The notes below the pieces were generated by a model. It had not been told where the DNA came from. It made no database searches and was given only the letters and a program-made list of their open reading frames with translations. Shown in pieces: positions 1 to 64,000 of a stretch of 64,000 bases of DNA. Position 1 is the stretch's first letter; the number at the start of each line of letters is the position of its first letter. The stretch is taken from assembly GCF_014131735.1 (NCBI RefSeq), contig NZ_CP039121.1, positions 310,001 through 374,000 of the forward strand, given 5' to 3'. Source of the stretch: Lactiplantibacillus plantarum (GTDB taxonomy: Bacteria; Bacillota; Bacilli; Lactobacillales; Lactobacillaceae). The translations under genes and the position numbers were made by a program.

Positions 1-405
1 CAAAATCACGATTTGTTTATCCCAGCCGGGCGGTCGAAGACGAGTTTTATTGATACACGTGATATTGGTGAGATTGCGGGCGTGGCGTTACTAGATACAC
101 AATATTTACAACAGAAATTGACTGTGACTGGTCCAGAAGCGTTGACTTATCAGCAAATTGCGGCGCTAATGACTGAATCCTTTGGTCACCCGGTAACGTA
201 TCATCGACCGAGCTTATGGCGGTTTCGCCGCGTGATGTTGAAGCGGGGAATCAAGAAGGACTATGTTAATGTTATGGTAATGCTGTATTTGATTACCCAG
301 TTGGGCAACGCTAAACGCGTGACCGATACGGCTGAAAAAGTGCTGGGTCACGCCCCGCATACGATGACAACTTACTTACGAGATTATGCAGATCAGTTAC
401 AGTAG
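1..405 (+). CDS. NAD(P)-binding NmrA-like oxidoreductase, C-terminal part (cut by window edge)
   Basis: The frame is open from base 1, so the gene starts upstream and only about 134 C-terminal residues are visible. The segment FIDTRDIGEIA followed by LTVTGPEALTYQQIAALM is the usual layout of the second half of atypical short-chain dehydrogenases of the NmrA/SDRa group: the RDIGEIA stretch lies near the substrate pocket, and TGPEALTY begins the small C-terminal domain. These proteins bind NAD(P)(H) and act as quinone or azo reductases or as redox sensors. The nucleotide-binding GxxGxxG motif is outside the window, so reductase and sensor roles cannot be told apart. A terminator follows about 70 bases after the stop. 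Confidence 0.75.
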   Translation, partial: QNHDLFIPAGRSKTSFIDTRDIGEIAGVALLDTQYLQQKLTVTGPEALTYQQIAALMTESFGHPVTYHRPSLWRFRRVMLKRGIKKDYVNVMVMLYLITQLGNAKRVTDTAEKVLGHAPHTMTTYLRDYADQLQ

Positions 406-470
406 TTAGGTCGAGGAGTAGGCATGTCATTTGGCAGTTGTGGGTTAATTTAGTGGTGAGCATGGTCAAC

Positions 471-508
471 AAAAAAACAGTTACCTCATTTTGAAGTAAC
501 TGTTTTTT
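471..508. terminator. Bidirectional intrinsic terminator
   Basis: AACAGTTAC pairs with GTAACTGTT around a short loop. An A-run precedes the stem and a T-run follows it, so it can stop transcription from both sides between two convergent genes. Confidence 0.85.
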
Positions 509-609
509 AGCGGACATATCCAGTACAGACTAGCTAATTCAAGCAAACAGGCATTGAAGTAGGATGCCTGCTGATTTTTATAAGCGATAACGACTAGCAA
601 ATACAATGC

Positions 610-1110
610 TTAGGCATACTTATGTGCAATTTTAGCCGCAACGGCCGCCGCGATAGCACCAACTAGGTCATCAATAAACGTGTTAACAACGCCTGACTTA
701 TCAGTATCTAACTTCTTAATGACGCCTTCTTTAACTTTATCCACGTAACCATAATTAGTGACGCCGATGGTGCCGTAAATATTCGCCATATTAAGTGCTA
801 AGCCTTCATCAACACCGAAGACGCCGGCGTCACTGGCAATGATAGATTGGAGCGGCTCGTTTAGCTGGCCTTCTGTGGCAAGGCGGTCGAGTTCTAACGC
901 AACCATCGCATTGTTCAATAGTTCGCGCTTATGCAGTACTTCTTGCGTCTCCATTTCGCACTCTTCGATTGTTAAGTTAGGGACGTATTTTGTTTGTAAG
1001 TTATAAGTGATATGCGCAATTTCATGATAAGTAATCCCTTTTGCGGCTAAGGCTTGAATGACGAACTCATACGCAGCCTTATCAGGATATTTAAACGTTG
1101 GTTTTTCCAT
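610..1110 (-). CDS. Phosphatidylglycerophosphatase A-like protein (YutG family)
   Basis: This 166-residue protein resembles Bacillus YutG and the low-GC branch of the PgpA family, which removes phosphate from phosphatidylglycerophosphate in phospholipid synthesis. The C-terminal FIDDLVGAIAAAVAA matches the conserved acidic patch and following helix of the family. NMANIYGTIGVTNYGYVDK in the middle is the other conserved block. Unlike E. coli PgpA it has no obvious multi-pass membrane region, as is usual for the YutG group, and their phosphatase activity is less well established. The ATG at 1110 has a GGAGGGTAAC ribosome site. It is transcribed alone and convergently with the preceding gene. 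Confidence 0.75.
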   Translation of the reverse strand: MEKPTFKYPDKAAYEFVIQALAAKGITYHEIAHITYNLQTKYVPNLTIEECEMETQEVLHKRELLNNAMVALELDRLATEGQLNEPLQSIIASDAGVFGVDEGLALNMANIYGTIGVTNYGYVDKVKEGVIKKLDTDKSGVVNTFIDDLVGAIAAAVAAKIAHKYA

Positions 1111-1320
1111 AGTTACCCTCCAGAAATAAACAATTTGAGTAGGTTAGTTATTTAACCTAGTAAGTCCATTATAACGAGATGAGTGGCTAAAGAATATGAT
1201 TTGGGTTCAATATTCGTTGGTGCGGGTTAAAAAGGCGATTGTTGAAAACGATGACTGGTTATTTTAATTGAAACGCGTAAAATAAGACTGTTAAACATAA
1301 TGAAGGGTAAGATAATTTTG

Positions 1321-2214
1321 ATGAAACGTTGGCGAACGGTGATTCAATTGTTATTGATTGTTTTTGTTATCGGTGCGGCTGTGATTTTAGTTGGGGCCCG
1401 GAATCATGATACCAAGATTACGAAAGTAACGAGTCAATTGACACCGCGTTCTGCACGAATATTAAAGAATCAATATGACCAGTCAAAGACAGCGACGGTC
1501 TTTTTACATGGCTACAATGGTGGGGCGTATTCGACGAACTATCTGATTCGTAAAGCCGAAAAAGCGGGGGCTGCCCAAAAAGCGTTAGTGGTGCACGTGT
1601 ACAAGAATGGTGTGATGGCCTTTAAGGGTTATTGGCAAAAGTCAATCAAGAATCCGATGGTTCAAGTTGTTTTTCAAGATAATCACGCCTCACAAAAAGC
1701 CCAGATCTATTGGTTACACCAAGTCTTAGTCCAACTAAAAGCGAAGTATGGCGTCAAAGCTTATAATGCGGTTGGTCATTCCCTCGGGGCCAATGATATT
1801 GTCAATCAGGCATTGAAGTATGGGCATGACAAACGCTTACCAACGTTGAATAAAATCGTGACGATTGGCGGACCGTTCGATGGCCTGACCGGGTTTCTGA
1901 GCACGCAGACGGAAGCAACGGTCCGGCGCTTGGATGTTAAACCAAGTCGTTTCACGAAGCATTTTTCAGAAATGCTCAAGTATCGCCACAATTTTCCAGA
2001 CAACGTGAAACTACTCAATGTCTATGGAGATACAAACACGGGGTATAACAATGATGGTTTTGTGGGTGTCGCTTCAGCGCGCTCAATTCGGTACTTGTTG
2101 CGCGGAAAATTAGCACAGTATCAAGAAGCTTTCTACAGTGGGGAACAGGCGGCGCATTGCGCGTTGAATCAGAATCCAAGTGTCGCTCACAAGATGATTG
2201 CCTTTTTGTGGTAA
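1321..2214 (+). CDS. Secreted or membrane-anchored alpha/beta hydrolase, DUF915 family
   Basis: About 297 residues. An N-terminal hydrophobic segment (about residues 6-25) acts as signal or anchor, so the catalytic part should sit outside the membrane. TVFLHGYNGG is the oxyanion-hole strand of alpha/beta hydrolases, and AVGHSLGAND carries the nucleophile serine in a GxSxG elbow. A late His (AAHCALN) is a candidate triad member. The DUF915 family is common in lactobacilli as cell-surface hydrolases of unknown substrate. An upstream in-frame ATG at 1300 exists, but the AAGGGTAAGA sequence lies between it and the ATG at 1321, so 1321 is preferred. It is transcribed alone and followed by a terminator. 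Confidence 0.8.
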   Translation: MKRWRTVIQLLLIVFVIGAAVILVGARNHDTKITKVTSQLTPRSARILKNQYDQSKTATVFLHGYNGGAYSTNYLIRKAEKAGAAQKALVVHVYKNGVMAFKGYWQKSIKNPMVQVVFQDNHASQKAQIYWLHQVLVQLKAKYGVKAYNAVGHSLGANDIVNQALKYGHDKRLPTLNKIVTIGGPFDGLTGFLSTQTEATVRRLDVKPSRFTKHFSEMLKYRHNFPDNVKLLNVYGDTNTGYNNDGFVGVASARSIRYLLRGKLAQYQEAFYSGEQAAHCALNQNPSVAHKMIAFLW

Positions 2215-2252
2215 GTGTTATTGTGTCAGGATGGGTGCATTAAATAAATGAG

Positions 2253-2287
2253 GTCGTTCGGGTAAATACTCGGGCGGCTTTTTTTGT
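2253..2287 (+). terminator. Intrinsic terminator after the DUF915 hydrolase
   Basis: GTCGTTCGGG pairs fully, including G-U pairs, with CTCGGGCGGC and is followed by a run of Ts. Confidence 0.85.
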
Positions 2288-2501
2288 AGCGCCAAATTAG
2301 GCGGTCAAACGCAGCAACTACAGCTTTGGTGACGTTTTCAATAAGGAAGACAGCTTTAGAAAACAAAGTATTGCGACCTATTCGTCGTTAAAAACAGGGG
2401 TTAATAGTTAAAAATCGCAATTAAGTGAAAGTTAGAGCGTGCTATAATGACACAACATTAAGATTTTACAACAAAGTCATTAAAATTTGTGGAGGGATCT
2501 T

Positions 2502-3884
2502 ATGAAAATAACTAATGCTGATGGCACAATCCGGGCGCTTAGTAACCGGCATGTCCAAATGATTGCAATTGGTGGCACGATTGGGACAGGATTATTTCTT
2601 GGTTCAGGGAGTACGATTTCAAAGACGGGACCGTCAGTCATGTGGGTGTACTTGGTGTTGGGCTTCTTCTTCTTTTTAATGATGCGGGCAATTGGTGAGA
2701 TGTTCTATTCTGATCCTACCCAACACACATTCGTGGCGTTTATTTCCCGCTATTTGGGACCGAGTGTTGGTCATTTTACAGGGTGGACCTATTGGATCGG
2801 TTTGATTTTTGTCTGTATGGCTGAGCTGACGGCTACGGCAACGTATGTCAAATTTTGGTTACCAAATGTCCCCGCCTGGCTAATTGAGATTAGCTTCCTG
2901 TTAATTTTGGCGGGCGTTAATTTAACGGCTGCACGGTTATTTGGCGAAGCAGAGTTCTGGTTTGCGATGATTAAGATCGTCGCAATCATTGCACTGATTG
3001 TCACTGGTATTTTCATGATGGTGGGACATCACCCAACCCCATTAGGCCAGGCTTCAATCGGCAATTTGTTCCATAATTATCAGGTCTTTCCCAATGGGAT
3101 AGCTAACTTTATCTCGGCATTTCCAATGGTCTTCTTTGCTTTTCAGGGCATTGAATTTGTCAGTATAACGATTGGTGAGGCCAAGAACCCTCACCGCGTT
3201 ATCAAAAAGGCGGTCAATGAAACTTTGTTGCGGATTTTGTTGTTTTATATTGGTGCGTTAATTGTCATTATGGGCATTATTCCGTGGACATCACTGTCAC
3301 CCGATAGCAGTCCGTTTGTGCAAGTCTTCAAGTTGGCAGGATACCCAGCAGCGGCCGCCATCATTAACTTTGTCGTCTTAACGTCGGCAGCCTCATCGCT
3401 AAATAGTTGTTTGTTCTCAGCTGGACGTCACTTCTATCAGCTAGCCACTGAAATGCCAGTTACGAGTCGCATGCACCAAATCTTTGGTCAGATTTCGAAA
3501 AGTGGTGTGCCGGCAGCAGCAATCGTGTTGTCCGCGGTACTAGTGCTAGTGACCCCCATCATGAGTTTAAGTGCTGCAACGACGGCAGTTTTTACCGTCG
3601 TGACCGGGATCTCTAGTGATATGTACCTGATTGTTTACACGCTGGCGATGCTGGCCCACCGGAAGTACCGGCTATCTAATGACTATCTGGCGGATGGGTT
3701 TAAGATGCCGGCGTACCGAATCACGAGCCCACTGACGATTGCCTTTTTTGTTCTCATTTTTGCCAGTCTATTCTTCATTCAAGCTGATATTGTCGGTGCA
3801 ATCGGTGCGATTATTTGGACGTTACTATTTGGTGGCATCACTTTTGCCCACCAAGCGCGCTTGCGAGCTGTAACACGGTCGTAA
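2502..3884 (+). CDS. Amino acid permease, APC superfamily
   Basis: A 460-residue, roughly 12-helix permease of the AAT type (GABA, D-serine/D-alanine/glycine and aromatic amino acid carriers). IGGTIGTGLFLGSG after the cytoplasmic N-terminus is the helix-1 substrate-binding signature, GWTYWIG and AFQGIEFVSITIGEAKNPHR are conserved family blocks. It imports amino acids by proton symport across the cytoplasmic membrane; the substrate cannot be read from sequence. An upstream in-frame TTG at 2487 overlaps the GGAGG ribosome site, so the ATG at 2502 is the real start. A TATAAT box lies at 2443-2448. The next unit downstream is tyrosine-regulated, which hints at amino acid context but not at specificity. 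Confidence 0.88.
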   Translation: MKITNADGTIRALSNRHVQMIAIGGTIGTGLFLGSGSTISKTGPSVMWVYLVLGFFFFLMMRAIGEMFYSDPTQHTFVAFISRYLGPSVGHFTGWTYWIGLIFVCMAELTATATYVKFWLPNVPAWLIEISFLLILAGVNLTAARLFGEAEFWFAMIKIVAIIALIVTGIFMMVGHHPTPLGQASIGNLFHNYQVFPNGIANFISAFPMVFFAFQGIEFVSITIGEAKNPHRVIKKAVNETLLRILLFYIGALIVIMGIIPWTSLSPDSSPFVQVFKLAGYPAAAAIINFVVLTSAASSLNSCLFSAGRHFYQLATEMPVTSRMHQIFGQISKSGVPAAAIVLSAVLVLVTPIMSLSAATTAVFTVVTGISSDMYLIVYTLAMLAHRKYRLSNDYLADGFKMPAYRITSPLTIAFFVLIFASLFFIQADIVGAIGAIIWTLLFGGITFAHQARLRAVTRS

Positions 3885-3910
3885 TCTTAAAATGAGAATT
3901 ATATTATAAA

Positions 3911-4204
3911 ATGGCTTGACGATGATAAAAGATGGTGGTATTGTTAATCACAAGTTAATAACTGTACGATAACGTTACATCAAGTAGACATAGTGGTAGG
4001 TGTCAGGAAGCCGGTGGTTGCTGCGAACCGGTCAGCTACTATGATTGAAATACGGTAACCGAGTTTCGACTGAACGGATAATAACTAGAACCGTTATCTT
4101 CTAGTGAGTGGTGGATTAAGTGTCAATAATCCGCAACCTGGGTGGTACCGCGACTAGTCTAATCGTCCCTGTTGTTCATATGAACAATGGGGACGATTTT
4201 TTTG
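3911..4204 (+). promoter_or_regulatory. T-box riboswitch with a tyrosine (UAC) specifier
   Basis: All parts of a T-box leader are present: the GACGATGA element near the start, a Stem I apical region, a specifier loop, the T-box core GGGTGGTACCGCG at about 4139-4151, and a terminator AATCGTCCC...GGGGACGATT plus T-run (4161-4203). Stem I halves CATAGT/ACTATG and GTTAC/GTAAC bracket a loop that reads GAAATACGG. TAC at 4051-4053, followed by a purine, is the natural specifier. Uncharged tRNA-Tyr would stabilise the antiterminator and switch on the NhaC-family gene downstream. The specifier was assigned by hand folding. Confidence 0.88.
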
Positions 4205-4222
4205 ATGAAGAGGATGAGAATA

Positions 4223-4261
4223 ATGACAAATCAACGCTGTGGTGGGATTGCACGATATTAA
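4223..4261 (+). CDS. Possible 12-codon leader peptide between T-box and nhaC-type gene
   Basis: ATG follows AGAGGATGAGAATA, a reasonable ribosome site, and opens a frame encoding MTNQRCGGIARY before TAA. The last codon is Tyr, the amino acid sensed by the T-box just upstream. It is too short to judge as coding by composition, and it may be accidental. Confidence 0.25.
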   Translation: MTNQRCGGIARY

Positions 4262-4318
4262 AATTTTGATGATGAATATGCGTCACTGGAATTTTATCAA
4301 TCGAAGGGGTAATAAATT

Positions 4319-5743
4319 ATGAACAAAACAAAAGCACCACAAATTAGTACCTTAGAAGCAGTCATTGTCTTACTGGTCGTCCTCGGAATTATGAGTGCGG
4401 GTGTGATTGGTTGGGGATTATCGCCCCAAGTTCCCGTATTACTCGCAATGGGCGTTGTCACTGCTTGGGCGATGTTGCGCGGTTTTCCATGGTCAGCAGT
4501 TAATGCCGGGATTAAAGAGGGCATTGATAAAGGAATCGTGCCAATCTTCATCTTTATTCTCATTGGTGCGATGATTTCAACTTGGATTGCGGCGGGAACG
4601 ATTCCCACACTCATGGTGATTGGATTCAAAATCATTAATATTCAGTGGTTTTTGCCATCAGTCTTTATTGTTTGTACCCTAGTCGGTGCGGCGATCGGCA
4701 GTGCCTTTACGGTAACATCGACGGTCGGAATTGCCTTTTTCGGCATGGGCGTGACCATGAATCTGAATCCAGCCTTAGTTGCCGGTGCAATTATCAGTGG
4801 TGGAATCTTCGGCGATAAATTATCACCATTATCAGAAACCAATAATTTAGCTTCAGCCGTAGTGGATACTGATCTTTTTACGCACATTAAACATATCTTA
4901 TGGAGCACGCTACCGGCCGGGCTCATTTCATTAGGCTTGTTTGCTATGCTGGGGCACAGTAATACGGAGACAAGCTTAGCCAAGATCAATCAAACAGTTG
5001 CGGTTTTAAATGGTCATTTCAGTATCTCAGCCTTGGCATTATTACCAATCGTCTTAGTCTTCATTTGTGCCGGGTTTAAAATGCCAGCCATTCCAACGAT
5101 GCTTTTAAATATTTTTATTTCGGCGGGCTTGATTCTATTTGAACAGCCTGAGTTATCACTGGCGAAGTTAACCGCCATTATTAACACGGGATTTGTTTCG
5201 AAGACGGGGAATACGAGTGTTGATACGTTGCTTTCACGGGGCGGAATCGTCAGCATGATGAGTATGGTCGCTTTAATTGTGGTTACGCTATCCTTAGGAG
5301 GATTGTTGGTCAAGTTTGGACTGATCAATCAAATTATGACCCCGGTTGCTAAGCACTTGAATAGCGATGGCAAGTTAGTATTGGCGGGTGTATTAACTTG
5401 TATTGGTGTCAACGTGTTTGTTGGTGAACAATTTCTTTCGATTATCTTACCAGGGCGCGCTTTTCGCCAGGCATTCAATGATGGTGGCTTATCCGGAAAT
5501 GCACTGGGGCGGGTCCTTGAAGATGGCGGTACGGTGATCAATTACCTAGTCCCGTGGGGCGTTGGCGGCGTCTTCCTGACGACGACGCTGGGAGTACCAA
5601 CCGTCCAATACTTACCGTTTGTTTTCTTCAGTTTACTTTGTCCAGTTATCTCGGTAATCAGCGGTTTCACTGGTGTTGGTATGGCGCACTTGAATCAGCG
5701 AACTGCAGTGAAAACTAAGCATGTGACTGCGACGGAGGTTTAA
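4319..5743 (+). CDS. NhaC-family antiporter, probable tyrosine-linked transporter
   Basis: A 474-residue multi-pass membrane protein of the NhaC family. Visible family blocks are GAAIGSAFTVTSTVGIAF, ISGGIFGDKLSPLSETNNLA and EDGGTVINYLVPWGVGG, which line the ion path of NhaC/MleN/YheL proteins. Members exchange Na+ and H+ or exchange organic acids and amino acids with ions. Tyrosine-specific T-boxes are known in front of YheL-type NhaC members and have been read as tyrosine transporters, so the Tyr leader here suggests tyrosine uptake or exchange rather than housekeeping sodium export. The start ATG has AAGGGGT nine bases upstream. A small gene follows 38 bases after the stop, probably in the same transcript. 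Confidence 0.88.
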   Translation: MNKTKAPQISTLEAVIVLLVVLGIMSAGVIGWGLSPQVPVLLAMGVVTAWAMLRGFPWSAVNAGIKEGIDKGIVPIFIFILIGAMISTWIAAGTIPTLMVIGFKIINIQWFLPSVFIVCTLVGAAIGSAFTVTSTVGIAFFGMGVTMNLNPALVAGAIISGGIFGDKLSPLSETNNLASAVVDTDLFTHIKHILWSTLPAGLISLGLFAMLGHSNTETSLAKINQTVAVLNGHFSISALALLPIVLVFICAGFKMPAIPTMLLNIFISAGLILFEQPELSLAKLTAIINTGFVSKTGNTSVDTLLSRGGIVSMMSMVALIVVTLSLGGLLVKFGLINQIMTPVAKHLNSDGKLVLAGVLTCIGVNVFVGEQFLSIILPGRAFRQAFNDGGLSGNALGRVLEDGGTVINYLVPWGVGGVFLTTTLGVPTVQYLPFVFFSLLCPVISVISGFTGVGMAHLNQRTAVKTKHVTATEV

Positions 5744-5781
5744 TCGTTGGTCGATCAGTTCACTTTAGGGAAGGTTGACGA

Positions 5782-6087
5782 ATGGCTGTTAAAATAGTTA
5801 CTTTATGTGGGTCTAGAAAATATGCGGCAGTATTTGAAACGGTTGAACTGGCTCTGAGTAAACAAGGTGTTATTGTTTTAAAGCCAGTTTTCAGTGATGA
5901 AGTATTAACACCGATTGAACTTCAGAATTTACGCCAGACACATTTGAAAAAAATCGACTTGGCAGATGAAGTAGTGGTCATTAATGTCGCTGGCTACATT
6001 GGTGAGCGGACTAGGCAAGAAATTGGCTATGCACAGCGTCAACATAAGAGAATTCGGTATTACGCAGTTACGGAAAACGAGCATTAA
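5782..6087 (+). CDS. Small Rossmann-like protein, nucleoside 2-deoxyribosyltransferase-like
   Basis: 101 residues. VTLCGSRKY at the N-terminus and IDLADEVVVINVAGYIGERTRQEIGYA near the C-terminus match the general pattern of small nucleoside 2-deoxyribosyltransferase-like or DUF4406-type proteins: a strand-loop with GS, then D-x-V-x-x-N and an E-x-x-x-A helix. Function is not known; these proteins may bind nucleotides. AGGGAAGGTTGACGA upstream supports the ATG. It lies 38 bases after the NhaC-type gene and its TAA directly abuts the site where the IS has inserted, so any terminator it had has been displaced by the element. Confidence 0.6.
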   Translation: MAVKIVTLCGSRKYAAVFETVELALSKQGVIVLKPVFSDEVLTPIELQNLRQTHLKKIDLADEVVVINVAGYIGERTRQEIGYAQRQHKRIRYYAVTENEH

Positions 6088-7890
<1,803 letters not shown>

Positions 7891-7913
7891 ATTTTGCGTT
7901 GATTTAGTAATCT

Positions 7914-9005
7914 TTACTTGAGTTTAGTAGCCGCTTGAAAATCTGCGTACATGGGATGGTTCAAATTGATCCCGCGTGATTTGGCAATGAACCAAGCTAA
8001 GACTTGGAACGGGATAATCGCAAGTAGTGGGGCTTTATACGGATCAGCAACGGCTTCGAGCTGGAGGGTTTGATCATCATTGACGGTCGGTTGGTCACCA
8101 GTGAGACTGATGGTATAAATGTGGGGCGTTAATCGCGATTCGTACGTCTTGACGGCCTGTAATTGGGTCATGACAGCCGGGTCTGTATTGATTTCAAGAT
8201 AGAACTGACAGTGATCTTCATGCGTCCCCATAAAGCCACCGTGGGTAAATGAGGCTAATGAGTAACCATGCGTTGGTACCCGGAGGATTTCGGTGAATTT
8301 GGCTTGCATTTCAGTTAGTGTTCCAGCTAGGACGTTAGCACCGATAGCTGTAAATTGAGGGGCGTTAGTGAAATCAATAGTGAACTTACGGTAGAAGTCG
8401 TTCGCCCGTTGAACAGTTGGATTCATGCTTTCAATCAGAAAACTGAACTCGTCTAATTCTTGATTGACTGCTAATTCGGTTAACCGTGCTTGAAGGGCAG
8501 CACTGCGGACGGCAAGCAACATTAAAGTGAGCACGATGGCTTGAAAGCTTAGTGTAATATAGGGCACTGATTCTTTGCCAGTTAGTAAGTCACAAGTTGC
8601 ATCGGCCATTGCGGTCAGAGCAGTCGATTTTTGATTAGTCACGATAATGACATGAGCTTGACTGGCCGTGTGGGCTTTTTCGATTGCCGCTTGCATGGTT
8701 GGATCATCATCTTTTAGAGAAATCCCGATAACAACATCGACACTGGGATCAGCTTCCTCATAAGTGACGTAGAGGTCGGCCGCAGCAATGGTCACTTGGA
8801 GGGCGGCCGTCTTTTGCATGTATAAGCGGGCGGTGTTGGCGGCGTTGAGTCTTGAACCAGTTGCGAGGATCAACCAGTGTTGTGGATGATCAGGGGTGGC
8901 AGTCAAGGCCGCCGTAATCTGTTTGGGATAATTGGTTAACAACCGCTCTAGTACTGGCTGTTCCCGACGAATGTATGAGAGCATGGTCGGATTATTCATC
9001 ATCAT
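7914..9005 (-). CDS. Double SIS-domain protein (GlmS isomerase-like, sugar-phosphate handling)
   Basis: About 363 residues with two SIS domains. The first (about 40-165) contains WLILATGSRLNAA and VVIGISLKDDDP, the phosphosugar-binding loops. The second ends in GINLNHPMYADF, the hallmark C-terminal stretch of GlmS-like isomerase and AgaS/FrlB-type proteins. It has no glutaminase domain, so it should deaminate or isomerise an amino-sugar phosphate or a glycated amino acid phosphate in the cytosol; the substrate is unknown. No PTS or kinase gene is adjacent. AGGAG is followed by several ATGs; the ATG at 9014 is only three bases away, so 9005 is preferred. Confidence 0.8.
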   Translation of the reverse strand: MMMNNPTMLSYIRREQPVLERLLTNYPKQITAALTATPDHPQHWLILATGSRLNAANTARLYMQKTAALQVTIAAADLYVTYEEADPSVDVVIGISLKDDDPTMQAAIEKAHTASQAHVIIVTNQKSTALTAMADATCDLLTGKESVPYITLSFQAIVLTLMLLAVRSAALQARLTELAVNQELDEFSFLIESMNPTVQRANDFYRKFTIDFTNAPQFTAIGANVLAGTLTEMQAKFTEILRVPTHGYSLASFTHGGFMGTHEDHCQFYLEINTDPAVMTQLQAVKTYESRLTPHIYTISLTGDQPTVNDDQTLQLEAVADPYKAPLLAIIPFQVLAWFIAKSRGINLNHPMYADFQAATKLK

Positions 9006-9426
9006 CAAAATCATCAGCTCCTAAAAAATAGTTATGTATATTAATATTAATTTAGCTTTATTGTAAACGTAAATGAACTTATAGTCAGCAAAAGAATGTT
9101 TAAAAATATGACTGTTGATTAATCGTAGCGGGTCCGCTTTAAATCAAAGGCGACTGCTCGCAAATCATCATAAAAGACGACTTAACGGCCAACAGTTTTA
9201 TTCACGGGCTTGCCATTATCGGAACATGTTGCGTTTCAATGTACGCAGAACAACATCCTAATCAGCATTCTGGTTAGATGGCGTCACCAGTAAGGGACCT
9301 TGTCGCAAATCGTATGCCGTTCATTTAAAATGCCAGCGCTGTTTGTGGCAGACCCGACATTGATTTAGGTGAATATTCATGTCTAGTTCTAAGTTCATTG
9401 TACCAATCATTTATGATAATTAGGGC
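9006..9426. other. Gene-free stretch between divergent genes
   Basis: About 420 bases with no convincing frame, no tRNA and no clear mobile element. It must hold the promoter of the SIS gene on the minus strand. Nothing else could be supported by eye. Confidence 0.5.
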
Positions 9427-9455
9427 TTGCATGTAACTGAAAAGGCTGGTAAAGT
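9427..9455 (+). promoter_or_regulatory. Promoter of the adenine deaminase unit
   Basis: TTGCAT and TAAAGT are separated by 17 bases, placing the transcript start near 9,461, about 20 bases before the riboswitch aptamer. Confidence 0.65.
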
Positions 9456-9481
9456 AAGGAACAATTTATCAATACAACTAA

Positions 9482-9551
9482 TTGCCTATATAATGCCATG
9501 ATATGGATGGCGAGTTTCTACCCAGTGCCGTAAACACTGGACTATAAGCGA
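9482..9551 (+). promoter_or_regulatory. Purine riboswitch aptamer, guanine/hypoxanthine class
   Basis: A full aptamer is visible. P1 is 9482-9489 with 9544-9551 (one C-A mismatch). P2 is GCCAT/ATGGC with loop GATATGG. The core GTTTCTACC is present, and P3 is CCAGTG/CACTGG with loop CCGTAAA. GACTATAAG closes the core. The specificity base (position 74 in xpt numbering) is C at 9542, predicting guanine or hypoxanthine rather than adenine, which would need T there. Confidence 0.93.
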
Positions 9552-9560
9552 ATTGAGTCG

Positions 9561-9608
9561 ACGGGTCTACACTGCTTAATTTGCCGTGTGGACCCGTTTG
9601 CTTTCTCC
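9561..9608 (+). terminator. Riboswitch expression-platform terminator
   Basis: ACGGGTCTACAC pairs with GTGTGGACCCGT over 12 bp with one G-U pair, followed by the T-rich TTGCTTTCT. It lies just past the aptamer, so ligand binding probably promotes termination. Confidence 0.75.
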
Positions 9609-9641
9609 GTAGGCAGACTGACTAGTGAGGAGAAAATAACG

Positions 9642-11333
9642 ATGACGAAGACAGTTGAAATGGTGATTACTGGTGCACAAGTGTTAAACGTTTATACCCG
9701 TGAATTTGAAGCCACCAGTTTGTGGATCGATCACGGCCGGATTATTAGTAACTTGCGTGACGAGCCGTACATAGCGGCCCAGCATGTCGATGCGACCGGT
9801 CAGTGGATCGTTCCCGGCATGATCGATGCACATGTGCATATGGAGAGTTCGATGGTGGCACCTAGCGAGTTGGGAAAAGTCTTACTACAGCACGGCGTCA
9901 CGACAATTGCGACTGATCCACATGAACTTGCCAATGTTGCGGGTATTGCTGGCATTCAGTACCTAATTGATGATGCGCGCCAAACACCACTAGATGTCTG
10001 TTTTATGCTACCGTCATCGGTACCGTGTGTTCCCTTTGATGATAACGGGGCAACGCTACATGCTGCTGACTTGCGCCCACTTTACCAACAGTCGGAGGTT
10101 CGGGGACTGGCGGAAGTAATGGACTATGGGGCCGTTGCGCGTGGTGATACTGACACCCTGGCTAAAATTAGTGATGCCTATGCGTATGGCTATCATGCGG
10201 ATGGTCACGCTGCCGGTTTGAATGCGCACCAGCTCAATGTGATGCGCAATGCGGGACTGGATACTGATCATGAATGTATGACAGTGGCGGAAGCACAGGA
10301 TCGTGTGCGGGCTGGTATGGCTGTTTTCTTGCGTGAAGGGACGGTTGAACGCGATGTTTTGCCGACGATTGGTGCAGTGACCGAAGCTAATGCTAGCCGG
10401 TTTGCTTTTTGTACGGATGATAAGACGATTAGTGACTTGCTCACAGAAGGGTCGATTGATTATAACGTGCGCCTAGCGATGCAGAGCGGGATGCGTCCTG
10501 AACTTGCCTACACATTGGCTAGTCTCAACGGCGCGATGGCGCATCGTTTAAGTGATCGAGGCAGTCTGTCAGCCGGGCAGTTGGCAGATTTAGTGGTCTT
10601 AGATGATCTCGAACACGTTAGGATTGCGCGGACGATGAAGCGGGGACAGTGGATATTACCAAGCACGACAAAACCATTGCCGTTTACTGCAACGCGTGTT
10701 CAGCACCATGCACAACTAGCCGACTTCCAATTACCACTAGCGACCGGGTTGGCAAATGTAATTGGTGTGCAGCCGAACCATATCGAGACGGATCACTTAA
10801 CACTCCCGATTGATGCAACGCAGAATTTTGAAGCGGATTGCCAACGTGATATTCTCAAAATGGTTGTCATCGAGCGCCATCATAACACGGGCAAGGTGGG
10901 CGTCGGCTTAGTTCATGGCTTCGCACTTAAACAGGGAGCTATCGCTGGTACGGTGGCGCATGATGCTCATAATATTGTTGCGGTCGGAACGTCGGATGCT
11001 GCAATTTTACGGGCGGTAGCCCAGATTACCCAAGATAACGGGGGAATTGCGGTCGTTGACGATGAACAAGTGCTAGCGACCATGCCGCTTGCCATTGGGG
11101 GCTTGCTGTCTGCAGCGAGCTATCAAAAAGTTGCTGAACAGTTGGCCGAACTTAAACGAGCGTATGAGGTCATTAGCGAGCGGCCACTTAGCTTTGATCC
11201 GTTCATTACGCTATCGTTTTTGACATTACCCGTGATTCCAACGTTGAAGTTAACGGCACGGGGGTTATTCGATTACGCGACCTTTGACTTTATTCCAGTT
11301 GCGATTCAGGATAACCAGCGCCAAACAGTTTAA
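9642..11333 (+). CDS. ade: Adenine deaminase
   Basis: 563 residues, the usual size of AdeC. It hydrolyses adenine to hypoxanthine and ammonia in purine salvage. PGMIDAHVHMESS carries the HxH metal ligands, TIATDPHELANVAG and GYHADGHAAG add further metal and substrate ligands, and FCTDDKT supplies the catalytic Asp. The C-terminal part holds the AdeC-specific HHNTGKVGVG and the DDEQVLATMPL block. The ATG at 9642 follows GAGGAGAAAATAACG; the frame is open further upstream, but that part overlaps the terminator hairpin. The guanine-class riboswitch upstream would shut the gene down when guanine or hypoxanthine, its own product, is plentiful. Confidence 0.95.
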   Translation: MTKTVEMVITGAQVLNVYTREFEATSLWIDHGRIISNLRDEPYIAAQHVDATGQWIVPGMIDAHVHMESSMVAPSELGKVLLQHGVTTIATDPHELANVAGIAGIQYLIDDARQTPLDVCFMLPSSVPCVPFDDNGATLHAADLRPLYQQSEVRGLAEVMDYGAVARGDTDTLAKISDAYAYGYHADGHAAGLNAHQLNVMRNAGLDTDHECMTVAEAQDRVRAGMAVFLREGTVERDVLPTIGAVTEANASRFAFCTDDKTISDLLTEGSIDYNVRLAMQSGMRPELAYTLASLNGAMAHRLSDRGSLSAGQLADLVVLDDLEHVRIARTMKRGQWILPSTTKPLPFTATRVQHHAQLADFQLPLATGLANVIGVQPNHIETDHLTLPIDATQNFEADCQRDILKMVVIERHHNTGKVGVGLVHGFALKQGAIAGTVAHDAHNIVAVGTSDAAILRAVAQITQDNGGIAVVDDEQVLATMPLAIGGLLSAASYQKVAEQLAELKRAYEVISERPLSFDPFITLSFLTLPVIPTLKLTARGLFDYATFDFIPVAIQDNQRQTV

Positions 11334-11420
11334 GTACAATCGTTCGGTGACTGAAATTAGGCTATGATGTGTCTGCTACTGAACAACGATGTAGTTTAAG
11401 GCTTGTGCCGAAATATGTTT

Positions 11421-11468
11421 AAAGCCCCGCAATAGCTAAACGTTTTAGTTAGCTGCTGCGGGGCTTTT
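11421..11468. terminator. Bidirectional terminator between ade and the DUF2325 gene
   Basis: AAAGCCCCGCA pairs with TGCGGGGCTTT, with A and T runs on the two sides, between convergent genes. Confidence 0.85.
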
Positions 11469-11496
11469 ACTGTGGTTTTAATGGGCTAAATGGCTG

Positions 11497-12681
11497 CTAC
11501 TGTGAAGCGTCATTAATGCGGGGGTAGCTAATGGGATTGCCACTCTCATAAGCGGGAAGATCAGCGATTCCGCGGTAAACGGCTCGTTCAATCTGCTGCA
11601 GCCCGCCGCCATCAGCAATCGTCATTTTAATACCGTAATGCTTGACAGCTTTATTCAGTGTTTTGGAAGTGGCGTGTTTATTCTGATTCTGAATCATGAC
11701 CACGAGGTCTGCTTGACCGATTTGCCGGTAATAGAAGTTGGTGCTATTACTGTGTTTAAAAGCATCAATCAATAAGGTGTGCCCGTTGTGCTCATCAATG
11801 AGTTGCGTGATCTGTGTTCGGCGCGTACCAACGTCGCCCATGACGATGGCAACTGTTTTTTCGTGCAGATCAAAGTCTAAGGTGCGCAGCGTCACTGGCA
11901 CGGTGGTTGTGTGGATAGTGGCCTTTTTAGCTGGTTTGGCTGCTTTATTCGAGGTCGGTTGACTCGAACTATGATGAACGTAACGAATAACCACCTTCTC
12001 AGGCCGCTCCTTATACCAAGCTAGGTCGACTAATTGACCATTACTGATGCGCTGATACTGCGCTTCTTGACTAGTGAACGTAACATCGTTCATTGCCGGA
12101 TTGAGCGACGATAAGGTTGTGCCGTTATAATCTTGTTCGATGTGATAAGTATCATCGGTGTCTTGATAATGAACAACGAAAAATGCTGCGACAGTAATCG
12201 GATCCGCTGTAGTAGCGTGACTAACGATTTTATCAATATAAGGTTGTCGATGTTGCCGTAAATTTTGTTCTAACAGGACCTGATCATCGTGGTGAATCAC
12301 CAGTTGTCGGGCCAAAATTTCATCGTAGTGGTAGCGTGGTGTGCCGGTCGGATCATTGGGGTCGACTAAATCAAACCCCTTTAAATCGCGCTTTACTTGC
12401 ATGATTGTTTGCCCATTGGATTGTGCAGAAGTTGTTTTGACGGATGATGATGAATCTTCCGCGTTTGCTTGCGTAGCGTGGCCGCTGGTCTCATTGTGTG
12501 CGTTACTAGTGGCTAGTCTAGCTATGCGTGCATTATCCGAATCTACGATGGTATCAGGATCAAGCGCCAGGTTTAAGATTTCCTGAATCGCTTTGGCACC
12601 CTTGGCGAGGCCTTCATCGGTAGGTTGAATCATGGTCAATGTTCGGGCAATGGCGGTACGATAATCGCGATATTTTTTCAA
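11497..12681 (-). CDS. DUF2325-containing protein of unknown function
   Basis: 394 residues. The C-terminal 100 residues are a DUF2325 domain: VAIVMGDVGTRRTQI, a long variable middle, then ADLVVMIQNQNKHATS and HYGIKMTIADGGGLQQIERA. DUF2325 has a Rossmann-like fold and occurs alone or fused to other modules; its role is not established. The middle part is rich in Ser, Thr and His and looks like a linker. The frame runs up to an ATG at 12726, but a strong GGAGG lies inside that extension, seven bases before a TTG at 12681-12679 (protein KKYRDYRTA). TTG is therefore the likely start. It is transcribed alone. Confidence 0.7.
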   Translation of the reverse strand: MKKYRDYRTAIARTLTMIQPTDEGLAKGAKAIQEILNLALDPDTIVDSDNARIARLATSNAHNETSGHATQANAEDSSSSVKTTSAQSNGQTIMQVKRDLKGFDLVDPNDPTGTPRYHYDEILARQLVIHHDDQVLLEQNLRQHRQPYIDKIVSHATTADPITVAAFFVVHYQDTDDTYHIEQDYNGTTLSSLNPAMNDVTFTSQEAQYQRISNGQLVDLAWYKERPEKVVIRYVHHSSSQPTSNKAAKPAKKATIHTTTVPVTLRTLDFDLHEKTVAIVMGDVGTRRTQITQLIDEHNGHTLLIDAFKHSNSTNFYYRQIGQADLVVMIQNQNKHATSKTLNKAVKHYGIKMTIADGGGLQQIERAVYRGIADLPAYESGNPISYPRINDASQ

Positions 12682-12726
12682 ATTAGGACCTCCGTTATTA
12701 TTTAGTAAATTGGTCAGCGCAGACAT

Positions 12727-13167
12727 GGTTCTGTGCTGACCAAAAAGATATTTGGTACAGGGTCAGGTCATAACCAACGATATGTATGTGTTAATACCAC
12801 GAGCCAAAATGATTGTGTTATGCTGGTTTAAAGAACCAAGTAGGTCATCAATTGCCAGTACTTATCAACTATTGTGCCATAGATTGTGGCTGGACGGGTA
12901 TAAAAAAACAATAAAAACGAGTTAGTGAAGTTTTTTCAAGATTAGCTGAGCTTTAGCGCAAGTATTGGCTGATTGGAACAATGGTAATTGTTGTGAAAGG
13001 TCGGCTTACTAACACAGCAATGGTCAATTGAATTGGCTTTACGGGTGATTACTTATAAAATGATATAGCGGCTATCAAACGACAACGAGTGCGTTGACTT
13101 GTTTGTGGATTGCAATAGTCGAACATCACATTCAGGATAAGTGGGAATGAAGTTGGAGGCGCAGCAG
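12727..13167. other. Gene-free stretch between divergent genes
   Basis: About 440 bases, AT-rich in the middle, with no frame longer than a few tens of codons. It should contain the outward promoters of the two flanking genes. No riboswitch, tRNA or repeat could be recognised. Confidence 0.5.
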
Positions 13168-13836
13168 ATGGCAACAGTTAGATTTGAGAATAAACGGGTC
13201 AATATGAGCAAACTCAGTCAGTTTGGATTTGAACCCAATCAGAATGGTCAGTATCAGTTCCGAACTTTAATTATGCAAGGCCAATTTGAAATGATAATCG
13301 AGTTGAACACTGATGGCAGTCTGAACACGACATTAACGGATACGACGACTAGTGAAGTATATGTTTTACACATGACATCCCAAGCCCATGGTCAGTTTGT
13401 AGGTCAAGTAGCGCAGGCCTATCAAGATATTTTATACAACATCGAACAGCATTGTTACGATAATGACGTCTTCCAATCGACCCCGGAGCGTAAGCTGATT
13501 GCGCAAGTCAAAGCTGCTTATGGTGACGATCTTGAGTTCTTGTGGCCTAAATTTCCACAAAACGCGGTTTGGCGACGCTCAGACACGCACAAATGGTATG
13601 GCGCATTATTGACGGTAACTTCCGATAAACTGGCATTGCCGGGCGCAACACATGTTGTGACGGTATTAGATTTGCGAGCGCGCCCAGAAGACTTATCTAT
13701 GCTGATTGATGGACAACATTATTTACCGGGCTATCATATGAATAAGAAACATTGGTATTCAATTTTGCTTGATGATGTGGTACCACTTGCCACGATTATG
13801 GACGACGTAAAAGTTAGTTATATGTTGGCCAAGTAA
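13168..13836 (+). CDS. MmcQ/YjbR-family protein with an extra N-terminal domain
   Basis: 222 residues. The C-terminal half matches the MmcQ/YjbR fold: YGDDLEFLWPKFPQNAVWRR, then KWYGALLTV, and YHMNKKHWYSILLDD, the family's double-wing end. The first 100 residues are a beta-rich companion domain often seen in two-domain YjbR proteins. YjbR proteins resemble DNA-binding folds, but their function is not established. The ATG at 13168 has GGAGG eight bases upstream, whereas an in-frame GTG at 13141 has no ribosome site, so the ATG was chosen. It is followed by its own terminator. Confidence 0.78.
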   Translation: MATVRFENKRVNMSKLSQFGFEPNQNGQYQFRTLIMQGQFEMIIELNTDGSLNTTLTDTTTSEVYVLHMTSQAHGQFVGQVAQAYQDILYNIEQHCYDNDVFQSTPERKLIAQVKAAYGDDLEFLWPKFPQNAVWRRSDTHKWYGALLTVTSDKLALPGATHVVTVLDLRARPEDLSMLIDGQHYLPGYHMNKKHWYSILLDDVVPLATIMDDVKVSYMLAK

Positions 13837-13890
13837 GGCTTGAATGTAAGTGGACGGTCTCACCCTAAACCGAAGCATTGAGCATTAACT

Positions 13891-13932
13891 AAAAAAATCG
13901 TTCCCAAGAAGACATCTGGGAACGATTTTTTT
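13891..13932. terminator. Bidirectional terminator
   Basis: AAAAATCGTTCCCA pairs with TGGGAACGATTTTT around a loop. It lies between convergent genes. Confidence 0.9.
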
Positions 13933-13979
13933 GATTAATGATTGGTAAAACCATCGTTAGTGACTATTAGATTGAATAA

Positions 13980-14159
13980 TTAGCGCGAGGCATGGTGCCG
14001 ACTGCGGTACCAATCGAAGGCGAGCGTTAATAGCATGTAAGCAAAATCAACGAGAATTGCTTCTTTTAGTGGTACGTTGAGTAAAACGACTGAAACGAAC
14101 GTTAAAACAACGACAAAAGTCAGTGCCGATTGTGCCCATCGTAAGAGCCATTCTGGCAT
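13980..14159 (-). CDS. Small two-helix membrane protein coupled to a P1B ATPase
   Basis: 59 residues with two hydrophobic segments (about 13-28 and 35-48) and a basic C-terminal tail (YRSRHHASR). The ATG at 14159 lies two bases after the ATPase stop, with AAGGATGTGAGC upstream as ribosome site, so the two genes are translationally coupled. A longer in-frame extension to 14246 would overlap the ATPase and is not needed. No family is recognised. A small partner or stabiliser of the metal pump is a reasonable guess from position only. Confidence 0.65.
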   Translation of the reverse strand: MPEWLLRWAQSALTFVVVLTFVSVVLLNVPLKEAILVDFAYMLLTLAFDWYRSRHHASR

Positions 14160-14161
14160 GG

Positions 14162-16006
14162 TTAGCTCACATCCTTTGTTATGGGAGTTGTGGTTGTTGA
14201 TGAGACTGATGATTGTGGCCGATCCCGTAATGCACGTAGCGCCCAAAGAATTGAGACCGTATCAACAACTTCTTGAAGCATAGCGCCAAAGAGTGCCGGA
14301 ATGATACCAGTGCTGGCAATCAACATCAAGATCGTACAGATAGCAATCCCAATCCAAACGGCTTGTTTAGCCACTTGCATGGTATCTTTAGCAATGCGCA
14401 CCGCCGTGACCACGCGACTAAGATCGTCTTTTAAGATGACGACGTCGGCCGATTCACTAGCAGCAGTTGAGCCATGGGCGCCCATGGCGATGCCGACGTC
14501 AGCAACAGCCAGGGAAGGCGCGTCGTTAACACCATCGCCAACCATGATAACGGGGCGTTCGCCCGCTGGTACAGCCTTTAAGTGGGCAATTTTATCTGCG
14601 GGTAGGAGGTCGGCAGCAACGGTATCGATACCGACATCGGCGGCAATATGATCAGCAATTGCCTGTTGGTCACCAGTAAGCATCATGACGTTTTGAACGC
14701 CCTCAGCGTGGAGTGCTTGAAGCGTGGCGGCTGCTTCGGGGCGGACATTGTCGATAAACGTGATGTAACCCGCGTACTGGTCATCAATGCCGACGTAGAT
14801 AGCAGTGGTAGCAAGTGGCTTGGCGGTTGTAGTCGGTGCGACGAATTTAAGTTTGCCCACTTTGACCTGTTGCTGCTCAATCGTTGCCGTGACCCCATTA
14901 CCCGTTACTTCTGCTAATTGTGTTGCCGGGCTGAGGCTAGTGGCACTCGCATACTTGACGAGTGAGCGGGCCAGAATATGACTTGAGTTTTGTTCAGCGC
15001 TCGCTGCGAGGTGCAAGATTTGTTCGGCAGTAAAACCAGGCTGAGGAACAATTTGGTTGACTGTTAATTGACCACTGGTAATGGTCCCCGTCTTATCAAA
15101 CGCGGCGGACTTAGCCGTAGATAACTTCTCCAACATGTCCCCAGTCTTGACCACGATTCCGTTCCGACTAGTTCGGCTCATCCCTGAGACGAGTGCAACG
15201 GGTGCGGCGAGAATCAGCGGGCAAGGTGAAGCCACTACGAGGACTTCTGCAAATCGGTGGGGATCACCGCTGAATGCCCAAGCTACTCCGGCAATGACGT
15301 ATGCTACCAAGGTGAATGGGACTGCATAGCGATCGGCCAGCCGTACGAATTTGGCTGGTCGTGATTCGGATTCTTTAACCAATTTGACTAACTGTTGGTA
15401 TTGACTATCAATGGCTAATTTATCAACAACCATTGTAACAGCACTATCGCCGTTGACCGCACCAGACATAATGTCATCGCCAACGTGCTTGTCGACTGGC
15501 TTAGATTCACCCGTCAATGAAGATTCATCAAAGAGTGCCGTTCCTTGAATAAGGTGACCGTCTACTGGAACTAGCTCACCAGGTTTGACGACTAGCTGAT
15601 CACCAATTTGGACATCTTCAACGGCAATATCTGTTAATTGGCCGGCGACTGAGCGGTGGGCAATACGTGGTGAATTATCGAGCAAGGCTTTCAATTCGGT
15701 ATTCGCTCGTTTGGCCGCATAATCTTCTAACGAGTCACCCCCAGTGAGCATAATTAGAACGACAAGGCTAGCCCAATATTCGCCGACAGCTAGTGTTGCC
15801 ACAATCGCCGTAATTGCTAATAAATCAACCCCGTACTTACCTGAACGTAAGGTTTTGATCATCTCAACTAACATTGATAAGGCCATAAGTGACCCCATTA
15901 ATGTAATGATGATTTGTGCTGCCAATTGGTAGTGCAAACCAAACTGTAAAATAACCGCAATGATACCGACGCTGACCGTTAAAATTAATTTATAGTAGTG
16001 CCGCAT
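14162..16006 (-). CDS. P1B-type heavy-metal ATPase with an SPC metal-site motif
   Basis: 614 residues. Order of parts: membrane helices at about 7-90, actuator domain with TGES at 165-168, helix 6 metal motif SPC at 260-262, phosphorylation site DKTGT at 304-308, nucleotide domain with SSHILARSL, MLTGD at 442-446 and GDGVNDAP at 490-497, then two last helices. It pumps a transition metal out of the cytosol at the expense of ATP. There is no N-terminal metal-binding domain. SPC instead of CPC is typical of the P1B-4-like group linked to cobalt, iron or zinc, but helix 8 here has QEVVD in place of the usual HEGGT-type motif. The start has an AAGGAGGGG ribosome site. Confidence 0.88.
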   Translation of the reverse strand: MRHYYKLILTVSVGIIAVILQFGLHYQLAAQIIITLMGSLMALSMLVEMIKTLRSGKYGVDLLAITAIVATLAVGEYWASLVVLIMLTGGDSLEDYAAKRANTELKALLDNSPRIAHRSVAGQLTDIAVEDVQIGDQLVVKPGELVPVDGHLIQGTALFDESSLTGESKPVDKHVGDDIMSGAVNGDSAVTMVVDKLAIDSQYQQLVKLVKESESRPAKFVRLADRYAVPFTLVAYVIAGVAWAFSGDPHRFAEVLVVASPCPLILAAPVALVSGMSRTSRNGIVVKTGDMLEKLSTAKSAAFDKTGTITSGQLTVNQIVPQPGFTAEQILHLAASAEQNSSHILARSLVKYASATSLSPATQLAEVTGNGVTATIEQQQVKVGKLKFVAPTTTAKPLATTAIYVGIDDQYAGYITFIDNVRPEAAATLQALHAEGVQNVMMLTGDQQAIADHIAADVGIDTVAADLLPADKIAHLKAVPAGERPVIMVGDGVNDAPSLAVADVGIAMGAHGSTAASESADVVILKDDLSRVVTAVRIAKDTMQVAKQAVWIGIAICTILMLIASTGIIPALFGAMLQEVVDTVSILWALRALRDRPQSSVSSTTTTPITKDVS

Positions 16007-16204
16007 GCAGTTCCCCTCCTTTTAGATGATAACGTTTTTTTACTTGTTACAAGAATAACATGAAATCGGTTTAATTGAAACAGATAAGAATGATTCTAAA
16101 CTAAAAAACTAATTATTACGAAAACTTTTAAAAAGTTTCAGAAAAAATATGGGTGCAAAACTCGTCTAATCCTTGACGGGTTAGGCCTCGACGGCTCAAA
16201 ATGG

Positions 16205-16776
16205 TTGATTTTACTTCTGATTTAATACTAGTATACTTATAAACGAACATCAGATATCAGAAAATACTGAAATCAGCATTTGTATAAGCCAACGTGCGCT
16301 GTGCAGGTGGTAACTTGTTACCCGGTACTAAGCGCTTTTTTGGTGCACCAAGCAATTAATCTAACAGTTGTGCGGTGGGCTTATCTGGTGATTCAAGGGG
16401 GTTATCTATTAGCAAGAGCAGTGTAACCATTAATCGTTACGTGGTGTGACGACGGTCGTGTGCTAAAGGCACGATGGTAATAGAAACACTAGCTAAACAA
16501 GATGAACACCAACGTCGATTAAGCAATTAAAAATCATTTGTCAGTATGGCGTTGTCCGGATTCAACCAACGGAAAGAAGGAAATTCTGCTACTGATTTTG
16601 AGTTAGCACAAACAGAATGCGGATGACAATGCCGGTCAAACCTGATACAGTCAGGGTGCTGAGTGCTCCGAGGATTAACTCGGAGGGGTGTACCGATTGC
16701 TAGTCGGAAATTTACGCGTGGGGACTACCATTGCTGGTAGGAAGAACCACGAATTTGATCTAAATATAGAGAGTAT
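16205..16776 (+). promoter_or_regulatory. Very long structured leader in front of the BCCT transporter
   Basis: A promoter-like TTGATT - 18 bp - TAGTAT (overlapping TATACT) lies at 16205-16237, giving a leader of about 530 bases before the BCCT ATG. It contains an intrinsic terminator at 16295-16341 and then a row of hairpins: CCTGA/TCAGG (near 16641), CTCCGAG/CTCGGAG (near 16666), CCGA/TCGG with loop TTGCTAG (near 16693), and CGTGG/CCACG closing an inner CTACCA/TGGTAG with loop TTGC (near 16717). No open frame runs through it. I could not match it to T-box, lysine, ydaO, M-box, TPP or purine motifs. It may be an unclassified cis-regulator. Confidence 0.5.
16295..16341 (+). terminator. Terminator inside the BCCT leader
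   Basis: GCGCT pairs with AGCGC around an inner GGTAAC/GTTACC hairpin, followed by TTTTTT. It lies more than 430 bases upstream of the next gene and downstream of no plus-strand gene, so it may be an attenuator or the end of a short RNA. Confidence 0.6.
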
Positions 16777-18444
16777 ATGCTCAGTAGCAGGTTTATTATT
16801 TTAAAAAGTAAGAATATTGATTGGTGGGTCTATTTACCAACAATTGGGCTCTTTGCGGCGGCTTCCGTTGTTTTATTAATGGGGGGCCATTCGCTGGAGA
16901 CGAGTTTAAGTGGCATCTTGAACTGGCTCACAAATAACATGAGCTGGCTTTATATGTCGGTATATGTGATCACTTTTATCTTTTTCATTTACTTAGGGTT
17001 TAGTAAGTTAGGGAAAACCAAACTTGGTGATCCTGATGACAAACCAGAATTTTCAACGTATCACTGGGGCAGTATGGTTTACGCGACCGGGATCGATGCC
17101 AGCATCTTAATGTTGAGCATGGTTGACCCGTTACGGTACCTCCAAAGCCCTTCATTCGGCGTCAAGCCGTTTTCAACTTCTGCATATAATTATGCGCACA
17201 TGCTGGGACAATTTAATTGGGGACCAATGGCGTGGATGATGTTTGCGCCAGCCACGATTGCAATTGCCTATGCAATGTATGTTAAACACATCAAGGTTCA
17301 GCGGCTCAGTGCCGCAATTTCAGTACTACAAGGTCCTGGTAAGGGTAAGCAAATTGCCCGGAACACGATTGATTTTCTCGTTATTATTGGGATTATGGGT
17401 GGTGTTGGTACTTCAGTCGGGATGGAAATCCCCGTCATTTCAAAAGTTTTGAGTGCCGTTACCGGGATTGCCGATACGATGACTTTAAAGTTAGGGTTAT
17501 TTGCCTTATTATTCGTAATTTTCGCCATGGCTGTTTTTAATGGTTTGAAGAAGGGAATCGGTCGGCTAAGTGCTGCCCATGTTTGGTTAGCGATTGGCTT
17601 CCTAATCGTTGTTTTAATTGTTGGCCCAACTTTGTATATTTTAAACTCAGAAACTAATAGTATTGGCTTGTTTGTCAATAAGTTTATTACGTTGAGCACG
17701 AATACTGCACCAAATGGTCACGCAACGGCCATGCAACGGCAGACGATCTTCTACTGGGGCTGGTGGTTATCCTTTATGCCAGTCATGGGCTTATTCATTG
17801 CCCGGATTTCTCGGGGCCGGACGATTCGTCAGGTACTCGGTGGTATGTTGCTATGGGGCTCATTAGGTTGTGTCAGTTTCTACGCCATCTTGGGTGGTTA
17901 TGCCTTATACTTGCAACGGATGGGCATCGTTAACTTAGTTCATATCTTAAATACGCAAGGACAAGCCGCTGTGATTGCAGCAGTATTGTCGACCTTACCA
18001 TTGAAGATGATTATGCTGGCTTTGTACTGCCTATCTTGCTTTATTTTCTTAGCAACGACGGTATCTTCATTTGCCTTCATTACCTCGTCATTTACTAGTA
18101 AAAAGTTGGCCGCGGGGGAACAACCAAGTCGTTTCAATCGGATGAGCTGGGTCGTTATCTTCCTAGTCTTCTCATTGGGGCTTGTCACGGTCGGTGGCTT
18201 TGAATCGATTCAGTCCATCTGTGCGATGTCTGGCTTCCCATTAACGATTGTCGCGCTCGTCTTACTGTACTCGATCCATCACGACTTAACGACTGATCCA
18301 GTCAAGGAAGCTGCGAAAGCCAATGCCAAAGCAGCTGAATTAGCACGCCGGAAACGGCTAGCACGTGACGTTGAAATCACAACTAAAACTGACTACGCAC
18401 GCGAACGGCGTACTGCACGGAAACGTGAAACGGAAGCCGATTAG
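16777..18444 (+). CDS. BCCT-family betaine/carnitine/choline transporter
   Basis: 555 residues with about 12 membrane helices and a charged C-terminal tail rich in Arg, Lys and Ala. IFYWGWWLSFMPVMGLFIAR followed by ISRGRTIRQV is the diagnostic BCCT segment in helix 8 and the next loop. GSMVYATGIDASILML is a diverged form of the glycine-rich helix that binds sodium and betaine. The family imports compatible solutes or exchanges carnitine-type compounds, often in osmotic stress; a basic C-terminal tail like this one acts as osmosensor in BetP. The ATG follows a weak AGAGAG site, so the structured leader may also act on translation. A terminator follows. Confidence 0.87.
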   Translation: MLSSRFIILKSKNIDWWVYLPTIGLFAAASVVLLMGGHSLETSLSGILNWLTNNMSWLYMSVYVITFIFFIYLGFSKLGKTKLGDPDDKPEFSTYHWGSMVYATGIDASILMLSMVDPLRYLQSPSFGVKPFSTSAYNYAHMLGQFNWGPMAWMMFAPATIAIAYAMYVKHIKVQRLSAAISVLQGPGKGKQIARNTIDFLVIIGIMGGVGTSVGMEIPVISKVLSAVTGIADTMTLKLGLFALLFVIFAMAVFNGLKKGIGRLSAAHVWLAIGFLIVVLIVGPTLYILNSETNSIGLFVNKFITLSTNTAPNGHATAMQRQTIFYWGWWLSFMPVMGLFIARISRGRTIRQVLGGMLLWGSLGCVSFYAILGGYALYLQRMGIVNLVHILNTQGQAAVIAAVLSTLPLKMIMLALYCLSCFIFLATTVSSFAFITSSFTSKKLAAGEQPSRFNRMSWVVIFLVFSLGLVTVGGFESIQSICAMSGFPLTIVALVLLYSIHHDLTTDPVKEAAKANAKAAELARRKRLARDVEITTKTDYARERRTARKRETEAD

Positions 18445-18480
18445 CGCTACTCAGTTGAACTAAATATATCAATTAAACTA

Positions 18481-18516
18481 GGCTCGTATTATGGATTTCC
18501 ATAATACGAGCCTTTT
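18481..18516 (+). terminator. Terminator of the BCCT gene
   Basis: GGCTCGTATTATGGA pairs with TCCATAATACGAGCC around a very short loop, followed by TTTT. Confidence 0.85.
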
Positions 18517-18541
18517 AAGATTGGCCCACCTGTTTGAAATA

Positions 18542-19404
18542 ATGGTAGAAAGATGCCTTTATTTAAAGTCAACAGCCACCAGCTTAGGCCCGCTGGAAAC
18601 AGTTCCGGTTAGCGTAAACCTGCTTAGTTCGTTCGTCCTACGCCGCCCTCCAGGCATTTCTGCCAATTGCTGGAACGCGGTGGACACAGATTTAAGCCGA
18701 AGACCACGTCTTAAATACTGGTCTTCCACTAACCAAGCCAAGGACGCTTGCTAAGTGGAATTTCACCGCTGAGCATTGGCCGAAACGCCTTCCAGTCGGG
18801 ACAGTATTCGAATGGCGGACGAAGATGTACCCAACTTTTGATGAATTTGTCATTGTTCTCCATAAACAGTAATTTTGTTAATCAACTGTTAGGTCGAAAA
18901 GATATTGGGATAGCTCGCTATTTCGGAATTACTATAGTAATAATAGAACACCTCAACAAAGTGGTTAGGGTAACCCTAACGTCTCGTTTAAAGTTCCTGT
19001 ATCAAAATAACCAACGACCAATTGTGCCGAGTTAAGTGGCCGTTCATCAGCCATTCGAGCGGCTTCCTGAAACGTGTTCGGTGCCACTAAAGTCTGTGCT
19101 TGCTATGCCAACGGACAAATGCCCAAACCGCATTAATCCGTTGGCTAGACAATGCTCGGCTTCAACCCGTGGCTTGAGACTGGAGGGGCTGGGTGACAAT
19201 GCTCAGTAGCCAAATTATTCTTAGTCGGAAGTGATTTCCTTCCGGCTTAGAATAAGACTCGTATTTGAGATGACGCGGGTTATGCGTTAGCTCAAATCGA
19301 TGTCGGCTGCGTTCCAGCAATTGTCACCCAGCCCCGGAGGTCGGAATAGGACGCTCACCGGCTGACGAACAGAAAACCAACCCTAAAAGGCATCTTTCTA
19401 CCAT
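18542..19404. ncRNA. 863-bp gene-free block closed by nested long inverted repeats: candidate large structured RNA or foldback element
   Basis: Three long perfect inverted repeats organise the block: 18542-18560 with 19386-19404 (19 bp), 18664-18678 with 19309-19323 (15 bp), and 19185-19200 with 19320-19335 (16 bp). Between them lie local hairpins: ATTTAAG/CTTAAAT (18690-18716), GTTAGGG/CCCTAAC (18964-18980), CCAACGGA/TCCGTTGG with inner ATGC/GCAT (19108-19144), TTATTCTTAG-type stem (19215-19255), and ATTTGAG/CTCAAAT with inner ACGC/GCGT (19263-19297). Frames in this interval are short and have no ribosome sites. No strong promoter was found on either strand, so the strand is left open. GOLLD-like large RNAs have comparable size and complexity, but the class was not verified. 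Confidence 0.5.
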
Positions 19405-19459
19405 AATTCAGATGGGATGGATTAGAATGGTAGCGATGATAGTAAAGGGAGGATTGGCT

Positions 19460-20101
19460 ATGGCGATTAGTAATGGGCACGTTAGTTTTAAGCGGCCGGC
19501 GTGGTTGGGAGATTCGATTACGGCGAATAATGGGTTGACGACGGTGCATTATCATGATATTTTGGCGGCTGATTGGGATGTCGAGCGGAGCGATAATTTG
19601 GGAATCTCTGGTTCAACGATTGGGAGTCGCTACGATGCGATGGCGGCGCGCTATCAAGCTATTCCTGAAGATGCTGATTTTATTGCTGTCTTTGGGGGCG
19701 TCAATGACTATGGTCGGAATCAGCCGTTAGGGCAATACGGTGATTGCGATATGACGACATTTTATGGCGCGTTAATGGTGTTACTGACGGGATTACAGAC
19801 GAATTGGCCGACCGTGCCGAAGTTATTTATTTCAGCAATTCATATTGGCTCTGATTTTGGCGGCAGTTTTAGTGCGGTGACTAATGGTCTCGGGTATCGT
19901 CAGTCAGATTATGAAGCAGCGATTGCCCAGATGACTGCGGACTATGGCGTCCCACATTTGAGCTTGTACCGTGATGCGGGAATGACGTTTGCGATTCCCA
20001 CTCAAGCGGCCATTTATTCGGTGGATACTTTGCATCCGAACAATGCCGGTCATCGCGTGATTGCACGCAAGCTGCAGTCGTTTTTGGATAGCCACTTTTA
20101 G
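19460..20101 (+). CDS. SGNH/GDSL-type esterase
   Basis: 213 residues with the four SGNH blocks. LGDSIT (Ser at residue 19) is the nucleophile block, a Gly lies in NLGISGST, GGVND supplies the Asn, and DTLHPNNAG gives the Asp-x-x-His pair near the C-terminus. It should hydrolyse ester bonds of acyl or acetyl groups. There is no signal peptide, so it is probably cytosolic. The frame extends upstream to 19412, but the GGGAGG site sits eight bases before the ATG at 19460, which was taken as start. It lies just downstream of the 863-bp structured block. Confidence 0.85.
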   Translation: MAISNGHVSFKRPAWLGDSITANNGLTTVHYHDILAADWDVERSDNLGISGSTIGSRYDAMAARYQAIPEDADFIAVFGGVNDYGRNQPLGQYGDCDMTTFYGALMVLLTGLQTNWPTVPKLFISAIHIGSDFGGSFSAVTNGLGYRQSDYEAAIAQMTADYGVPHLSLYRDAGMTFAIPTQAAIYSVDTLHPNNAGHRVIARKLQSFLDSHF

Positions 20102-20143
20102 GTTGGCCTAGTCAGTAATGAATGGCACAGTTGATCGTAAATA

Positions 20144-20180
20144 AAAGCAGCAGCACGCTAATGAGCGTACTGCTGCTTAT
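20144..20180. terminator. Bidirectional terminator
   Basis: AAGCAGCAG-C-ACGCT pairs with AGCGT-A-CTGCTGCTT around an AATG loop, with A/T runs, between convergent genes. Confidence 0.8.
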
Positions 20181-20203
20181 CTGAATCTAGGTGTCAAAAC
20201 GGG

Positions 20204-20632
20204 CTACTTGGCTTTTTTCTTAGTCTTGGGCCCTTGTTTATGCTTCTGCTCGCGCAGCAAGTCTTTGAAGGTTTCGATTTCCGTAGTGTGCTTAGCCATC
20301 CATTCCTTGTAGTTAGAATGGGAGTCGGTATCGCTGATTTTAAGGCCGGTTTCTAACCAGAATAAAGCTTCGGTTAGGGAACCGAAATTATGAAACCAGA
20401 GTGTGTGGCCGTTGTCAGAGTCCATGGCAACGTAAGACTTGTAGTGGGGCGTTAAAAAGGTATGTTTAACAATTTTGAATGCGGCCCGGCGACGAGTTAA
20501 TTTGTAATCCGGCAAGATATAGCGGCCAGGATGGGCCAGATGTGGGACAGAGTTCTTACGTTGTTCTTTATATTCAGTCAACATCGCTTTAGCGCGTTCG
20601 GGACTGATGAGGGTGATATCAAATTTTGGCAT
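20204..20632 (-). CDS. Hypothetical protein, 142 residues
   Basis: No family recognised. The protein is soluble, rich in charged and aromatic residues, and ends in a strongly basic tail (QGPKTKKKAK). The middle part (HTLWFHNFGSLTEALFWLETGL) looks like a compact alpha-beta domain, and the Lys-rich tail could contact nucleic acid or be disordered. The ATG at 20632 has AAGGGGAGCCCTGCT upstream, a good ribosome site. It stands alone on the minus strand. Confidence 0.65.
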   Translation of the reverse strand: MPKFDITLISPERAKAMLTEYKEQRKNSVPHLAHPGRYILPDYKLTRRRAAFKIVKHTFLTPHYKSYVAMDSDNGHTLWFHNFGSLTEALFWLETGLKISDTDSHSNYKEWMAKHTTEIETFKDLLREQKHKQGPKTKKKAK

Positions 20633-20804
20633 AGCAGGGCTCCCCTTGGTGAATAGCAGTATGGTTAATTATAGTAGTCAAATAATAATACTTATACTAT
20701 AATGATAGCGCAATTTTATGAAAATTCGAAATATAAAAACCTGAAAATTAGGGATTTTCCCTTTCTTACAGTAAATTTAAGTAAAACTAATCGGAGGTTT
20801 GATT

Positions 20805-21050
20805 ATGAGTACAGCACCCCTCAGTTCATTTGAAAAAAATATTCCGGCGGTAACCGAATTGTTAGCGGTTGATGCTGAATTGCAAACGTTCTTTGTGGCT
20901 TTGACACCTGGTTATCAGCGCGAATGGGCCCGCTTTATTTTTGGAACTAAGGCACAAGCAACTAAGGAACGGCACATTGAAGTTATGAAGACGGTTTTTC
21001 GAGCTGGCTATAAATCTAAGCGAGCGTATGATAGTCGGCCGGATAAATAG
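20805..21050 (+). CDS. YdeI/OmpD-associated-type small protein
   Basis: 81 residues. The pattern of an acidic N-terminus, LQTFFVALTPGYQREWARFIFG and then KERHIEVMKTVFRAGYKSKR is the C-terminal helical module of the YdeI family, where a residue equivalent to Phe-x-x-Leu packs the first helix and a Lys/Arg-rich helix closes it. In some bacteria YdeI proteins are linked to peptide or bacteriocin tolerance, but the function of these stand-alone short forms is unknown. TCGGAGGTTTGATT before the ATG at 20805 fixes the start. A TTG six bases upstream overlaps the ribosome site. Confidence 0.7.
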   Translation: MSTAPLSSFEKNIPAVTELLAVDAELQTFFVALTPGYQREWARFIFGTKAQATKERHIEVMKTVFRAGYKSKRAYDSRPDK

Positions 21051-21144
21051 GTGGATTTTGGCAATTTGAAATACGGTGACGGATTGCGATTAAGAATTGG
21101 GGTGTAGCCACCAAGATCTAAGCGGGTCTGGGTCCTGATTTGGT

Positions 21145-21669
21145 CTAATTGCTGTCAATTCTGTGGCTAGCAGGCCTTGTGAGTGCCTCTAAAGCCTGCA
21201 ATTCTGCTTCCCGAGCATTAAGCGTGGCCTCAATTGCTACGCTGAGCGTGCGCTTCAACCGGCTTAAACGGGGAATGTCTAGACTGACATCATCACCATA
21301 AATTGTTTCCAGCGGTGTCCACCAGACGGGACCGGGGTTGAGCGTATCACCGTTATGGCGAGGAAATAAGTGCCAATGAACATGCGCGTCACCATTCCCG
21401 AGTAGTTCAATGTTCATTTTGTCTGCATGAAAGGCCTGCGCACAAGCTTCCTGGACGATACTCATCTCTTCAAGGTATCGTAACTTCTCGTGTGCCGGTA
21501 AATGATGTAATTCGGTAACGTGATGTTTGGCTAAAAAGAGCGTGTAGCCTTCAAAGTACTGGCTATCAGCAAGGACCACGTAGCCCGTTGTGAGTTCGTA
21601 AACGAAATAAGGATTCTGATGTGCCTGAATTAGTTTGATTCGTTCACAGATCGTGCAAGTGGATGTCAT
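21145..21669 (-). CDS. HIT-family hydrolase
   Basis: 174 residues. The HIT signature HVHWH lies at 96-100 with the middle His as the likely nucleophile, within NGDAHVHWHLFPR. CTICER at the N-terminus is a small metal-site remnant typical of bacterial HIT proteins. The family cleaves nucleoside phosphoramidates or dinucleoside polyphosphates such as AppppA, releasing NMP. The C-terminal 60 residues form an additional helical extension (AIEATLNAREAELQALEAL). The start ATG has GGAGGCGAGCG upstream. It is transcribed alone from the minus strand. Confidence 0.88.
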   Translation of the reverse strand: MTSTCTICERIKLIQAHQNPYFVYELTTGYVVLADSQYFEGYTLFLAKHHVTELHHLPAHEKLRYLEEMSIVQEACAQAFHADKMNIELLGNGDAHVHWHLFPRHNGDTLNPGPVWWTPLETIYGDDVSLDIPRLSRLKRTLSVAIEATLNAREAELQALEALTRPASHRIDSN

Positions 21670-21750
21670 TCGCTCGCCTCCTGAGTCTTGATAAGATTAA
21701 GTATACGCGTAGATGTGGTGAGTACATCAAAAATGTTAGTGAAACGTCTA

Positions 21751-21797
21751 AAAAACGACGACCTGAAAATCAATCCTGATTTGGGGTCGTCGTTTTG
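21751..21797 (-). terminator. Terminator of the aldo/keto reductase gene
   Basis: AAACGACGACC pairs with GGTCGTCGTTT around an inner ATCA/TGAT stem; the minus-strand end has a short T-run. Confidence 0.75.
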
Positions 21798-21838
21798 ATT
21801 GTAAAAACTAATCGTCAATTCTGTTAGGTCGATCGTGA

Positions 21839-22759
21839 TTAAGGTAAATCGTTGCCAGCTGCAAAGTAAATGTCGTACCATTCTTGCCGAGAAAGCGTAA
21901 CGTCTGCTCCAGCAGCATTTTGAGCTAGATGTTCCGGATTCATCGTACCAAGGACGACTTGGAAGTGGGCTGGGTGCCGGAGAATCCATGCGGTCGCAAT
22001 AGCTGATTTAGTGACCTGTTTCTCATCGGCGAGTGCTTGCATGGCATTATTAAGTTCTGGAAACTTCGGATTGTCTAAGAAGATACCCGCGAAGTTACCG
22101 TATTGATAAGGCGACCAAGCTTGAATCGTCATCTTATGGAGCCGTGAGTATTCGATCATCTCGCCGTCGTGGTTAAGACTACGTTCGTCCTGCATGTTCG
22201 TGTGCAAGCCAAAGTCGATCGCACCGGTATGCATGATACCAAATTGGAGTTGGTTGATGATGAGCCGTTGGTTTAGTGCCGCTTGAAGCATGTCAACTTG
22301 CATGGGATTGAAGTTAGAGACGCCAAAGTGGCGCACCTTGCCGCTAGTTTGCAACTTGTCAAAAGCGGCAGCAACTTCTTCGGGTTCCATCAGGGCGTCC
22401 GGTCGATGGAGGAGGAAGGTGTCGAGATAATCAACACCTAAGCGTTGAAGCTCGCCATCCACGGCTGCCAGTATGTGCTGTTTGGAAAAGTCGTAACGCT
22501 TGCCAGGAACAATGCCGCCTTTTGACTGAATATAGAGCTGATCACGCGATACGTGAGCCTGCTTGAGTGCTTGACCGAAGATGGTCGATGATTGACCACC
22601 ACCGTAGATATCAGCTGAATCAACGTAATTGATGCCTAAATCAGCAGCGGTATCGATAACCTTGGTGGCTTGAGCGACATCCAAGGCGTCCATGCGCATG
22701 ATGCCAAGCGCCACGCTGGAAGCTTGAATATTGCTGTGACCTAAATTAATCGTTTTCAA
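21839..22759 (-). CDS. Aldo/keto reductase
   Basis: 306 residues of the AKR superfamily (YdhF-like). Catalytic elements are visible: DSADIYGGGQ (Asp and Tyr), YIQSKGGI (Lys) and FLLHRPD (His). GVSNFNPMQ and the late ATAWILRHPAHFQVVLGTMN are cofactor-binding blocks for NADPH. It reduces small carbonyl compounds in the cytosol; the natural substrate cannot be read. The frame reaches back to a TTG at 22777 that is part of the ribosome site itself. AGGAGG lies eight bases before a second TTG at 22759, which is the likely start. A near-perfect cre box lies 60-75 bases upstream, suggesting carbon catabolite control. Confidence 0.88.
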   Translation of the reverse strand: MKTINLGHSNIQASSVALGIMRMDALDVAQATKVIDTAADLGINYVDSADIYGGGQSSTIFGQALKQAHVSRDQLYIQSKGGIVPGKRYDFSKQHILAAVDGELQRLGVDYLDTFLLHRPDALMEPEEVAAAFDKLQTSGKVRHFGVSNFNPMQVDMLQAALNQRLIINQLQFGIMHTGAIDFGLHTNMQDERSLNHDGEMIEYSRLHKMTIQAWSPYQYGNFAGIFLDNPKFPELNNAMQALADEKQVTKSAIATAWILRHPAHFQVVLGTMNPEHLAQNAAGADVTLSRQEWYDIYFAAGNDLP

Positions 22760-22821
22760 AACTAAAGTCCTCCTCAATGTGCAACTTGATTTAAATTCAG
22801 TATACGGTTTTCGTAAGAGGA

Positions 22822-22835
22822 TGTAAACGGTTACG
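22822..22835. promoter_or_regulatory. cre-like box upstream of the aldo/keto reductase
   Basis: TGTAAACGGTTACG matches the CcpA consensus TGWAANCGNTNWCA at all but the last fixed base. It lies 63 bases before the start codon, in the promoter zone. Confidence 0.6.
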
Positions 22836-22871
22836 TCTGGTGCCGACTGTTGGTAAATCTGATTTTAGAGC

Positions 22872-22909
22872 AAAAAAATAGAACCCAAGGCTTCTCTGCT
22901 TGAGTTCTA
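22872..22909 (-). terminator. Terminator of the candidate ncRNA
   Basis: On the minus strand TAGAAC-T-CAAG pairs with CTTG-G-GTTCTA and is followed by seven Ts. Confidence 0.85.
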
Positions 22910-23483
22910 CTTATGAGGAATAATCCTGATTAGCAATGAAAAATTGTTCAGTGTTAATATGATACACCTTCATGCTATTCAATTTTACGCGTGTCCAACT
23001 TCTAACGGACTAACCCGTATTTATTGTAACTATCTGCTATAGTCGATCTAAAGTAAGGTTGTTACTTGATTGCGACTCGTTAGACGGGTTTTAACGAAAG
23101 TCAAACTCGCGTTTAAAACTTGGGAATGTCTTCGTAACAGACATGCACCTCCGTTTAAACTTTGTAATACCTGAGTCTACAAATGGAACTGGTAATGTGG
23201 AACTAACAACTGGTCATCGGAGACACCTGTTTCCAACTAAAACTTAGTTAAAATCTGTTCGTCATTCTAATGCCAATTAATTCTTTGCGGTTATCGTTTA
23301 TCTAAGGGTCAACGTTCAGTCATCCAACGTAAATCTCACGACACTCGCTAGACCGATAACGCTTCACGGCGCTTAAAACGGTTTCGATAACGACCCAAAC
23401 TGTGATACTAGCTGTCTAACATTACAGCGACAGCCAAACTCTTTTGAGAAGCTTTGCTAATCGAGGATTAATTCCTTTCCTCA
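22872..23483 (-). ncRNA. Candidate 612-nt structured non-coding RNA with its own promoter and terminator
   Basis: The minus strand here has a clear promoter (23490-23518) and an intrinsic terminator (22872-22909), with no open frame of useful length between. The interval is packed with perfect local stems: GCTGTC/GACAGC (23411-23434), ACGTT/AACGT (23312-23330), AACTAA/TTAGTT (23235-23249), ATGTCT/AGACAT (23126-23144), and AGTCG/CGACT with inner AGTAA/TTACT (23041-23077). A longer-range stem joins 23287-23296 to 23354-23362. The sequence CGATAACG recurs at 23385-23392, offering an alternative partner, and GGGTC/GACCC (23306-23310, 23392-23396) adds a competing stem. It is not RNase P, tmRNA, 6S or SRP RNA by their conserved motifs. 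ROOL-type RNAs are of similar size, but the class was not verified. Confidence 0.62.
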
Positions 23484-23489
23484 CTTAGT

Positions 23490-23518
23490 ATAATAGCATA
23501 AACCGCAAACGCTTACAA
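23490..23518 (-). promoter_or_regulatory. Promoter of the candidate ncRNA
   Basis: Read on the minus strand: TTGTAA, a 17-base spacer, TATTAT. The transcript should begin near 23,483. Confidence 0.65.
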
Positions 23519-23669
23519 CAAAAACAACCGTGAATTCGCAATAAAAATCAATAGTGACTCAAAACGCTGCTATATCGGGGATTATAGTGAATTTTTTTCG
23601 AGAAATAGTCGCATAATTTGCTGATTGACCGACCGTTTGAAAAGTCGGTTAATTAGCGCTAATAATTGA

Positions 23670-23697
23670 TTGAATATGGGCTGACATACGGTACAAT
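23670..23697 (+). promoter_or_regulatory. Promoter of the MIP18-type gene
   Basis: TTGAAT and TACAAT are separated by 16 bases. An AAAGCGCTTT palindrome lies about 15 bases downstream and could be an operator. Confidence 0.5.
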
Positions 23698-23819
23698 AGA
23701 AGTAGACAAGAAAGCGCTTTATATAACGATGACGTGTATCAAGTGTGGTGGCACTTATACCGCGAAACGTTGGCGTGATTAATCAGTGAATTCAAGCTGG
23801 TATGGAAGGACGAGATACG

Positions 23820-24131
23820 ATGACAACAACGTTTAAAGACCGGGCCTTCGAGGCGCTAGGACATGTCATTGACCCTGAATTAGGAATTGATCTAGTTAAC
23901 TTGGGGTTGATCTATGATGCACAATTGACGGCGGAGGGGACCGCTGAAATTACCATGACGTTGACCATTGCGGGCTGTCCTTTGACCGAATGGTTGGCTA
24001 AGGACATTCACGATGAACTGATCAAATTACCAGAAGTTAACAATATCGAGATTGAGATTGTGTGGGAACCTGCTTGGAACGAAAGTATGATGTCCCGCGA
24101 AGCTCGAATGGAACTAGGCATTCATAGTTAG
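23820..24131 (+). CDS. MIP18/DUF59-family metal-sulfur cluster assembly protein
   Basis: 103 residues, a single DUF59 domain. HVIDPELGIDLVNLGLIYD is the family's N-terminal signature, and TIAGCPL carries the conserved Cys. IVWEPAWNESMMSREARMELG completes the domain. Homologues (SufT, PaaD, YitW) help mature Fe-S proteins, probably by handing over clusters in the cytosol. The ATG at 23820 follows GGAAGGACGAGATACG; an upstream in-frame ATG at 23802 overlaps this site. The oxygen-sensitive Fe-S enzyme PflA is encoded close by, though convergently. Confidence 0.85.
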   Translation: MTTTFKDRAFEALGHVIDPELGIDLVNLGLIYDAQLTAEGTAEITMTLTIAGCPLTEWLAKDIHDELIKLPEVNNIEIEIVWEPAWNESMMSREARMELGIHS

Positions 24132-24281
24132 TGGCCGGCCTGTTCGCAGCCAGTCCAAGGGCTGACGGTCATTGGATAGGGCATGATTAAGGAAAGACGT
24201 TGCTGGTTTAGGCTCGCGGCGCCTTTTTTGCGTGCCGCTGTACTAATTCCAGCCAGCAATACGTGTATGCGTCGAGCCAGC

Positions 24282-24334
24282 AAAAAAACACCAGTGACAC
24301 AACCATCCGTAGACGATTGTATCGCTGGTGTTTT
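24282..24334. terminator. Bidirectional terminator between the MIP18 gene and pflA
   Basis: AACACCAG-TGACACAA pairs with TTGTATCG-CTGGTGTT with few mismatches, flanked by A7 and TTTT. Confidence 0.8.
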
Positions 24335-24355
24335 AGTCATGCTAGAAATGCCGAT

Positions 24356-25177
24356 TTAAAGTTTTGGCAATGGCATCCATGTCTTGTACCCGTTGTAATC
24401 AGCAGTGTGCAGTAGCTTTTCGGCATTTGCCACCCGATCTTGGGTTGGAGACTCGATTCCTTCAAGCCGGTACTTGATCTTCATTTCATGATATTTTTTA
24501 ACGCCCAAAGTATGGTACGGCAATACTTCGACTTTTTGAACGACGTCGTTTGGAATTTTAGCAATGTAATCGCCGAGTTTCTTCAAGTCTTCATCGTAAT
24601 CAGTCCGTTGGGGAACCAGGACGTGACGAATCCACATATCATCGTGGTGTTGGGCCATGTACTGAATCATATCCAAGATATTTTCGTTCCCATACTGGGT
24701 CAACTGCTTGTGTTTGGCAGAATCGATGTGCTTAATGTCGACCAACGAAATGTCCGTGACCTTCATTAGACGTTCGAACTTGTCAAAGAAAGGTTGTTCT
24801 CGGGTAAAAGGCTGTCCAGAGGTATCCAGACAAGTACTGATATTCATCGCCTTGGCTTTTTCGAATAAGTCCAAGATGAAGTCGATTTGTACCAGTGATT
24901 CACCACCACTGACTGTGATGCCACCCGTCTTGCCCCAGAAAGCCCGGTATTTAGCCGCGTCTTCGAGAATCTCGTCGGCCGTCATTTGATCGCCAACGTT
25001 GAGTTTCCAAGTATCAGGGTTGTGACAGTATTGGCAACGCATGTGGCATCCTTGAAGGAATGCCACGTAACGGATACCTGGTCCGTCAACGGAGCCAAAC
25101 GTTTCGATGGAGTGAACGTAGCCTATCAAAGGCTCCTTTGCCGCCGCTTGCGTTGTTGAAACTTGTTTGTTTTCCAT
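24356..25177 (-). CDS. pflA: Pyruvate formate-lyase activating enzyme
   Basis: 273 residues, a radical-SAM enzyme. GCHMRCQYCHNPD holds the CxxxCxxC motif (Cys 44, 48, 51) that binds the 4Fe-4S cluster. TVSGGESLVQ is the GGE motif contacting SAM. It makes the glycyl radical on PflB under anaerobic conditions. The N-terminal 15 residues precede the usual family start. The ribosome site is AGAAGGCGAAAGG before the ATG. It lies 36 bases after pflB on the same strand, the usual pflB-pflA order, and shares pflB's promoter. Confidence 0.95.
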   Translation of the reverse strand: MENKQVSTTQAAAKEPLIGYVHSIETFGSVDGPGIRYVAFLQGCHMRCQYCHNPDTWKLNVGDQMTADEILEDAAKYRAFWGKTGGITVSGGESLVQIDFILDLFEKAKAMNISTCLDTSGQPFTREQPFFDKFERLMKVTDISLVDIKHIDSAKHKQLTQYGNENILDMIQYMAQHHDDMWIRHVLVPQRTDYDEDLKKLGDYIAKIPNDVVQKVEVLPYHTLGVKKYHEMKIKYRLEGIESPTQDRVANAEKLLHTADYNGYKTWMPLPKL

Positions 25178-25213
25178 GAGCCTTTCGCCTTCTTAACTAT
25201 TAAAGATTAAATG

Positions 25214-27472
25214 TTACATTGATTCGAAGAATGTCCGTGAAATAACGTCATCTTGTTGTTCCTTGGTTAAATCTGCGAAGTAGACACAGTAGCCAGAAAC
25301 CCGAACCGTTAATGTTGGGTATTCTTCAGGGTGTTTCTGAGCATCAATCAAAGTGTCTTTATTGAAGACGTTGATGTTCAAGTGCATCCCATCGTTCTTC
25401 ATGTAACCGTCTAACATGTTTACTAACGTGTCTTTCCGTGATTCGAGGTCATGGCCTAACGTGTTAGGGGTAACGCCGAACGTGTTGGAAATCCCGTCAG
25501 TTGCGTAACGGTATGGTAATTTGGCAGTTGAAAGAAGTGAAGCTAATGCACCACTCTTTTCAGCACCGTATGCAGGGTTAGCACCTGGTGAGAATGGTTC
25601 GCCTTTTTGACGGCCATTTGGTGTGGTACCAGTGTTCTTACCATAAACAACGTTGGAGGTAATCGTCAAAACAGAAGTTGAAAGTTTGGCATTCCGATAG
25701 AGGTGATGCGTGTTCATCTTGCTGTATAATTCTTTGACTAACCATTTAGCAATGTCATCAGCGCGATCGTCATTGTTCCCATAACGTGGGTAGTCATTGT
25801 CGGCTTTGAAGTCAACGGCAATACCACGTTCGTCACGAATTACTTTAACGTGACCATACTTGATAGCTGAGATTGAATCCGCGGCATGTGATAAGCCAGA
25901 AATCCCAGTTGCAAAGGTCCGATCAAGATCAGTATTCTTCAAAGCTAATTGGGCAGCTTCATAGTAGTACTTATCATGCATATAATGAATTGCATTCAGT
26001 GAGTTAACGTAAGTGTCAGCTAACCAATCCATTTGCTTGTCTAATTTCTTCATGAATTCGTCGTAATCGATGTATTCTGAAGTAATTGGTTCGTAAGCAG
26101 GGCCAACTTGATCTCCAGCAATTTCGTCGCGGCCACCATTGATGGCATAAAGAATCGCTTTGGCTAAGTTTGCCCGGGCACCGAAGTACTGGATTCCATC
26201 AGCAATTGGTTGTGCGGAAACACAGCAAGCAATGCCATAATAATCGGTACCCCATTGTACCCGCATCAAGTCATCATTTTCATACTGAATGGTTGAACTG
26301 TCGATTGAAACTTCAGTTGCGTAACGTTTGAAGTCTTCTGGTAAGCGGTCTGACCATAAAATCGTGATGTTTGGTTCTGGTGCGGCGCCCATGTTGTCCA
26401 AAGTCTTTAAAATCCGGAAAGCAGTCTTAGTCACATGGTGTTGACCGTCGACGCCTAAACCACACATTGATAAGGTTGCCCAGATTGGGTCACCAGAGAA
26501 GAGAGAATTGTATTCTTCAGTACGGATGAACCGAACCATCCGTAGTTTCATGACGAATTGATCAATTAATTCTTGAGCTTGGCTTTCGTCCAGAACACCA
26601 TTGTCCAAGTCACGTTGGATGAAGATGTCCATCGTTGTATCAATCCGGCCAACGGACATTGCAGCGCCGTTTTGGGTCTTGATAGCAGCTAAGTAAGCGA
26701 AGTACATCCATTGAATAGCTTCTTGAGCATTAGTTGCAGGCTTGCTAATATCGTAGCCATAACTGGCAGCCATCTTCTTCATATCTGCTAAAGCACGGTA
26801 TTGATCTTGAACTTCTTCACGGAGGCGAATAACATCATCAGTCAATTCACCATCACCAATGTGGGCAAAGTCATTAGCTTTGTCTTCCATTAAACGATCG
26901 ATCCCATAAACAGCGACCCGTGGAAGATCAGGAATGAGACGGCCACGTGCGTATGCATCTGGTAGTCCGGTGATGATCTTGTAGTGACGTGCTTTCCGCA
27001 TGTCAGGAGTATAAACATCGAAGACGCCTTGGTTATGAGTCTTGCGATATTCAGTGAAAATCTTGTCGTTTTCTTCATCAGGGGTATAACCGTATGATTT
27101 CAAAGCGTCATCAGCCATTCGAATACCACCAAATGGCATGAAGGCCCGCTTCAAAGGCTTGTCAGTCTGGAGACCAACAATCTTTTCGAGATCTTTTTGA
27201 ATATAACCAGGGCCGTGTGAAGTAATCGTTGCAACGACTTTAGTATCAGCATCCAACACACCACCAGCGGCACGTTCTTGTTTCTTTAATTCTAAGACTT
27301 TGTCATTCAAGGTCTTAGTAGCGGCTGTTGGTCCGGCCAGGAAGCTTTCGTCGCCATTGTACTGTGTGAAGTTATTTTGAATAAAATCACGAATGTTGAT
27401 TTCTTCCTGCCAGTGCCCGCCTTTGAAACCTTTCCAAGCTGCTGGTTTTGTTGTCTTTTCTGATGTAATCAT
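25214..27472 (-). CDS. pflB: Formate C-acetyltransferase (pyruvate formate-lyase)
   Basis: 752 residues, full length. It splits pyruvate plus CoA into acetyl-CoA and formate in anaerobic fermentation. The catalytic Cys pair is in [10 protein letters not shown], and the glycyl radical site is Gly 727 in [10 protein letters not shown], 25 residues from the C-terminus. The usual SGYAV is SGYCV here. [17 protein letters not shown] and [14 protein letters not shown] are other conserved blocks. The frame extends nine codons upstream, but ATGGAGGCGAGAAA is the ribosome site, so the ATG at 27472 is the start. cre and Rex-like sites upstream suggest control by CcpA and the NADH/NAD ratio. Confidence 0.96.
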
Positions 27473-27551
27473 TTTCTCGCCTCCATAATTTGAATCCAAT
27501 CAAATGATTGATAAAATTCTATATTTGAATCATAACATTTTTTGCTGGATT

Positions 27552-27565
27552 TGTAACCGCTTTCA
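27552..27565. promoter_or_regulatory. cre box upstream of pflB
   Basis: TGTAACCGCTTTCA matches TGWAANCGNTNWCA at every fixed position, and its reverse complement also matches. It lies 80 bases upstream of the pflB start, fitting CcpA repression by glucose. Confidence 0.8.
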
Positions 27566-27584
27566 GGTGATTTATTTCACGTTT
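27563..27584. promoter_or_regulatory. Rex-like operator upstream of pflB
   Basis: GTGA-N6-TCAC (27567-27580) matches the core of the Rex site TTGTGAANNNNTTCACAA, with weaker outer bases. It adjoins the cre box, and pflB is a classical Rex target in Firmicutes. Confidence 0.5.
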
Positions 27585-27889
27585 GGGTTATTTTTTTGCA
27601 ATCTATTATTGAAAAGTTGACTATTAACGTTGATATAACAGTACTTACATAGCTAGATAGGCATTGGTAATTCACTTAATTATATTTAGAAAACGGCTAA
27701 AAACAAGACTCGTTTTGATATATAAGTGGAATATTGTCCATAATGTAACAAGTGTTTAACTAGTTAATTAATAAAAAGTGCAACGAGGTGTGGAGGGTGT
27801 TAAAAGCGTTTGCCGTTGATTTTATGAGGAAGTTCGTTATCATAAAGAAGATAAGCAGAAACTAGTGAATGTAGTGAAAGGTGGGCGTA

Positions 27890-28879
27890 ATGCGGATGCT
27901 CGAAAAAATTGAACAATATATTGACAGTTGTATTGAAGCTGGCGACATTTATGGGGCGTCGTTTAGCTTGATCACCCCTAAAGGTATCAATCAATACTAT
28001 CATGGTAAGCAGGGCCGCGATGAGTTTGCCGTGGGCTTAGATCCTGCGATGATTTATGACCTAGCATCGGTAACTAAGGTTGTAGGGACCACGACGAGGA
28101 TTTTTCAGTTGTTATCGGACCACACGATTCATTTAACGGACTCGGTTGCCCGGTTTTTACCTGGGTTCACTCATCCTGAAATAACGATTAAAAACTTGTT
28201 ACTTCATAATAGTGGGCTACCGGCAGATATTGATAACCTGGATAAGATGCAACGTGAAGATCTGATCAAAGCGGTTTATGATGCGCCACTCGTCACGGCA
28301 CCAGGGACAACGTATGTCTATTCAGACCTGGGATTTATTTTATTGGGATGGATTATTCGTGCGGTTGACGGCTCATTGGCTCGGAGTATTCAAGACCACG
28401 TTTGCTATCCACTAGCGATGACCAATACGGGTTATAACTTAAATCGTCCGAAGATTCGGTTTGTGCCGACGGAGTTTGATCCGCGGCGGGGTCAGATTCA
28501 AGGACAGGTGCATGATTATAAAGCCTTTTTGTTGAATGGTGAGAGTGGTCACGCAGGCTTGTTCTCAACGCTGACGGATTTATCCGTATTTATTGAAATG
28601 ATGTTAAACTTTGGTGAATATCAAGGCAAACGGGTGCTGGATGAAAATGTCTTTGACTGGTTAGGCGAGTATGACGAAAATGGCCGGACGTTAGGTTGGG
28701 AACGACGTGCGGGACGACATCAATATTTCCATACTGGTTTTACTGGCCCGGCAGTTGCTTTTGATTTGGATCGTCAAATTGGGCTGGTTGTGTTAACAAA
28801 TCGAGTTTATCCAACTAGTGACAATCAGGTCTGGAACCAAGATCGTAAGCGAGTATTCGATCTGTTTTTTGAATCCTGA
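27890..28879 (+). CDS. Serine beta-lactamase-like hydrolase (class C / DD-peptidase fold)
   Basis: 329 residues. The SxxK nucleophile motif is SVTK at 60-63 in LASVTKVVG, the YxN-type position is YSD in TYVYSDLGF, and the KTG-like box is HTG in YFHTGFTGP. LLLHNSGLPA is a typical block of this family. There is no signal peptide, so the enzyme is probably cytosolic and more likely an esterase or peptidase acting on small substrates than a true beta-lactamase. AAAGGTGGG precedes the ATG at 27890; an in-frame GTG at 27881 is part of that site. A strong terminator follows. Confidence 0.85.
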   Translation: MRMLEKIEQYIDSCIEAGDIYGASFSLITPKGINQYYHGKQGRDEFAVGLDPAMIYDLASVTKVVGTTTRIFQLLSDHTIHLTDSVARFLPGFTHPEITIKNLLLHNSGLPADIDNLDKMQREDLIKAVYDAPLVTAPGTTYVYSDLGFILLGWIIRAVDGSLARSIQDHVCYPLAMTNTGYNLNRPKIRFVPTEFDPRRGQIQGQVHDYKAFLLNGESGHAGLFSTLTDLSVFIEMMLNFGEYQGKRVLDENVFDWLGEYDENGRTLGWERRAGRHQYFHTGFTGPAVAFDLDRQIGLVVLTNRVYPTSDNQVWNQDRKRVFDLFFES

Positions 28880-28913
28880 TGATGGCAGCTTCATTAATAG
28901 TTAGTAGTTAAAT

Positions 28914-28957
28914 TAAATAAGCGTCGCAGCCACTTAAGGCTGCGACGCTTATTTAAT
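28914..28957. terminator. Bidirectional terminator
   Basis: AAATAAGCGTCGCAGCC pairs perfectly with GGCTGCGACGCTTATTT around a 6-base loop, between convergent genes. Confidence 0.9.
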
Positions 28958-29046
28958 TACGATTTCATGACAGCTAGACCGCTGAAGTGTTTGGCACTTG
29001 TGGGTGCTAAGCAAACGCTATTTTGCTTTTTGCTTCTATATATACG

Positions 29047-29562
29047 TTATTTTTGCAACCAGCGAAGTCCGGGAACATGACGTGCAATTTTATAACCAGC
29101 GGCACCGATAATGACACCAGCCCAATTTGTGATGACATCATCGATATCAACCCAACGTTTGAGGTTAACCAACCAGTCAAGGATGAATTGTCCCAGCTCG
29201 AGTGTTAGCCCCGTAAGAAATCCCAACCAAATAAAACGACGCCAAGGCAAGTCGGGAAAATTCCATGCCAGTAAACCGCCCAATGGAACAGTGAGGAGAA
29301 CGTTGAGCCAAAATTCAATGTCAAGTTGTTGGAAAGGAATCACGTTCAGCTTAACGGGTCCCCATTGAATATATTGAATAACGAGTTGGGTACCAAAATT
29401 GTAACTGGTAGGTGTATAGCAAAAAGCAGTTAAGACCCAGAGAAAGGCAATTAAACTGAGTTGCTTAAAACGCTGGATATTTGTGCGCACTGATCGCGTA
29501 CAAGCGTATAGTAGAACAATAAACATTAATGAAATCAAAAAGAATGGTAGCCAAGCTAGCAT
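29047..29562 (-). CDS. VanZ-family membrane protein
   Basis: 171 residues with about five membrane helices. NVLLTVPLGGLLAW, GLTLELGQFILDW and RWVDIDDVITNWAGVIIG form the VanZ-domain pattern, with the conserved Glu-x-x-Gln and Asp-Ile-Asp-Asp motifs. VanZ proteins raise teicoplanin tolerance in vancomycin-resistant enterococci, but most homologues are chromosomal proteins of unknown role in the cell envelope. The ATG follows AAAGGAGCGAC. It stands between a serine hydrolase and the rrn operon, with no resistance genes nearby, so no van function is implied. Confidence 0.85.
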   Translation of the reverse strand: MLAWLPFFLISLMFIVLLYACTRSVRTNIQRFKQLSLIAFLWVLTAFCYTPTSYNFGTQLVIQYIQWGPVKLNVIPFQQLDIEFWLNVLLTVPLGGLLAWNFPDLPWRRFIWLGFLTGLTLELGQFILDWLVNLKRWVDIDDVITNWAGVIIGAAGYKIARHVPGLRWLQK

Positions 29563-29643
29563 AATTTAGTCGCTCCTTTAATTAAATAGTATAGAGAAAA
29601 AAAGCTGGTTTGACTATTAATAAAAAGAAATTCAGAAAAAGTG

Positions 29644-29672
29644 TTGACACTTTTTACTTCAATTGGTATATT
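29644..29672 (+). promoter_or_regulatory. rrn promoter P1
   Basis: TTGACA - 17 bp - TATATT, about 360 bases upstream of mature 16S. Confidence 0.85.
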
Positions 29673-29732
29673 AGTAAACGTTGCTGCTACGGCAGATGCA
29701 TCTCACCACCAAATAATTATTGAAATTAGTTG

Positions 29733-29761
29733 TTGACAATTTCTTCAGTAATTGGTAAGAT
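29733..29761 (+). promoter_or_regulatory. rrn promoter P2
   Basis: TTGACA - 17 bp - TAAGAT, 89 bases after P1. The two share related downstream sequences (GTTGCTGCTACGGCA and GTTGTCGCAACGGCA), suggesting a duplicated promoter unit. Confidence 0.8.
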
Positions 29762-29823
29762 AGTTTCTGTTGTCGCAACGGCAACTATGACAAATTAATC
29801 AAGTTACTTCTTAAAAAAAGTTG

Positions 29824-29852
29824 TTGACAAGATATTGATTAAGATGTTATGA
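29824..29852 (+). promoter_or_regulatory. rrn promoter P3
   Basis: TTGACA - 17 bp - TTATGA, 91 bases after P2, nearest to 16S. Its -10 is the weakest of the three. Confidence 0.7.
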
Positions 29853-30033
29853 TGATTAAGTTGTGTTAAGCGATTAACGCACGGAATTAGATCTTTGAAA
29901 ACTGAACAAAGTTTCGACGAATCAAATGTGTAGGGTCTCTTGATTTTGAATCAAGAGCAAAACATTTGCGAAGTCAATTCGCTAGCAAATAAATTTTAGT
30001 ACAACATTAAATGAGCTTTTTAGAACTCATCAT

Positions 30034-34726
<4,693 letters not shown>

Positions 34727-34797
34727 GTAATTGGTGTTCCGGTTCATATGAAGATATTTGATATTAGCTAGTTTTGAGAGCACAAGTTTCTCAATAG

Positions 34798-34914
34798 TGT
34801 GGTGACGATGGCGAGAAGGATACACCTGTTCCCATGTCGAACACAGAAGTTAAGCTTCTTAGCGCCGAGAGTAGTTGGGGGATCGCTCCCTGCGAGGGTA
34901 GGACGTTGCCATGC
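34798..34914 (+). rRNA. 5S ribosomal RNA
   Basis: 117 bases; TGTGGTGACGATGGCGAGAA at the 5' end pairs with the 3' GGACGTTGCCATGC region, and CCCATGTCGAACACAGAAG is the conserved 5S core. Confidence 0.96.
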
Positions 34915-34919
34915 AACCT

Positions 34920-34949
34920 AAGGAATCGTTAATTCGATTCCTTTTTTTT
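34920..34949 (+). terminator. Terminator of the rrn operon
   Basis: AAGGAATCG pairs with CGATTCCTT around TTAATT, followed by eight Ts. No tRNA genes lie between 5S and this terminator. Confidence 0.9.
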
Positions 34950-34990
34950 GTTGCCAAAAATTAGCCTACTGGGCGAACTAAGACTAAATT

Positions 34991-35245
34991 TTGAAATTCA
35001 AACGGCGGGTCGGATTATTAGGAATCCCGGTACCCATCAGCGCATTTGGAATTCAACCCATACTATTAATCACCGGCACGATCTACTTATTGGGGGTAGC
35101 TGGCAGTGATGGGGGAGCTGTCAAAACGAGAGACAGTAGCGTTCGGATTTTGAGAGTCAGGCGTAAATGGCGTACGTTTGGTTGGTTAGAAAAATCGATG
35201 CTAGTTTCAAGCGATAAAGTGATTCAGCTCAGTCTAAGGTACTAG
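34991..35245 (+). pseudogene. Possible remnant of a membrane transporter, next to the rrn operon
   Basis: An 84-codon frame begins with GLLGIPVPISAFGIQPILLI, which reads like the last helix of a major-facilitator exporter, and then loses that character after about residue 40. No ribosome site or promoter precedes it. It most likely is the decayed 3' end of a transporter gene lost at the rrn border, or a chance frame. The rest of the stretch to 35427 holds only the promoter of the next gene. Confidence 0.3.
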
Positions 35246-35427
35246 GTATTGGTTTACGAACTTGGCCATTACTAACCGCTAATACGGGCTCGTGGGCCTA
35301 ATGTCATTTAATTTGGACAGTATCCGTCATAACCATGTAAAAATCATGTAAATTCGGGAGCAATAATTGTTATTCTAGCAGTTACGTGCTATGTTATTAT
35401 CATATTTTATGAAGTGGAGTGATAGTT

Positions 35428-35688
35428 ATGGCTCAGATTTCTGTGGGGGATCGGGTTAAATGTCAAAAGAACGGCAATACCGATTATGATTTTTATGCTA
35501 AAGTTGAAAAAATTTACGAGAACTCCGCCTTCGTCACAATTACTCATTATGATTTGCGGGATGATATTAATGTGGCAGAACTTCAATATCGGGCAGTGAT
35601 CGCCTTAAAGAAGATGAAACCCGCTAAACCGACTACTGGTGAAGCGAAGCAGCTACAGGCAGTTAGTGCGGCCATGTTAGCTGAATAA
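35428..35688 (+). CDS. DUF2187-type small protein
   Basis: 86 residues. SVGDRVKCQKNG, then AKVEKIYENSAFVTITHY matches the small SH3-like beta fold of DUF2187 proteins (YkvS-like): a G-D-x-V start, then a K-V-x-x-I-Y-E-N-S strand. Function is unknown; the fold suggests binding of RNA, DNA or protein. The C-terminal 25 residues are Lys- and Ala-rich and probably extended. The ATG at 35428 has AAGTGGAGTGATAGTT upstream; an in-frame ATT-region start three codons earlier is less likely. A terminator follows. Confidence 0.7.
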   Translation: MAQISVGDRVKCQKNGNTDYDFYAKVEKIYENSAFVTITHYDLRDDINVAELQYRAVIALKKMKPAKPTTGEAKQLQAVSAAMLAE

Positions 35689-35716
35689 ATTAAGAATATC
35701 GATGCAACATGTAGGT

Positions 35717-35759
35717 AATGGGTTGTTCAAGAATTTGATTCTTGAACAACCCATTTTTA
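35717..35759 (+). terminator. Terminator after the DUF2187 gene
   Basis: ATGGGTTGTTCAAGAA pairs with TTCTTGAACAACCCAT, followed by TTTTT. Confidence 0.9.
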
Positions 35760-36046
35760 GTTTGGCTGCAAAGCTTTTCGGTGTGATGGAGTGCCCTGGT
35801 TGGGACTGATTTTATGATGATTAGAGGCCAACTGACTTAATGAATCTGTCCGTTAGAGCTTTAACAGATTGGATATTTAACAATCATTCACGCGGGTGTT
35901 GTTACAAGCTAATTGTGCACGTCTCTTTATTCGGTGTAGCAAACTTTTTTGTTGGCAATCTGACTTTTAGCCTGTACATCATTGGTTTCAATGGTACAAT
36001 GGATATTAGTAGTTGATAACTGTTCTAAAGTAAGGAGGAGTTTTGA
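35760..36046. other. Intergenic stretch before the drug exporter
   Basis: About 290 bases with a probable -10 TACAAT at 35995-36000 and no gene or structured element that I could support. Confidence 0.45.
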
Positions 36047-37462
36047 ATGCAGACAGCTAATCAAAATGTAACGTTGACGGGGCGTCGACGCTTCTGGTTC
36101 ATTTTTACGCTGTTGCTTGGGACTTGGACCATGTCGATCAGTCAGTCTTCCTTGTCGACGGTCTACCCAACATTTATGCGCGACTTTGGCATCTCGGCCT
36201 CAACCGTGCAATGGTTAACGACCGGCTTTATGTTGACAATGGTCGTCATGATGCCAATCAGTCCGTGGTTGTTGAATAATATTGGGTTTAAGAAATTATT
36301 CTTAGCCGTTTTGGTGCTTTTCGATATTGGTTCAATCATTATTTATTTCGCACCCAGTTTTGGTGTGATGATGGTCGGTCGCCTAATTAAAGCGGCGGCA
36401 GTTGGCGTGCTGTTTCCCTCGTATCAATCCATTTTACTGACGATTACGCCCGAGGAAAAACGGGGTAGTACGATGGGTGTCGCCGGGTTGGTCATGGGAT
36501 CAGCATTAGCATCTGGCCCGATTATTTCCGGTGTGGTTTTGAAGTTTACCGATTGGCACGGATTGTTTGCCGTCTTCATCACGGTGGCAACTTTGTTGAT
36601 CCTAATTAGTTTCACAACGATCAAGGACGTGATGGTCAATAAGCCTTCAAAGCTGGATTTGCTCTCAATCGTGACGTTACTGGGCTTTGCTGGGATTTTA
36701 TACGTCGTGAATGAGATTGGTAAACCCAATGTGAACTGGACGTTCGGTTGGCTGTTATTAGCGGTTTCAGTACTAGCGGTGGCTTACTTTACTTATCGCC
36801 AATTTCACTTGGAGACGCCGTTATTGGAACTACGGGTCTTAAAAACATTTAATTATGACTTAGCCATTTTCCTAACAGCAATCTCGTACGTGGCGCTGAT
36901 TGTCGTAACAATCATCTTCCCACTCTATTACCAGGGTGTCTTGAAGGTGTCGCCATTCGTTTCAGGCATGTCACTGGTGCCTGGTGCGGTGCTTCTAAGT
37001 ATTTTGAACCCACTTACTGGGAAACTAGCAGAGAAGATTGGATACAAACAAATCATGTTACTTGGTATGAGTATGATCGTTGTTGGTTGGCTGATCTTAG
37101 CACTGATCAATTCAGAGTTGAACCTGCTCACCATGATTTTGCTGGCTGCCTTAATTGAAGGCGGGAATGCCTTTGTCATGATGCCCGCCGTCACATTGGG
37201 GGCTAATTCATTACCCGATGAACTGATTTCACACGGTACCGCTGTGATTACGACGGTTCGTCAAATTCTCGGTTCAGCTGGTGTGGCCGTGGCGACCTTG
37301 GTCTTATCCAACGTGACGCTTGCTCAGAAACAAGCGGGAGCCTCAACGTTGCGTGCGAACTTGCAAGGGTACCATACGGTCTTCTGGATGATGCTCTGCA
37401 TTGAATTGGTTGGCCTCGTGCTTGCGTTACTTTTGCGTGATGGGCGCAAGCAGTCGCATTAA
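36047..37462 (+). CDS. MFS multidrug exporter, DHA2 family (EmrB/QacA-like)
   Basis: 471 residues, about 14 helices. STVQWLTTGFMLTMVVMMP in helices 1-2 and GRLIKAAAVGVLFPSYQSI in helix 4 are DHA2 signatures. Motif C-like GSALASGPIISGVVL in helix 5 marks it as an antiporter. It probably expels toxic hydrophobic compounds in exchange for protons. The ATG is preceded by AAGGAGGAG, an excellent ribosome site. No regulator is adjacent. The gene ends 121 bases before the second IS copy, which may have displaced its terminator. Confidence 0.9.
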   Translation: MQTANQNVTLTGRRRFWFIFTLLLGTWTMSISQSSLSTVYPTFMRDFGISASTVQWLTTGFMLTMVVMMPISPWLLNNIGFKKLFLAVLVLFDIGSIIIYFAPSFGVMMVGRLIKAAAVGVLFPSYQSILLTITPEEKRGSTMGVAGLVMGSALASGPIISGVVLKFTDWHGLFAVFITVATLLILISFTTIKDVMVNKPSKLDLLSIVTLLGFAGILYVVNEIGKPNVNWTFGWLLLAVSVLAVAYFTYRQFHLETPLLELRVLKTFNYDLAIFLTAISYVALIVVTIIFPLYYQGVLKVSPFVSGMSLVPGAVLLSILNPLTGKLAEKIGYKQIMLLGMSMIVVGWLILALINSELNLLTMILLAALIEGGNAFVMMPAVTLGANSLPDELISHGTAVITTVRQILGSAGVAVATLVLSNVTLAQKQAGASTLRANLQGYHTVFWMMLCIELVGLVLALLLRDGRKQSH

Positions 37463-37583
37463 TAATCACGGTGACTGACTACCAGGCGAGAATGACTGAA
37501 GTTAAGTGGGATATGCTTTGAACGCCACTAATTAGACATTAGTGCCTGCACAATCGGTCGGTTAGTCGTAATTAGGCCAAAAG

Positions 37584-39434
<1,851 letters not shown>

Positions 39435-39445
39435 CCGGGGCGCTT

Positions 39446-40354
39446 CTACTTGGCTGTTGCTTTTTGAATCTTTGCCAATTGACGATATTGACTGAGCATC
39501 CAGCTTTGATACGTCTGGTTGGCCGGTAACGTTTCGGTGACCTTCAGTACTGGCACATCGTATTTCCTGGCGAGTTTGACCATGTTCGTGACCAAGTTAC
39601 TATCGGTCTGAGTGTTTTCAACGAAAAAGGCAATCCGGTGGTGCTTGATGTCTTGTTGCATTTGCTGGATATCCTTAGGTGATGGGTCGGAACCCTCTTC
39701 AATTGCATGTGCGAAATGCGTATTGCTGATTCGGTAGCCGATTGCCTTCAATGAGTAGTCAAAGACCGGCTCACTGACAGCGACACGCTGATTATTTGCA
39801 TGCTGTTTCAATTGTTTGATCATAGTGGTTATAGTCTTAGCGTTGGTCTGATACTTTTGGGCCTGCTGTTCAAAATAATGCTTGTGCTGCGGCTGAATTT
39901 TGCTGAGTTCTGTTGCGATTTTAGTTGCTAATTTGGGCATCGTTGTGGGATCGTACCAGACGTGTTCGTTGGCCCCGTCAGTTTTATGAGCCACGTCGGT
40001 TCCCACTGTGATTACCCGGGCGCCCTTGGCTTTGTTGACAGTAAGCTTTTCCATCCAGTCATCGTAGCCGAGGCCGTTGTAAATGATTAATTGGGCGCTA
40101 CTAGCCTGCTTAGCCGTGTTGACGGTCGGCTCGTAGTCGTGGGGGTCAACGCTCGGTCGATCAATAATCGAGGTCACTTGACCATACTTTCCTGCCACCG
40201 CCTTAGCCGTTTGACCATAAAAGTCGAGACTAGCCATGATATTAATTTTGTCGTTAGTCGTTTTACTGGGGGTGCTCGAACTTTGACAGCCTGCTAATAG
40301 GCCGCTGAGTCCCAGTATTATTGCCAAATAAAGCCATATCCGTCGGTTGACCAT
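39446..40354 (-). CDS. Zinc/manganese ABC transporter substrate-binding lipoprotein (ZnuA/TroA family)
   Basis: 302 residues. A signal peptide ends in the lipobox LSGLLAGC, so the mature protein is lipid-anchored outside the membrane. Metal-site markers of cluster A-I proteins are visible: DPHDYEPT (first His), NEHVWYD (second His), and HFAHAIEEGSDPSPKDI with a later ENTQTDS loop. It captures Zn2+ or Mn2+ for an ABC importer. No ATPase or permease gene is adjacent, so its partner is elsewhere. The ATG at 40354 (MVNRRIWLYLAI) gives a normal signal peptide; 24 upstream codons are open but unlikely. The His-rich loop typical of zinc-specific ZnuA is short here. Confidence 0.87.
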   Translation of the reverse strand: MVNRRIWLYLAIILGLSGLLAGCQSSSTPSKTTNDKINIMASLDFYGQTAKAVAGKYGQVTSIIDRPSVDPHDYEPTVNTAKQASSAQLIIYNGLGYDDWMEKLTVNKAKGARVITVGTDVAHKTDGANEHVWYDPTTMPKLATKIATELSKIQPQHKHYFEQQAQKYQTNAKTITTMIKQLKQHANNQRVAVSEPVFDYSLKAIGYRISNTHFAHAIEEGSDPSPKDIQQMQQDIKHHRIAFFVENTQTDSNLVTNMVKLARKYDVPVLKVTETLPANQTYQSWMLSQYRQLAKIQKATAK

Positions 40355-40524
40355 GTATTGTAACCCCATTCTCTTTAAATCGTAACCATTACTGTTAACT
40401 TTACCGAAAGAAACGGTCGTCGTCAAGTCTTTAAGATAAGGTTTAGACTAGGTGAAAACACTGCACTGACTGACGAAAGCTGGTAAAATAGGCATACCTG
40501 AAAAGCGGAAGGCGGGGCACGCAG

Positions 40525-41058
40525 ATGATATTTACGATTGTGATTTTAATTTTACTAGCAAGCGCAATTTTTCGCGGGTTTCACCGCGGATTTGTGATTG
40601 AAATGTTGCATCTGATTGGGACGGTCGTCGTCCTATTGTTTGCACGACTACTCTATCAGCCGTTAGGGACAATGATTAGTAATCTATTGACGAATTTACA
40701 TTTAATTGAAGCTTCAGTGGCGGCAACGTTGATCATTAACCTGGTCGCTTTCTTCGTGTTAATTTCGTTAGGGTGGTCAGTGATTCGGTTGTTAGGCCGT
40801 GTTTCACGTAGCATTACGTGGCTACCAGTTATTAAGCAAGTGAACAGTGTTGCGGGTGGAATCGTGTCATTTGTCGTGACGTATCTGGTTATTTTTGTCG
40901 CGTTGTCGTTGGCGAACATCGTCAATACGAGCTTTATTCAGACGCAAATGACGCAGTCACCGCTCGCCACCTATATTGTGAAGCAGACACCTGGTCTAAC
41001 TAGCCATTACCTCAGTAATTTGATTAATTTTAATGATGGGACGACTACGGATTCCTAG
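40525..41058 (+). CDS. CvpA-family membrane protein
   Basis: 177 residues with four hydrophobic helices (about 1-17, 28-45, 65-90, 108-135). RGFHRGFVIEMLHLIG is the typical CvpA N-terminal block after the first helix, and ITWLPVIKQVNSVAGGIVSF is the second conserved segment. CvpA was named for colicin V production in E. coli; in Firmicutes it is a membrane protein with envelope-related roles. ATG follows GCGGAAGGCGGGGCACGCAG. It is followed by its own terminator and is divergent from the lipoprotein gene. Confidence 0.85.
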   Translation: MIFTIVILILLASAIFRGFHRGFVIEMLHLIGTVVVLLFARLLYQPLGTMISNLLTNLHLIEASVAATLIINLVAFFVLISLGWSVIRLLGRVSRSITWLPVIKQVNSVAGGIVSFVVTYLVIFVALSLANIVNTSFIQTQMTQSPLATYIVKQTPGLTSHYLSNLINFNDGTTTDS

Positions 41059-41095
41059 AGTTCATGGTGGGGGTACGACTGCTTTAAACTAAGAC

Positions 41096-41134
41096 AAAGG
41101 CGTTACTGGTTTTTTGACCAGCAACGTCTTTTTT
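41096..41134 (+). terminator. Terminator after cvpA-like gene
   Basis: GGCGTT-A-CTGGT pairs with ACCAG-C-AACGTC around a T-rich loop, followed by TTTTTT. Confidence 0.8.
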
Positions 41135-41221
41135 GATGAACCGGTTTGTTAGCAACGCACTTTTTTCGGTTCCCGAACGATTGCTAGTTTTTATGGGGTT
41201 ATTTGGCTGATTACTATCATA

Positions 41222-41250
41222 TTGAGCGTCCTTCATGCTATGATTATAAG
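41222..41250 (+). promoter_or_regulatory. Promoter of the folate operon
   Basis: TTGAGC - 17 bp - TATAAG, about 33 bases upstream of the folB start. Confidence 0.65.
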
Positions 41251-41282
41251 TAAAAATGAGCAAGAAAGAGGCTGGGATACTT

Positions 41283-41651
41283 ATGGGCATGATTCGAATT
41301 AATAATTTACGCTTTCACACGTTTAACGGGGTACTTCCGGAAGAACGGCGTAATGGTCAACAACTAGGGCTAGATATTGCCATTAAATATCCTATCGAAA
41401 CCAAGGTTCAACACGATGACGTTCACGAGACCATCAATTACGCGGCGGTCCGTAACGTGGTCGATGAATTTGTAACGACCCATTCATACAAGTTGATTGA
41501 ATCGCTAGCTAACCACTTATTGCAGACGTTATTGACAAGTTTTCCCGCGGCGGATGCAATCAATATTAAAATTCGTAAATATAGCGTACCAATGCCTGGA
41601 ATCTTTGATGATGTGGAAATTGAGGTGGAGGGGACGCCGAATGGCAAGTAG
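41283..41651 (+). CDS. folB: Dihydroneopterin aldolase
   Basis: 122 residues, the normal size of FolB. It converts 7,8-dihydroneopterin to 6-hydroxymethyl-7,8-dihydropterin and glycolaldehyde in folate synthesis. INNLRFHTFNGVLPEER is the N-terminal signature with the pterin-contacting residues, INYAAV and YKLIESLANHL are core blocks with the Glu that grips the pterin, and KYSVPMPGIFDDVEIEV ends the fold. ATG at 41283 follows AAAGAGG; an ATG two codons later is also possible. folK begins within the last 11 bases, so translation is coupled. Confidence 0.94.
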   Translation: MGMIRINNLRFHTFNGVLPEERRNGQQLGLDIAIKYPIETKVQHDDVHETINYAAVRNVVDEFVTTHSYKLIESLANHLLQTLLTSFPAADAINIKIRKYSVPMPGIFDDVEIEVEGTPNGK

Positions 41652-42153
41652 GGAAGAACGGGTTTATTTGAGTGTTGGTTCCAATATTCATCCGCGCGTC
41701 CAAAATATTCAGCAAGCCCTTAGCCGATTACGAGCCGTCAATGGGGTAAACGTGATTGACGAATCTCATTGGTATGAGACTCAACCGTGGGGAAAGCGTG
41801 ATCAGGCCAATTTTTACAATGTTTCGGTATCCTTAACGACTAATTTGACACCAGAAGAACTATTGGATGAATTACATACAATTGAGCAGGCGGGCCACCG
41901 CCAACGCTTGGTTCACTGGGGACCACGTACGATTGATTTGGATATTATTTTTTGGGGCGACCGGCAAATCAACACAGCGACGCTGACGATTCCGCATGCG
42001 CAGGCAGCTAAGCGCAACTTTGTGCTACTGCCAACTGCTGAAATCGCCAAAACTGATGTGTTAGTTGGACCACAAGTGGCCCAATTGATTGCGGCTAATC
42101 AGGATCAGAGTTGGATTAAAAAAGTAAGAAATGTGAGTGAGTTAGATGATTGA
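41641..42153 (+). CDS. folK: Hydroxymethyldihydropterin pyrophosphokinase
   Basis: 170 residues. It transfers pyrophosphate from ATP to hydroxymethyl-dihydropterin. YLSVGSNI is the N-terminal signature, YETQPWG and ANFYNVSVSL bind pterin, and WGPRTIDLDIIFWG is the HPPK signature with the two Asp that hold magnesium. IPHAQAAKRNFVLLP closes the active site. The ATG at 41641 lies inside folB with GGTGGAGGGG upstream. The stop overlaps the folE start by eight bases. Confidence 0.95.
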   Translation: MASREERVYLSVGSNIHPRVQNIQQALSRLRAVNGVNVIDESHWYETQPWGKRDQANFYNVSVSLTTNLTPEELLDELHTIEQAGHRQRLVHWGPRTIDLDIIFWGDRQINTATLTIPHAQAAKRNFVLLPTAEIAKTDVLVGPQVAQLIAANQDQSWIKKVRNVSELDD

Positions 42154-42715
42154 TGAGAAGAACCAAGCAAAGATTGAGCATGCAGTACGAGAAATTTTAA
42201 GTGCAGTTGGTGAAGATCCTGACCGACCGGGATTAGTAGAAACACCAGCACGGGTTGCACGAATGTATGCGGAAGTTTTCGCTACTAAGACCGCCGCACC
42301 ATTTGATAATTATAAACTGTTCAAGGTTGAGCATCCGACTGAAATGGTATTACTTAAGGATATTCCATTCTATTCGATGTGTGAGCATCACCTTTTGCCG
42401 TTTTTTGGCACGGTTCAAGTTGCTTATGTGCCGCAGCATGAACAAGTGATTGGCTTGAGTAAGATTCCTCGCTTGATTGACTATTGCAGTCAACAGCCGA
42501 ACGTTCAGGAGCGGTTGACAGTTTCCATTGCAACAGAATTACAACGAATTCTTGACCCGGCTGGGATCGCGGTCTCAATCACGGCGCGGCACATGTGCAT
42601 GGAGATGCGGGGTGTTAGCAAACCGGGTGTGCATACGGAAAGTAGCTATTACAGTGGTCAATTCAAGACGGATTTAGACTTGAAACGAGAATTCTTACAG
42701 CGAATCGCAAAGTAG
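42146..42715 (+). CDS. folE: GTP cyclohydrolase I
   Basis: 189 residues. It opens GTP to 7,8-dihydroneopterin triphosphate, the first step of folate synthesis. Zinc ligands are Cys 79 and His 82 in SMCEHHLLPFFG and Cys 151 in ARHMCMEMRG. QERLT and the GVxKPG-type end (RGVSKPGVHTESSYYSG) are typical. The ATG overlaps the folK stop, showing coupled translation. Position third in the operon, after folB and folK, is the known order in L. plantarum. Confidence 0.95.
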   Translation: MIDEKNQAKIEHAVREILSAVGEDPDRPGLVETPARVARMYAEVFATKTAAPFDNYKLFKVEHPTEMVLLKDIPFYSMCEHHLLPFFGTVQVAYVPQHEQVIGLSKIPRLIDYCSQQPNVQERLTVSIATELQRILDPAGIAVSITARHMCMEMRGVSKPGVHTESSYYSGQFKTDLDLKREFLQRIAK

Positions 42716-42723
42716 GTGATTGA

Positions 42724-44088
42724 GTGGATACAGGGACGATTGAACAACGTTATCAGGACTTATTAGCCCAACTAAATCAAGCCATGTTAGCCAATAATCA
42801 TCAGCGTGTTCCGTTATTACGGCGCATCATGGCACATCTTGGCCACCCTGACCATTATTACCATGTGATCCATATCGCTGGAACTAATGGCAAAGGCTCT
42901 ACGGGAGCCATGTTAGCCAGTATCCTGCGGGCGCAAGGGTATCAAGTTGGCCGCTTCAGCAGTCCCGCGATTAATGATGCGCGTGAACAACTGCAATGCA
43001 ATGGGACGTGGATCAGTCCAGCGGAATTTATCGATACGTATCGTGAAATTCTACCGGTTCTGCAAAATATGGGACTGACGGCTAGCGATGTCTCCATCTT
43101 TGAATGGTTCTTTCTCATTAGTGTCGTTTGGTTTCGGAATCAAAACGTGCAATGGGCGGTCATTGAAGCCGGTTTGGGTGGCTTGTATGATGCGACTAAC
43201 GCCTTAGCCAGTCCCCAACTCACGGTATTTACTAAGATTGCCCTCGATCATACCGCCATTCTTGGGCCCACAATCACCGCGATTGCGCAAAATAAGTCAA
43301 AGATCATTAAGCCCCATACAACAGCAGTGACATTGGCTGACCAACACCCAGAAGCCCTGGCTGTTTTGCAGACCGAAGCGCTCAATCAAGGTGTTCGGCT
43401 AGTGACCGCTAAGCACGCGCAACTGACGGTGACTGGGCAAACACTCACGCAAACCGTCGTTGATGCGCACAGTCAGCTTTTTGATTGGACGCAATTAACG
43501 GTCGGACTGAGTGGCACCTATCAGCTACAAAATCTGCGGTTGGTTTTAACTGTGGTTGCAGTACTACAACAGCAACAAGTTAACTTGACGAACAGTGCGG
43601 TTCGCCGAGGCTTGCAACAAGTTTCCTTGCCAGGCCGGTTGACCGTGTTACAGGAGCAACCTGTCATTATTGCCGATGGGGCGCATAATCCGGATGGCAT
43701 GGCAGCACTAGTGGCAAGTGTGAAGCAATTACTGGCTGGTCGTAAATTGATTTGGATCGTCGGGGTCTTACAAGATAAGGCCTACCCTAAAATGCTGGCT
43801 GAACTATTACCGGTAGCTGACGTCCTGATTACGAATACGCCCGCAAATCCAGAACGAGCGTTATCCGCGACTAAGCTGGCCGACACGGCGACCGCATTAT
43901 TAACGCCCACCTTTATGACCACGGCTGCGATGCAACGACAGCCAGACTTATTGACTGCAACGACAATCACGGATGCGTTAACGCAAGCTCAGCAGCAAGC
44001 AACCAGTAATAGTGCGATTATTGTAACGGGGTCATTTTATGTCATTCGTGAGCTCCAACAGGCTGGTTGGCCGGGGTTAAGCCAATGA
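42724..44088 (+). CDS. folC: Folylpolyglutamate synthase / dihydrofolate synthase
   Basis: 454 residues. The ATP-binding P-loop is in IAGTNGKGSTGAML, GRFSSPAINDARE binds the pterin, and EAGLGGLYDATN is the Mur-ligase omega loop. DGAHNPDGM is the C-terminal glutamate-ligase signature. It adds glutamate to dihydropteroate and to reduced folates in the cytosol. The start is GTG at 42724 with TAGGTGATT before it, eight bases after folE. The second conserved block reads SSPAI rather than the usual SSPHL, which is a small departure. Its stop overlaps the next ATG (ATGA). Confidence 0.93.
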   Translation: MDTGTIEQRYQDLLAQLNQAMLANNHQRVPLLRRIMAHLGHPDHYYHVIHIAGTNGKGSTGAMLASILRAQGYQVGRFSSPAINDAREQLQCNGTWISPAEFIDTYREILPVLQNMGLTASDVSIFEWFFLISVVWFRNQNVQWAVIEAGLGGLYDATNALASPQLTVFTKIALDHTAILGPTITAIAQNKSKIIKPHTTAVTLADQHPEALAVLQTEALNQGVRLVTAKHAQLTVTGQTLTQTVVDAHSQLFDWTQLTVGLSGTYQLQNLRLVLTVVAVLQQQQVNLTNSAVRRGLQQVSLPGRLTVLQEQPVIIADGAHNPDGMAALVASVKQLLAGRKLIWIVGVLQDKAYPKMLAELLPVADVLITNTPANPERALSATKLADTATALLTPTFMTTAAMQRQPDLLTATTITDALTQAQQQATSNSAIIVTGSFYVIRELQQAGWPGLSQ

Positions 44089-44672
44089 CGACGACTTGGT
44101 TGATTGCATCCAACAACGCTGGTAAAAGCCGCGACTTGATCGCGTGTTTGGCTTATTATGGCTTGACTGCTCGTCAGTACTTGACAGTGGCGCCGCGGCT
44201 CGAATTTCCCGTGGAAACGACGACGAGCTATGTCGATAACGCGGTTGCTAAAGCTCGTTTTGGGGCGCAACAGCTAGGGGTTCCGGTTATCGCAGATGAT
44301 AGTGGCTTAGAGATTTCCGCGTTACCAGACTTGTTAGGTGTGACCACGGCGCGCGACTTAGGGGTTGCAGTCAGTGGCTTTGATCGCAATCAGGAAATTT
44401 TAACGGCCCTACGCGATATCCCTGACAACGAGCGGCAAGCGTTGATGCGTGCTACGTTAGCGGCTGCCTGGCCAGATGGGCGGACCTTGGCCGTACAAGC
44501 TTCGATCACCGGCTACATTGCGTCCTATCAATTTGGACGCTATTCTGGGGGATTTGACCGAATTTTCTGGCTACCGCGCTATGGTCGAACTTTGGCCGAA
44601 TTACCAGCAACGTGGCGCATCCCGCTGACACACCGGGGACGGGCCGCCTTAAAATTAATCACAAAACTTTAA
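44085..44672 (+). CDS. XTP/dITP-type nucleoside triphosphate pyrophosphatase (RdgB/Ham1 family)
   Basis: 195 residues. WLIASNNAGKSRDL is the Ham1 nucleotide-binding start (canonical T/SNNxGK), ETTTSYVDNAVAKARFGA is the helix with the magnesium-binding Glu, and PVIADDSGLEISAL holds the ADDSGL signature. The C-terminal half is less typical: GRYSGGFDRIFW replaces the usual GYGFDPIF. The family removes PPi from non-canonical purine NTPs. Its ATG overlaps the folC stop, inside the folate operon, so it may act on dihydroneopterin triphosphate, for which no other pyrophosphatase is visible here. That role is inference. Confidence 0.85.
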   Translation: MTTTWLIASNNAGKSRDLIACLAYYGLTARQYLTVAPRLEFPVETTTSYVDNAVAKARFGAQQLGVPVIADDSGLEISALPDLLGVTTARDLGVAVSGFDRNQEILTALRDIPDNERQALMRATLAAAWPDGRTLAVQASITGYIASYQFGRYSGGFDRIFWLPRYGRTLAELPATWRIPLTHRGRAALKLITKL

Positions 44673-44696
44673 AAATTGGAAGGATCGGTGGAGTAG

Positions 44697-45845
44697 ATGT
44701 TAGTACAAGATATCACCAGTTCATTAGCACAAGCAACGGATTTTGCGAGTCAGGCGTTGAATGCCCAAGTTCAACGACAACAACAATTAGTTTTGCGTTT
44801 TAGTGATTATAATCGGGAGCAGCAGCTCCGATTAACCCAACTATGTCAGCAATTAGATGGGGTCGTGCAGGCGAGTCCTGAACAGTTGACCGTCTTGCTG
44901 AACCAGACAGCTGGTCGCCAGTTAACACACCAATGGTCGCGAGTCTTTACGGATCAAGCAACGACTCAAATTCAATTGACTCAAATTATGAAACAATATG
45001 ATGTTTTTTGGCAAGCGGGTGAGCACCGGTTTAATCTCACCAAGAAGCCGATGATTTATGGCATCATGAATATTACGCCGGACTCCTTTTTCGACGGTGG
45101 CCAGTACAAGACTAAAGATGACGTACTGAATCACGTGGATGCCATGTTACAAGCAGGAGCTGACGTAATCGAAGTTAATGGTCAAACGACACGGCCGGGC
45201 TTCACGGAAGTCACGCCGCAAGTTGAATTAGACCGGACGTTGCCGTACATTCGCGCCATCAAGGCTCGTTTCCCGGAAGCAGTCTTAGCGGTCGATACTT
45301 ATAAGTATGATGTCATGCAAGCCGTCCTGGAAGAAGGTGTCAGCATTATTAACGATGTGAACGCCTTTACGGACGACCCTCGCAAGCTCAAATTGATGGC
45401 TGACAGTCGCGTCGGCTTACTGACTATGCACAGTAGTCGTGACCAAGAATATACCGATCTGACGAGCAGTATGCGTGGTTTCTTTGAACAAAATCTGGCA
45501 GCATTGACGAGTCATGGCATCGATATTGAACGAATTGCTCTAGATCAGGGAATCGGCTATTCACAAGTCGCACATGGGGAACAGGATTACGTGATGATGC
45601 GTAACATTGATGAATTTAATTATTTGCGACGCCCAATGATGGTGGCCATTTCACGGAAAGGTTATTTAGGTCTATTGCTTGGTCTGAAGAAGGAAGACCG
45701 GCTACCAATGACGTTGGTCACTGAAGCAGCGATGATGCTTAAGGGTGGCCGGATCATCCGGGTCCACGATGTGGCTGAAACCAAGCAATTGATTACGCTG
45801 TTAGGCCGAATTGAGAATGGCTATTGGTTATCGAATAATGATTAG
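44697..45845 (+). CDS. folP: Dihydropteroate synthase with an N-terminal extension
   Basis: 382 residues, about 110 longer than E. coli FolP. The catalytic TIM barrel starts near residue 118: IYGIMNITPDSFFDGG, then GADVIEVNGQTTRPGF, SIINDVNAF, and SRKGYLG with the Lys/Arg that bind sulfa-type and pABA substrates. The usual GGESTRPG block is NGQTTRPG here. It joins pABA to hydroxymethyl-dihydropterin pyrophosphate. The first 115 residues are Gln-rich and helical with no domain that I recognise; long N-termini are known in lactobacillus FolP. The ATG follows GGTGGAG. Its last bases overlap the tag-like gene. Confidence 0.93.
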   Translation: MLVQDITSSLAQATDFASQALNAQVQRQQQLVLRFSDYNREQQLRLTQLCQQLDGVVQASPEQLTVLLNQTAGRQLTHQWSRVFTDQATTQIQLTQIMKQYDVFWQAGEHRFNLTKKPMIYGIMNITPDSFFDGGQYKTKDDVLNHVDAMLQAGADVIEVNGQTTRPGFTEVTPQVELDRTLPYIRAIKARFPEAVLAVDTYKYDVMQAVLEEGVSIINDVNAFTDDPRKLKLMADSRVGLLTMHSSRDQEYTDLTSSMRGFFEQNLAALTSHGIDIERIALDQGIGYSQVAHGEQDYVMMRNIDEFNYLRRPMMVAISRKGYLGLLLGLKKEDRLPMTLVTEAAMMLKGGRIIRVHDVAETKQLITLLGRIENGYWLSNND

Positions 45846-46365
45846 TCCGGATGATTTTGACGATATTACGGCGAATGGGGTTAAGGACTATGATGCTTAT
45901 TTCGGTACTCCCACGTACGATGATCACGTTTTATTTGAATTGTTAGTGGTTGGAATCTTACAAGTGGGTTTAGGCTGGCGGGTCGCGGCTAGTCAGTTAC
46001 CAGTATTGCGGCAACATATGGCGGGTCTGCGGGTAGATGCCGTAGCAGCCCTGGACGAACCGGATTTTGAACGGCTGATGTTGACTCCCAAAGTGATGCA
46101 CAATGGTCGTAAGTTACGTGCAATCATTCAAGATGCGCGTGCTATTCAACAATTACAGGCCGAGTATGGTAGCTTTAGCAACTACCTGTGGGCGTTTGTC
46201 GATGCGACACCAATCATTATGCCGGCGCCCGATGATGAATTACCGACGCGCTCACCCCTGGGCGCCCGCGTTGCGAAGGATTTACACCGACATGGTTTGA
46301 CCTTCGTTGGACCAGTCGTCACCCACATGTTTTTGTTGGCGGCGGGATTGATTAAATTGAATTAA
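45838..46365 (+). CDS. Divergent DNA-3-methyladenine glycosylase I-like protein
   Basis: 175 residues aligned with the Tag family: YFGTPTYDDHVLFELLVVGILQVGLGW, then GRKLRAIIQDARAIQQL, YLWAFV and FVGPVVTHMFLLAAGLI. Compared with E. coli Tag it lacks the N-terminal zinc Cys, the His of DxEWG, the C-terminal Cys, and the Glu of LEGQQAGLSW that contacts 3-methyladenine (Gly here). It may therefore be inactive or have another substrate. The ATG at 45838 overlaps the folP stop by eight bases; no strong ribosome site is seen, so it depends on coupling. Functional link to folate, if any, is unknown. Confidence 0.75.
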   Translation: MISPDDFDDITANGVKDYDAYFGTPTYDDHVLFELLVVGILQVGLGWRVAASQLPVLRQHMAGLRVDAVAALDEPDFERLMLTPKVMHNGRKLRAIIQDARAIQQLQAEYGSFSNYLWAFVDATPIIMPAPDDELPTRSPLGARVAKDLHRHGLTFVGPVVTHMFLLAAGLIKLN

Positions 46366-46372
46366 GTAGAAT

Positions 46373-46400
46373 GAGGCTGGCGGATGCTGGCCTTTTTTTA
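46373..46400 (+). terminator. Terminator of the folate operon
   Basis: AGGCTGG pairs with CTGGCCT using G-U pairs, followed by a run of seven Ts. Confidence 0.75.
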
Positions 46401-46619
46401 TTTGCTTATGCCGGCGTATTTTTGTGAGTATCAATGTGTGAATGTAAGCAAGGTGGGTGCTTTGATCCGGAGTGGTTATGGGAAGTGTGATTATTAGTTC
46501 CAACGCAATATGAAGCGCAAGTTCACAATGAGGGTAAGCGGCAAAAACATATTTGAATGGTCGGTGATGCTGGCGTGTAGAACCAGTCTAACCGTTTTCT
46601 AGGTAATAGTGAAGTTAGC

Positions 46620-46661
46620 AAAAAAACGTCGCAAGAGCAAGTTGTAATGGCCTTGTGACGT
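46620..46661 (-). terminator. Terminator of the small minus-strand membrane protein gene
   Basis: On the minus strand ACGTC-A-CAAG pairs with CTTG-C-GACGT, followed by seven Ts. Confidence 0.75.
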
Positions 46662-46699
46662 GTTTTAGAATGAGTTGATTTTGTATCCCTCTGACACGA

Positions 46700-46867
46700 C
46701 TAGCGGTTAGCGGTCGTCGAGTCTGGCAACAGCCACATCGTTACCAAGCCAATCAGCCAGGCCACTAAGAAGAACGCCATGGCAGCTGGTAATTGATAGC
46801 CAAGCAACCATTGGCATAACAAGATAAGCGTGATAATGATACCGATAACGCGATTGATGATGCTCAT
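46700..46867 (-). CDS. Small two-helix membrane protein, 55 residues
   Basis: The frame MSIINRVIGIIITLILLCQW... has two hydrophobic helices (about 6-20 and 28-46) and a short polar tail ending in TTANR. CTAGGAGGCACTTAC before the ATG is a very good ribosome site, and a terminator follows 40 bases after the stop, so this looks like a real monocistronic gene. No family is recognised. It was missed by length-limited gene finding. Small hydrophobic proteins of this kind often modulate membrane transporters or kinases, but nothing here says which. Confidence 0.7.
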   Translation of the reverse strand: MSIINRVIGIIITLILLCQWLLGYQLPAAMAFFLVAWLIGLVTMWLLPDSTTANR

Positions 46868-47376
46868 GTAAGTGCCTCCTAGGTGGTTAGCTAAGAATGA
46901 AGTGAACCAGATTATCTGAATTAATAAATATTACTTAAATTATATAATGAATGACGTTATGTGTGCTGCAATGTGCGTTAATGTCTTAATTTAACGTACG
47001 AACGTCGAAAAATGCTGAATATTTGAAAAAACGATACCGCTGAGGTTGCGGTATCGTTGAACCTGTGACTGGTAATTAGCATCGTAGTGTGACTAACTCG
47101 GATACTGGTTAGTGATAACTACTTCTAGTACCATAACGTTTCAGCAAACGGTATAGCGTTTGGCGCATAGATTTTGAATGAATAAGCGTTATCCACAAAA
47201 ATCATGCTCACTGCATCAGACTGATGGTTATACTGTGCTAAATGCCCAGCATGAGCGGGTTAATTGCATGTCTGGAAAATACAGACTAGTTTTTTTACTT
47301 AAGAAGGTTGTATTTATCTGATAAGACACCTATTATAAATTGCAAATATAAGTAAGACATTTAGGAGTGATTGGTT
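46868..47376. other. Gene-poor stretch with a minus-strand terminator-like hairpin
   Basis: A perfect hairpin AACGATACCGC/GCGGTATCGTT (47030-47058) followed by Ts on the minus strand looks like a terminator. The sequence upstream of it on that strand (47060-47370) has no long frame, only a 26-codon one (MIFVDNAYSFKIYAPNAIPF...) without a good ribosome site. A short RNA or a lost gene is possible. Confidence 0.4.
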
Positions 47377-47610
47377 ATGATTAATTTTGTTTTCTACAAA
47401 TACTACAGATTCTGGACTGCAATCGTTTTACTATTGCTAAGCGCTAACGTTTATCCAGCAATTGTTAACGGTAATGTCTTAGGTCGCGAATTTTGGCGAA
47501 ATGGCACAAATCTGATTAATCTTGTTTTTGTAATTGTTGCTATTGGCTTTTTAATTCAAGTGTTGTTTTTTAAGAAAGGTGAGCCGCGTGCGAATGAACG
47601 TGCATTTTGA
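47377..47610 (+). CDS. Small membrane protein, 77 residues
   Basis: Two hydrophobic helices (about 11-25 and 46-65) separated by a polar loop, with a charged C-terminus (KKGEPRANERAF). TAGGAGTGATTGGTT lies before the ATG at 47377. No family is recognised. The next gene, a membrane-anchored XRE regulator, begins 77 bases later on the same strand and probably shares the transcript, so the two may work together in the membrane. Confidence 0.65.
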   Translation: MINFVFYKYYRFWTAIVLLLLSANVYPAIVNGNVLGREFWRNGTNLINLVFVIVAIGFLIQVLFFKKGEPRANERAF

Positions 47611-47687
47611 TCAGGTCATGGTAAAAAAGCATGATTTTTAATCGCGTTATGGCAACCAAAGTATGAGGGAGTAGTCGAAAGTCTGAT

Positions 47688-48326
47688 ATGAAATTCTCTG
47701 AAAAACTAAAAGTGTGTAGGAAGCACGCACAATTGACACAATCGCAAGTGGCCGAACAATTACATGTATCGCGCAAAACAATCTCAGGCTGGGAAAATGA
47801 CCACAGTTTTCCCGATGTTGGCAGTTTAGTTCAATTGAGTGATATTTATGACGTTCGGCTAGACGATTTAATGCGGGATGATCACTTACTGGCTTATTAT
47901 AAGGAAGCAGAACAACTTCATCAGAAGAGCCGAAAATGGGTGGTCGTCTCGTATCGATGCAATTTCTTGTTACTGGTACTTGGCTACATTGACTATTTGC
48001 GGCCGTTTGGAATACGAACGTTTTTGGTACCGTTTTTAGTACTGGTGAACGCCATGGTATTATTGTCGTATTTTTCAGATTGGCAGCGGTTCAAGTCAGG
48101 TAAATTGCGTGTCGGTATCGTCATCACGGTGTTTATTGCATTTATTGCTGAGATTCTGATCAATACAATAGTACCGAGTTATCTGAACGAGTTAGCACAT
48201 GCCGTTGATGATGGCCCCGCTGCGATAATTGGTGAAGTGGCCGGTCGCTTGCTGGTCACATCAATACTGATATTAAGTTTGGTATTAGCTATCTTTTTGA
48301 AGCCAAAACAACGAGAACGGTCGTAG
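47688..48326 (+). CDS. XRE-family regulator with a C-terminal membrane domain
   Basis: 212 residues. An XRE helix-turn-helix spans about 4-60 (LKVCRKHAQLTQSQVAEQLH, then VSRKTISGWENDHSFPD), with the recognition helix around SRKTISGWE. A linker follows, and then four hydrophobic helices (about 85-205). This layout, a DNA-binding head on a membrane anchor, is common in lactobacilli, where such regulators may sense membrane or peptide signals. The start has AGGGAGTAGTCG upstream. It follows the small membrane protein gene and ends at a terminator. Confidence 0.85.
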   Translation: MKFSEKLKVCRKHAQLTQSQVAEQLHVSRKTISGWENDHSFPDVGSLVQLSDIYDVRLDDLMRDDHLLAYYKEAEQLHQKSRKWVVVSYRCNFLLLVLGYIDYLRPFGIRTFLVPFLVLVNAMVLLSYFSDWQRFKSGKLRVGIVITVFIAFIAEILINTIVPSYLNELAHAVDDGPAAIIGEVAGRLLVTSILILSLVLAIFLKPKQRERS

Positions 48327-48401
48327 TTTACCGAGCTAGTCAATATTGATGAGTTTGGAAGTGAGCCGTGGCGTCTCAAACTAACGAAAATGTGTAAGAC
48401 A

Positions 48402-48438
48402 AAAAACGACCGCATGCTTAATAGCATGCGGTCGTTTA
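48402..48438. terminator. Bidirectional terminator
   Basis: AAACGACCGCATGCT pairs perfectly with AGCATGCGGTCGTTT around TAAT, between convergent genes. Confidence 0.9.
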
Positions 48439-48511
48439 AGGCGGAAGAGATAGTTTATACAGAAACAGATTCGATTTGGATGCTGTGTATCATAACTTAA
48501 CTCACGATGAA

Positions 48512-49399
48512 CTAAATCGAACTATCCGTTGTTTCATAATCCACCTTGCCAAGTTCAATCTGAATCGTGATATGAGTTAGTGGAAACTGGGCGCTTAGGT
48601 CCTTGTTCAGTTGTTCCAAAAAGGCATTATTGTCAGCTAATGTTGAACGACAGAGATGGACGGTCATGGCTGTTTCAGTAGTACTCATGCCCCAAATGTG
48701 TAAATCGTGAATCTGGTTGACGGTGGGCTGGCTGGTTAAATAATCAGCGATTGCTTGGCGGTCAACATTGTTCGGTACAGCTTCCAGTGAATAATTCATC
48801 GCATCTCGTAAGAGTCCCCAAGTACCAATCAAAATCACGACGGCAATTAGCAGGGAAACAACGGGGTCTAGCCAGAACCAGCCTGTCTTCAAGATGATGA
48901 AGCCAGCAATGACCACGCCGATGGAGACGCCGGCGTCGGCGGCCATGTGGAGAAAAGCGCCCTTAATATTGAGATCGTGCTTTTGGCCCTTCATAAAGAG
49001 TAATGCGGTAAAGCCATTAATGACGACCCCAACAGCAGCAACGATAATGACATCCCATTCGGCGACGGGACCCGGATTACTAAGGCGCTGGATGGCCTCG
49101 ACTGAAATGGCCCCGATAGCGACTAGTAAAAAGACGGCGTTGAAGAGGGCGGCCAAGATTGATGAGCTTTTGTACCCATATGTGTACTTATCGTTGGCGC
49201 TTTTTTGTCCAAGCCAGATTGCCAGCCAGGAGATCAGTAAGCCCAGGACGTCGCTGAGATTGTGTCCTGCATCAGCAACTAGGGCCAGTGAGCCGCTCGC
49301 AAAACCGTAGCCAGCTTCCAAGACAATGAAGGCAGTATTTAGGGCGACCCCAATCTTGAAGGCGCTGGTCTGTTGTTGTATTTGATGGCTGTGTGCCAT
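48512..49399 (-). CDS. Zinc-type cation diffusion facilitator exporter (CzcD-like)
   Basis: 295 residues with six membrane helices. The tetrahedral metal site is seen in helix 2 (ALVADAGHNLSDV, H-x-x-x-D) and helix 5 (LHMAADAGVS, H-x-x-x-D), the H/D pattern typical of zinc-type CDF proteins. The cytosolic C-terminal domain has HDLHIWGMSTTETAMTVHL, a standard CDF dimer fold. It exports Zn2+, possibly also Cd2+ or Co2+, in exchange for protons. The ATG at 49399 follows TAGGTGATTCAT. It is divergent from an ArsR-family gene with a shared operator between them. Confidence 0.92.
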   Translation of the reverse strand: MAHSHQIQQQTSAFKIGVALNTAFIVLEAGYGFASGSLALVADAGHNLSDVLGLLISWLAIWLGQKSANDKYTYGYKSSSILAALFNAVFLLVAIGAISVEAIQRLSNPGPVAEWDVIIVAAVGVVINGFTALLFMKGQKHDLNIKGAFLHMAADAGVSIGVVIAGFIILKTGWFWLDPVVSLLIAVVILIGTWGLLRDAMNYSLEAVPNNVDRQAIADYLTSQPTVNQIHDLHIWGMSTTETAMTVHLCRSTLADNNAFLEQLNKDLSAQFPLTHITIQIELGKVDYETTDSSI

Positions 49400-49465
49400 A
49401 TGAATCACCTACTTCTTAGTTGAATTTATCCTTGTTATGGCTATAATTTAAATATGAATGAACAA

Positions 49466-49489
49466 ACATATGAATGACTGTTCATGTGT
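49466..49489. promoter_or_regulatory. ArsR/CzrA-type operator
   Basis: ACATATGAA-N6-TTCATGTGT is a near-perfect inverted repeat of the kind bound by zinc-sensing ArsR repressors. It lies between the divergent CDF exporter and ArsR genes, so one repressor dimer could control both. Confidence 0.7.
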
Positions 49490-49537
49490 ATTGTAACACG
49501 CTTACATGACAATCTCAATTAGAAATTGGAGTTTATG

Positions 49538-49882
49538 ATGGAAAATGAAATGGACCATGAAATGATCGTCAAACGGTTGGCTGAACTGATGCCGCCGACT
49601 GATGAGTTGAGTCGGATCACCGCAATCTTTAAGGCACTTGGTGATCCGACGCGTGCCCGGATTATCTACGCGTTGGCCGTATCTAAGCTGAGTGTGGGTG
49701 AACTGGCGACGGGATTAGCCCTGACACAGTCGAATGTGTCTCATCAGTTAACGGTCCTCAAACAATTAAAATTAGTTGTGGGAACGCGCAATGGGCGTAA
49801 CGTGCACTACCAGCTGGCCGATAAACATATCATTAGTATTTTTCAGCAGGTCGCAGCTCACGCTGAAGAAGCCGATAATTAG
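49538..49882 (+). CDS. ArsR-family metal-sensing repressor (CzrA-like)
   Basis: 114 residues with the winged helix: ITAIFKALGDPTRARIIYAL, then LTQSNVSHQLTVLKQLKLV as recognition helix and RNGRNVHYQL as wing. The C-terminal helix keeps the alpha-5 metal site in the order Asp-x-His...His-x-x-Glu (DKHIISIF then HAEE), as in CzrA, where the last ligand is His; Glu is here. Binding of zinc should release the operator. Candidate ATGs lie at 49535 and 49538 after TTGGAG; 49538 has the better spacing. It is followed by a terminator. Confidence 0.88.
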   Translation: MENEMDHEMIVKRLAELMPPTDELSRITAIFKALGDPTRARIIYALAVSKLSVGELATGLALTQSNVSHQLTVLKQLKLVVGTRNGRNVHYQLADKHIISIFQQVAAHAEEADN

Positions 49883-50012
49883 GTTGAATAGGTGTAACCA
49901 CTGATCAGTTATGATGAGTGGTAAGCGCTGTGGGTTCGTAGTGGGCACTGATATAGATATCCATGGCCTAGAGGACCGCACGATTAGCTTGAATATAAGA
50001 TTGTGCTTAGCA

Positions 50013-50050
50013 TGACACCGCGAAATGGTTAATTTCGCAGTGTCATTTTT
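50013..50050 (+). terminator. Terminator of the arsR-like gene
   Basis: TGACAC-C-GCGAAAT pairs with ATTTCGC-A-GTGTCA, followed by TTTTTT. Confidence 0.8.
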
Positions 50051-50158
50051 TGAACTAGTTATGTTTTTGTTAATTACCTAGTTTTATAAACTAGATGTAT
50101 TGATATTTACACTATGTGATGGTATGCTGGTGTCAATAATAAATATGAGGTGATTAAC

Positions 50159-50797
50159 ATGGCACAGTCGGCGCGACAGTATCAAATAACAAATGAAGTC
50201 CTCAACTCAGTGACTCATGGGATTGGGATTATTTTAAGTATCGTTGCATTTGTTTTTTTGATGCTCAAGGCATATGCGGATGGTCAGCCCCTCGAATGGG
50301 CGGCGTTTATTATATATGGTTGTTCGTTGTTTGTACTATATACGTGTTCGACGTTATTTCACGGATTATACTTTACGCGCGCCCGCGAAGTTTTTCGTAT
50401 CTTCGATCACAGTGGCGTGTACGTGCTGATTGCTGGGACATACACGCCGTACAGTCTACTGGCGATTAAGGGTTGGTTGGGCTGGACGATCTTATTAACG
50501 ATTTGGATTTTAGCGATTGCTGGGATTACGGTTAATGCTGTTTGGCCTGGACGTTTGAAAAAGGTCGAAACGGTCATTTATGTGTTGATGGGGTGGATGT
50601 GCCTCGCCGGTGGTCGGCAGTTATGGGACCATTTAGGTGTCACTGGCTTCTGGTTATTAGTTGCCGGGGGCGTTGCGTTTACCTTAGGTGCATTACTATA
50701 TAGTTTCCCACGGATTAAATATTTACACGTTATTTGGCACCTATTCGTGATGGTGGGAACCACGTTGATGTTTTTCTCAATTTATTTCTATATTTAA
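50159..50797 (+). CDS. Hemolysin III / TrhA-family membrane protein
   Basis: 212 residues with seven hydrophobic helices, the size and plan of the PAQR-like TrhA (YqfA) family. NSVTHGIGIILS in helix 1, CSTLFHGLYF, FDHSGVYVLIAGTYTPY and the late YSFPRIKYLHVIWHLFVMVG hold the conserved Ser, Asp and His residues that form a metal site in the family. Role is in membrane lipid or fluidity homeostasis; the hemolysin name is historic. ATG at 50159 follows GAGGTGATTAAC. It has its own terminator. Confidence 0.9.
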   Translation: MAQSARQYQITNEVLNSVTHGIGIILSIVAFVFLMLKAYADGQPLEWAAFIIYGCSLFVLYTCSTLFHGLYFTRAREVFRIFDHSGVYVLIAGTYTPYSLLAIKGWLGWTILLTIWILAIAGITVNAVWPGRLKKVETVIYVLMGWMCLAGGRQLWDHLGVTGFWLLVAGGVAFTLGALLYSFPRIKYLHVIWHLFVMVGTTLMFFSIYFYI

Positions 50798-50809
50798 GGA
50801 TGACTGTGG

Positions 50810-50840
50810 GGACCAGCTGCTGAGTTGGTCCTTTTTTTTT
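50810..50840 (+). terminator. Terminator of the trhA-like gene
   Basis: GGACCAGC pairs with GTTGGTCC (G-U allowed), followed by nine Ts. Confidence 0.85.
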
Positions 50841-50841
50841 T

Positions 50842-51148
50842 AGATGCGGGAGATTTGAGTCGCGGATGACGTCTTAAATGCTGATTATTGACATTTTATT
50901 GCGAAAAGTTTTTCAACTGGACGGTATTCGAATCGTAACCATTGCGTACGCTCGTTAAGCTGAATGAGTTATCGCCACTCAGCTAACAATAATTTTGAAA
51001 TTAAATGGCTAGATCGCTGTAGCATAGTCTAGAATACGATTTATTTTTGTCATCAAACTGTAATCAGCCAGGCGTATCTTTTGATTGCCTTTTTAAATAA
51101 ACTTCCGTAGAATAGTAGGACAACGAAATTTTTAGTGAGGTGATTAAG
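50842..51148. other. Intergenic stretch before the SMR pair
   Basis: About 300 bases. One hairpin GTTA-a-GCTGAATGAG / CACTC-a-GCTAAC lies at 50957-50990. No ykkC-type guanidine riboswitch motif was found in front of these SMR genes, although that is a known arrangement. Confidence 0.5.
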
Positions 51149-51457
51149 ATGGCATACGGGTTATTATTTGGTGGCATTTTCATGGAAGTTTTAGGGAGCT
51201 TTTTCTTAAAGCGCGCAAACGGTTTTCGGAACTTAATACCAACGATAATGGTGTTGGTTGGATATTTTAGTTCGTTAGTCCTTGTAACGCTTGCAATGCA
51301 ACGCCTGCCGTTAGGGGTGACGTATGCCATGTGGGCTGGACTGGGCACGTTTGCAACCGTTATTTTAGCGGTCGTCGTTTACCGTGAACGGCTCAGTCTC
51401 TCACGTCTGAGTGGCTTAATTGCAATCGTAGTCGGGGCGATTTTACTGAACATTTAA
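51149..51457 (+). CDS. Small multidrug resistance (SMR) family protein, subunit 1
   Basis: 102 residues, four helices. The essential Glu in helix 1 is in GGIFMEVLGSFFLKRANGF, and ITYAMW-type GVTYAMWAGLGT in helix 3 is the family signature. ERLSLSRLSGLIAIVVGAI ends the protein. SMR proteins export cationic compounds such as quaternary ammonium or guanidinium in exchange for protons, as dimers of antiparallel subunits. AGGTGATTAAG precedes the ATG. The next SMR gene starts 18 bases after its stop, so this is a paired, probably heterodimeric, system. Confidence 0.9.
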   Translation: MAYGLLFGGIFMEVLGSFFLKRANGFRNLIPTIMVLVGYFSSLVLVTLAMQRLPLGVTYAMWAGLGTFATVILAVVVYRERLSLSRLSGLIAIVVGAILLNI

Positions 51458-51474
51458 ATCAAGGGGGAATGATG

Positions 51475-51855
51475 ATGCGTGCATGGATTCAATTAGTTAT
51501 TGCGATTGGCGTTGAAATTGCGGGGACCAGCTTGTTGAAGTTATCGGCTGGATTTAAGTACCCCTTGGTTGGAATTGTGGGCATGTTACTATACGGCCTA
51601 GCGATTTTTAGTTTCTCACGGGCATTGAGCAAAATCCCACTGAGTGTTGGTTATGCAATCTGGGCCGGAGTCGGCACAGCTGCGACCGGCCTGATTGGAA
51701 TTTGGGCGTTTGGCGAAATCTTGACGGGATTGAAAACGTTGGGATTCATGGCGATTATTACGGGTGTGATTCTATTGAACATGCCTGCTAAGGCGACTAA
51801 ACCGGCTACTGCGACGCCGCGCTTGGCACGGTGGCGGACCCGGTTTAACCGGTAA
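51475..51855 (+). CDS. Small multidrug resistance (SMR) family protein, subunit 2
   Basis: 126 residues, four helices plus a basic C-terminal tail of about 25 residues (TPRLARWRTRFNR). The helix-1 Glu is in AIGVEIAGTSLLKLSAGF and the helix-3 block is GYAIWAGVGTAATGL. Paired SMR genes such as ebrAB and ykkCD need both products for activity. The partner upstream has a much shorter C-terminus, a difference often linked to opposite insertion in the membrane. Three ATGs in a row follow AAGGGGGA; the third, 51475, has the best spacing. A long bidirectional terminator follows. Confidence 0.9.
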   Translation: MRAWIQLVIAIGVEIAGTSLLKLSAGFKYPLVGIVGMLLYGLAIFSFSRALSKIPLSVGYAIWAGVGTAATGLIGIWAFGEILTGLKTLGFMAIITGVILLNMPAKATKPATATPRLARWRTRFNR

Positions 51856-51932
51856 CTAAAAAGATCGAGAATCTGGCTGATGTTTTAAGCGATTACGCTT
51901 GAAATGCGCCGGTTGATTCTCGATCTTTTTTA
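51856..51932. terminator. Long bidirectional terminator
   Basis: AAAAAGATCGAGAATC pairs with GATTCTCGATCTTTTT. A 44-base interior contains a smaller AAGCG/CGCTT hairpin. It separates the convergent SMR and MetE-like units. Confidence 0.8.
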
Positions 51933-51942
51933 GTTGTTGTAA

Positions 51943-53061
51943 TTAGGCTTCTGACCAGACTTCCTTAGCCGTACCAATGACTAACGCCAACTTGGCCCAC
52001 TGTTGAGCCTCAGTTAACTGGTTACCTTCTTCAGTTGAAGCAAAGCCACATTGGGTCGATAGTGCTAGATTACGCAATGGCACCTTAGTGGTCGCAGCTT
52101 GAACTCGTTCTTTGATCACAGTGGTCTTTTCCAATTCTGGAAACTTAGAGGTAACCAGACCTAATACGATGCGTTTGTGGTCATCATGGTTCCAAATCTG
52201 GTCTAACGCTTCGAAGCCACCCGCCCGTTCGTTATCATATTCCAAGAACAGCCCATCATAGTTAAGCTGGCCAAGGTAGGGTGCAACCACGTCGTAACTG
52301 CCCGAGAAGAGGTACGTGGATTTAAAGTTACCCCGGCAGATGTGGGTCGTGACGGTCAAGTCGCTTGGCAGGTCAGCTAATGCTGCGTTAATCACTTTAA
52401 CGGCATCGGTCGCCCACTTAGTGTAGGCCGCATGGTCAGCTTCGGGATCATTGAGTTTGCTAATTAAGAAAGCCCACGTCGTATCGTCTAACTGAATATA
52501 GCGACACCCAAGGTCATAAAAATGTTGAATGGTATCGTGATAAGCTTGGGCGAGATCATTTAAATAGGCATCCCAGCTGTCATAGAATTTGGTCCAATTG
52601 TCACTCCGATTATCACGGAATAACATAGTTGGTGATGGAATCGTTTGTTTAGCGAGTACGCCAGCGGGAACGATTGATTGTAAGTATTCAAAGGCAGCAA
52701 AGAACGGATGGTCGGGATTATACGCGACTTTGCCAATAAGTTCAGCGTTATCCGTTCGAGTATGGTCCCCCTTGAACTTATAGCTTTGATGGTAGTCGTA
52801 CTTGCCAACACCAGTTAAGCCCCAAAGGAAATCTAAGTGCCACCAGCTGCGTGAAAATTCGCCATCGGTCACGGCTTTGAGCCCGAGTTTAACTTGTTCA
52901 GCGACCACTCGTTTGATTTCAGTGTGTTGGATTTCAAGTTCTTGATCACGCGTAATGGTACCGGCGGCTAATTGTTCATGGGCCTTTTTCAAACTAGCGG
53001 GGCGCAGTAGGCTGCCGACGACGTCAAAACGGAATGGGGCGGTTAAAGTTGTAGTTGTCAT
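51943..53061 (-). CDS. MetE C-terminal-like protein (YxjG/YxjH family), probable methionine synthesis role
   Basis: 372 residues, a single TIM barrel like the catalytic half of cobalamin-independent methionine synthase. Zinc ligands are seen in VTTHICRGN (His, Cys), FLEYDNERAG (Glu) and LSTQCGFAS (Cys). The N-terminal FDVVGSLLRP is the usual YxjG/H start. Members probably methylate homocysteine, with a methyl donor that is not 5-methyl-THF triglutamate in all cases. A methionine-specific T-box in the leader supports a role in methionine supply. The ATG at 53061 follows AAGGAGTTTGATATTTA. The gene is transcribed alone on the minus strand. Confidence 0.9.
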   Translation of the reverse strand: MTTTTLTAPFRFDVVGSLLRPASLKKAHEQLAAGTITRDQELEIQHTEIKRVVAEQVKLGLKAVTDGEFSRSWWHLDFLWGLTGVGKYDYHQSYKFKGDHTRTDNAELIGKVAYNPDHPFFAAFEYLQSIVPAGVLAKQTIPSPTMLFRDNRSDNWTKFYDSWDAYLNDLAQAYHDTIQHFYDLGCRYIQLDDTTWAFLISKLNDPEADHAAYTKWATDAVKVINAALADLPSDLTVTTHICRGNFKSTYLFSGSYDVVAPYLGQLNYDGLFLEYDNERAGGFEALDQIWNHDDHKRIVLGLVTSKFPELEKTTVIKERVQAATTKVPLRNLALSTQCGFASTEEGNQLTEAQQWAKLALVIGTAKEVWSEA

Positions 53062-53094
53062 TAAATATCAAACTCCTTAAATTTTATTGGGAAC

Positions 53095-53405
53095 GAAAAA
53101 ACGTCGTCCTGAATAATATTAATCATTATTCAGGACGACGTTGGGCCGTGGTACCACCTGAGTTCTAGGCTAGTGAACTAGTCTACTCGATACAGCTGCC
53201 AAATGATTGGCAATTGCTAACGCGGGTAACGGTTGTTAAACCGGCTTTAGTTAATGCTGGTTACTTTGTTGCTCACCAGACACTCACCAAAACGAACTAG
53301 GGAGAAGACCATCTTCATTGGTTGTGCCGGTACCGTTTCACCAACCCGATACTCGCTGAACAGCGACACCAATTACTCATCTTTTAATCGTTCTTTAATT
53401 ATTGA
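53095..53405 (-). promoter_or_regulatory. T-box riboswitch with a methionine (AUG) specifier
   Basis: On the minus strand: Stem I with halves ATTGGT/ACCAAT, then GAAGATGGTC, where ATG (53312-53310) followed by G is the specifier. The T-box core GGTGGTACCACGG lies at about 53158-53146, and the terminator AACGTCGTCCTGAATAAT / ATTATTCAGGACGACGTT plus Ts follows. Uncharged tRNA-Met would allow read-through into the MetE-like gene. The specifier was read by hand folding. Confidence 0.88.
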
Positions 53406-53410
53406 CACCT

Positions 53411-53439
53411 ATCATACTGGTAATTATTTTAAATGTCAA
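53411..53439 (-). promoter_or_regulatory. Promoter of the Met T-box unit
   Basis: On the minus strand TTGACA - 17 bp - TATGAT, an almost consensus promoter directly before the T-box. Confidence 0.85.
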
Positions 53440-53522
53440 ATTTAATTTAAGGCCGGAATCGGTGGGCGGGATTAATCCATAGTCATGCTATAATGCAAGT
53501 AACATGCGATTGGGGGCAAATT

Positions 53523-54569
53523 ATGGATAGAATCATTCGGTTTTTTAAGCGGGATGACGTTGACTTGTACTTAACGTTGGCGTTATTAATCATCATTATT
53601 TATTTAATGCGCGGGTTTGCGACAGTTGTTCTATTAACGACGATTTTTGCGTATTTGGGCATTAAGCTTAGTCGGTGGTTAAACCTCCGAACGCACTTAC
53701 CTTATTGGATTGCCGTCATTGTGGTCTACGTCGGCGTGATTGCGTTGTTTATCGGTGCGCTATCGTACGCGGCGCCTACCCTGGTCGATCAGTTGAAGGT
53801 CATTCCAGATATGCTGGCTAAAGCAATCACCAATCACCCGGTATTGAATAAGAATATTGATAAATGGGTCAACCAAGCCATTCATAGTAGTGAATTGATT
53901 CAAAACGGGAAGGCGTTACTCGTCACCGGTATTAAAGGACTGAGTGAGGTTGGGACTGGTTTTACGCACGTCTTAATGGCAATCTTTTTGAGTTTTATCT
54001 TTGCAGTTTCGCGGGGACGAATGATGGTCTTTGGCCGCCAGTTCTTGCAGTCGAAGTTTAAAAAGTTCTTCACGAACGTTTACTATTTAACGCATAAATT
54101 CGTTATGATTCTGGGGCGGATTATTGAAACGCAACTGGTGATTTGTACGATCAATACGATTTTGATGACGATTGGGTTCATGATTATTGGGATGCCAAGT
54201 ATCATGGTGTTGTCGATCATTGTCTTTATCTTAGGCTTAGTGCCGGTGGCTGGCGTGTTGATTTCAATGATTCCGCTAACCTTACTGGGGTTTGCGTCGG
54301 GTGGCTTGATTCGAGTTGTCTGGATCATCGTGTTGGTTATTTTGATTCACGCCTTCGAGTCTTATTTCCTTCATCCACGGCTAATGGCGGATCGGACTGA
54401 TTTACCAGTCTTTGTCACTTTTATTACGTTGATTATTATGGAAAGTCTATTAGGGGCCTGGGGCTTGATCATTGGGATTCCAATTGTTTCATTCTTCCTA
54501 GACATTTTGGGTGTGCAGAATTCTGAGCCGCGACGCGTGACGTCTCAAATAGCGAAACGTGAACCTTAG
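53523..54569 (+). CDS. AI-2E-family (PerM/YdiK-like) membrane protein
   Basis: 348 residues with about seven to eight hydrophobic segments. LPYWIAVIVVYVGVIALFI in the N-terminal part, ETQLVICTINTILMTIGF and the C-terminal FILGLVPVAGVLISMIPL are the conserved blocks of this family. HPRLMADRTDLPVFVTF matches the family's NP-x-x-x-xxxxLHP region in modified form. The name comes from TqsA, proposed as an AI-2 exporter; other members act as Na+/H+ antiporters, so the substrate is open. The ATG at 53523 follows TGGGGGC; ten upstream codons are open but unlikely. Confidence 0.85.
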   Translation: MDRIIRFFKRDDVDLYLTLALLIIIIYLMRGFATVVLLTTIFAYLGIKLSRWLNLRTHLPYWIAVIVVYVGVIALFIGALSYAAPTLVDQLKVIPDMLAKAITNHPVLNKNIDKWVNQAIHSSELIQNGKALLVTGIKGLSEVGTGFTHVLMAIFLSFIFAVSRGRMMVFGRQFLQSKFKKFFTNVYYLTHKFVMILGRIIETQLVICTINTILMTIGFMIIGMPSIMVLSIIVFILGLVPVAGVLISMIPLTLLGFASGGLIRVVWIIVLVILIHAFESYFLHPRLMADRTDLPVFVTFITLIIMESLLGAWGLIIGIPIVSFFLDILGVQNSEPRRVTSQIAKREP

Positions 54570-54674
54570 TGTGATTGTAACTGTACTTTACCGGTAGCAG
54601 ACTTTGTATGGGGTCGGGTGATTTATATGAACAGTAGCTTGTGACTGCGCGTAAAGGTTATCAAAGATAATTGT

Positions 54675-54725
54675 AAGCTGGTATCTTCGAAGTGGATTAC
54701 TTTCGAAGGTGCCAGCTTTAATTAA
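54675..54725 (+). terminator. Terminator after the AI-2E-family gene
   Basis: AAGCTGGTATCTTCGAA pairs with TTCGAAGGTGCCAGCTT (G-U pairs included), followed by TTTAATTAATT. Confidence 0.7.
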
Positions 54726-54897
54726 TTACTGCTTAAAGATGCTGATAGTGACAATTACAAGTCAGACTGTTAGTGTTAAGCTATCAGCGTTCTAGGTGGT
54801 ATAAGGTTGACTTATTTCGACTAAGTGTTAGAGTGAGCGGTTGGAATCTGTTTAGGAGGGGGCGATTACGATTAATCAATCAAATAATCAACATCCC

Positions 54898-55842
54898 GTG
54901 TTAGATGGCTGGCAAGAAATTGAAGCTGACCAAATTAAGCGAATGCAAGGTGCGTTGTGGCATTTGTTGGGCAATGCGATAGCATATTTAAGTCTATTTG
55001 TAATCGAACTAGTGCTTGCAACGATTGGTCATTCGCAATCTTTGCACGCGGATGCGTTTAATAATTTTGCGGGTATTGTTTCATCGGGGTTGTTATCGCT
55101 TGGTATCTGGGGTGGCATTCATAATCATCAATCACATCAAAGTAAAGTGACCGCTTTGGACGGCTGGGAGGCCGAACGTCGCAATCGATTGATGCGATTT
55201 CGTTTACAAGACTTATTCACGTTAATGAGTGGGGTCATTATGTTAGTTATGGCGGTACAAGTTATTGTGAGTGGTGTTAGTAATTTGTTTAAATCACACA
55301 CCGTTCAAGCAGTGAGCGGTGTAACTGTTTGGGGAGCTGCAATCGCGAGCATCGTTATGTTAGTCGTCTGGTACTTTAATCGTCGCGGTGGGCAACAATT
55401 AGATAATTCGACGCTATTGGCTGCGGCAAAGGATAGTCTTAGTGATGCGTTAACGAGCATTGGCACTTTAATCTCATTAAGTGGGGTCTTACTATTCAAA
55501 TTTGCTTGGTTAGATAGTGTTGCGAGTATCGTGATTGGATTCTTTATTTTTGCCGCTGGGTTACAAATTTTTCGGGACAGTGGGTTGCAGCTAATTAATT
55601 ACAGTGATCCACAAGTTGAAAAAAATTATATTAATACGATTCAACAAATTGATGGTGTGAATCAGGTCAATGCAATTGATGTCCAGTATTCTGGGAGCTT
55701 AGTGGCCTTGTCGCTGGTTATAGCAGTGTCACCACGAATGACAGTGGCAGCCAGCTTTCAGCTCAGTGAAAGAATCGAGCAAGTGATGCGAAATCAGTAT
55801 GGCATTATTGACACTAAGGTAATGTTTATGCCGCAAACATAA
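54898..55842 (+). CDS. Cation diffusion facilitator protein, Mn/Fe-type; start codon unusual
   Basis: At least 314 residues with six helices and a cytosolic CDF domain (IDGVNQVNAIDVQYSGS). Helix 2 reads LHADAFNNFAGI and helix 5 AAKDSLSDALTS; the D-S-L-S-D motif is of the manganese/iron-leaning FieF/MntE class, unlike the zinc-type protein at 48,512. The only standard start in frame is GTG at 54898, which has no ribosome site. A strong AGGAGGGGG lies at 54854-54862, five bases before an in-frame ATT at 54865 that would add the residues TINQSNNQHP. Either ATT is used as start, or an original ATG has mutated. Exporter of Mn2+ or Fe2+ is inferred. Confidence 0.85.
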   Translation: MLDGWQEIEADQIKRMQGALWHLLGNAIAYLSLFVIELVLATIGHSQSLHADAFNNFAGIVSSGLLSLGIWGGIHNHQSHQSKVTALDGWEAERRNRLMRFRLQDLFTLMSGVIMLVMAVQVIVSGVSNLFKSHTVQAVSGVTVWGAAIASIVMLVVWYFNRRGGQQLDNSTLLAAAKDSLSDALTSIGTLISLSGVLLFKFAWLDSVASIVIGFFIFAAGLQIFRDSGLQLINYSDPQVEKNYINTIQQIDGVNQVNAIDVQYSGSLVALSLVIAVSPRMTVAASFQLSERIEQVMRNQYGIIDTKVMFMPQT

Positions 55843-55869
55843 GTGTGTTGACTGATAGATTTTAATAAT

Positions 55870-55913
55870 AAAAGACTAGTTTCAAGGTTGAATTCCTTGA
55901 AACTAGTCTTTTA
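55870..55913. terminator. Bidirectional terminator
   Basis: AAAAGACTAGTTTCAAGG pairs with CCTTGAAACTAGTCTTTT, between convergent genes. Confidence 0.9.
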
Positions 55914-55914
55914 T

Positions 55915-57957
55915 TTATGGTTGGCGCGAATTCCGTTGCGGCGTGCGGGCATGGTGGACCGTCAAATTCGTTAGTGTGGCGTCTGTTGCTGGTTTCGTGA
56001 ACAAAGGAATCGTCTCTTCCAAGACATCGCTAAACGCTAAGCCGTACCAGATAGCAGGAGATGGGGTGATGTTTTGTAGTAGAACGCGACCACCAATTAG
56101 TAGTCGATCGAACTGGCCCATAGTTGGGTTGCTAGCAAGGTCCATGATCTGCTGATTCTGAACGACAAATTTAAAATCGCCAACTTGACGAGGTTGTGTG
56201 ATTCCGTAACGGGAATATTGGGGATCGATGCTGTGATCTGCAATTAAGTTCGTGACAATTTGGCGCAAATATAAATTAATGTGCTGTGATTTACGGAAAC
56301 CTAAGTTGAGTTGAACTTCCACGATATTTCGAGTGCCTAGCATGTCAATGCTGTAACTACAATCATAAGGTCGGTTGGTTTCATTAATGGTAATAAACCA
56401 GTAAACCTTAGCGCGTTTAGGCCGCTTATCTAAAATCGAGTACAGAATTGACCGTTTAACCCGGTGTTGATGGTCGACCTTAGCCAAGTAGACTAAGTTC
56501 GTTGCAAATACTGGCAGGTGATCATCGTGGCTTAGCTGGATCAGTTGATTACGATAATCTAGCAGACTAATCTGTTCATTTGCCTGGTTGTAACGCAAAC
56601 GCCGGCGATTACCAAAGAACCAAACGACCATAATCAAGAAAATGACGAGGGTCAGCCCCAAGGTCAAATAGCCACCGTGAATAAACTTGGTCAGACTAGC
56701 CGTTAGAAAGACGGTCTCCAGTGCGCCAAAGCCGAATAATAAAGCTAGCGCCAGCGCCCGGTGGCCCTTCATGTGAATCCACTGGCTAAGCAGGATGGTC
56801 GTCATCAACATTGTTAAGGTGATGGCTAAACCATACGCCGCTTCCATGTGAGCTGAAGTTTGAAATATCCAAACGATTCCTAAGGTGACCAGACATAACA
56901 GCCAGTTGATCGCACCAATATAAATCTGGCTCCGAACGTTACTGGGGTGCTTGATAATCATACGTGGTAAGAACTTTAAACCGACTGCTTCGTCAACTAA
57001 GGTATAAGAGCCCGTGATCAAGGCCTGTGACGCAATGATGGCTGCGGCCGTGGCTAAGATAATCATTGCAATTTGACCGCCCGCAGGAACCATGGCATAG
57101 AAGGGATTGACATTGGTGGCATTGCGCCATGCCGCATCCTGATAATGGGTTAACATCCACGCGCCCTGACCAAGATAATTGAGAATCAAAGTCGTGTATA
57201 CGAACGGCCAAGTGGCGTCGATGTTGGCTTTACCAACGTGACCCATATCAGAATACAGCGCTTCAGCCCCGGTCGTTGCAAGGAAGACACTACCAAGAAT
57301 GAAAATTCCCATTTTATTAGCCGGATTGAATAAGACTTGTACGGCGTAAACGGGTGAGAAAGCTTTGAGAATGACGGGTGCCTGACTGATGTTGATCAGA
57401 CCGAAGATGCCGATGACGGTGAACCAGAGCAACATCATGGGACCGAATGACCGGCCAACGACGGCAGTACCAAACCCTTGAATCATAAAGAGAACCAGTA
57501 AAATAACCGTAACGGTTAGAGGCACGAGCCACGGGTACTGGGAAAAAGCCCCCAGTTTGGGTAATCCCTTTAAGCCTTCAACTGCTGATGTGACTGTCAC
57601 AGCAGGTGTTAGGGTGCCATCTGCTAACAAAGCGGCGCCACCAATCAACGCGACGAAAATTAACCATTTGGCCCGGTGACGAACCAGCGCATACAGGGCG
57701 AAAATGCCACCTTCATGATGATTATCAGCGCGTAAAGCAATCAGGACGTACTTTACCGTTGTAATGAGCATCAACGTCCAAAAGATTAATGAAACACTGC
57801 CGATAACATAATCAGGTGTTGCATTCTTAAGTTGCCCCGCGTCATTGATCAGGGCGTTCATAACGTATAGCGGTGACGTTCCGATGTCCCCGTACACGAC
57901 GCCTAATGTGATTAACATGCCAATCAATGAACGTTCCTGAATCCGTTGCTTACGCAT
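55915..57957 (-). CDS. kup: Potassium transporter Kup
   Basis: 680 residues, the size of the KUP/HAK/KT family. It begins with a basic N-terminus, then [15 protein letters not shown], the diagnostic helix-1 K+-site motif. [20 protein letters not shown], and [14 protein letters not shown] follow as conserved blocks. After about 12 helices a C-terminal cytosolic domain of about 200 residues completes it. It takes up K+ with protons. ATG at 57957 follows AAGTGGGGGTCAATAATTC. L. plantarum is known to carry two kup genes; which one this is cannot be told. No c-di-AMP riboswitch motif was found in the leader. Confidence 0.94.
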
Positions 57958-58140
57958 GAATTATTGACCCCCACTTCAATTAGAACTGTGACTCATACTA
58001 TACTAGCTTTTTTCAAAAGGGGTTAACCAGACAAACTAAAAATTTGCTCATGTTAACAAGTTTCAACTTACGTTTCGTTAGGTGAACTTTACTTCAAGTT
58101 GAGTACAATAAGTAATCCGGTTGTTCGTATTTAGAGGATA

Positions 58141-58196
58141 AAAAATGGGCCGTTTCATTCCAGTTGATAACGCTGAAATGAAGCGACCCATTAGTT
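58141..58196 (-). terminator. Terminator of the cationic amino acid permease gene
   Basis: On the minus strand ATGGGTCGCTTCATTTC pairs with GAATGAAACGGCCCAT with G-U pairs and a bulge, followed by Ts. Confidence 0.75.
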
Positions 58197-58218
58197 TTGA
58201 ATTTATTAGTCTAGTCAA

Positions 58219-59643
58219 TTATTTCTCATCAGTGGCTGTATTCGTCTTCAACTGGGAGTGTTTAACGGAATAGCCAAAGTAAACGACCATACCGATGGCT
58301 AACCATACCACGAAGCGAATCCAAGTGACAGGCTTCAGGTTGATTAGTAGGAAGACACAACAGATGATTGACATGATTGGTACAAACGGGACCCATGGCG
58401 TTTTGAAGGGACGCCGAAGATCTGGTTGTGTTTTACGTAACCGTAAGATGGAGAAGGAAACTAGGGTAAAGGCAGTCAAAGTACCGATATTCACCAGTTC
58501 AGCTAAGTCAGCTAATGGAATCAAGCCACCCATGATTGCGGCAATCGACCCAAACAAGACGGTTGATTTAAGTGGTGCACCGGTCTTGGCGCTAATATCG
58601 CTAAAGACATGGGGGAGTAATCCATCCCGCGACATGGAGAAGGAAATCCGAGTTTGACCGTAGAGACAGACTAACATTACAGTGGTCATACCAAGAATCG
58701 CGCCAAGGTCAATGATTCCGGCCATCCAATTTTGACCGGAGTAAATAAGAACGGCCGAGATCGGATGATCAATGTACTTGGCAAACGTTTCAAATGGGAC
58801 CACGCCAGTCATGATGGCTGATACAGCCACGTAGAGAATGGTACAGATACCAAGAGACAGTAACATGGAACGTGGGAGTGTTTTGGATGGTTCCAATGTT
58901 TCTTCAACGCTGGATGAAATGGCGTCAAAACCGATGAAGGCGAAGAAAACGCTAGAGGCTGCGCCGAAGACCCCTTTGAAGCCAAATGGTAATAACGGAC
59001 TCCAGTTTGCCGGTTTGATGAAGCGCACCGCGGTAAAGATGAATAAAAGAACAACGGCTAATTTAATCACTACCATGACGTTATTGACGCGTTTAGTTTC
59101 TTTGACCCCGAGAGACAATAAAGTGGTAATCAGGATAATAATGGTGAAGGCCGGCAGATTAAAATAGCTGGTCACACCAGGGACGGAACCTGCAGCTGCC
59201 GACAAAGCAGCGGGCAGTTTGAGGCCGAAGCCCGCCAAGAATGATTGAAAGTAGCCTGACCAGCCCGCTGAAACGGTTGAGACAGCGAAAAGGTATTCTA
59301 ACATCAAGTCCCAGCCGATAATGAATGCAACAATTTCGCCGAGGGTTGTGTAGGCATAGGTGTACGCTGACCCACTTTCAGGCACCATCGCAGCGAATTC
59401 AGCGTAGCAGAGTGAAGCAAACAGGCAAGCAATTGCAGCTAAGACGAATGAGATCATTAGGCCGGGACCCGCCGTCAAGGCCCCCGTACCAGTTAAAACG
59501 AAGATCCCGGTCCCGATGATGGCCCCAATTCCCAGCATCGTTAGGTCAAATGTTTTAAGTTCCTTTTTGAGCGGACTGTGATAAGTGGCTAACATTGCAT
59601 TGATATCTTTTTTGCGGAGTAACCGCGTGTGTGATAAATCCAT
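58219..59643 (-). CDS. APC-superfamily amino acid permease, cationic amino acid transporter type (YfnA-like)
   Basis: 474 residues, 12 helices. LGIGAIIGTGIFVLTG is the helix-1 signature of CAT-type permeases, CYAEFAAMVPESGSAYTYAY and FFAFIGFDAISSSVEE are their helix 3 and helix 6 blocks, and RRPFKTPWVPFVP near the end is the typical C-terminal loop. It imports amino acids, often cationic or branched, with protons. The frame extends 25 codons upstream, but AATGGGGCG lies before ATGATTATGG, so the ATG at 59643 (MDLSHTRLLRKKD) is preferred. It is transcribed alone and ends in a terminator. Confidence 0.9.
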   Translation of the reverse strand: MDLSHTRLLRKKDINAMLATYHSPLKKELKTFDLTMLGIGAIIGTGIFVLTGTGALTAGPGLMISFVLAAIACLFASLCYAEFAAMVPESGSAYTYAYTTLGEIVAFIIGWDLMLEYLFAVSTVSAGWSGYFQSFLAGFGLKLPAALSAAAGSVPGVTSYFNLPAFTIIILITTLLSLGVKETKRVNNVMVVIKLAVVLLFIFTAVRFIKPANWSPLLPFGFKGVFGAASSVFFAFIGFDAISSSVEETLEPSKTLPRSMLLSLGICTILYVAVSAIMTGVVPFETFAKYIDHPISAVLIYSGQNWMAGIIDLGAILGMTTVMLVCLYGQTRISFSMSRDGLLPHVFSDISAKTGAPLKSTVLFGSIAAIMGGLIPLADLAELVNIGTLTAFTLVSFSILRLRKTQPDLRRPFKTPWVPFVPIMSIICCVFLLINLKPVTWIRFVVWLAIGMVVYFGYSVKHSQLKTNTATDEK

Positions 59644-60552
59644 AATCATCGCCCCATTTCGATGTGATAGCTTTAGTTTAATCGGTTTTGACAAAGTTAC
59701 GATGGTCAATCCGACCAAAATAAATATTCTGATGGGCTATAGTGACTAAAAGCCAAATAATTGGACGCAATCGCGCGACATCCTGCGACTTCTTATTGAT
59801 TGTCTGACTAATCGTGATTAATTAGCTACGGTATTCAACGCCTATTAATAGGGTGATATAGCGAACATGGCGGGGATTGTTTTTCTGAAGGTTAACTTAC
59901 CTTGTGATTGCGATTGTTAGTGGGGATTATTGAAGGACCTTAGAAAATATGGTTTTGGCTCACTAAATCGCCACTTGATTGATGCAACCTGAAGAACTGG
60001 AGAGAGTGAGCGGCTTATTGGAACCCTTTTTTATTGATATCGATTATATGAATAAAATGGGATTATGATTATCCTTAAAGTATTTTGATGAATCAAATTG
60101 GATAATTAATTTTCTTGCAGGTAAAACGGCCTACGGGAAACTGATGTGACTCGTCTCGACCTTCCAATATCAACATTTATTGACCACATTTGCATAAATT
60201 TTATTATTCCAAATACAAACTTGATTGCAATTCTAAAATTAACAAATACGAATGATATTCATTAGTTGGTGACAATGGGTTTGGCGTTTGCTATATTCAA
60301 AAGGAGAACGCAAATCAAGGCCTGACCAATATTAAAGGCCACTTGAAATTAGTGGACTACTGGGTCTGCTGATTGTTGCTGGTATCGAAGCTAGTGATTG
60401 CAATGACTGGCAGATCTTGAATCAAAAAAGGGGATAGCAAGCTGATTGGTTTGGTGTTGGTAATAAAAGTATTGATACTAGTACGTCTGCATTCATAATG
60501 TATAAAGCATTGCCAGACTATTTCCAGATAATAAAGTTGGGAGGCATTAGTC
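59644..60552. other. Long gene-free, AT-rich stretch with a possible decayed gene
   Basis: About 900 bases without a valid gene. Between about 60300 and 60435 two short frames in different registers (NANQGLTNIKGHLKLVDYW then LIVAGIEASDCNDWQ) follow an AAAGGAGAACG sequence, as if one coding region had been frameshifted. No family is recognised. The rest is AT-rich with many short direct and inverted words but no clear element. Confidence 0.4.
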
Positions 60553-61035
60553 ATGTCGTCATTTCTTAAAGCAAAGACCGTTACACATTACGTGCTTTTT
60601 GCAATTATCCTTATTAGTAGCTTCTGTTTATACGGGTACGTTAAAAATCGTATTGAGTTAAATCAAGCGAGGACTGTACTAACAACAATATTAAAAAGCA
60701 GTCCTTATGACGTGCGTGTCTCGAGAAACACAATAATCAAGGAAGAATCCGGCCCTTTTAGCGGCATTATTTGGTATGAATACACATTTGCAACCAGCCA
60801 AACATTAGCGGAAAGTAAGAAATACAAAAAGTTTTTGCATCAGTCATCAAAAAATATGACCCTGAAAAATTGCCCCATCGTCTATCGCGTAATCGTTAGA
60901 CCGCCGACTAAAAAAATAAAGCATTGGACGGGTGAAATCTATCTCGATACCAATCAAAAACTCAGCGCAACGGGACGTTCGAATTACGTCCAAGCTTTAA
61001 GCGACAAGTCTTTGTGTGAACTAACGATTTCATAA
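60553..61035 (+). CDS. Hypothetical membrane-anchored protein, 160 residues
   Basis: One N-terminal hydrophobic helix (about 12-32, HYVLFAIILISSFCLYGYV) is followed by a soluble, basic domain of about 125 residues, probably outside the cell. Two Cys (in LKNCPIVY and KSLCELTI) could form a disulfide. No family is recognised. The ATG has TTGGGAGGCATTAGTC upstream, a strong ribosome site. Codon use is more AT-rich than in neighbouring genes, and the gene sits next to a long gene-free AT-rich stretch, so recent acquisition is possible. Confidence 0.65.
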   Translation: MSSFLKAKTVTHYVLFAIILISSFCLYGYVKNRIELNQARTVLTTILKSSPYDVRVSRNTIIKEESGPFSGIIWYEYTFATSQTLAESKKYKKFLHQSSKNMTLKNCPIVYRVIVRPPTKKIKHWTGEIYLDTNQKLSATGRSNYVQALSDKSLCELTIS

Positions 61036-61160
61036 AAAGCCATTAACCAGGTGGTTCCAATGATTTAGTTTACTATCGGCCTACATTGAAAAATGGGGTA
61101 GGTAATGCGTTAACTCAATCAGGCCATACAACAGATGTTCAGAAGGGGTGGTCGAATCGA

Positions 61161-61195
61161 GTTGTGTTGATTGTCTAATCAACGCAACTTTTTTA
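61161..61195 (+). terminator. Terminator after the hypothetical gene
   Basis: GTTGTGTTGATT pairs with AATCAACGCAAC around GTCT, followed by seven Ts. Confidence 0.85.
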
Positions 61196-61300
61196 TTTGA
61201 GGATTTAACTTGGTCAAAAATATTTGTTATGAGTTTCTCCAGTGGTAGCAGAGGTATACTGCAATGATTGAATAAACCGATCCGTAAGATAATGACCCAC

Positions 61301-61330
61301 AAAAAAACAGCTGGGAGACTTCACCAGCTG
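61301..61330 (-). terminator. Terminator of the small minus-strand gene
   Basis: On the minus strand CAGCTGG pairs with CCAGCTG, followed by seven Ts. Confidence 0.8.
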
Positions 61331-61348
61331 CTTCAAAGATTTGATTTA

Positions 61349-61498
61349 TTAACGATGTCGTCGATAGTAACGGTAGACGACCGCTAATAAAATAATAATT
61401 AGTAAAATACCAACGGCCGCTCGCGGGCCCGCAATGTGTTCGGTTAAGTGAAACATGCGAATGGGGCCGAGGCCGTGAATTCCAAGCATTGCAAGCAT
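61349..61498 (-). CDS. Small single-helix membrane protein, 49 residues
   Basis: MLAMLGIHGLGPIRMFHLTE... has a polar N-terminal half, one strong helix (about 27-42, AVGILLIIILLAVVY) and a very basic end (YRYYRRHR). AAGGAGGGCGCGTTCA before the ATG is an excellent ribosome site and a terminator follows 20 bases after the stop, so it looks like a real gene despite its size. It would insert with the basic tail inside. No family is recognised. It is divergent from the cardiolipin synthase gene, which makes an envelope role possible but not shown. Confidence 0.65.
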   Translation of the reverse strand: MLAMLGIHGLGPIRMFHLTEHIAGPRAAVGILLIIILLAVVYRYYRRHR

Positions 61499-61634
61499 TG
61501 AACGCGCCCTCCTTAAGCATAATTATTAGCTATTTAATGATTAAATGCAAAAATTATATTCGCAAAAGATTATTATCTCACTACTATCTGCGGTAAAATA
61601 AAACCATCATTAATAAATTAGGTGGGTGCCTCCA

Positions 61635-63083
61635 TTGCAATATATTCAGCCAATTTTCTATACAATTATCGTTTTAAACGCGGCCGCGGCGTTCGTTACC
61701 GTGTTCCGGGATCGTAATCGGGACATCGCGGCCACTTGGGCTTGGCTACTCGTGTTGATTTGGTTGCCGATTATTGGGTTTATCGCGTACGCTTTTGTCG
61801 GTCGTAAGTTACCAAAAAACCGGTTATTTCGGTTACGTAAAGAGACGCAAATTAGACTCGAACAGATGATTCAGCGGCAACGTGAAGCCCTGGGAACGGA
61901 ATTGATGCCCGCAGATGCGGTCACTAGTTCGGTTCGTGGGATGGTCAGTTTATTCTTGAATTCCGATGGCGCGTTACTAAGCCGTAAAAACCGGGTCAAG
62001 ATTTATACGGATGGACATGAGAAGTTCCATGCGATGTTCCAAGATATTGAAGCAGCTAAGAATCATATTCATATTGAATATTACACATTTTATAATGACC
62101 AGATTGGAAATGAATTATTACACCTTTTAGAGCGGAAAGCAGCCCAAGGCGTCGACGTTCGTGTCTTGTACGATCCGTGGGGGTCGATGGGCACGTTCCG
62201 CAGCTTCTTTAAGCATTTAGAAGAACTTGGTGGGCATGCCCGACCGTTCTTGGGTGCTCATTCAGCGATTTTGGACTTCCGTCTCAACTTCCGTGATCAC
62301 CGTAAGATCGTGGTAACGGATGGCCGGGTCGGCTACGTCGGTGGTTTTAACGTTGGTGACCAGTACCTTGGTCGTAGTAAGAAGTTTGGTTACTGGCGTG
62401 ATACCCATTTGCGGATCGTCGGTTCAGGAGTTTTTGAATTGCAGGAACGTTTCATTCGTGATTGGAACGCCACCGATGCGGAACATCGAATCGTGCCAGA
62501 CGTTAATATGTTCCCAGTCATTCGCGTTAAAGGGAATACTTCATTACAGATCGTCTCCAGTGGCCCGGACAGTGATGCACAACAGATTAAATTGGGTTAT
62601 ATTAAAATGATTATGACAGCTCAACACCGTTTATGGATTCAGTCGCCATACCTAATTCCGGACGATTCCGTATTAGATGCGATTAAAATCGCTGCGATGT
62701 CAGGGGTTGACGTCCGCATTATGGTGCCGGACAAACCTGATCATGCCTTTGTTTACCGGGCAACTCAGTACTATGCCCGGGAGCTGGCAGATGCTGGTGT
62801 AAAAATCTATTATTATAATAATGGTTTTATTCATGCCAAGACCATCGTGATTGATGGTCAGGTGGCGTCAGTGGGCTCAGCTAATATGGACTTCCGGAGC
62901 TTTAAGCTCAACTTTGAAGTGAACGCCTTTTTATATGATGCTGATTTAGCACAAGAATTGGAACGGATTTTCTTAGAAGATCAAAAAATCAGTAGTTTGA
63001 TTACCGTTCAAGACTTTAAAAATCAATCATTCTGGTTGAAGTTCAAGCAGACATTTTCACGGTTGTTATCACCAATTTTATAA
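61635..63083 (+). CDS. cls: Cardiolipin synthase
   Basis: About 482 residues. Two N-terminal membrane helices (about 4-22 and 37-56, with the PLDc_N-type WLLVLIWLPIIGFIAY) are followed by two phospholipase D domains. The HKD motifs are FRDHRKIVVTD and FIHAKTIVID, each with H-x-K-x4-D. HIEYYTFYND and SANMDFRSFKLNFE are flanking family blocks. It joins two phosphatidylglycerols to cardiolipin and glycerol at the membrane. AGGTGG directly abuts a GTG at 61626, so TTG at 61635, nine bases after it, is the better start. Lactobacilli usually have several cls genes. Confidence 0.92.
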   Translation: MQYIQPIFYTIIVLNAAAAFVTVFRDRNRDIAATWAWLLVLIWLPIIGFIAYAFVGRKLPKNRLFRLRKETQIRLEQMIQRQREALGTELMPADAVTSSVRGMVSLFLNSDGALLSRKNRVKIYTDGHEKFHAMFQDIEAAKNHIHIEYYTFYNDQIGNELLHLLERKAAQGVDVRVLYDPWGSMGTFRSFFKHLEELGGHARPFLGAHSAILDFRLNFRDHRKIVVTDGRVGYVGGFNVGDQYLGRSKKFGYWRDTHLRIVGSGVFELQERFIRDWNATDAEHRIVPDVNMFPVIRVKGNTSLQIVSSGPDSDAQQIKLGYIKMIMTAQHRLWIQSPYLIPDDSVLDAIKIAAMSGVDVRIMVPDKPDHAFVYRATQYYARELADAGVKIYYYNNGFIHAKTIVIDGQVASVGSANMDFRSFKLNFEVNAFLYDADLAQELERIFLEDQKISSLITVQDFKNQSFWLKFKQTFSRLLSPIL

Positions 63084-63106
63084 TTAAACAATTGAATAGA
63101 TGATGC

Positions 63107-63154
63107 AAAAAAACTGATTTTGGAAAGTTATTGACTTTCAAAACCAGTTTTTTT
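63107..63154. terminator. Bidirectional terminator
   Basis: AAAAACTG-A-TTTTGGAAAGT pairs with ACTTTCAAAA-C-CAGTTTTT, with A and T runs, between convergent genes. Confidence 0.85.
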
Positions 63155-63162
63155 AGTGTTCC

Positions 63163-63948
63163 TTAGTCGTTCAAGTACAATTGGCGCAAATTATTAATAT
63201 CCGCTACGGATAACCCAAGCACTTCTCGTAAATAACCAATACCATTGCCGTAGAGGTCGTCGAAAACCCGAAAGACCATCTTCATATTGTCGGCTTCAAC
63301 AGCCATGGCAACGTTGAATTGGCTAGCTAGGTCACCAGCATTGGCCTTGGTAATAATCGTAGCGGTATCCATACTGTCTGCGGCCATGAAGACGGCGTTA
63401 GTGAGCAGGTAGTCCTGCATAATCGTTTCACGGGGGACGTCTAGGGCCGTCATAATGAGCGCACCCGCGACCCCCGTTCGGTCTTTACCAGCAGCACAGT
63501 GAAAGAGTACCGATTGGTCGGGCTGGTCGTTGGTGAGGAGGGTCGCAAATAAATTTTGCCAGACTTTCACGGCATGACTATCCGTAACCATTTGCGCATA
63601 TGTTTGTGCGTTGAAGGAATCATCGACGACCATTCGCTTGATGAGCCGTTTTAAACGGCGATCAAAGCGACGATTGTCAGTGAACGGATAGACAGACGTA
63701 TTAATATACTTAGTATTCTTGGGATAACGGTCTGGAGACATCTCAGCTTCATTGGCTTGGCGCAGATCGATATCATAACGGAGTCCGTAGTTATCCAAGT
63801 AGGTGAGATCGCGGTTAGTGAGTAGTGACATGCCACCGCAACGCAGCAGTTTTTGCCACTTGATTGTCTGACCAGCGGTGTTCTCATAACCCCCCAGTTC
63901 TCGGAAGTTGATGCCGTGTTCTAGTCGTAAGACCCGATTGTGTTCCAT
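63163..63948 (-). CDS. Tyrosine-type protein phosphatase (MptpB/TPP-like)
   Basis: 261 residues. The catalytic P-loop is FHCAAGKDRTGVAGALI, the C-x5-R motif followed by Thr; the Lys-Asp inside the loop (CAAGKDR) is typical of the dual-specificity and lipid-phosphatase-like MptpB group. The N-terminal NFRELGGYENTAG is the family's start signature and DIDLRQANEAEMSPD holds the conserved Arg. It removes phosphate from phosphotyrosine, phosphoserine or phosphoinositide-type substrates. ATG at 63948 is the natural start. A cre-like TATAACCGCTTTCA, one base from consensus, lies about 30 bases upstream at 63979-63992. Confidence 0.88.
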   Translation of the reverse strand: MEHNRVLRLEHGINFRELGGYENTAGQTIKWQKLLRCGGMSLLTNRDLTYLDNYGLRYDIDLRQANEAEMSPDRYPKNTKYINTSVYPFTDNRRFDRRLKRLIKRMVVDDSFNAQTYAQMVTDSHAVKVWQNLFATLLTNDQPDQSVLFHCAAGKDRTGVAGALIMTALDVPRETIMQDYLLTNAVFMAADSMDTATIITKANAGDLASQFNVAMAVEADNMKMVFRVFDDLYGNGIGYLREVLGLSVADINNLRQLYLND

Positions 63949-64000
63949 AGTCTGATTACCTCGATTAGTGATTTAGCTTTATTATAACCGCTTTCATTTC

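Follow-up and report, generated by a model that had tools for sequence, protein, structure and literature searches.

A large structured RNA gene with a putative cre-box promoter in Lactiplantibacillus plantarum and other Lactobacillaceae

We describe a large structured RNA of Lactobacillaceae, whose gene lies on the minus strand at positions 22872..23484 of a 64,000-nucleotide stretch of Lactiplantibacillus plantarum DNA (contig NZ_CP039121.1, positions 310,001 to 374,000), the whole of which is called the window below. That this locus is an independent structured RNA gene we regard as practically certain. Conservation with compensatory base changes supports what a sequence-only reading of the same DNA had proposed, namely a large structured RNA bounded by a promoter and a terminator of its own. 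Our best explanation, held with middling confidence, is that the gene may encode a carbon-controlled large folded RNA scaffold acting in trans. Few bacterial RNAs longer than 500 nt are known to keep a conserved fold, and for most of these the function is obscure.

Limits of the gene and its neighbourhood

The RNA is about 613 nt long, its start being placed from the promoter and from conservation. The promoter claimed by the sequence-only reading is present: a sigma-70-type TTGTAA-17-TATTAT at 23490..23518 on the minus strand, with a TG before the -10 element. The corresponding TGnTA pattern at -10 occurs in 60/60 collected members of the family, a count that is partly built in, as most of these were gathered by a pattern containing it. 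The other end of the gene is formed by an intrinsic terminator (22872..22912, minus strand), likewise claimed before. In the genus alignment its hairpin shows 13 conserved pairs followed by a U-run, with 97.7% of cells paired and one pair changed from AU to GC in 8/20 sequences. A simple, strict terminator scan called no terminator at the RNA end, probably because the loop of this hairpin is larger than the scan's loop limit of 8.

Conservation delimits the same unit. Counted from the RNA start, column identity among 20 genus sequences (L013 of genome G018 left out) amounts to 0.26-0.30 between -300 and -100, 0.45 between -100 and -45 and 0.73 between -45 and -1; downstream, counted from the RNA end, it is 0.26-0.29. 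Because identity rises at -45 and falls past the end, the conserved unit starts at the promoter and stops at the terminator.

An aldo/keto reductase gene follows directly downstream of the RNA on the same strand, and its protein is matched in 12/13 same-genus named loci. The RNA could thus be thought of as a leader or attenuator of this gene. We consider such a role most improbable, since the RNA has its own conserved terminator, a separate promoter-like site lies beyond it (22827-22799), and synteny is lost outside the genus: when five neighbour proteins, which find matches at same-genus loci, were compared with 16 loci of other genera (2.6-8 kb long, E 1e-10), the only hit was a weak aldo/keto reductase match of 23.5% identity in 1/16. 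As neighbours are not kept and plasmids, phages and viruses give no match (see below), the gene looks like a chromosomal one acting in trans.

Two further features lie on the promoter side. A long inverted repeat occupies 23615-23664 of the window, between the RNA promoter and a plus-strand gene that we take to be DUF59-like; in Rfam it has only a sub-threshold microRNA match. The leader of the latter gene (23740-23775 of the window) contains GTGGCAC...ACCGCG, presumably reminiscent of the end of a T-box, with no Rfam match.

Distribution and comparison with known RNAs

DNA of the RNA is present in all 21 examined genomes of the genus, including the window's own, with 73-97% identity in the 20 others; named records identify the genus as Lactiplantibacillus. 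Each genome carries one locus; the one in G018 contains a repeated part and is therefore matched in four pieces. Relatives in further genera were reached by BLAST from a Pediococcus pentosaceus member and by a model of the 3' end, R1. At E 1.2e-5 or better, R1 matches 61 places in 56/397 genomes of the family (five genomes with two places each), which belong to 9/40 genera: Lactiplantibacillus and 8 others. The remaining 341/397 genomes have no match at this threshold in a search whose filters lose weak matches, so the RNA is not universal in the family. Two further genera give weaker R1 matches with an upstream cre box (L138 and L150; 1.2e-4 and 0.0034). A pattern of the promoter and 5' part found 29 stretches among 84,980 species genomes, in Lactiplantibacillus, Pediococcus, Furfurilactobacillus, Secundilactobacillus, Paucilactobacillus and one metagenome assembly titled Lactobacillus sp.

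The 60 collected members extend over 447-956 nt from the conserved start. Left out of this set were L013 (assembly gap), L129 and L153 (second copies), L060 and same-place duplicates; retrieval by place covered the 61 R1 places except those in genomes G158 and G181. Five genomes of the Pediococcus genus (L125, L129, L130, L145 and L153) harbour an additional, divergent copy, about 505 nt long and preceded by a cre-box promoter of its own; the one at L153 is cut by a contig end.

Beyond the family, with the same loss of weak matches, R1 matched 12/295 genomes of an order sample at E 0.01, and these were rejected. Eight of the 12 were inspected, and none is convincing: no cre-like site lies ahead of the match, and several look coding by eye. 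At L161 one loose cre match is located after the R1 match. Weak matches within the family that lack the promoter (L139-L143, L146, L147, L151, L152 and L154) were taken as chance. Among 398 genomes of a class sample at E 1e-4, again with filters that lose weak matches, R1 found only the window's own genome. There was no match in 72,556 plasmid records, the promoter pattern occurred 0 times in viral contigs, and no phage record was matched in the DNA search.

No Rfam family matches the RNA locus when the window is searched at family cut-offs. Lowering the threshold to E 10 for 22500-23900 yields four sub-threshold, chance-like matches to unrelated families, and 12 relatives searched to E 1 yield one (23.4 bits against a cut-off of 218, again an unrelated family). 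ROOL, GOLLD, OLE and raiA give no match, even sub-threshold, in the window, in 22500-23900 or in the 12 relatives. ROOL and GOLLD had been suggested by the sequence-only reading as possible identities; the Rfam covariance models match neither. The mismatch to RNase P and tmRNA noted there is borne out, as both lie elsewhere in the genome above cut-off. A 6S candidate is likewise found elsewhere, just below it (44.5 bits, cut-off 46.4).

In size the RNA comes close to ROOL and OLE, and it could be imagined as a divergent form of ROOL, GOLLD, OLE, raiA or one of the essential RNAs (RNase P, tmRNA, 6S). With no Rfam match at cut-off, none to ROOL, GOLLD, OLE or raiA below it, and the essential RNAs accounted for elsewhere, this is highly unlikely. 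The closest known kinds are ROOL, GOLLD and OLE. ROOL RNAs, among them the lncRNA of Ligilactobacillus salivarius, have about 520-660 nt, no established coding gene, a complex fold and kissing loops, and they occur in Lactobacillaceae (PMC12286853, PMC5643018). ROOL is described from phages and prophages, and the RNA of L. salivarius from a megaplasmid; the present RNA has no phage, viral or plasmid match and possesses a cre-box promoter. ROOL and GOLLD often lie near tRNA islands in phages and prophages, and GOLLD, also a large ornate RNA, is described from phages and prophages (PMC12286853); the present RNA has no Rfam, phage or viral match. OLE is of similar length (610 nt; PMC5643018) but gives no Rfam match here.

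The L. plantarum supermotifs (LPSM, Wels 2009) are large transcribed intergenic RNAs of L. plantarum, said in PMC5643018 to have many copies across strains and to be very specific to this species. The present RNA is unlike that description, with one match in its own genome and homologs in 8 other genera. In 6S RNA of lactic acid bacteria, a cre site overlaps the -35 element in about a third of species, according to PMC8414754; 6S is a shorter and different RNA, whose candidate in this genome lies apart from our locus. In the literature searched we found no description of the present RNA. None of the searched sources yielded the Lactobacillaceae family to which it belongs, which is set apart from Rfam families, and from LPSM by description.

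Secondary structure

Folded as a single sequence, the minus-strand RNA reaches -165.3 kcal/mol; its 20 shuffles give -142.6 ± 6.2, and 0/20 are as good (z -3.67). The plus strand of the window sequence likewise beats its own shuffles (z -3.18), so a single-sequence energy does not tell the strands apart. They are told apart by aligning 20 species: in this alignment the minus-strand fold has -102.0 kcal/mol and 131 pairs, 17 of them with changes on both sides, whereas the reverse complement of the same alignment, used as strand control, has -67.9 kcal/mol, 105 pairs and 7 with changes on both sides.

The structure was predicted with RNAalifold from the 20 genus sequences (131 pairs), after which 7 pairs clashing with the terminator-loop pseudoknot described below were swapped for the 7 pairs of the pseudoknot. 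It is paired in 98.2% of 2606 cells, and pairing drops to 36-44% when the partner is slid by 1-3 columns. Counted on the same alignment that yielded the prediction, the 17 pairs changed on both sides compare with 9.7 ± 1.7 in shuffles, and the 68 cells with such changes compare with 21.6 ± 4.6; 0/500 shuffles are as high in either measure. The count of pair types is no higher than in shuffles (334/500 as high). On whether changes between species preserve the stems, the question posed by the sequence-only reading, the genus speaks for preservation: 17/131 pairs have changed on both sides in a compensatory manner.

Most of this signal comes from an internal branched domain (23287..23394, minus strand), whose helices 6-10 hold 11/17 of the pairs changed on both sides; the stretch occupying this place is tandemly repeated in some relatives. 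Two competing folds had been proposed here, since CGATAACG occurs twice and has one shared complement. The repetition itself is real, but covariation backs only one of the folds. The copy at 23385-23392 covaries with its partner, which we place near 23287-23295 (23289-23296 in the sequence-only reading), from UA to CG in 6/20 sequences and from CG to UA in 2/20. The other copy (23354-23361) reads CGTTATCG in RNA sense in 20/20, and opposite the changed partner of the 6 sequences it keeps a weaker G-U in 4 and a C-A mismatch in 2. The second fold through the repeated CGATAACG is not supported by covariation and is weakened as a proposal.

Within the genus no changes on both sides are seen in P1 or in the majority of 3'-half helices, which are nearly invariant. 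Among them is a 3'-core helix, in which 23084..23090 pairs with 23012..23018 (minus strand, 7 pairs in the genus fold, none changed on both sides in the genus); by eye it corresponds to GCCUG/CAGGU in other genera. The motif AGGUGUNNCCRAUGAC (23212..23228, minus strand) is seen by eye in several genera. The conserved GAAGGUGU motif (22964..22971, minus strand) appears as GAAGGUG in 14/24 lineage representatives and, by eye, as GAGGUG in most of the remaining ones. A cross-genus alignment of the 3' end, A2, gave no consensus pair, so the model R1 is sequence-only; structure across genera accordingly rests on energies of end pairing and on reading by eye.

The two ends of the RNA are predicted to pair with each other. 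In P1, 23477..23484 pairs with 22913..22920 (minus strand, 8 pairs). The helix is invariant in the genus and thus uninformative there on covariation; other lineages have complementary RNA ends of different sequence at this place. P2 joins 23455..23461 with 22929..22935 (minus strand), and one of its pairs changes from AU to GC in 5/18 sequences with letters at these positions. Both helices come from the genus fold and the comparison of lineages, in which P2 pairs better with its own partner than with swapped ones. The first 36 nt, paired with the 75 nt before the terminator, give a mean of -25.6 kcal/mol with the own partner and -17.6 kcal/mol with swapped partners in 24 lineage representatives. 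The own partner ranks first in 9/24 and among the best five in 21/24.

A pseudoknot or kissing interaction would connect the 5' end with the terminator. The CUUCUC near the 5' end complements GAGAAG in the terminator loop, and in the genus GCUUCUC (23446..23452) and GAGAAGC (22890..22896, both minus strand) form 7 pairs in 20/20 sequences, almost invariantly. In 18/24 lineage representatives the segment after P2 has at least 6 consecutive pairs with the terminator loop; such complementarity is absent in L031, L132, L137, L148, L138 and L150 (6/24). One lineage has changed both sides together, CUCCUC with GAGGAG, and another extends the pairing to CUUCUCGCAA with UUGCGAGAAG. Own and swapped partners are not separated overall (-6.6 against -5.3), because the motif is mostly invariant; the own partner does take rank 1 or 2 in the three representatives of the two lineages with changed or extended pairing.

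Carbon control, Shine-Dalgarno-like motifs and possible roles

A candidate cre box, the operator of CcpA, lies over the -35 element (23504..23518, minus strand). Its sequence, TTGTAAGCGTTTGCG, fits what we take to be the cre consensus except at the last base. A cre box stands 32-35 nt ahead of the RNA in 56/60 collected members, 48 of them with the full consensus and 8, the window's own included, with all but the last base; as the search pattern that supplied part of the members includes the cre core, this count is partly biased. Members found only via R1 have it in 16/20 cases, or in 14/18 without L138 and L150, which were accepted partly on their cre box. The site is absent in L134, L135, L148 and L144, and the relative L060, outside the 60-member set, has all but the last base. 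Control upstream DNA of 14,716 bases contains 0 cre matches. The promoter thus carries the conserved cre box by which members of the CcpA regulon are recognized, and control of the RNA gene by CcpA is very probable, judged from sequence. Repression is the effect described for cre sites placed over a promoter (PMC8414754). Upstream of the aldo/keto reductase gene, a cre-like TGTAAACGGTTACG is seen at 22822-22835 of the window, and this neighbour may be carbon-controlled too.

Besides its promoter, the RNA carries elements that could speak to ribosomes. GGAGGUG (23146..23152, minus strand) resembles a Shine-Dalgarno sequence, and GGRGG is found, by eye in the same place, in 22/24 lineage representatives, missing in L144 and L138. 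A hairpin follows directly (23126..23144, minus strand; 6 pairs in the genus, none changed on both sides), and by eye other lineages have a hairpin with different arms after GGAGG. Together with a second Shine-Dalgarno-like motif near the 3' end, of the type GARGGUG, this conservation would fit an RNA that pairs with the 3' end of 16S rRNA and holds 30S subunits or slows translation in starvation. Such a role is rather unlikely: judged by length, the Shine-Dalgarno-like matches do not exceed those of shuffled sequence (between 15 and 60 of 60 shuffles reach the same length), and the fold predicted for the genus has GGAG within a helix.

Behind GGAGGUG lies a 17-codon frame, MSVTKTFPSFKREFDFR (23091..23144, minus strand), which we list as an uncertain gene. 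The sequence-only reading had stated that the transcript holds no gene. The longest minus-strand frame of the interval with an ATG, GTG or TTG start has 23 amino acids, and the 17-codon frame had been missed. The RNA might therefore serve also as mRNA for a small peptide, and SR1 and SgrS are reportedly precedents of such dual function. The Shine-Dalgarno-like motif is combined with ATG or GTG in 19/21 genus copies (the start being ATG in 16, GTG in 3 and CTG in 2), but the AUG sits within the conserved hairpin. Within Lactiplantibacillus the codon score lies at chance level (207/400 shuffles as good), so selection for a peptide is not seen there; in the second and third clade, where the frames have 18 and mostly 27-29 codons, 83/400 and 10/400 shuffles are as good. 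Frames shifted from it reach similar or higher scores, but the majority of them are interrupted by stops. Column shuffles that keep both score and openness number 31/400 in this genus and are seldom met in the other clades (4/400 in the second, 0/400 in the third), which favours a peptide. Against it, by eye Pediococcus has no start codon and Secundilactobacillus has an in-frame stop at the start place, one Furfurilactobacillus frame is only 4 codons long, and L144 of the third clade lacks the Shine-Dalgarno-like motif. On balance we regard a coding function as improbable.

An independent gene with a carbon-linked promoter and short invariant stretches could also encode a regulator that acts in trans by base pairing with CcpA-linked mRNAs. 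Base-pairing regulators are not known to need a size of 447-956 nt, a conserved structure and repeated modules, and we consider this possibility unlikely. That the RNA is a scaffold rather than an antisense regulator or an mRNA we hold to be an evenly balanced proposition.

The mechanism we propose combines promoter logic, taken from the cre box, with a scaffold, suggested by the size, the closure of the ends, the conserved loops and the repeatable arms. CcpA would repress the RNA gene when a preferred sugar is present, and the level of the RNA would rise on exhaustion of sugar or on poor carbon sources. The RNA would then work in trans as a scaffold, either by itself in oligomeric form or together with protein; its terminator loop would be pinned to its 5' end, and its repeatable arms would form a binding surface. 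A more specific version, which we put forward tentatively from sequence features, is that of a CcpA-repressed modular RNA, shared by many Lactobacillaceae, forming an RNA or RNA-protein particle on sugar depletion, possibly a starvation particle or sponge and not a classical regulator. In such a particle, docking of the terminator loop onto the 5' end would take place inside a single molecule or link two of them, and capacity would be adjusted from lineage to lineage through extra tandem copies of one arm. The RNA is found in bacteria of food and probiotic use that are amenable to genetics, and its probable carbon control is a built-in clue to function.

Tandem modules inside the RNA differ widely among relatives. 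The array of L144 has 4.0 copies of 111 nt, and that of L013, which contains a run of N (assembly gap), has 4.0 copies of 174 nt. Repeated segments are visible by eye in L039, L044, L030 and L062; for L044 the same repeat tool reports no array. These natural differences in arm number offer a ready experiment on the role of the repeated arms. In L126 the array amounts to 5.7 copies of 69 nt: about six near-identical copies, with 93% matches, stand at 531-918 inside one RNA gene, which suggests a recent expansion.
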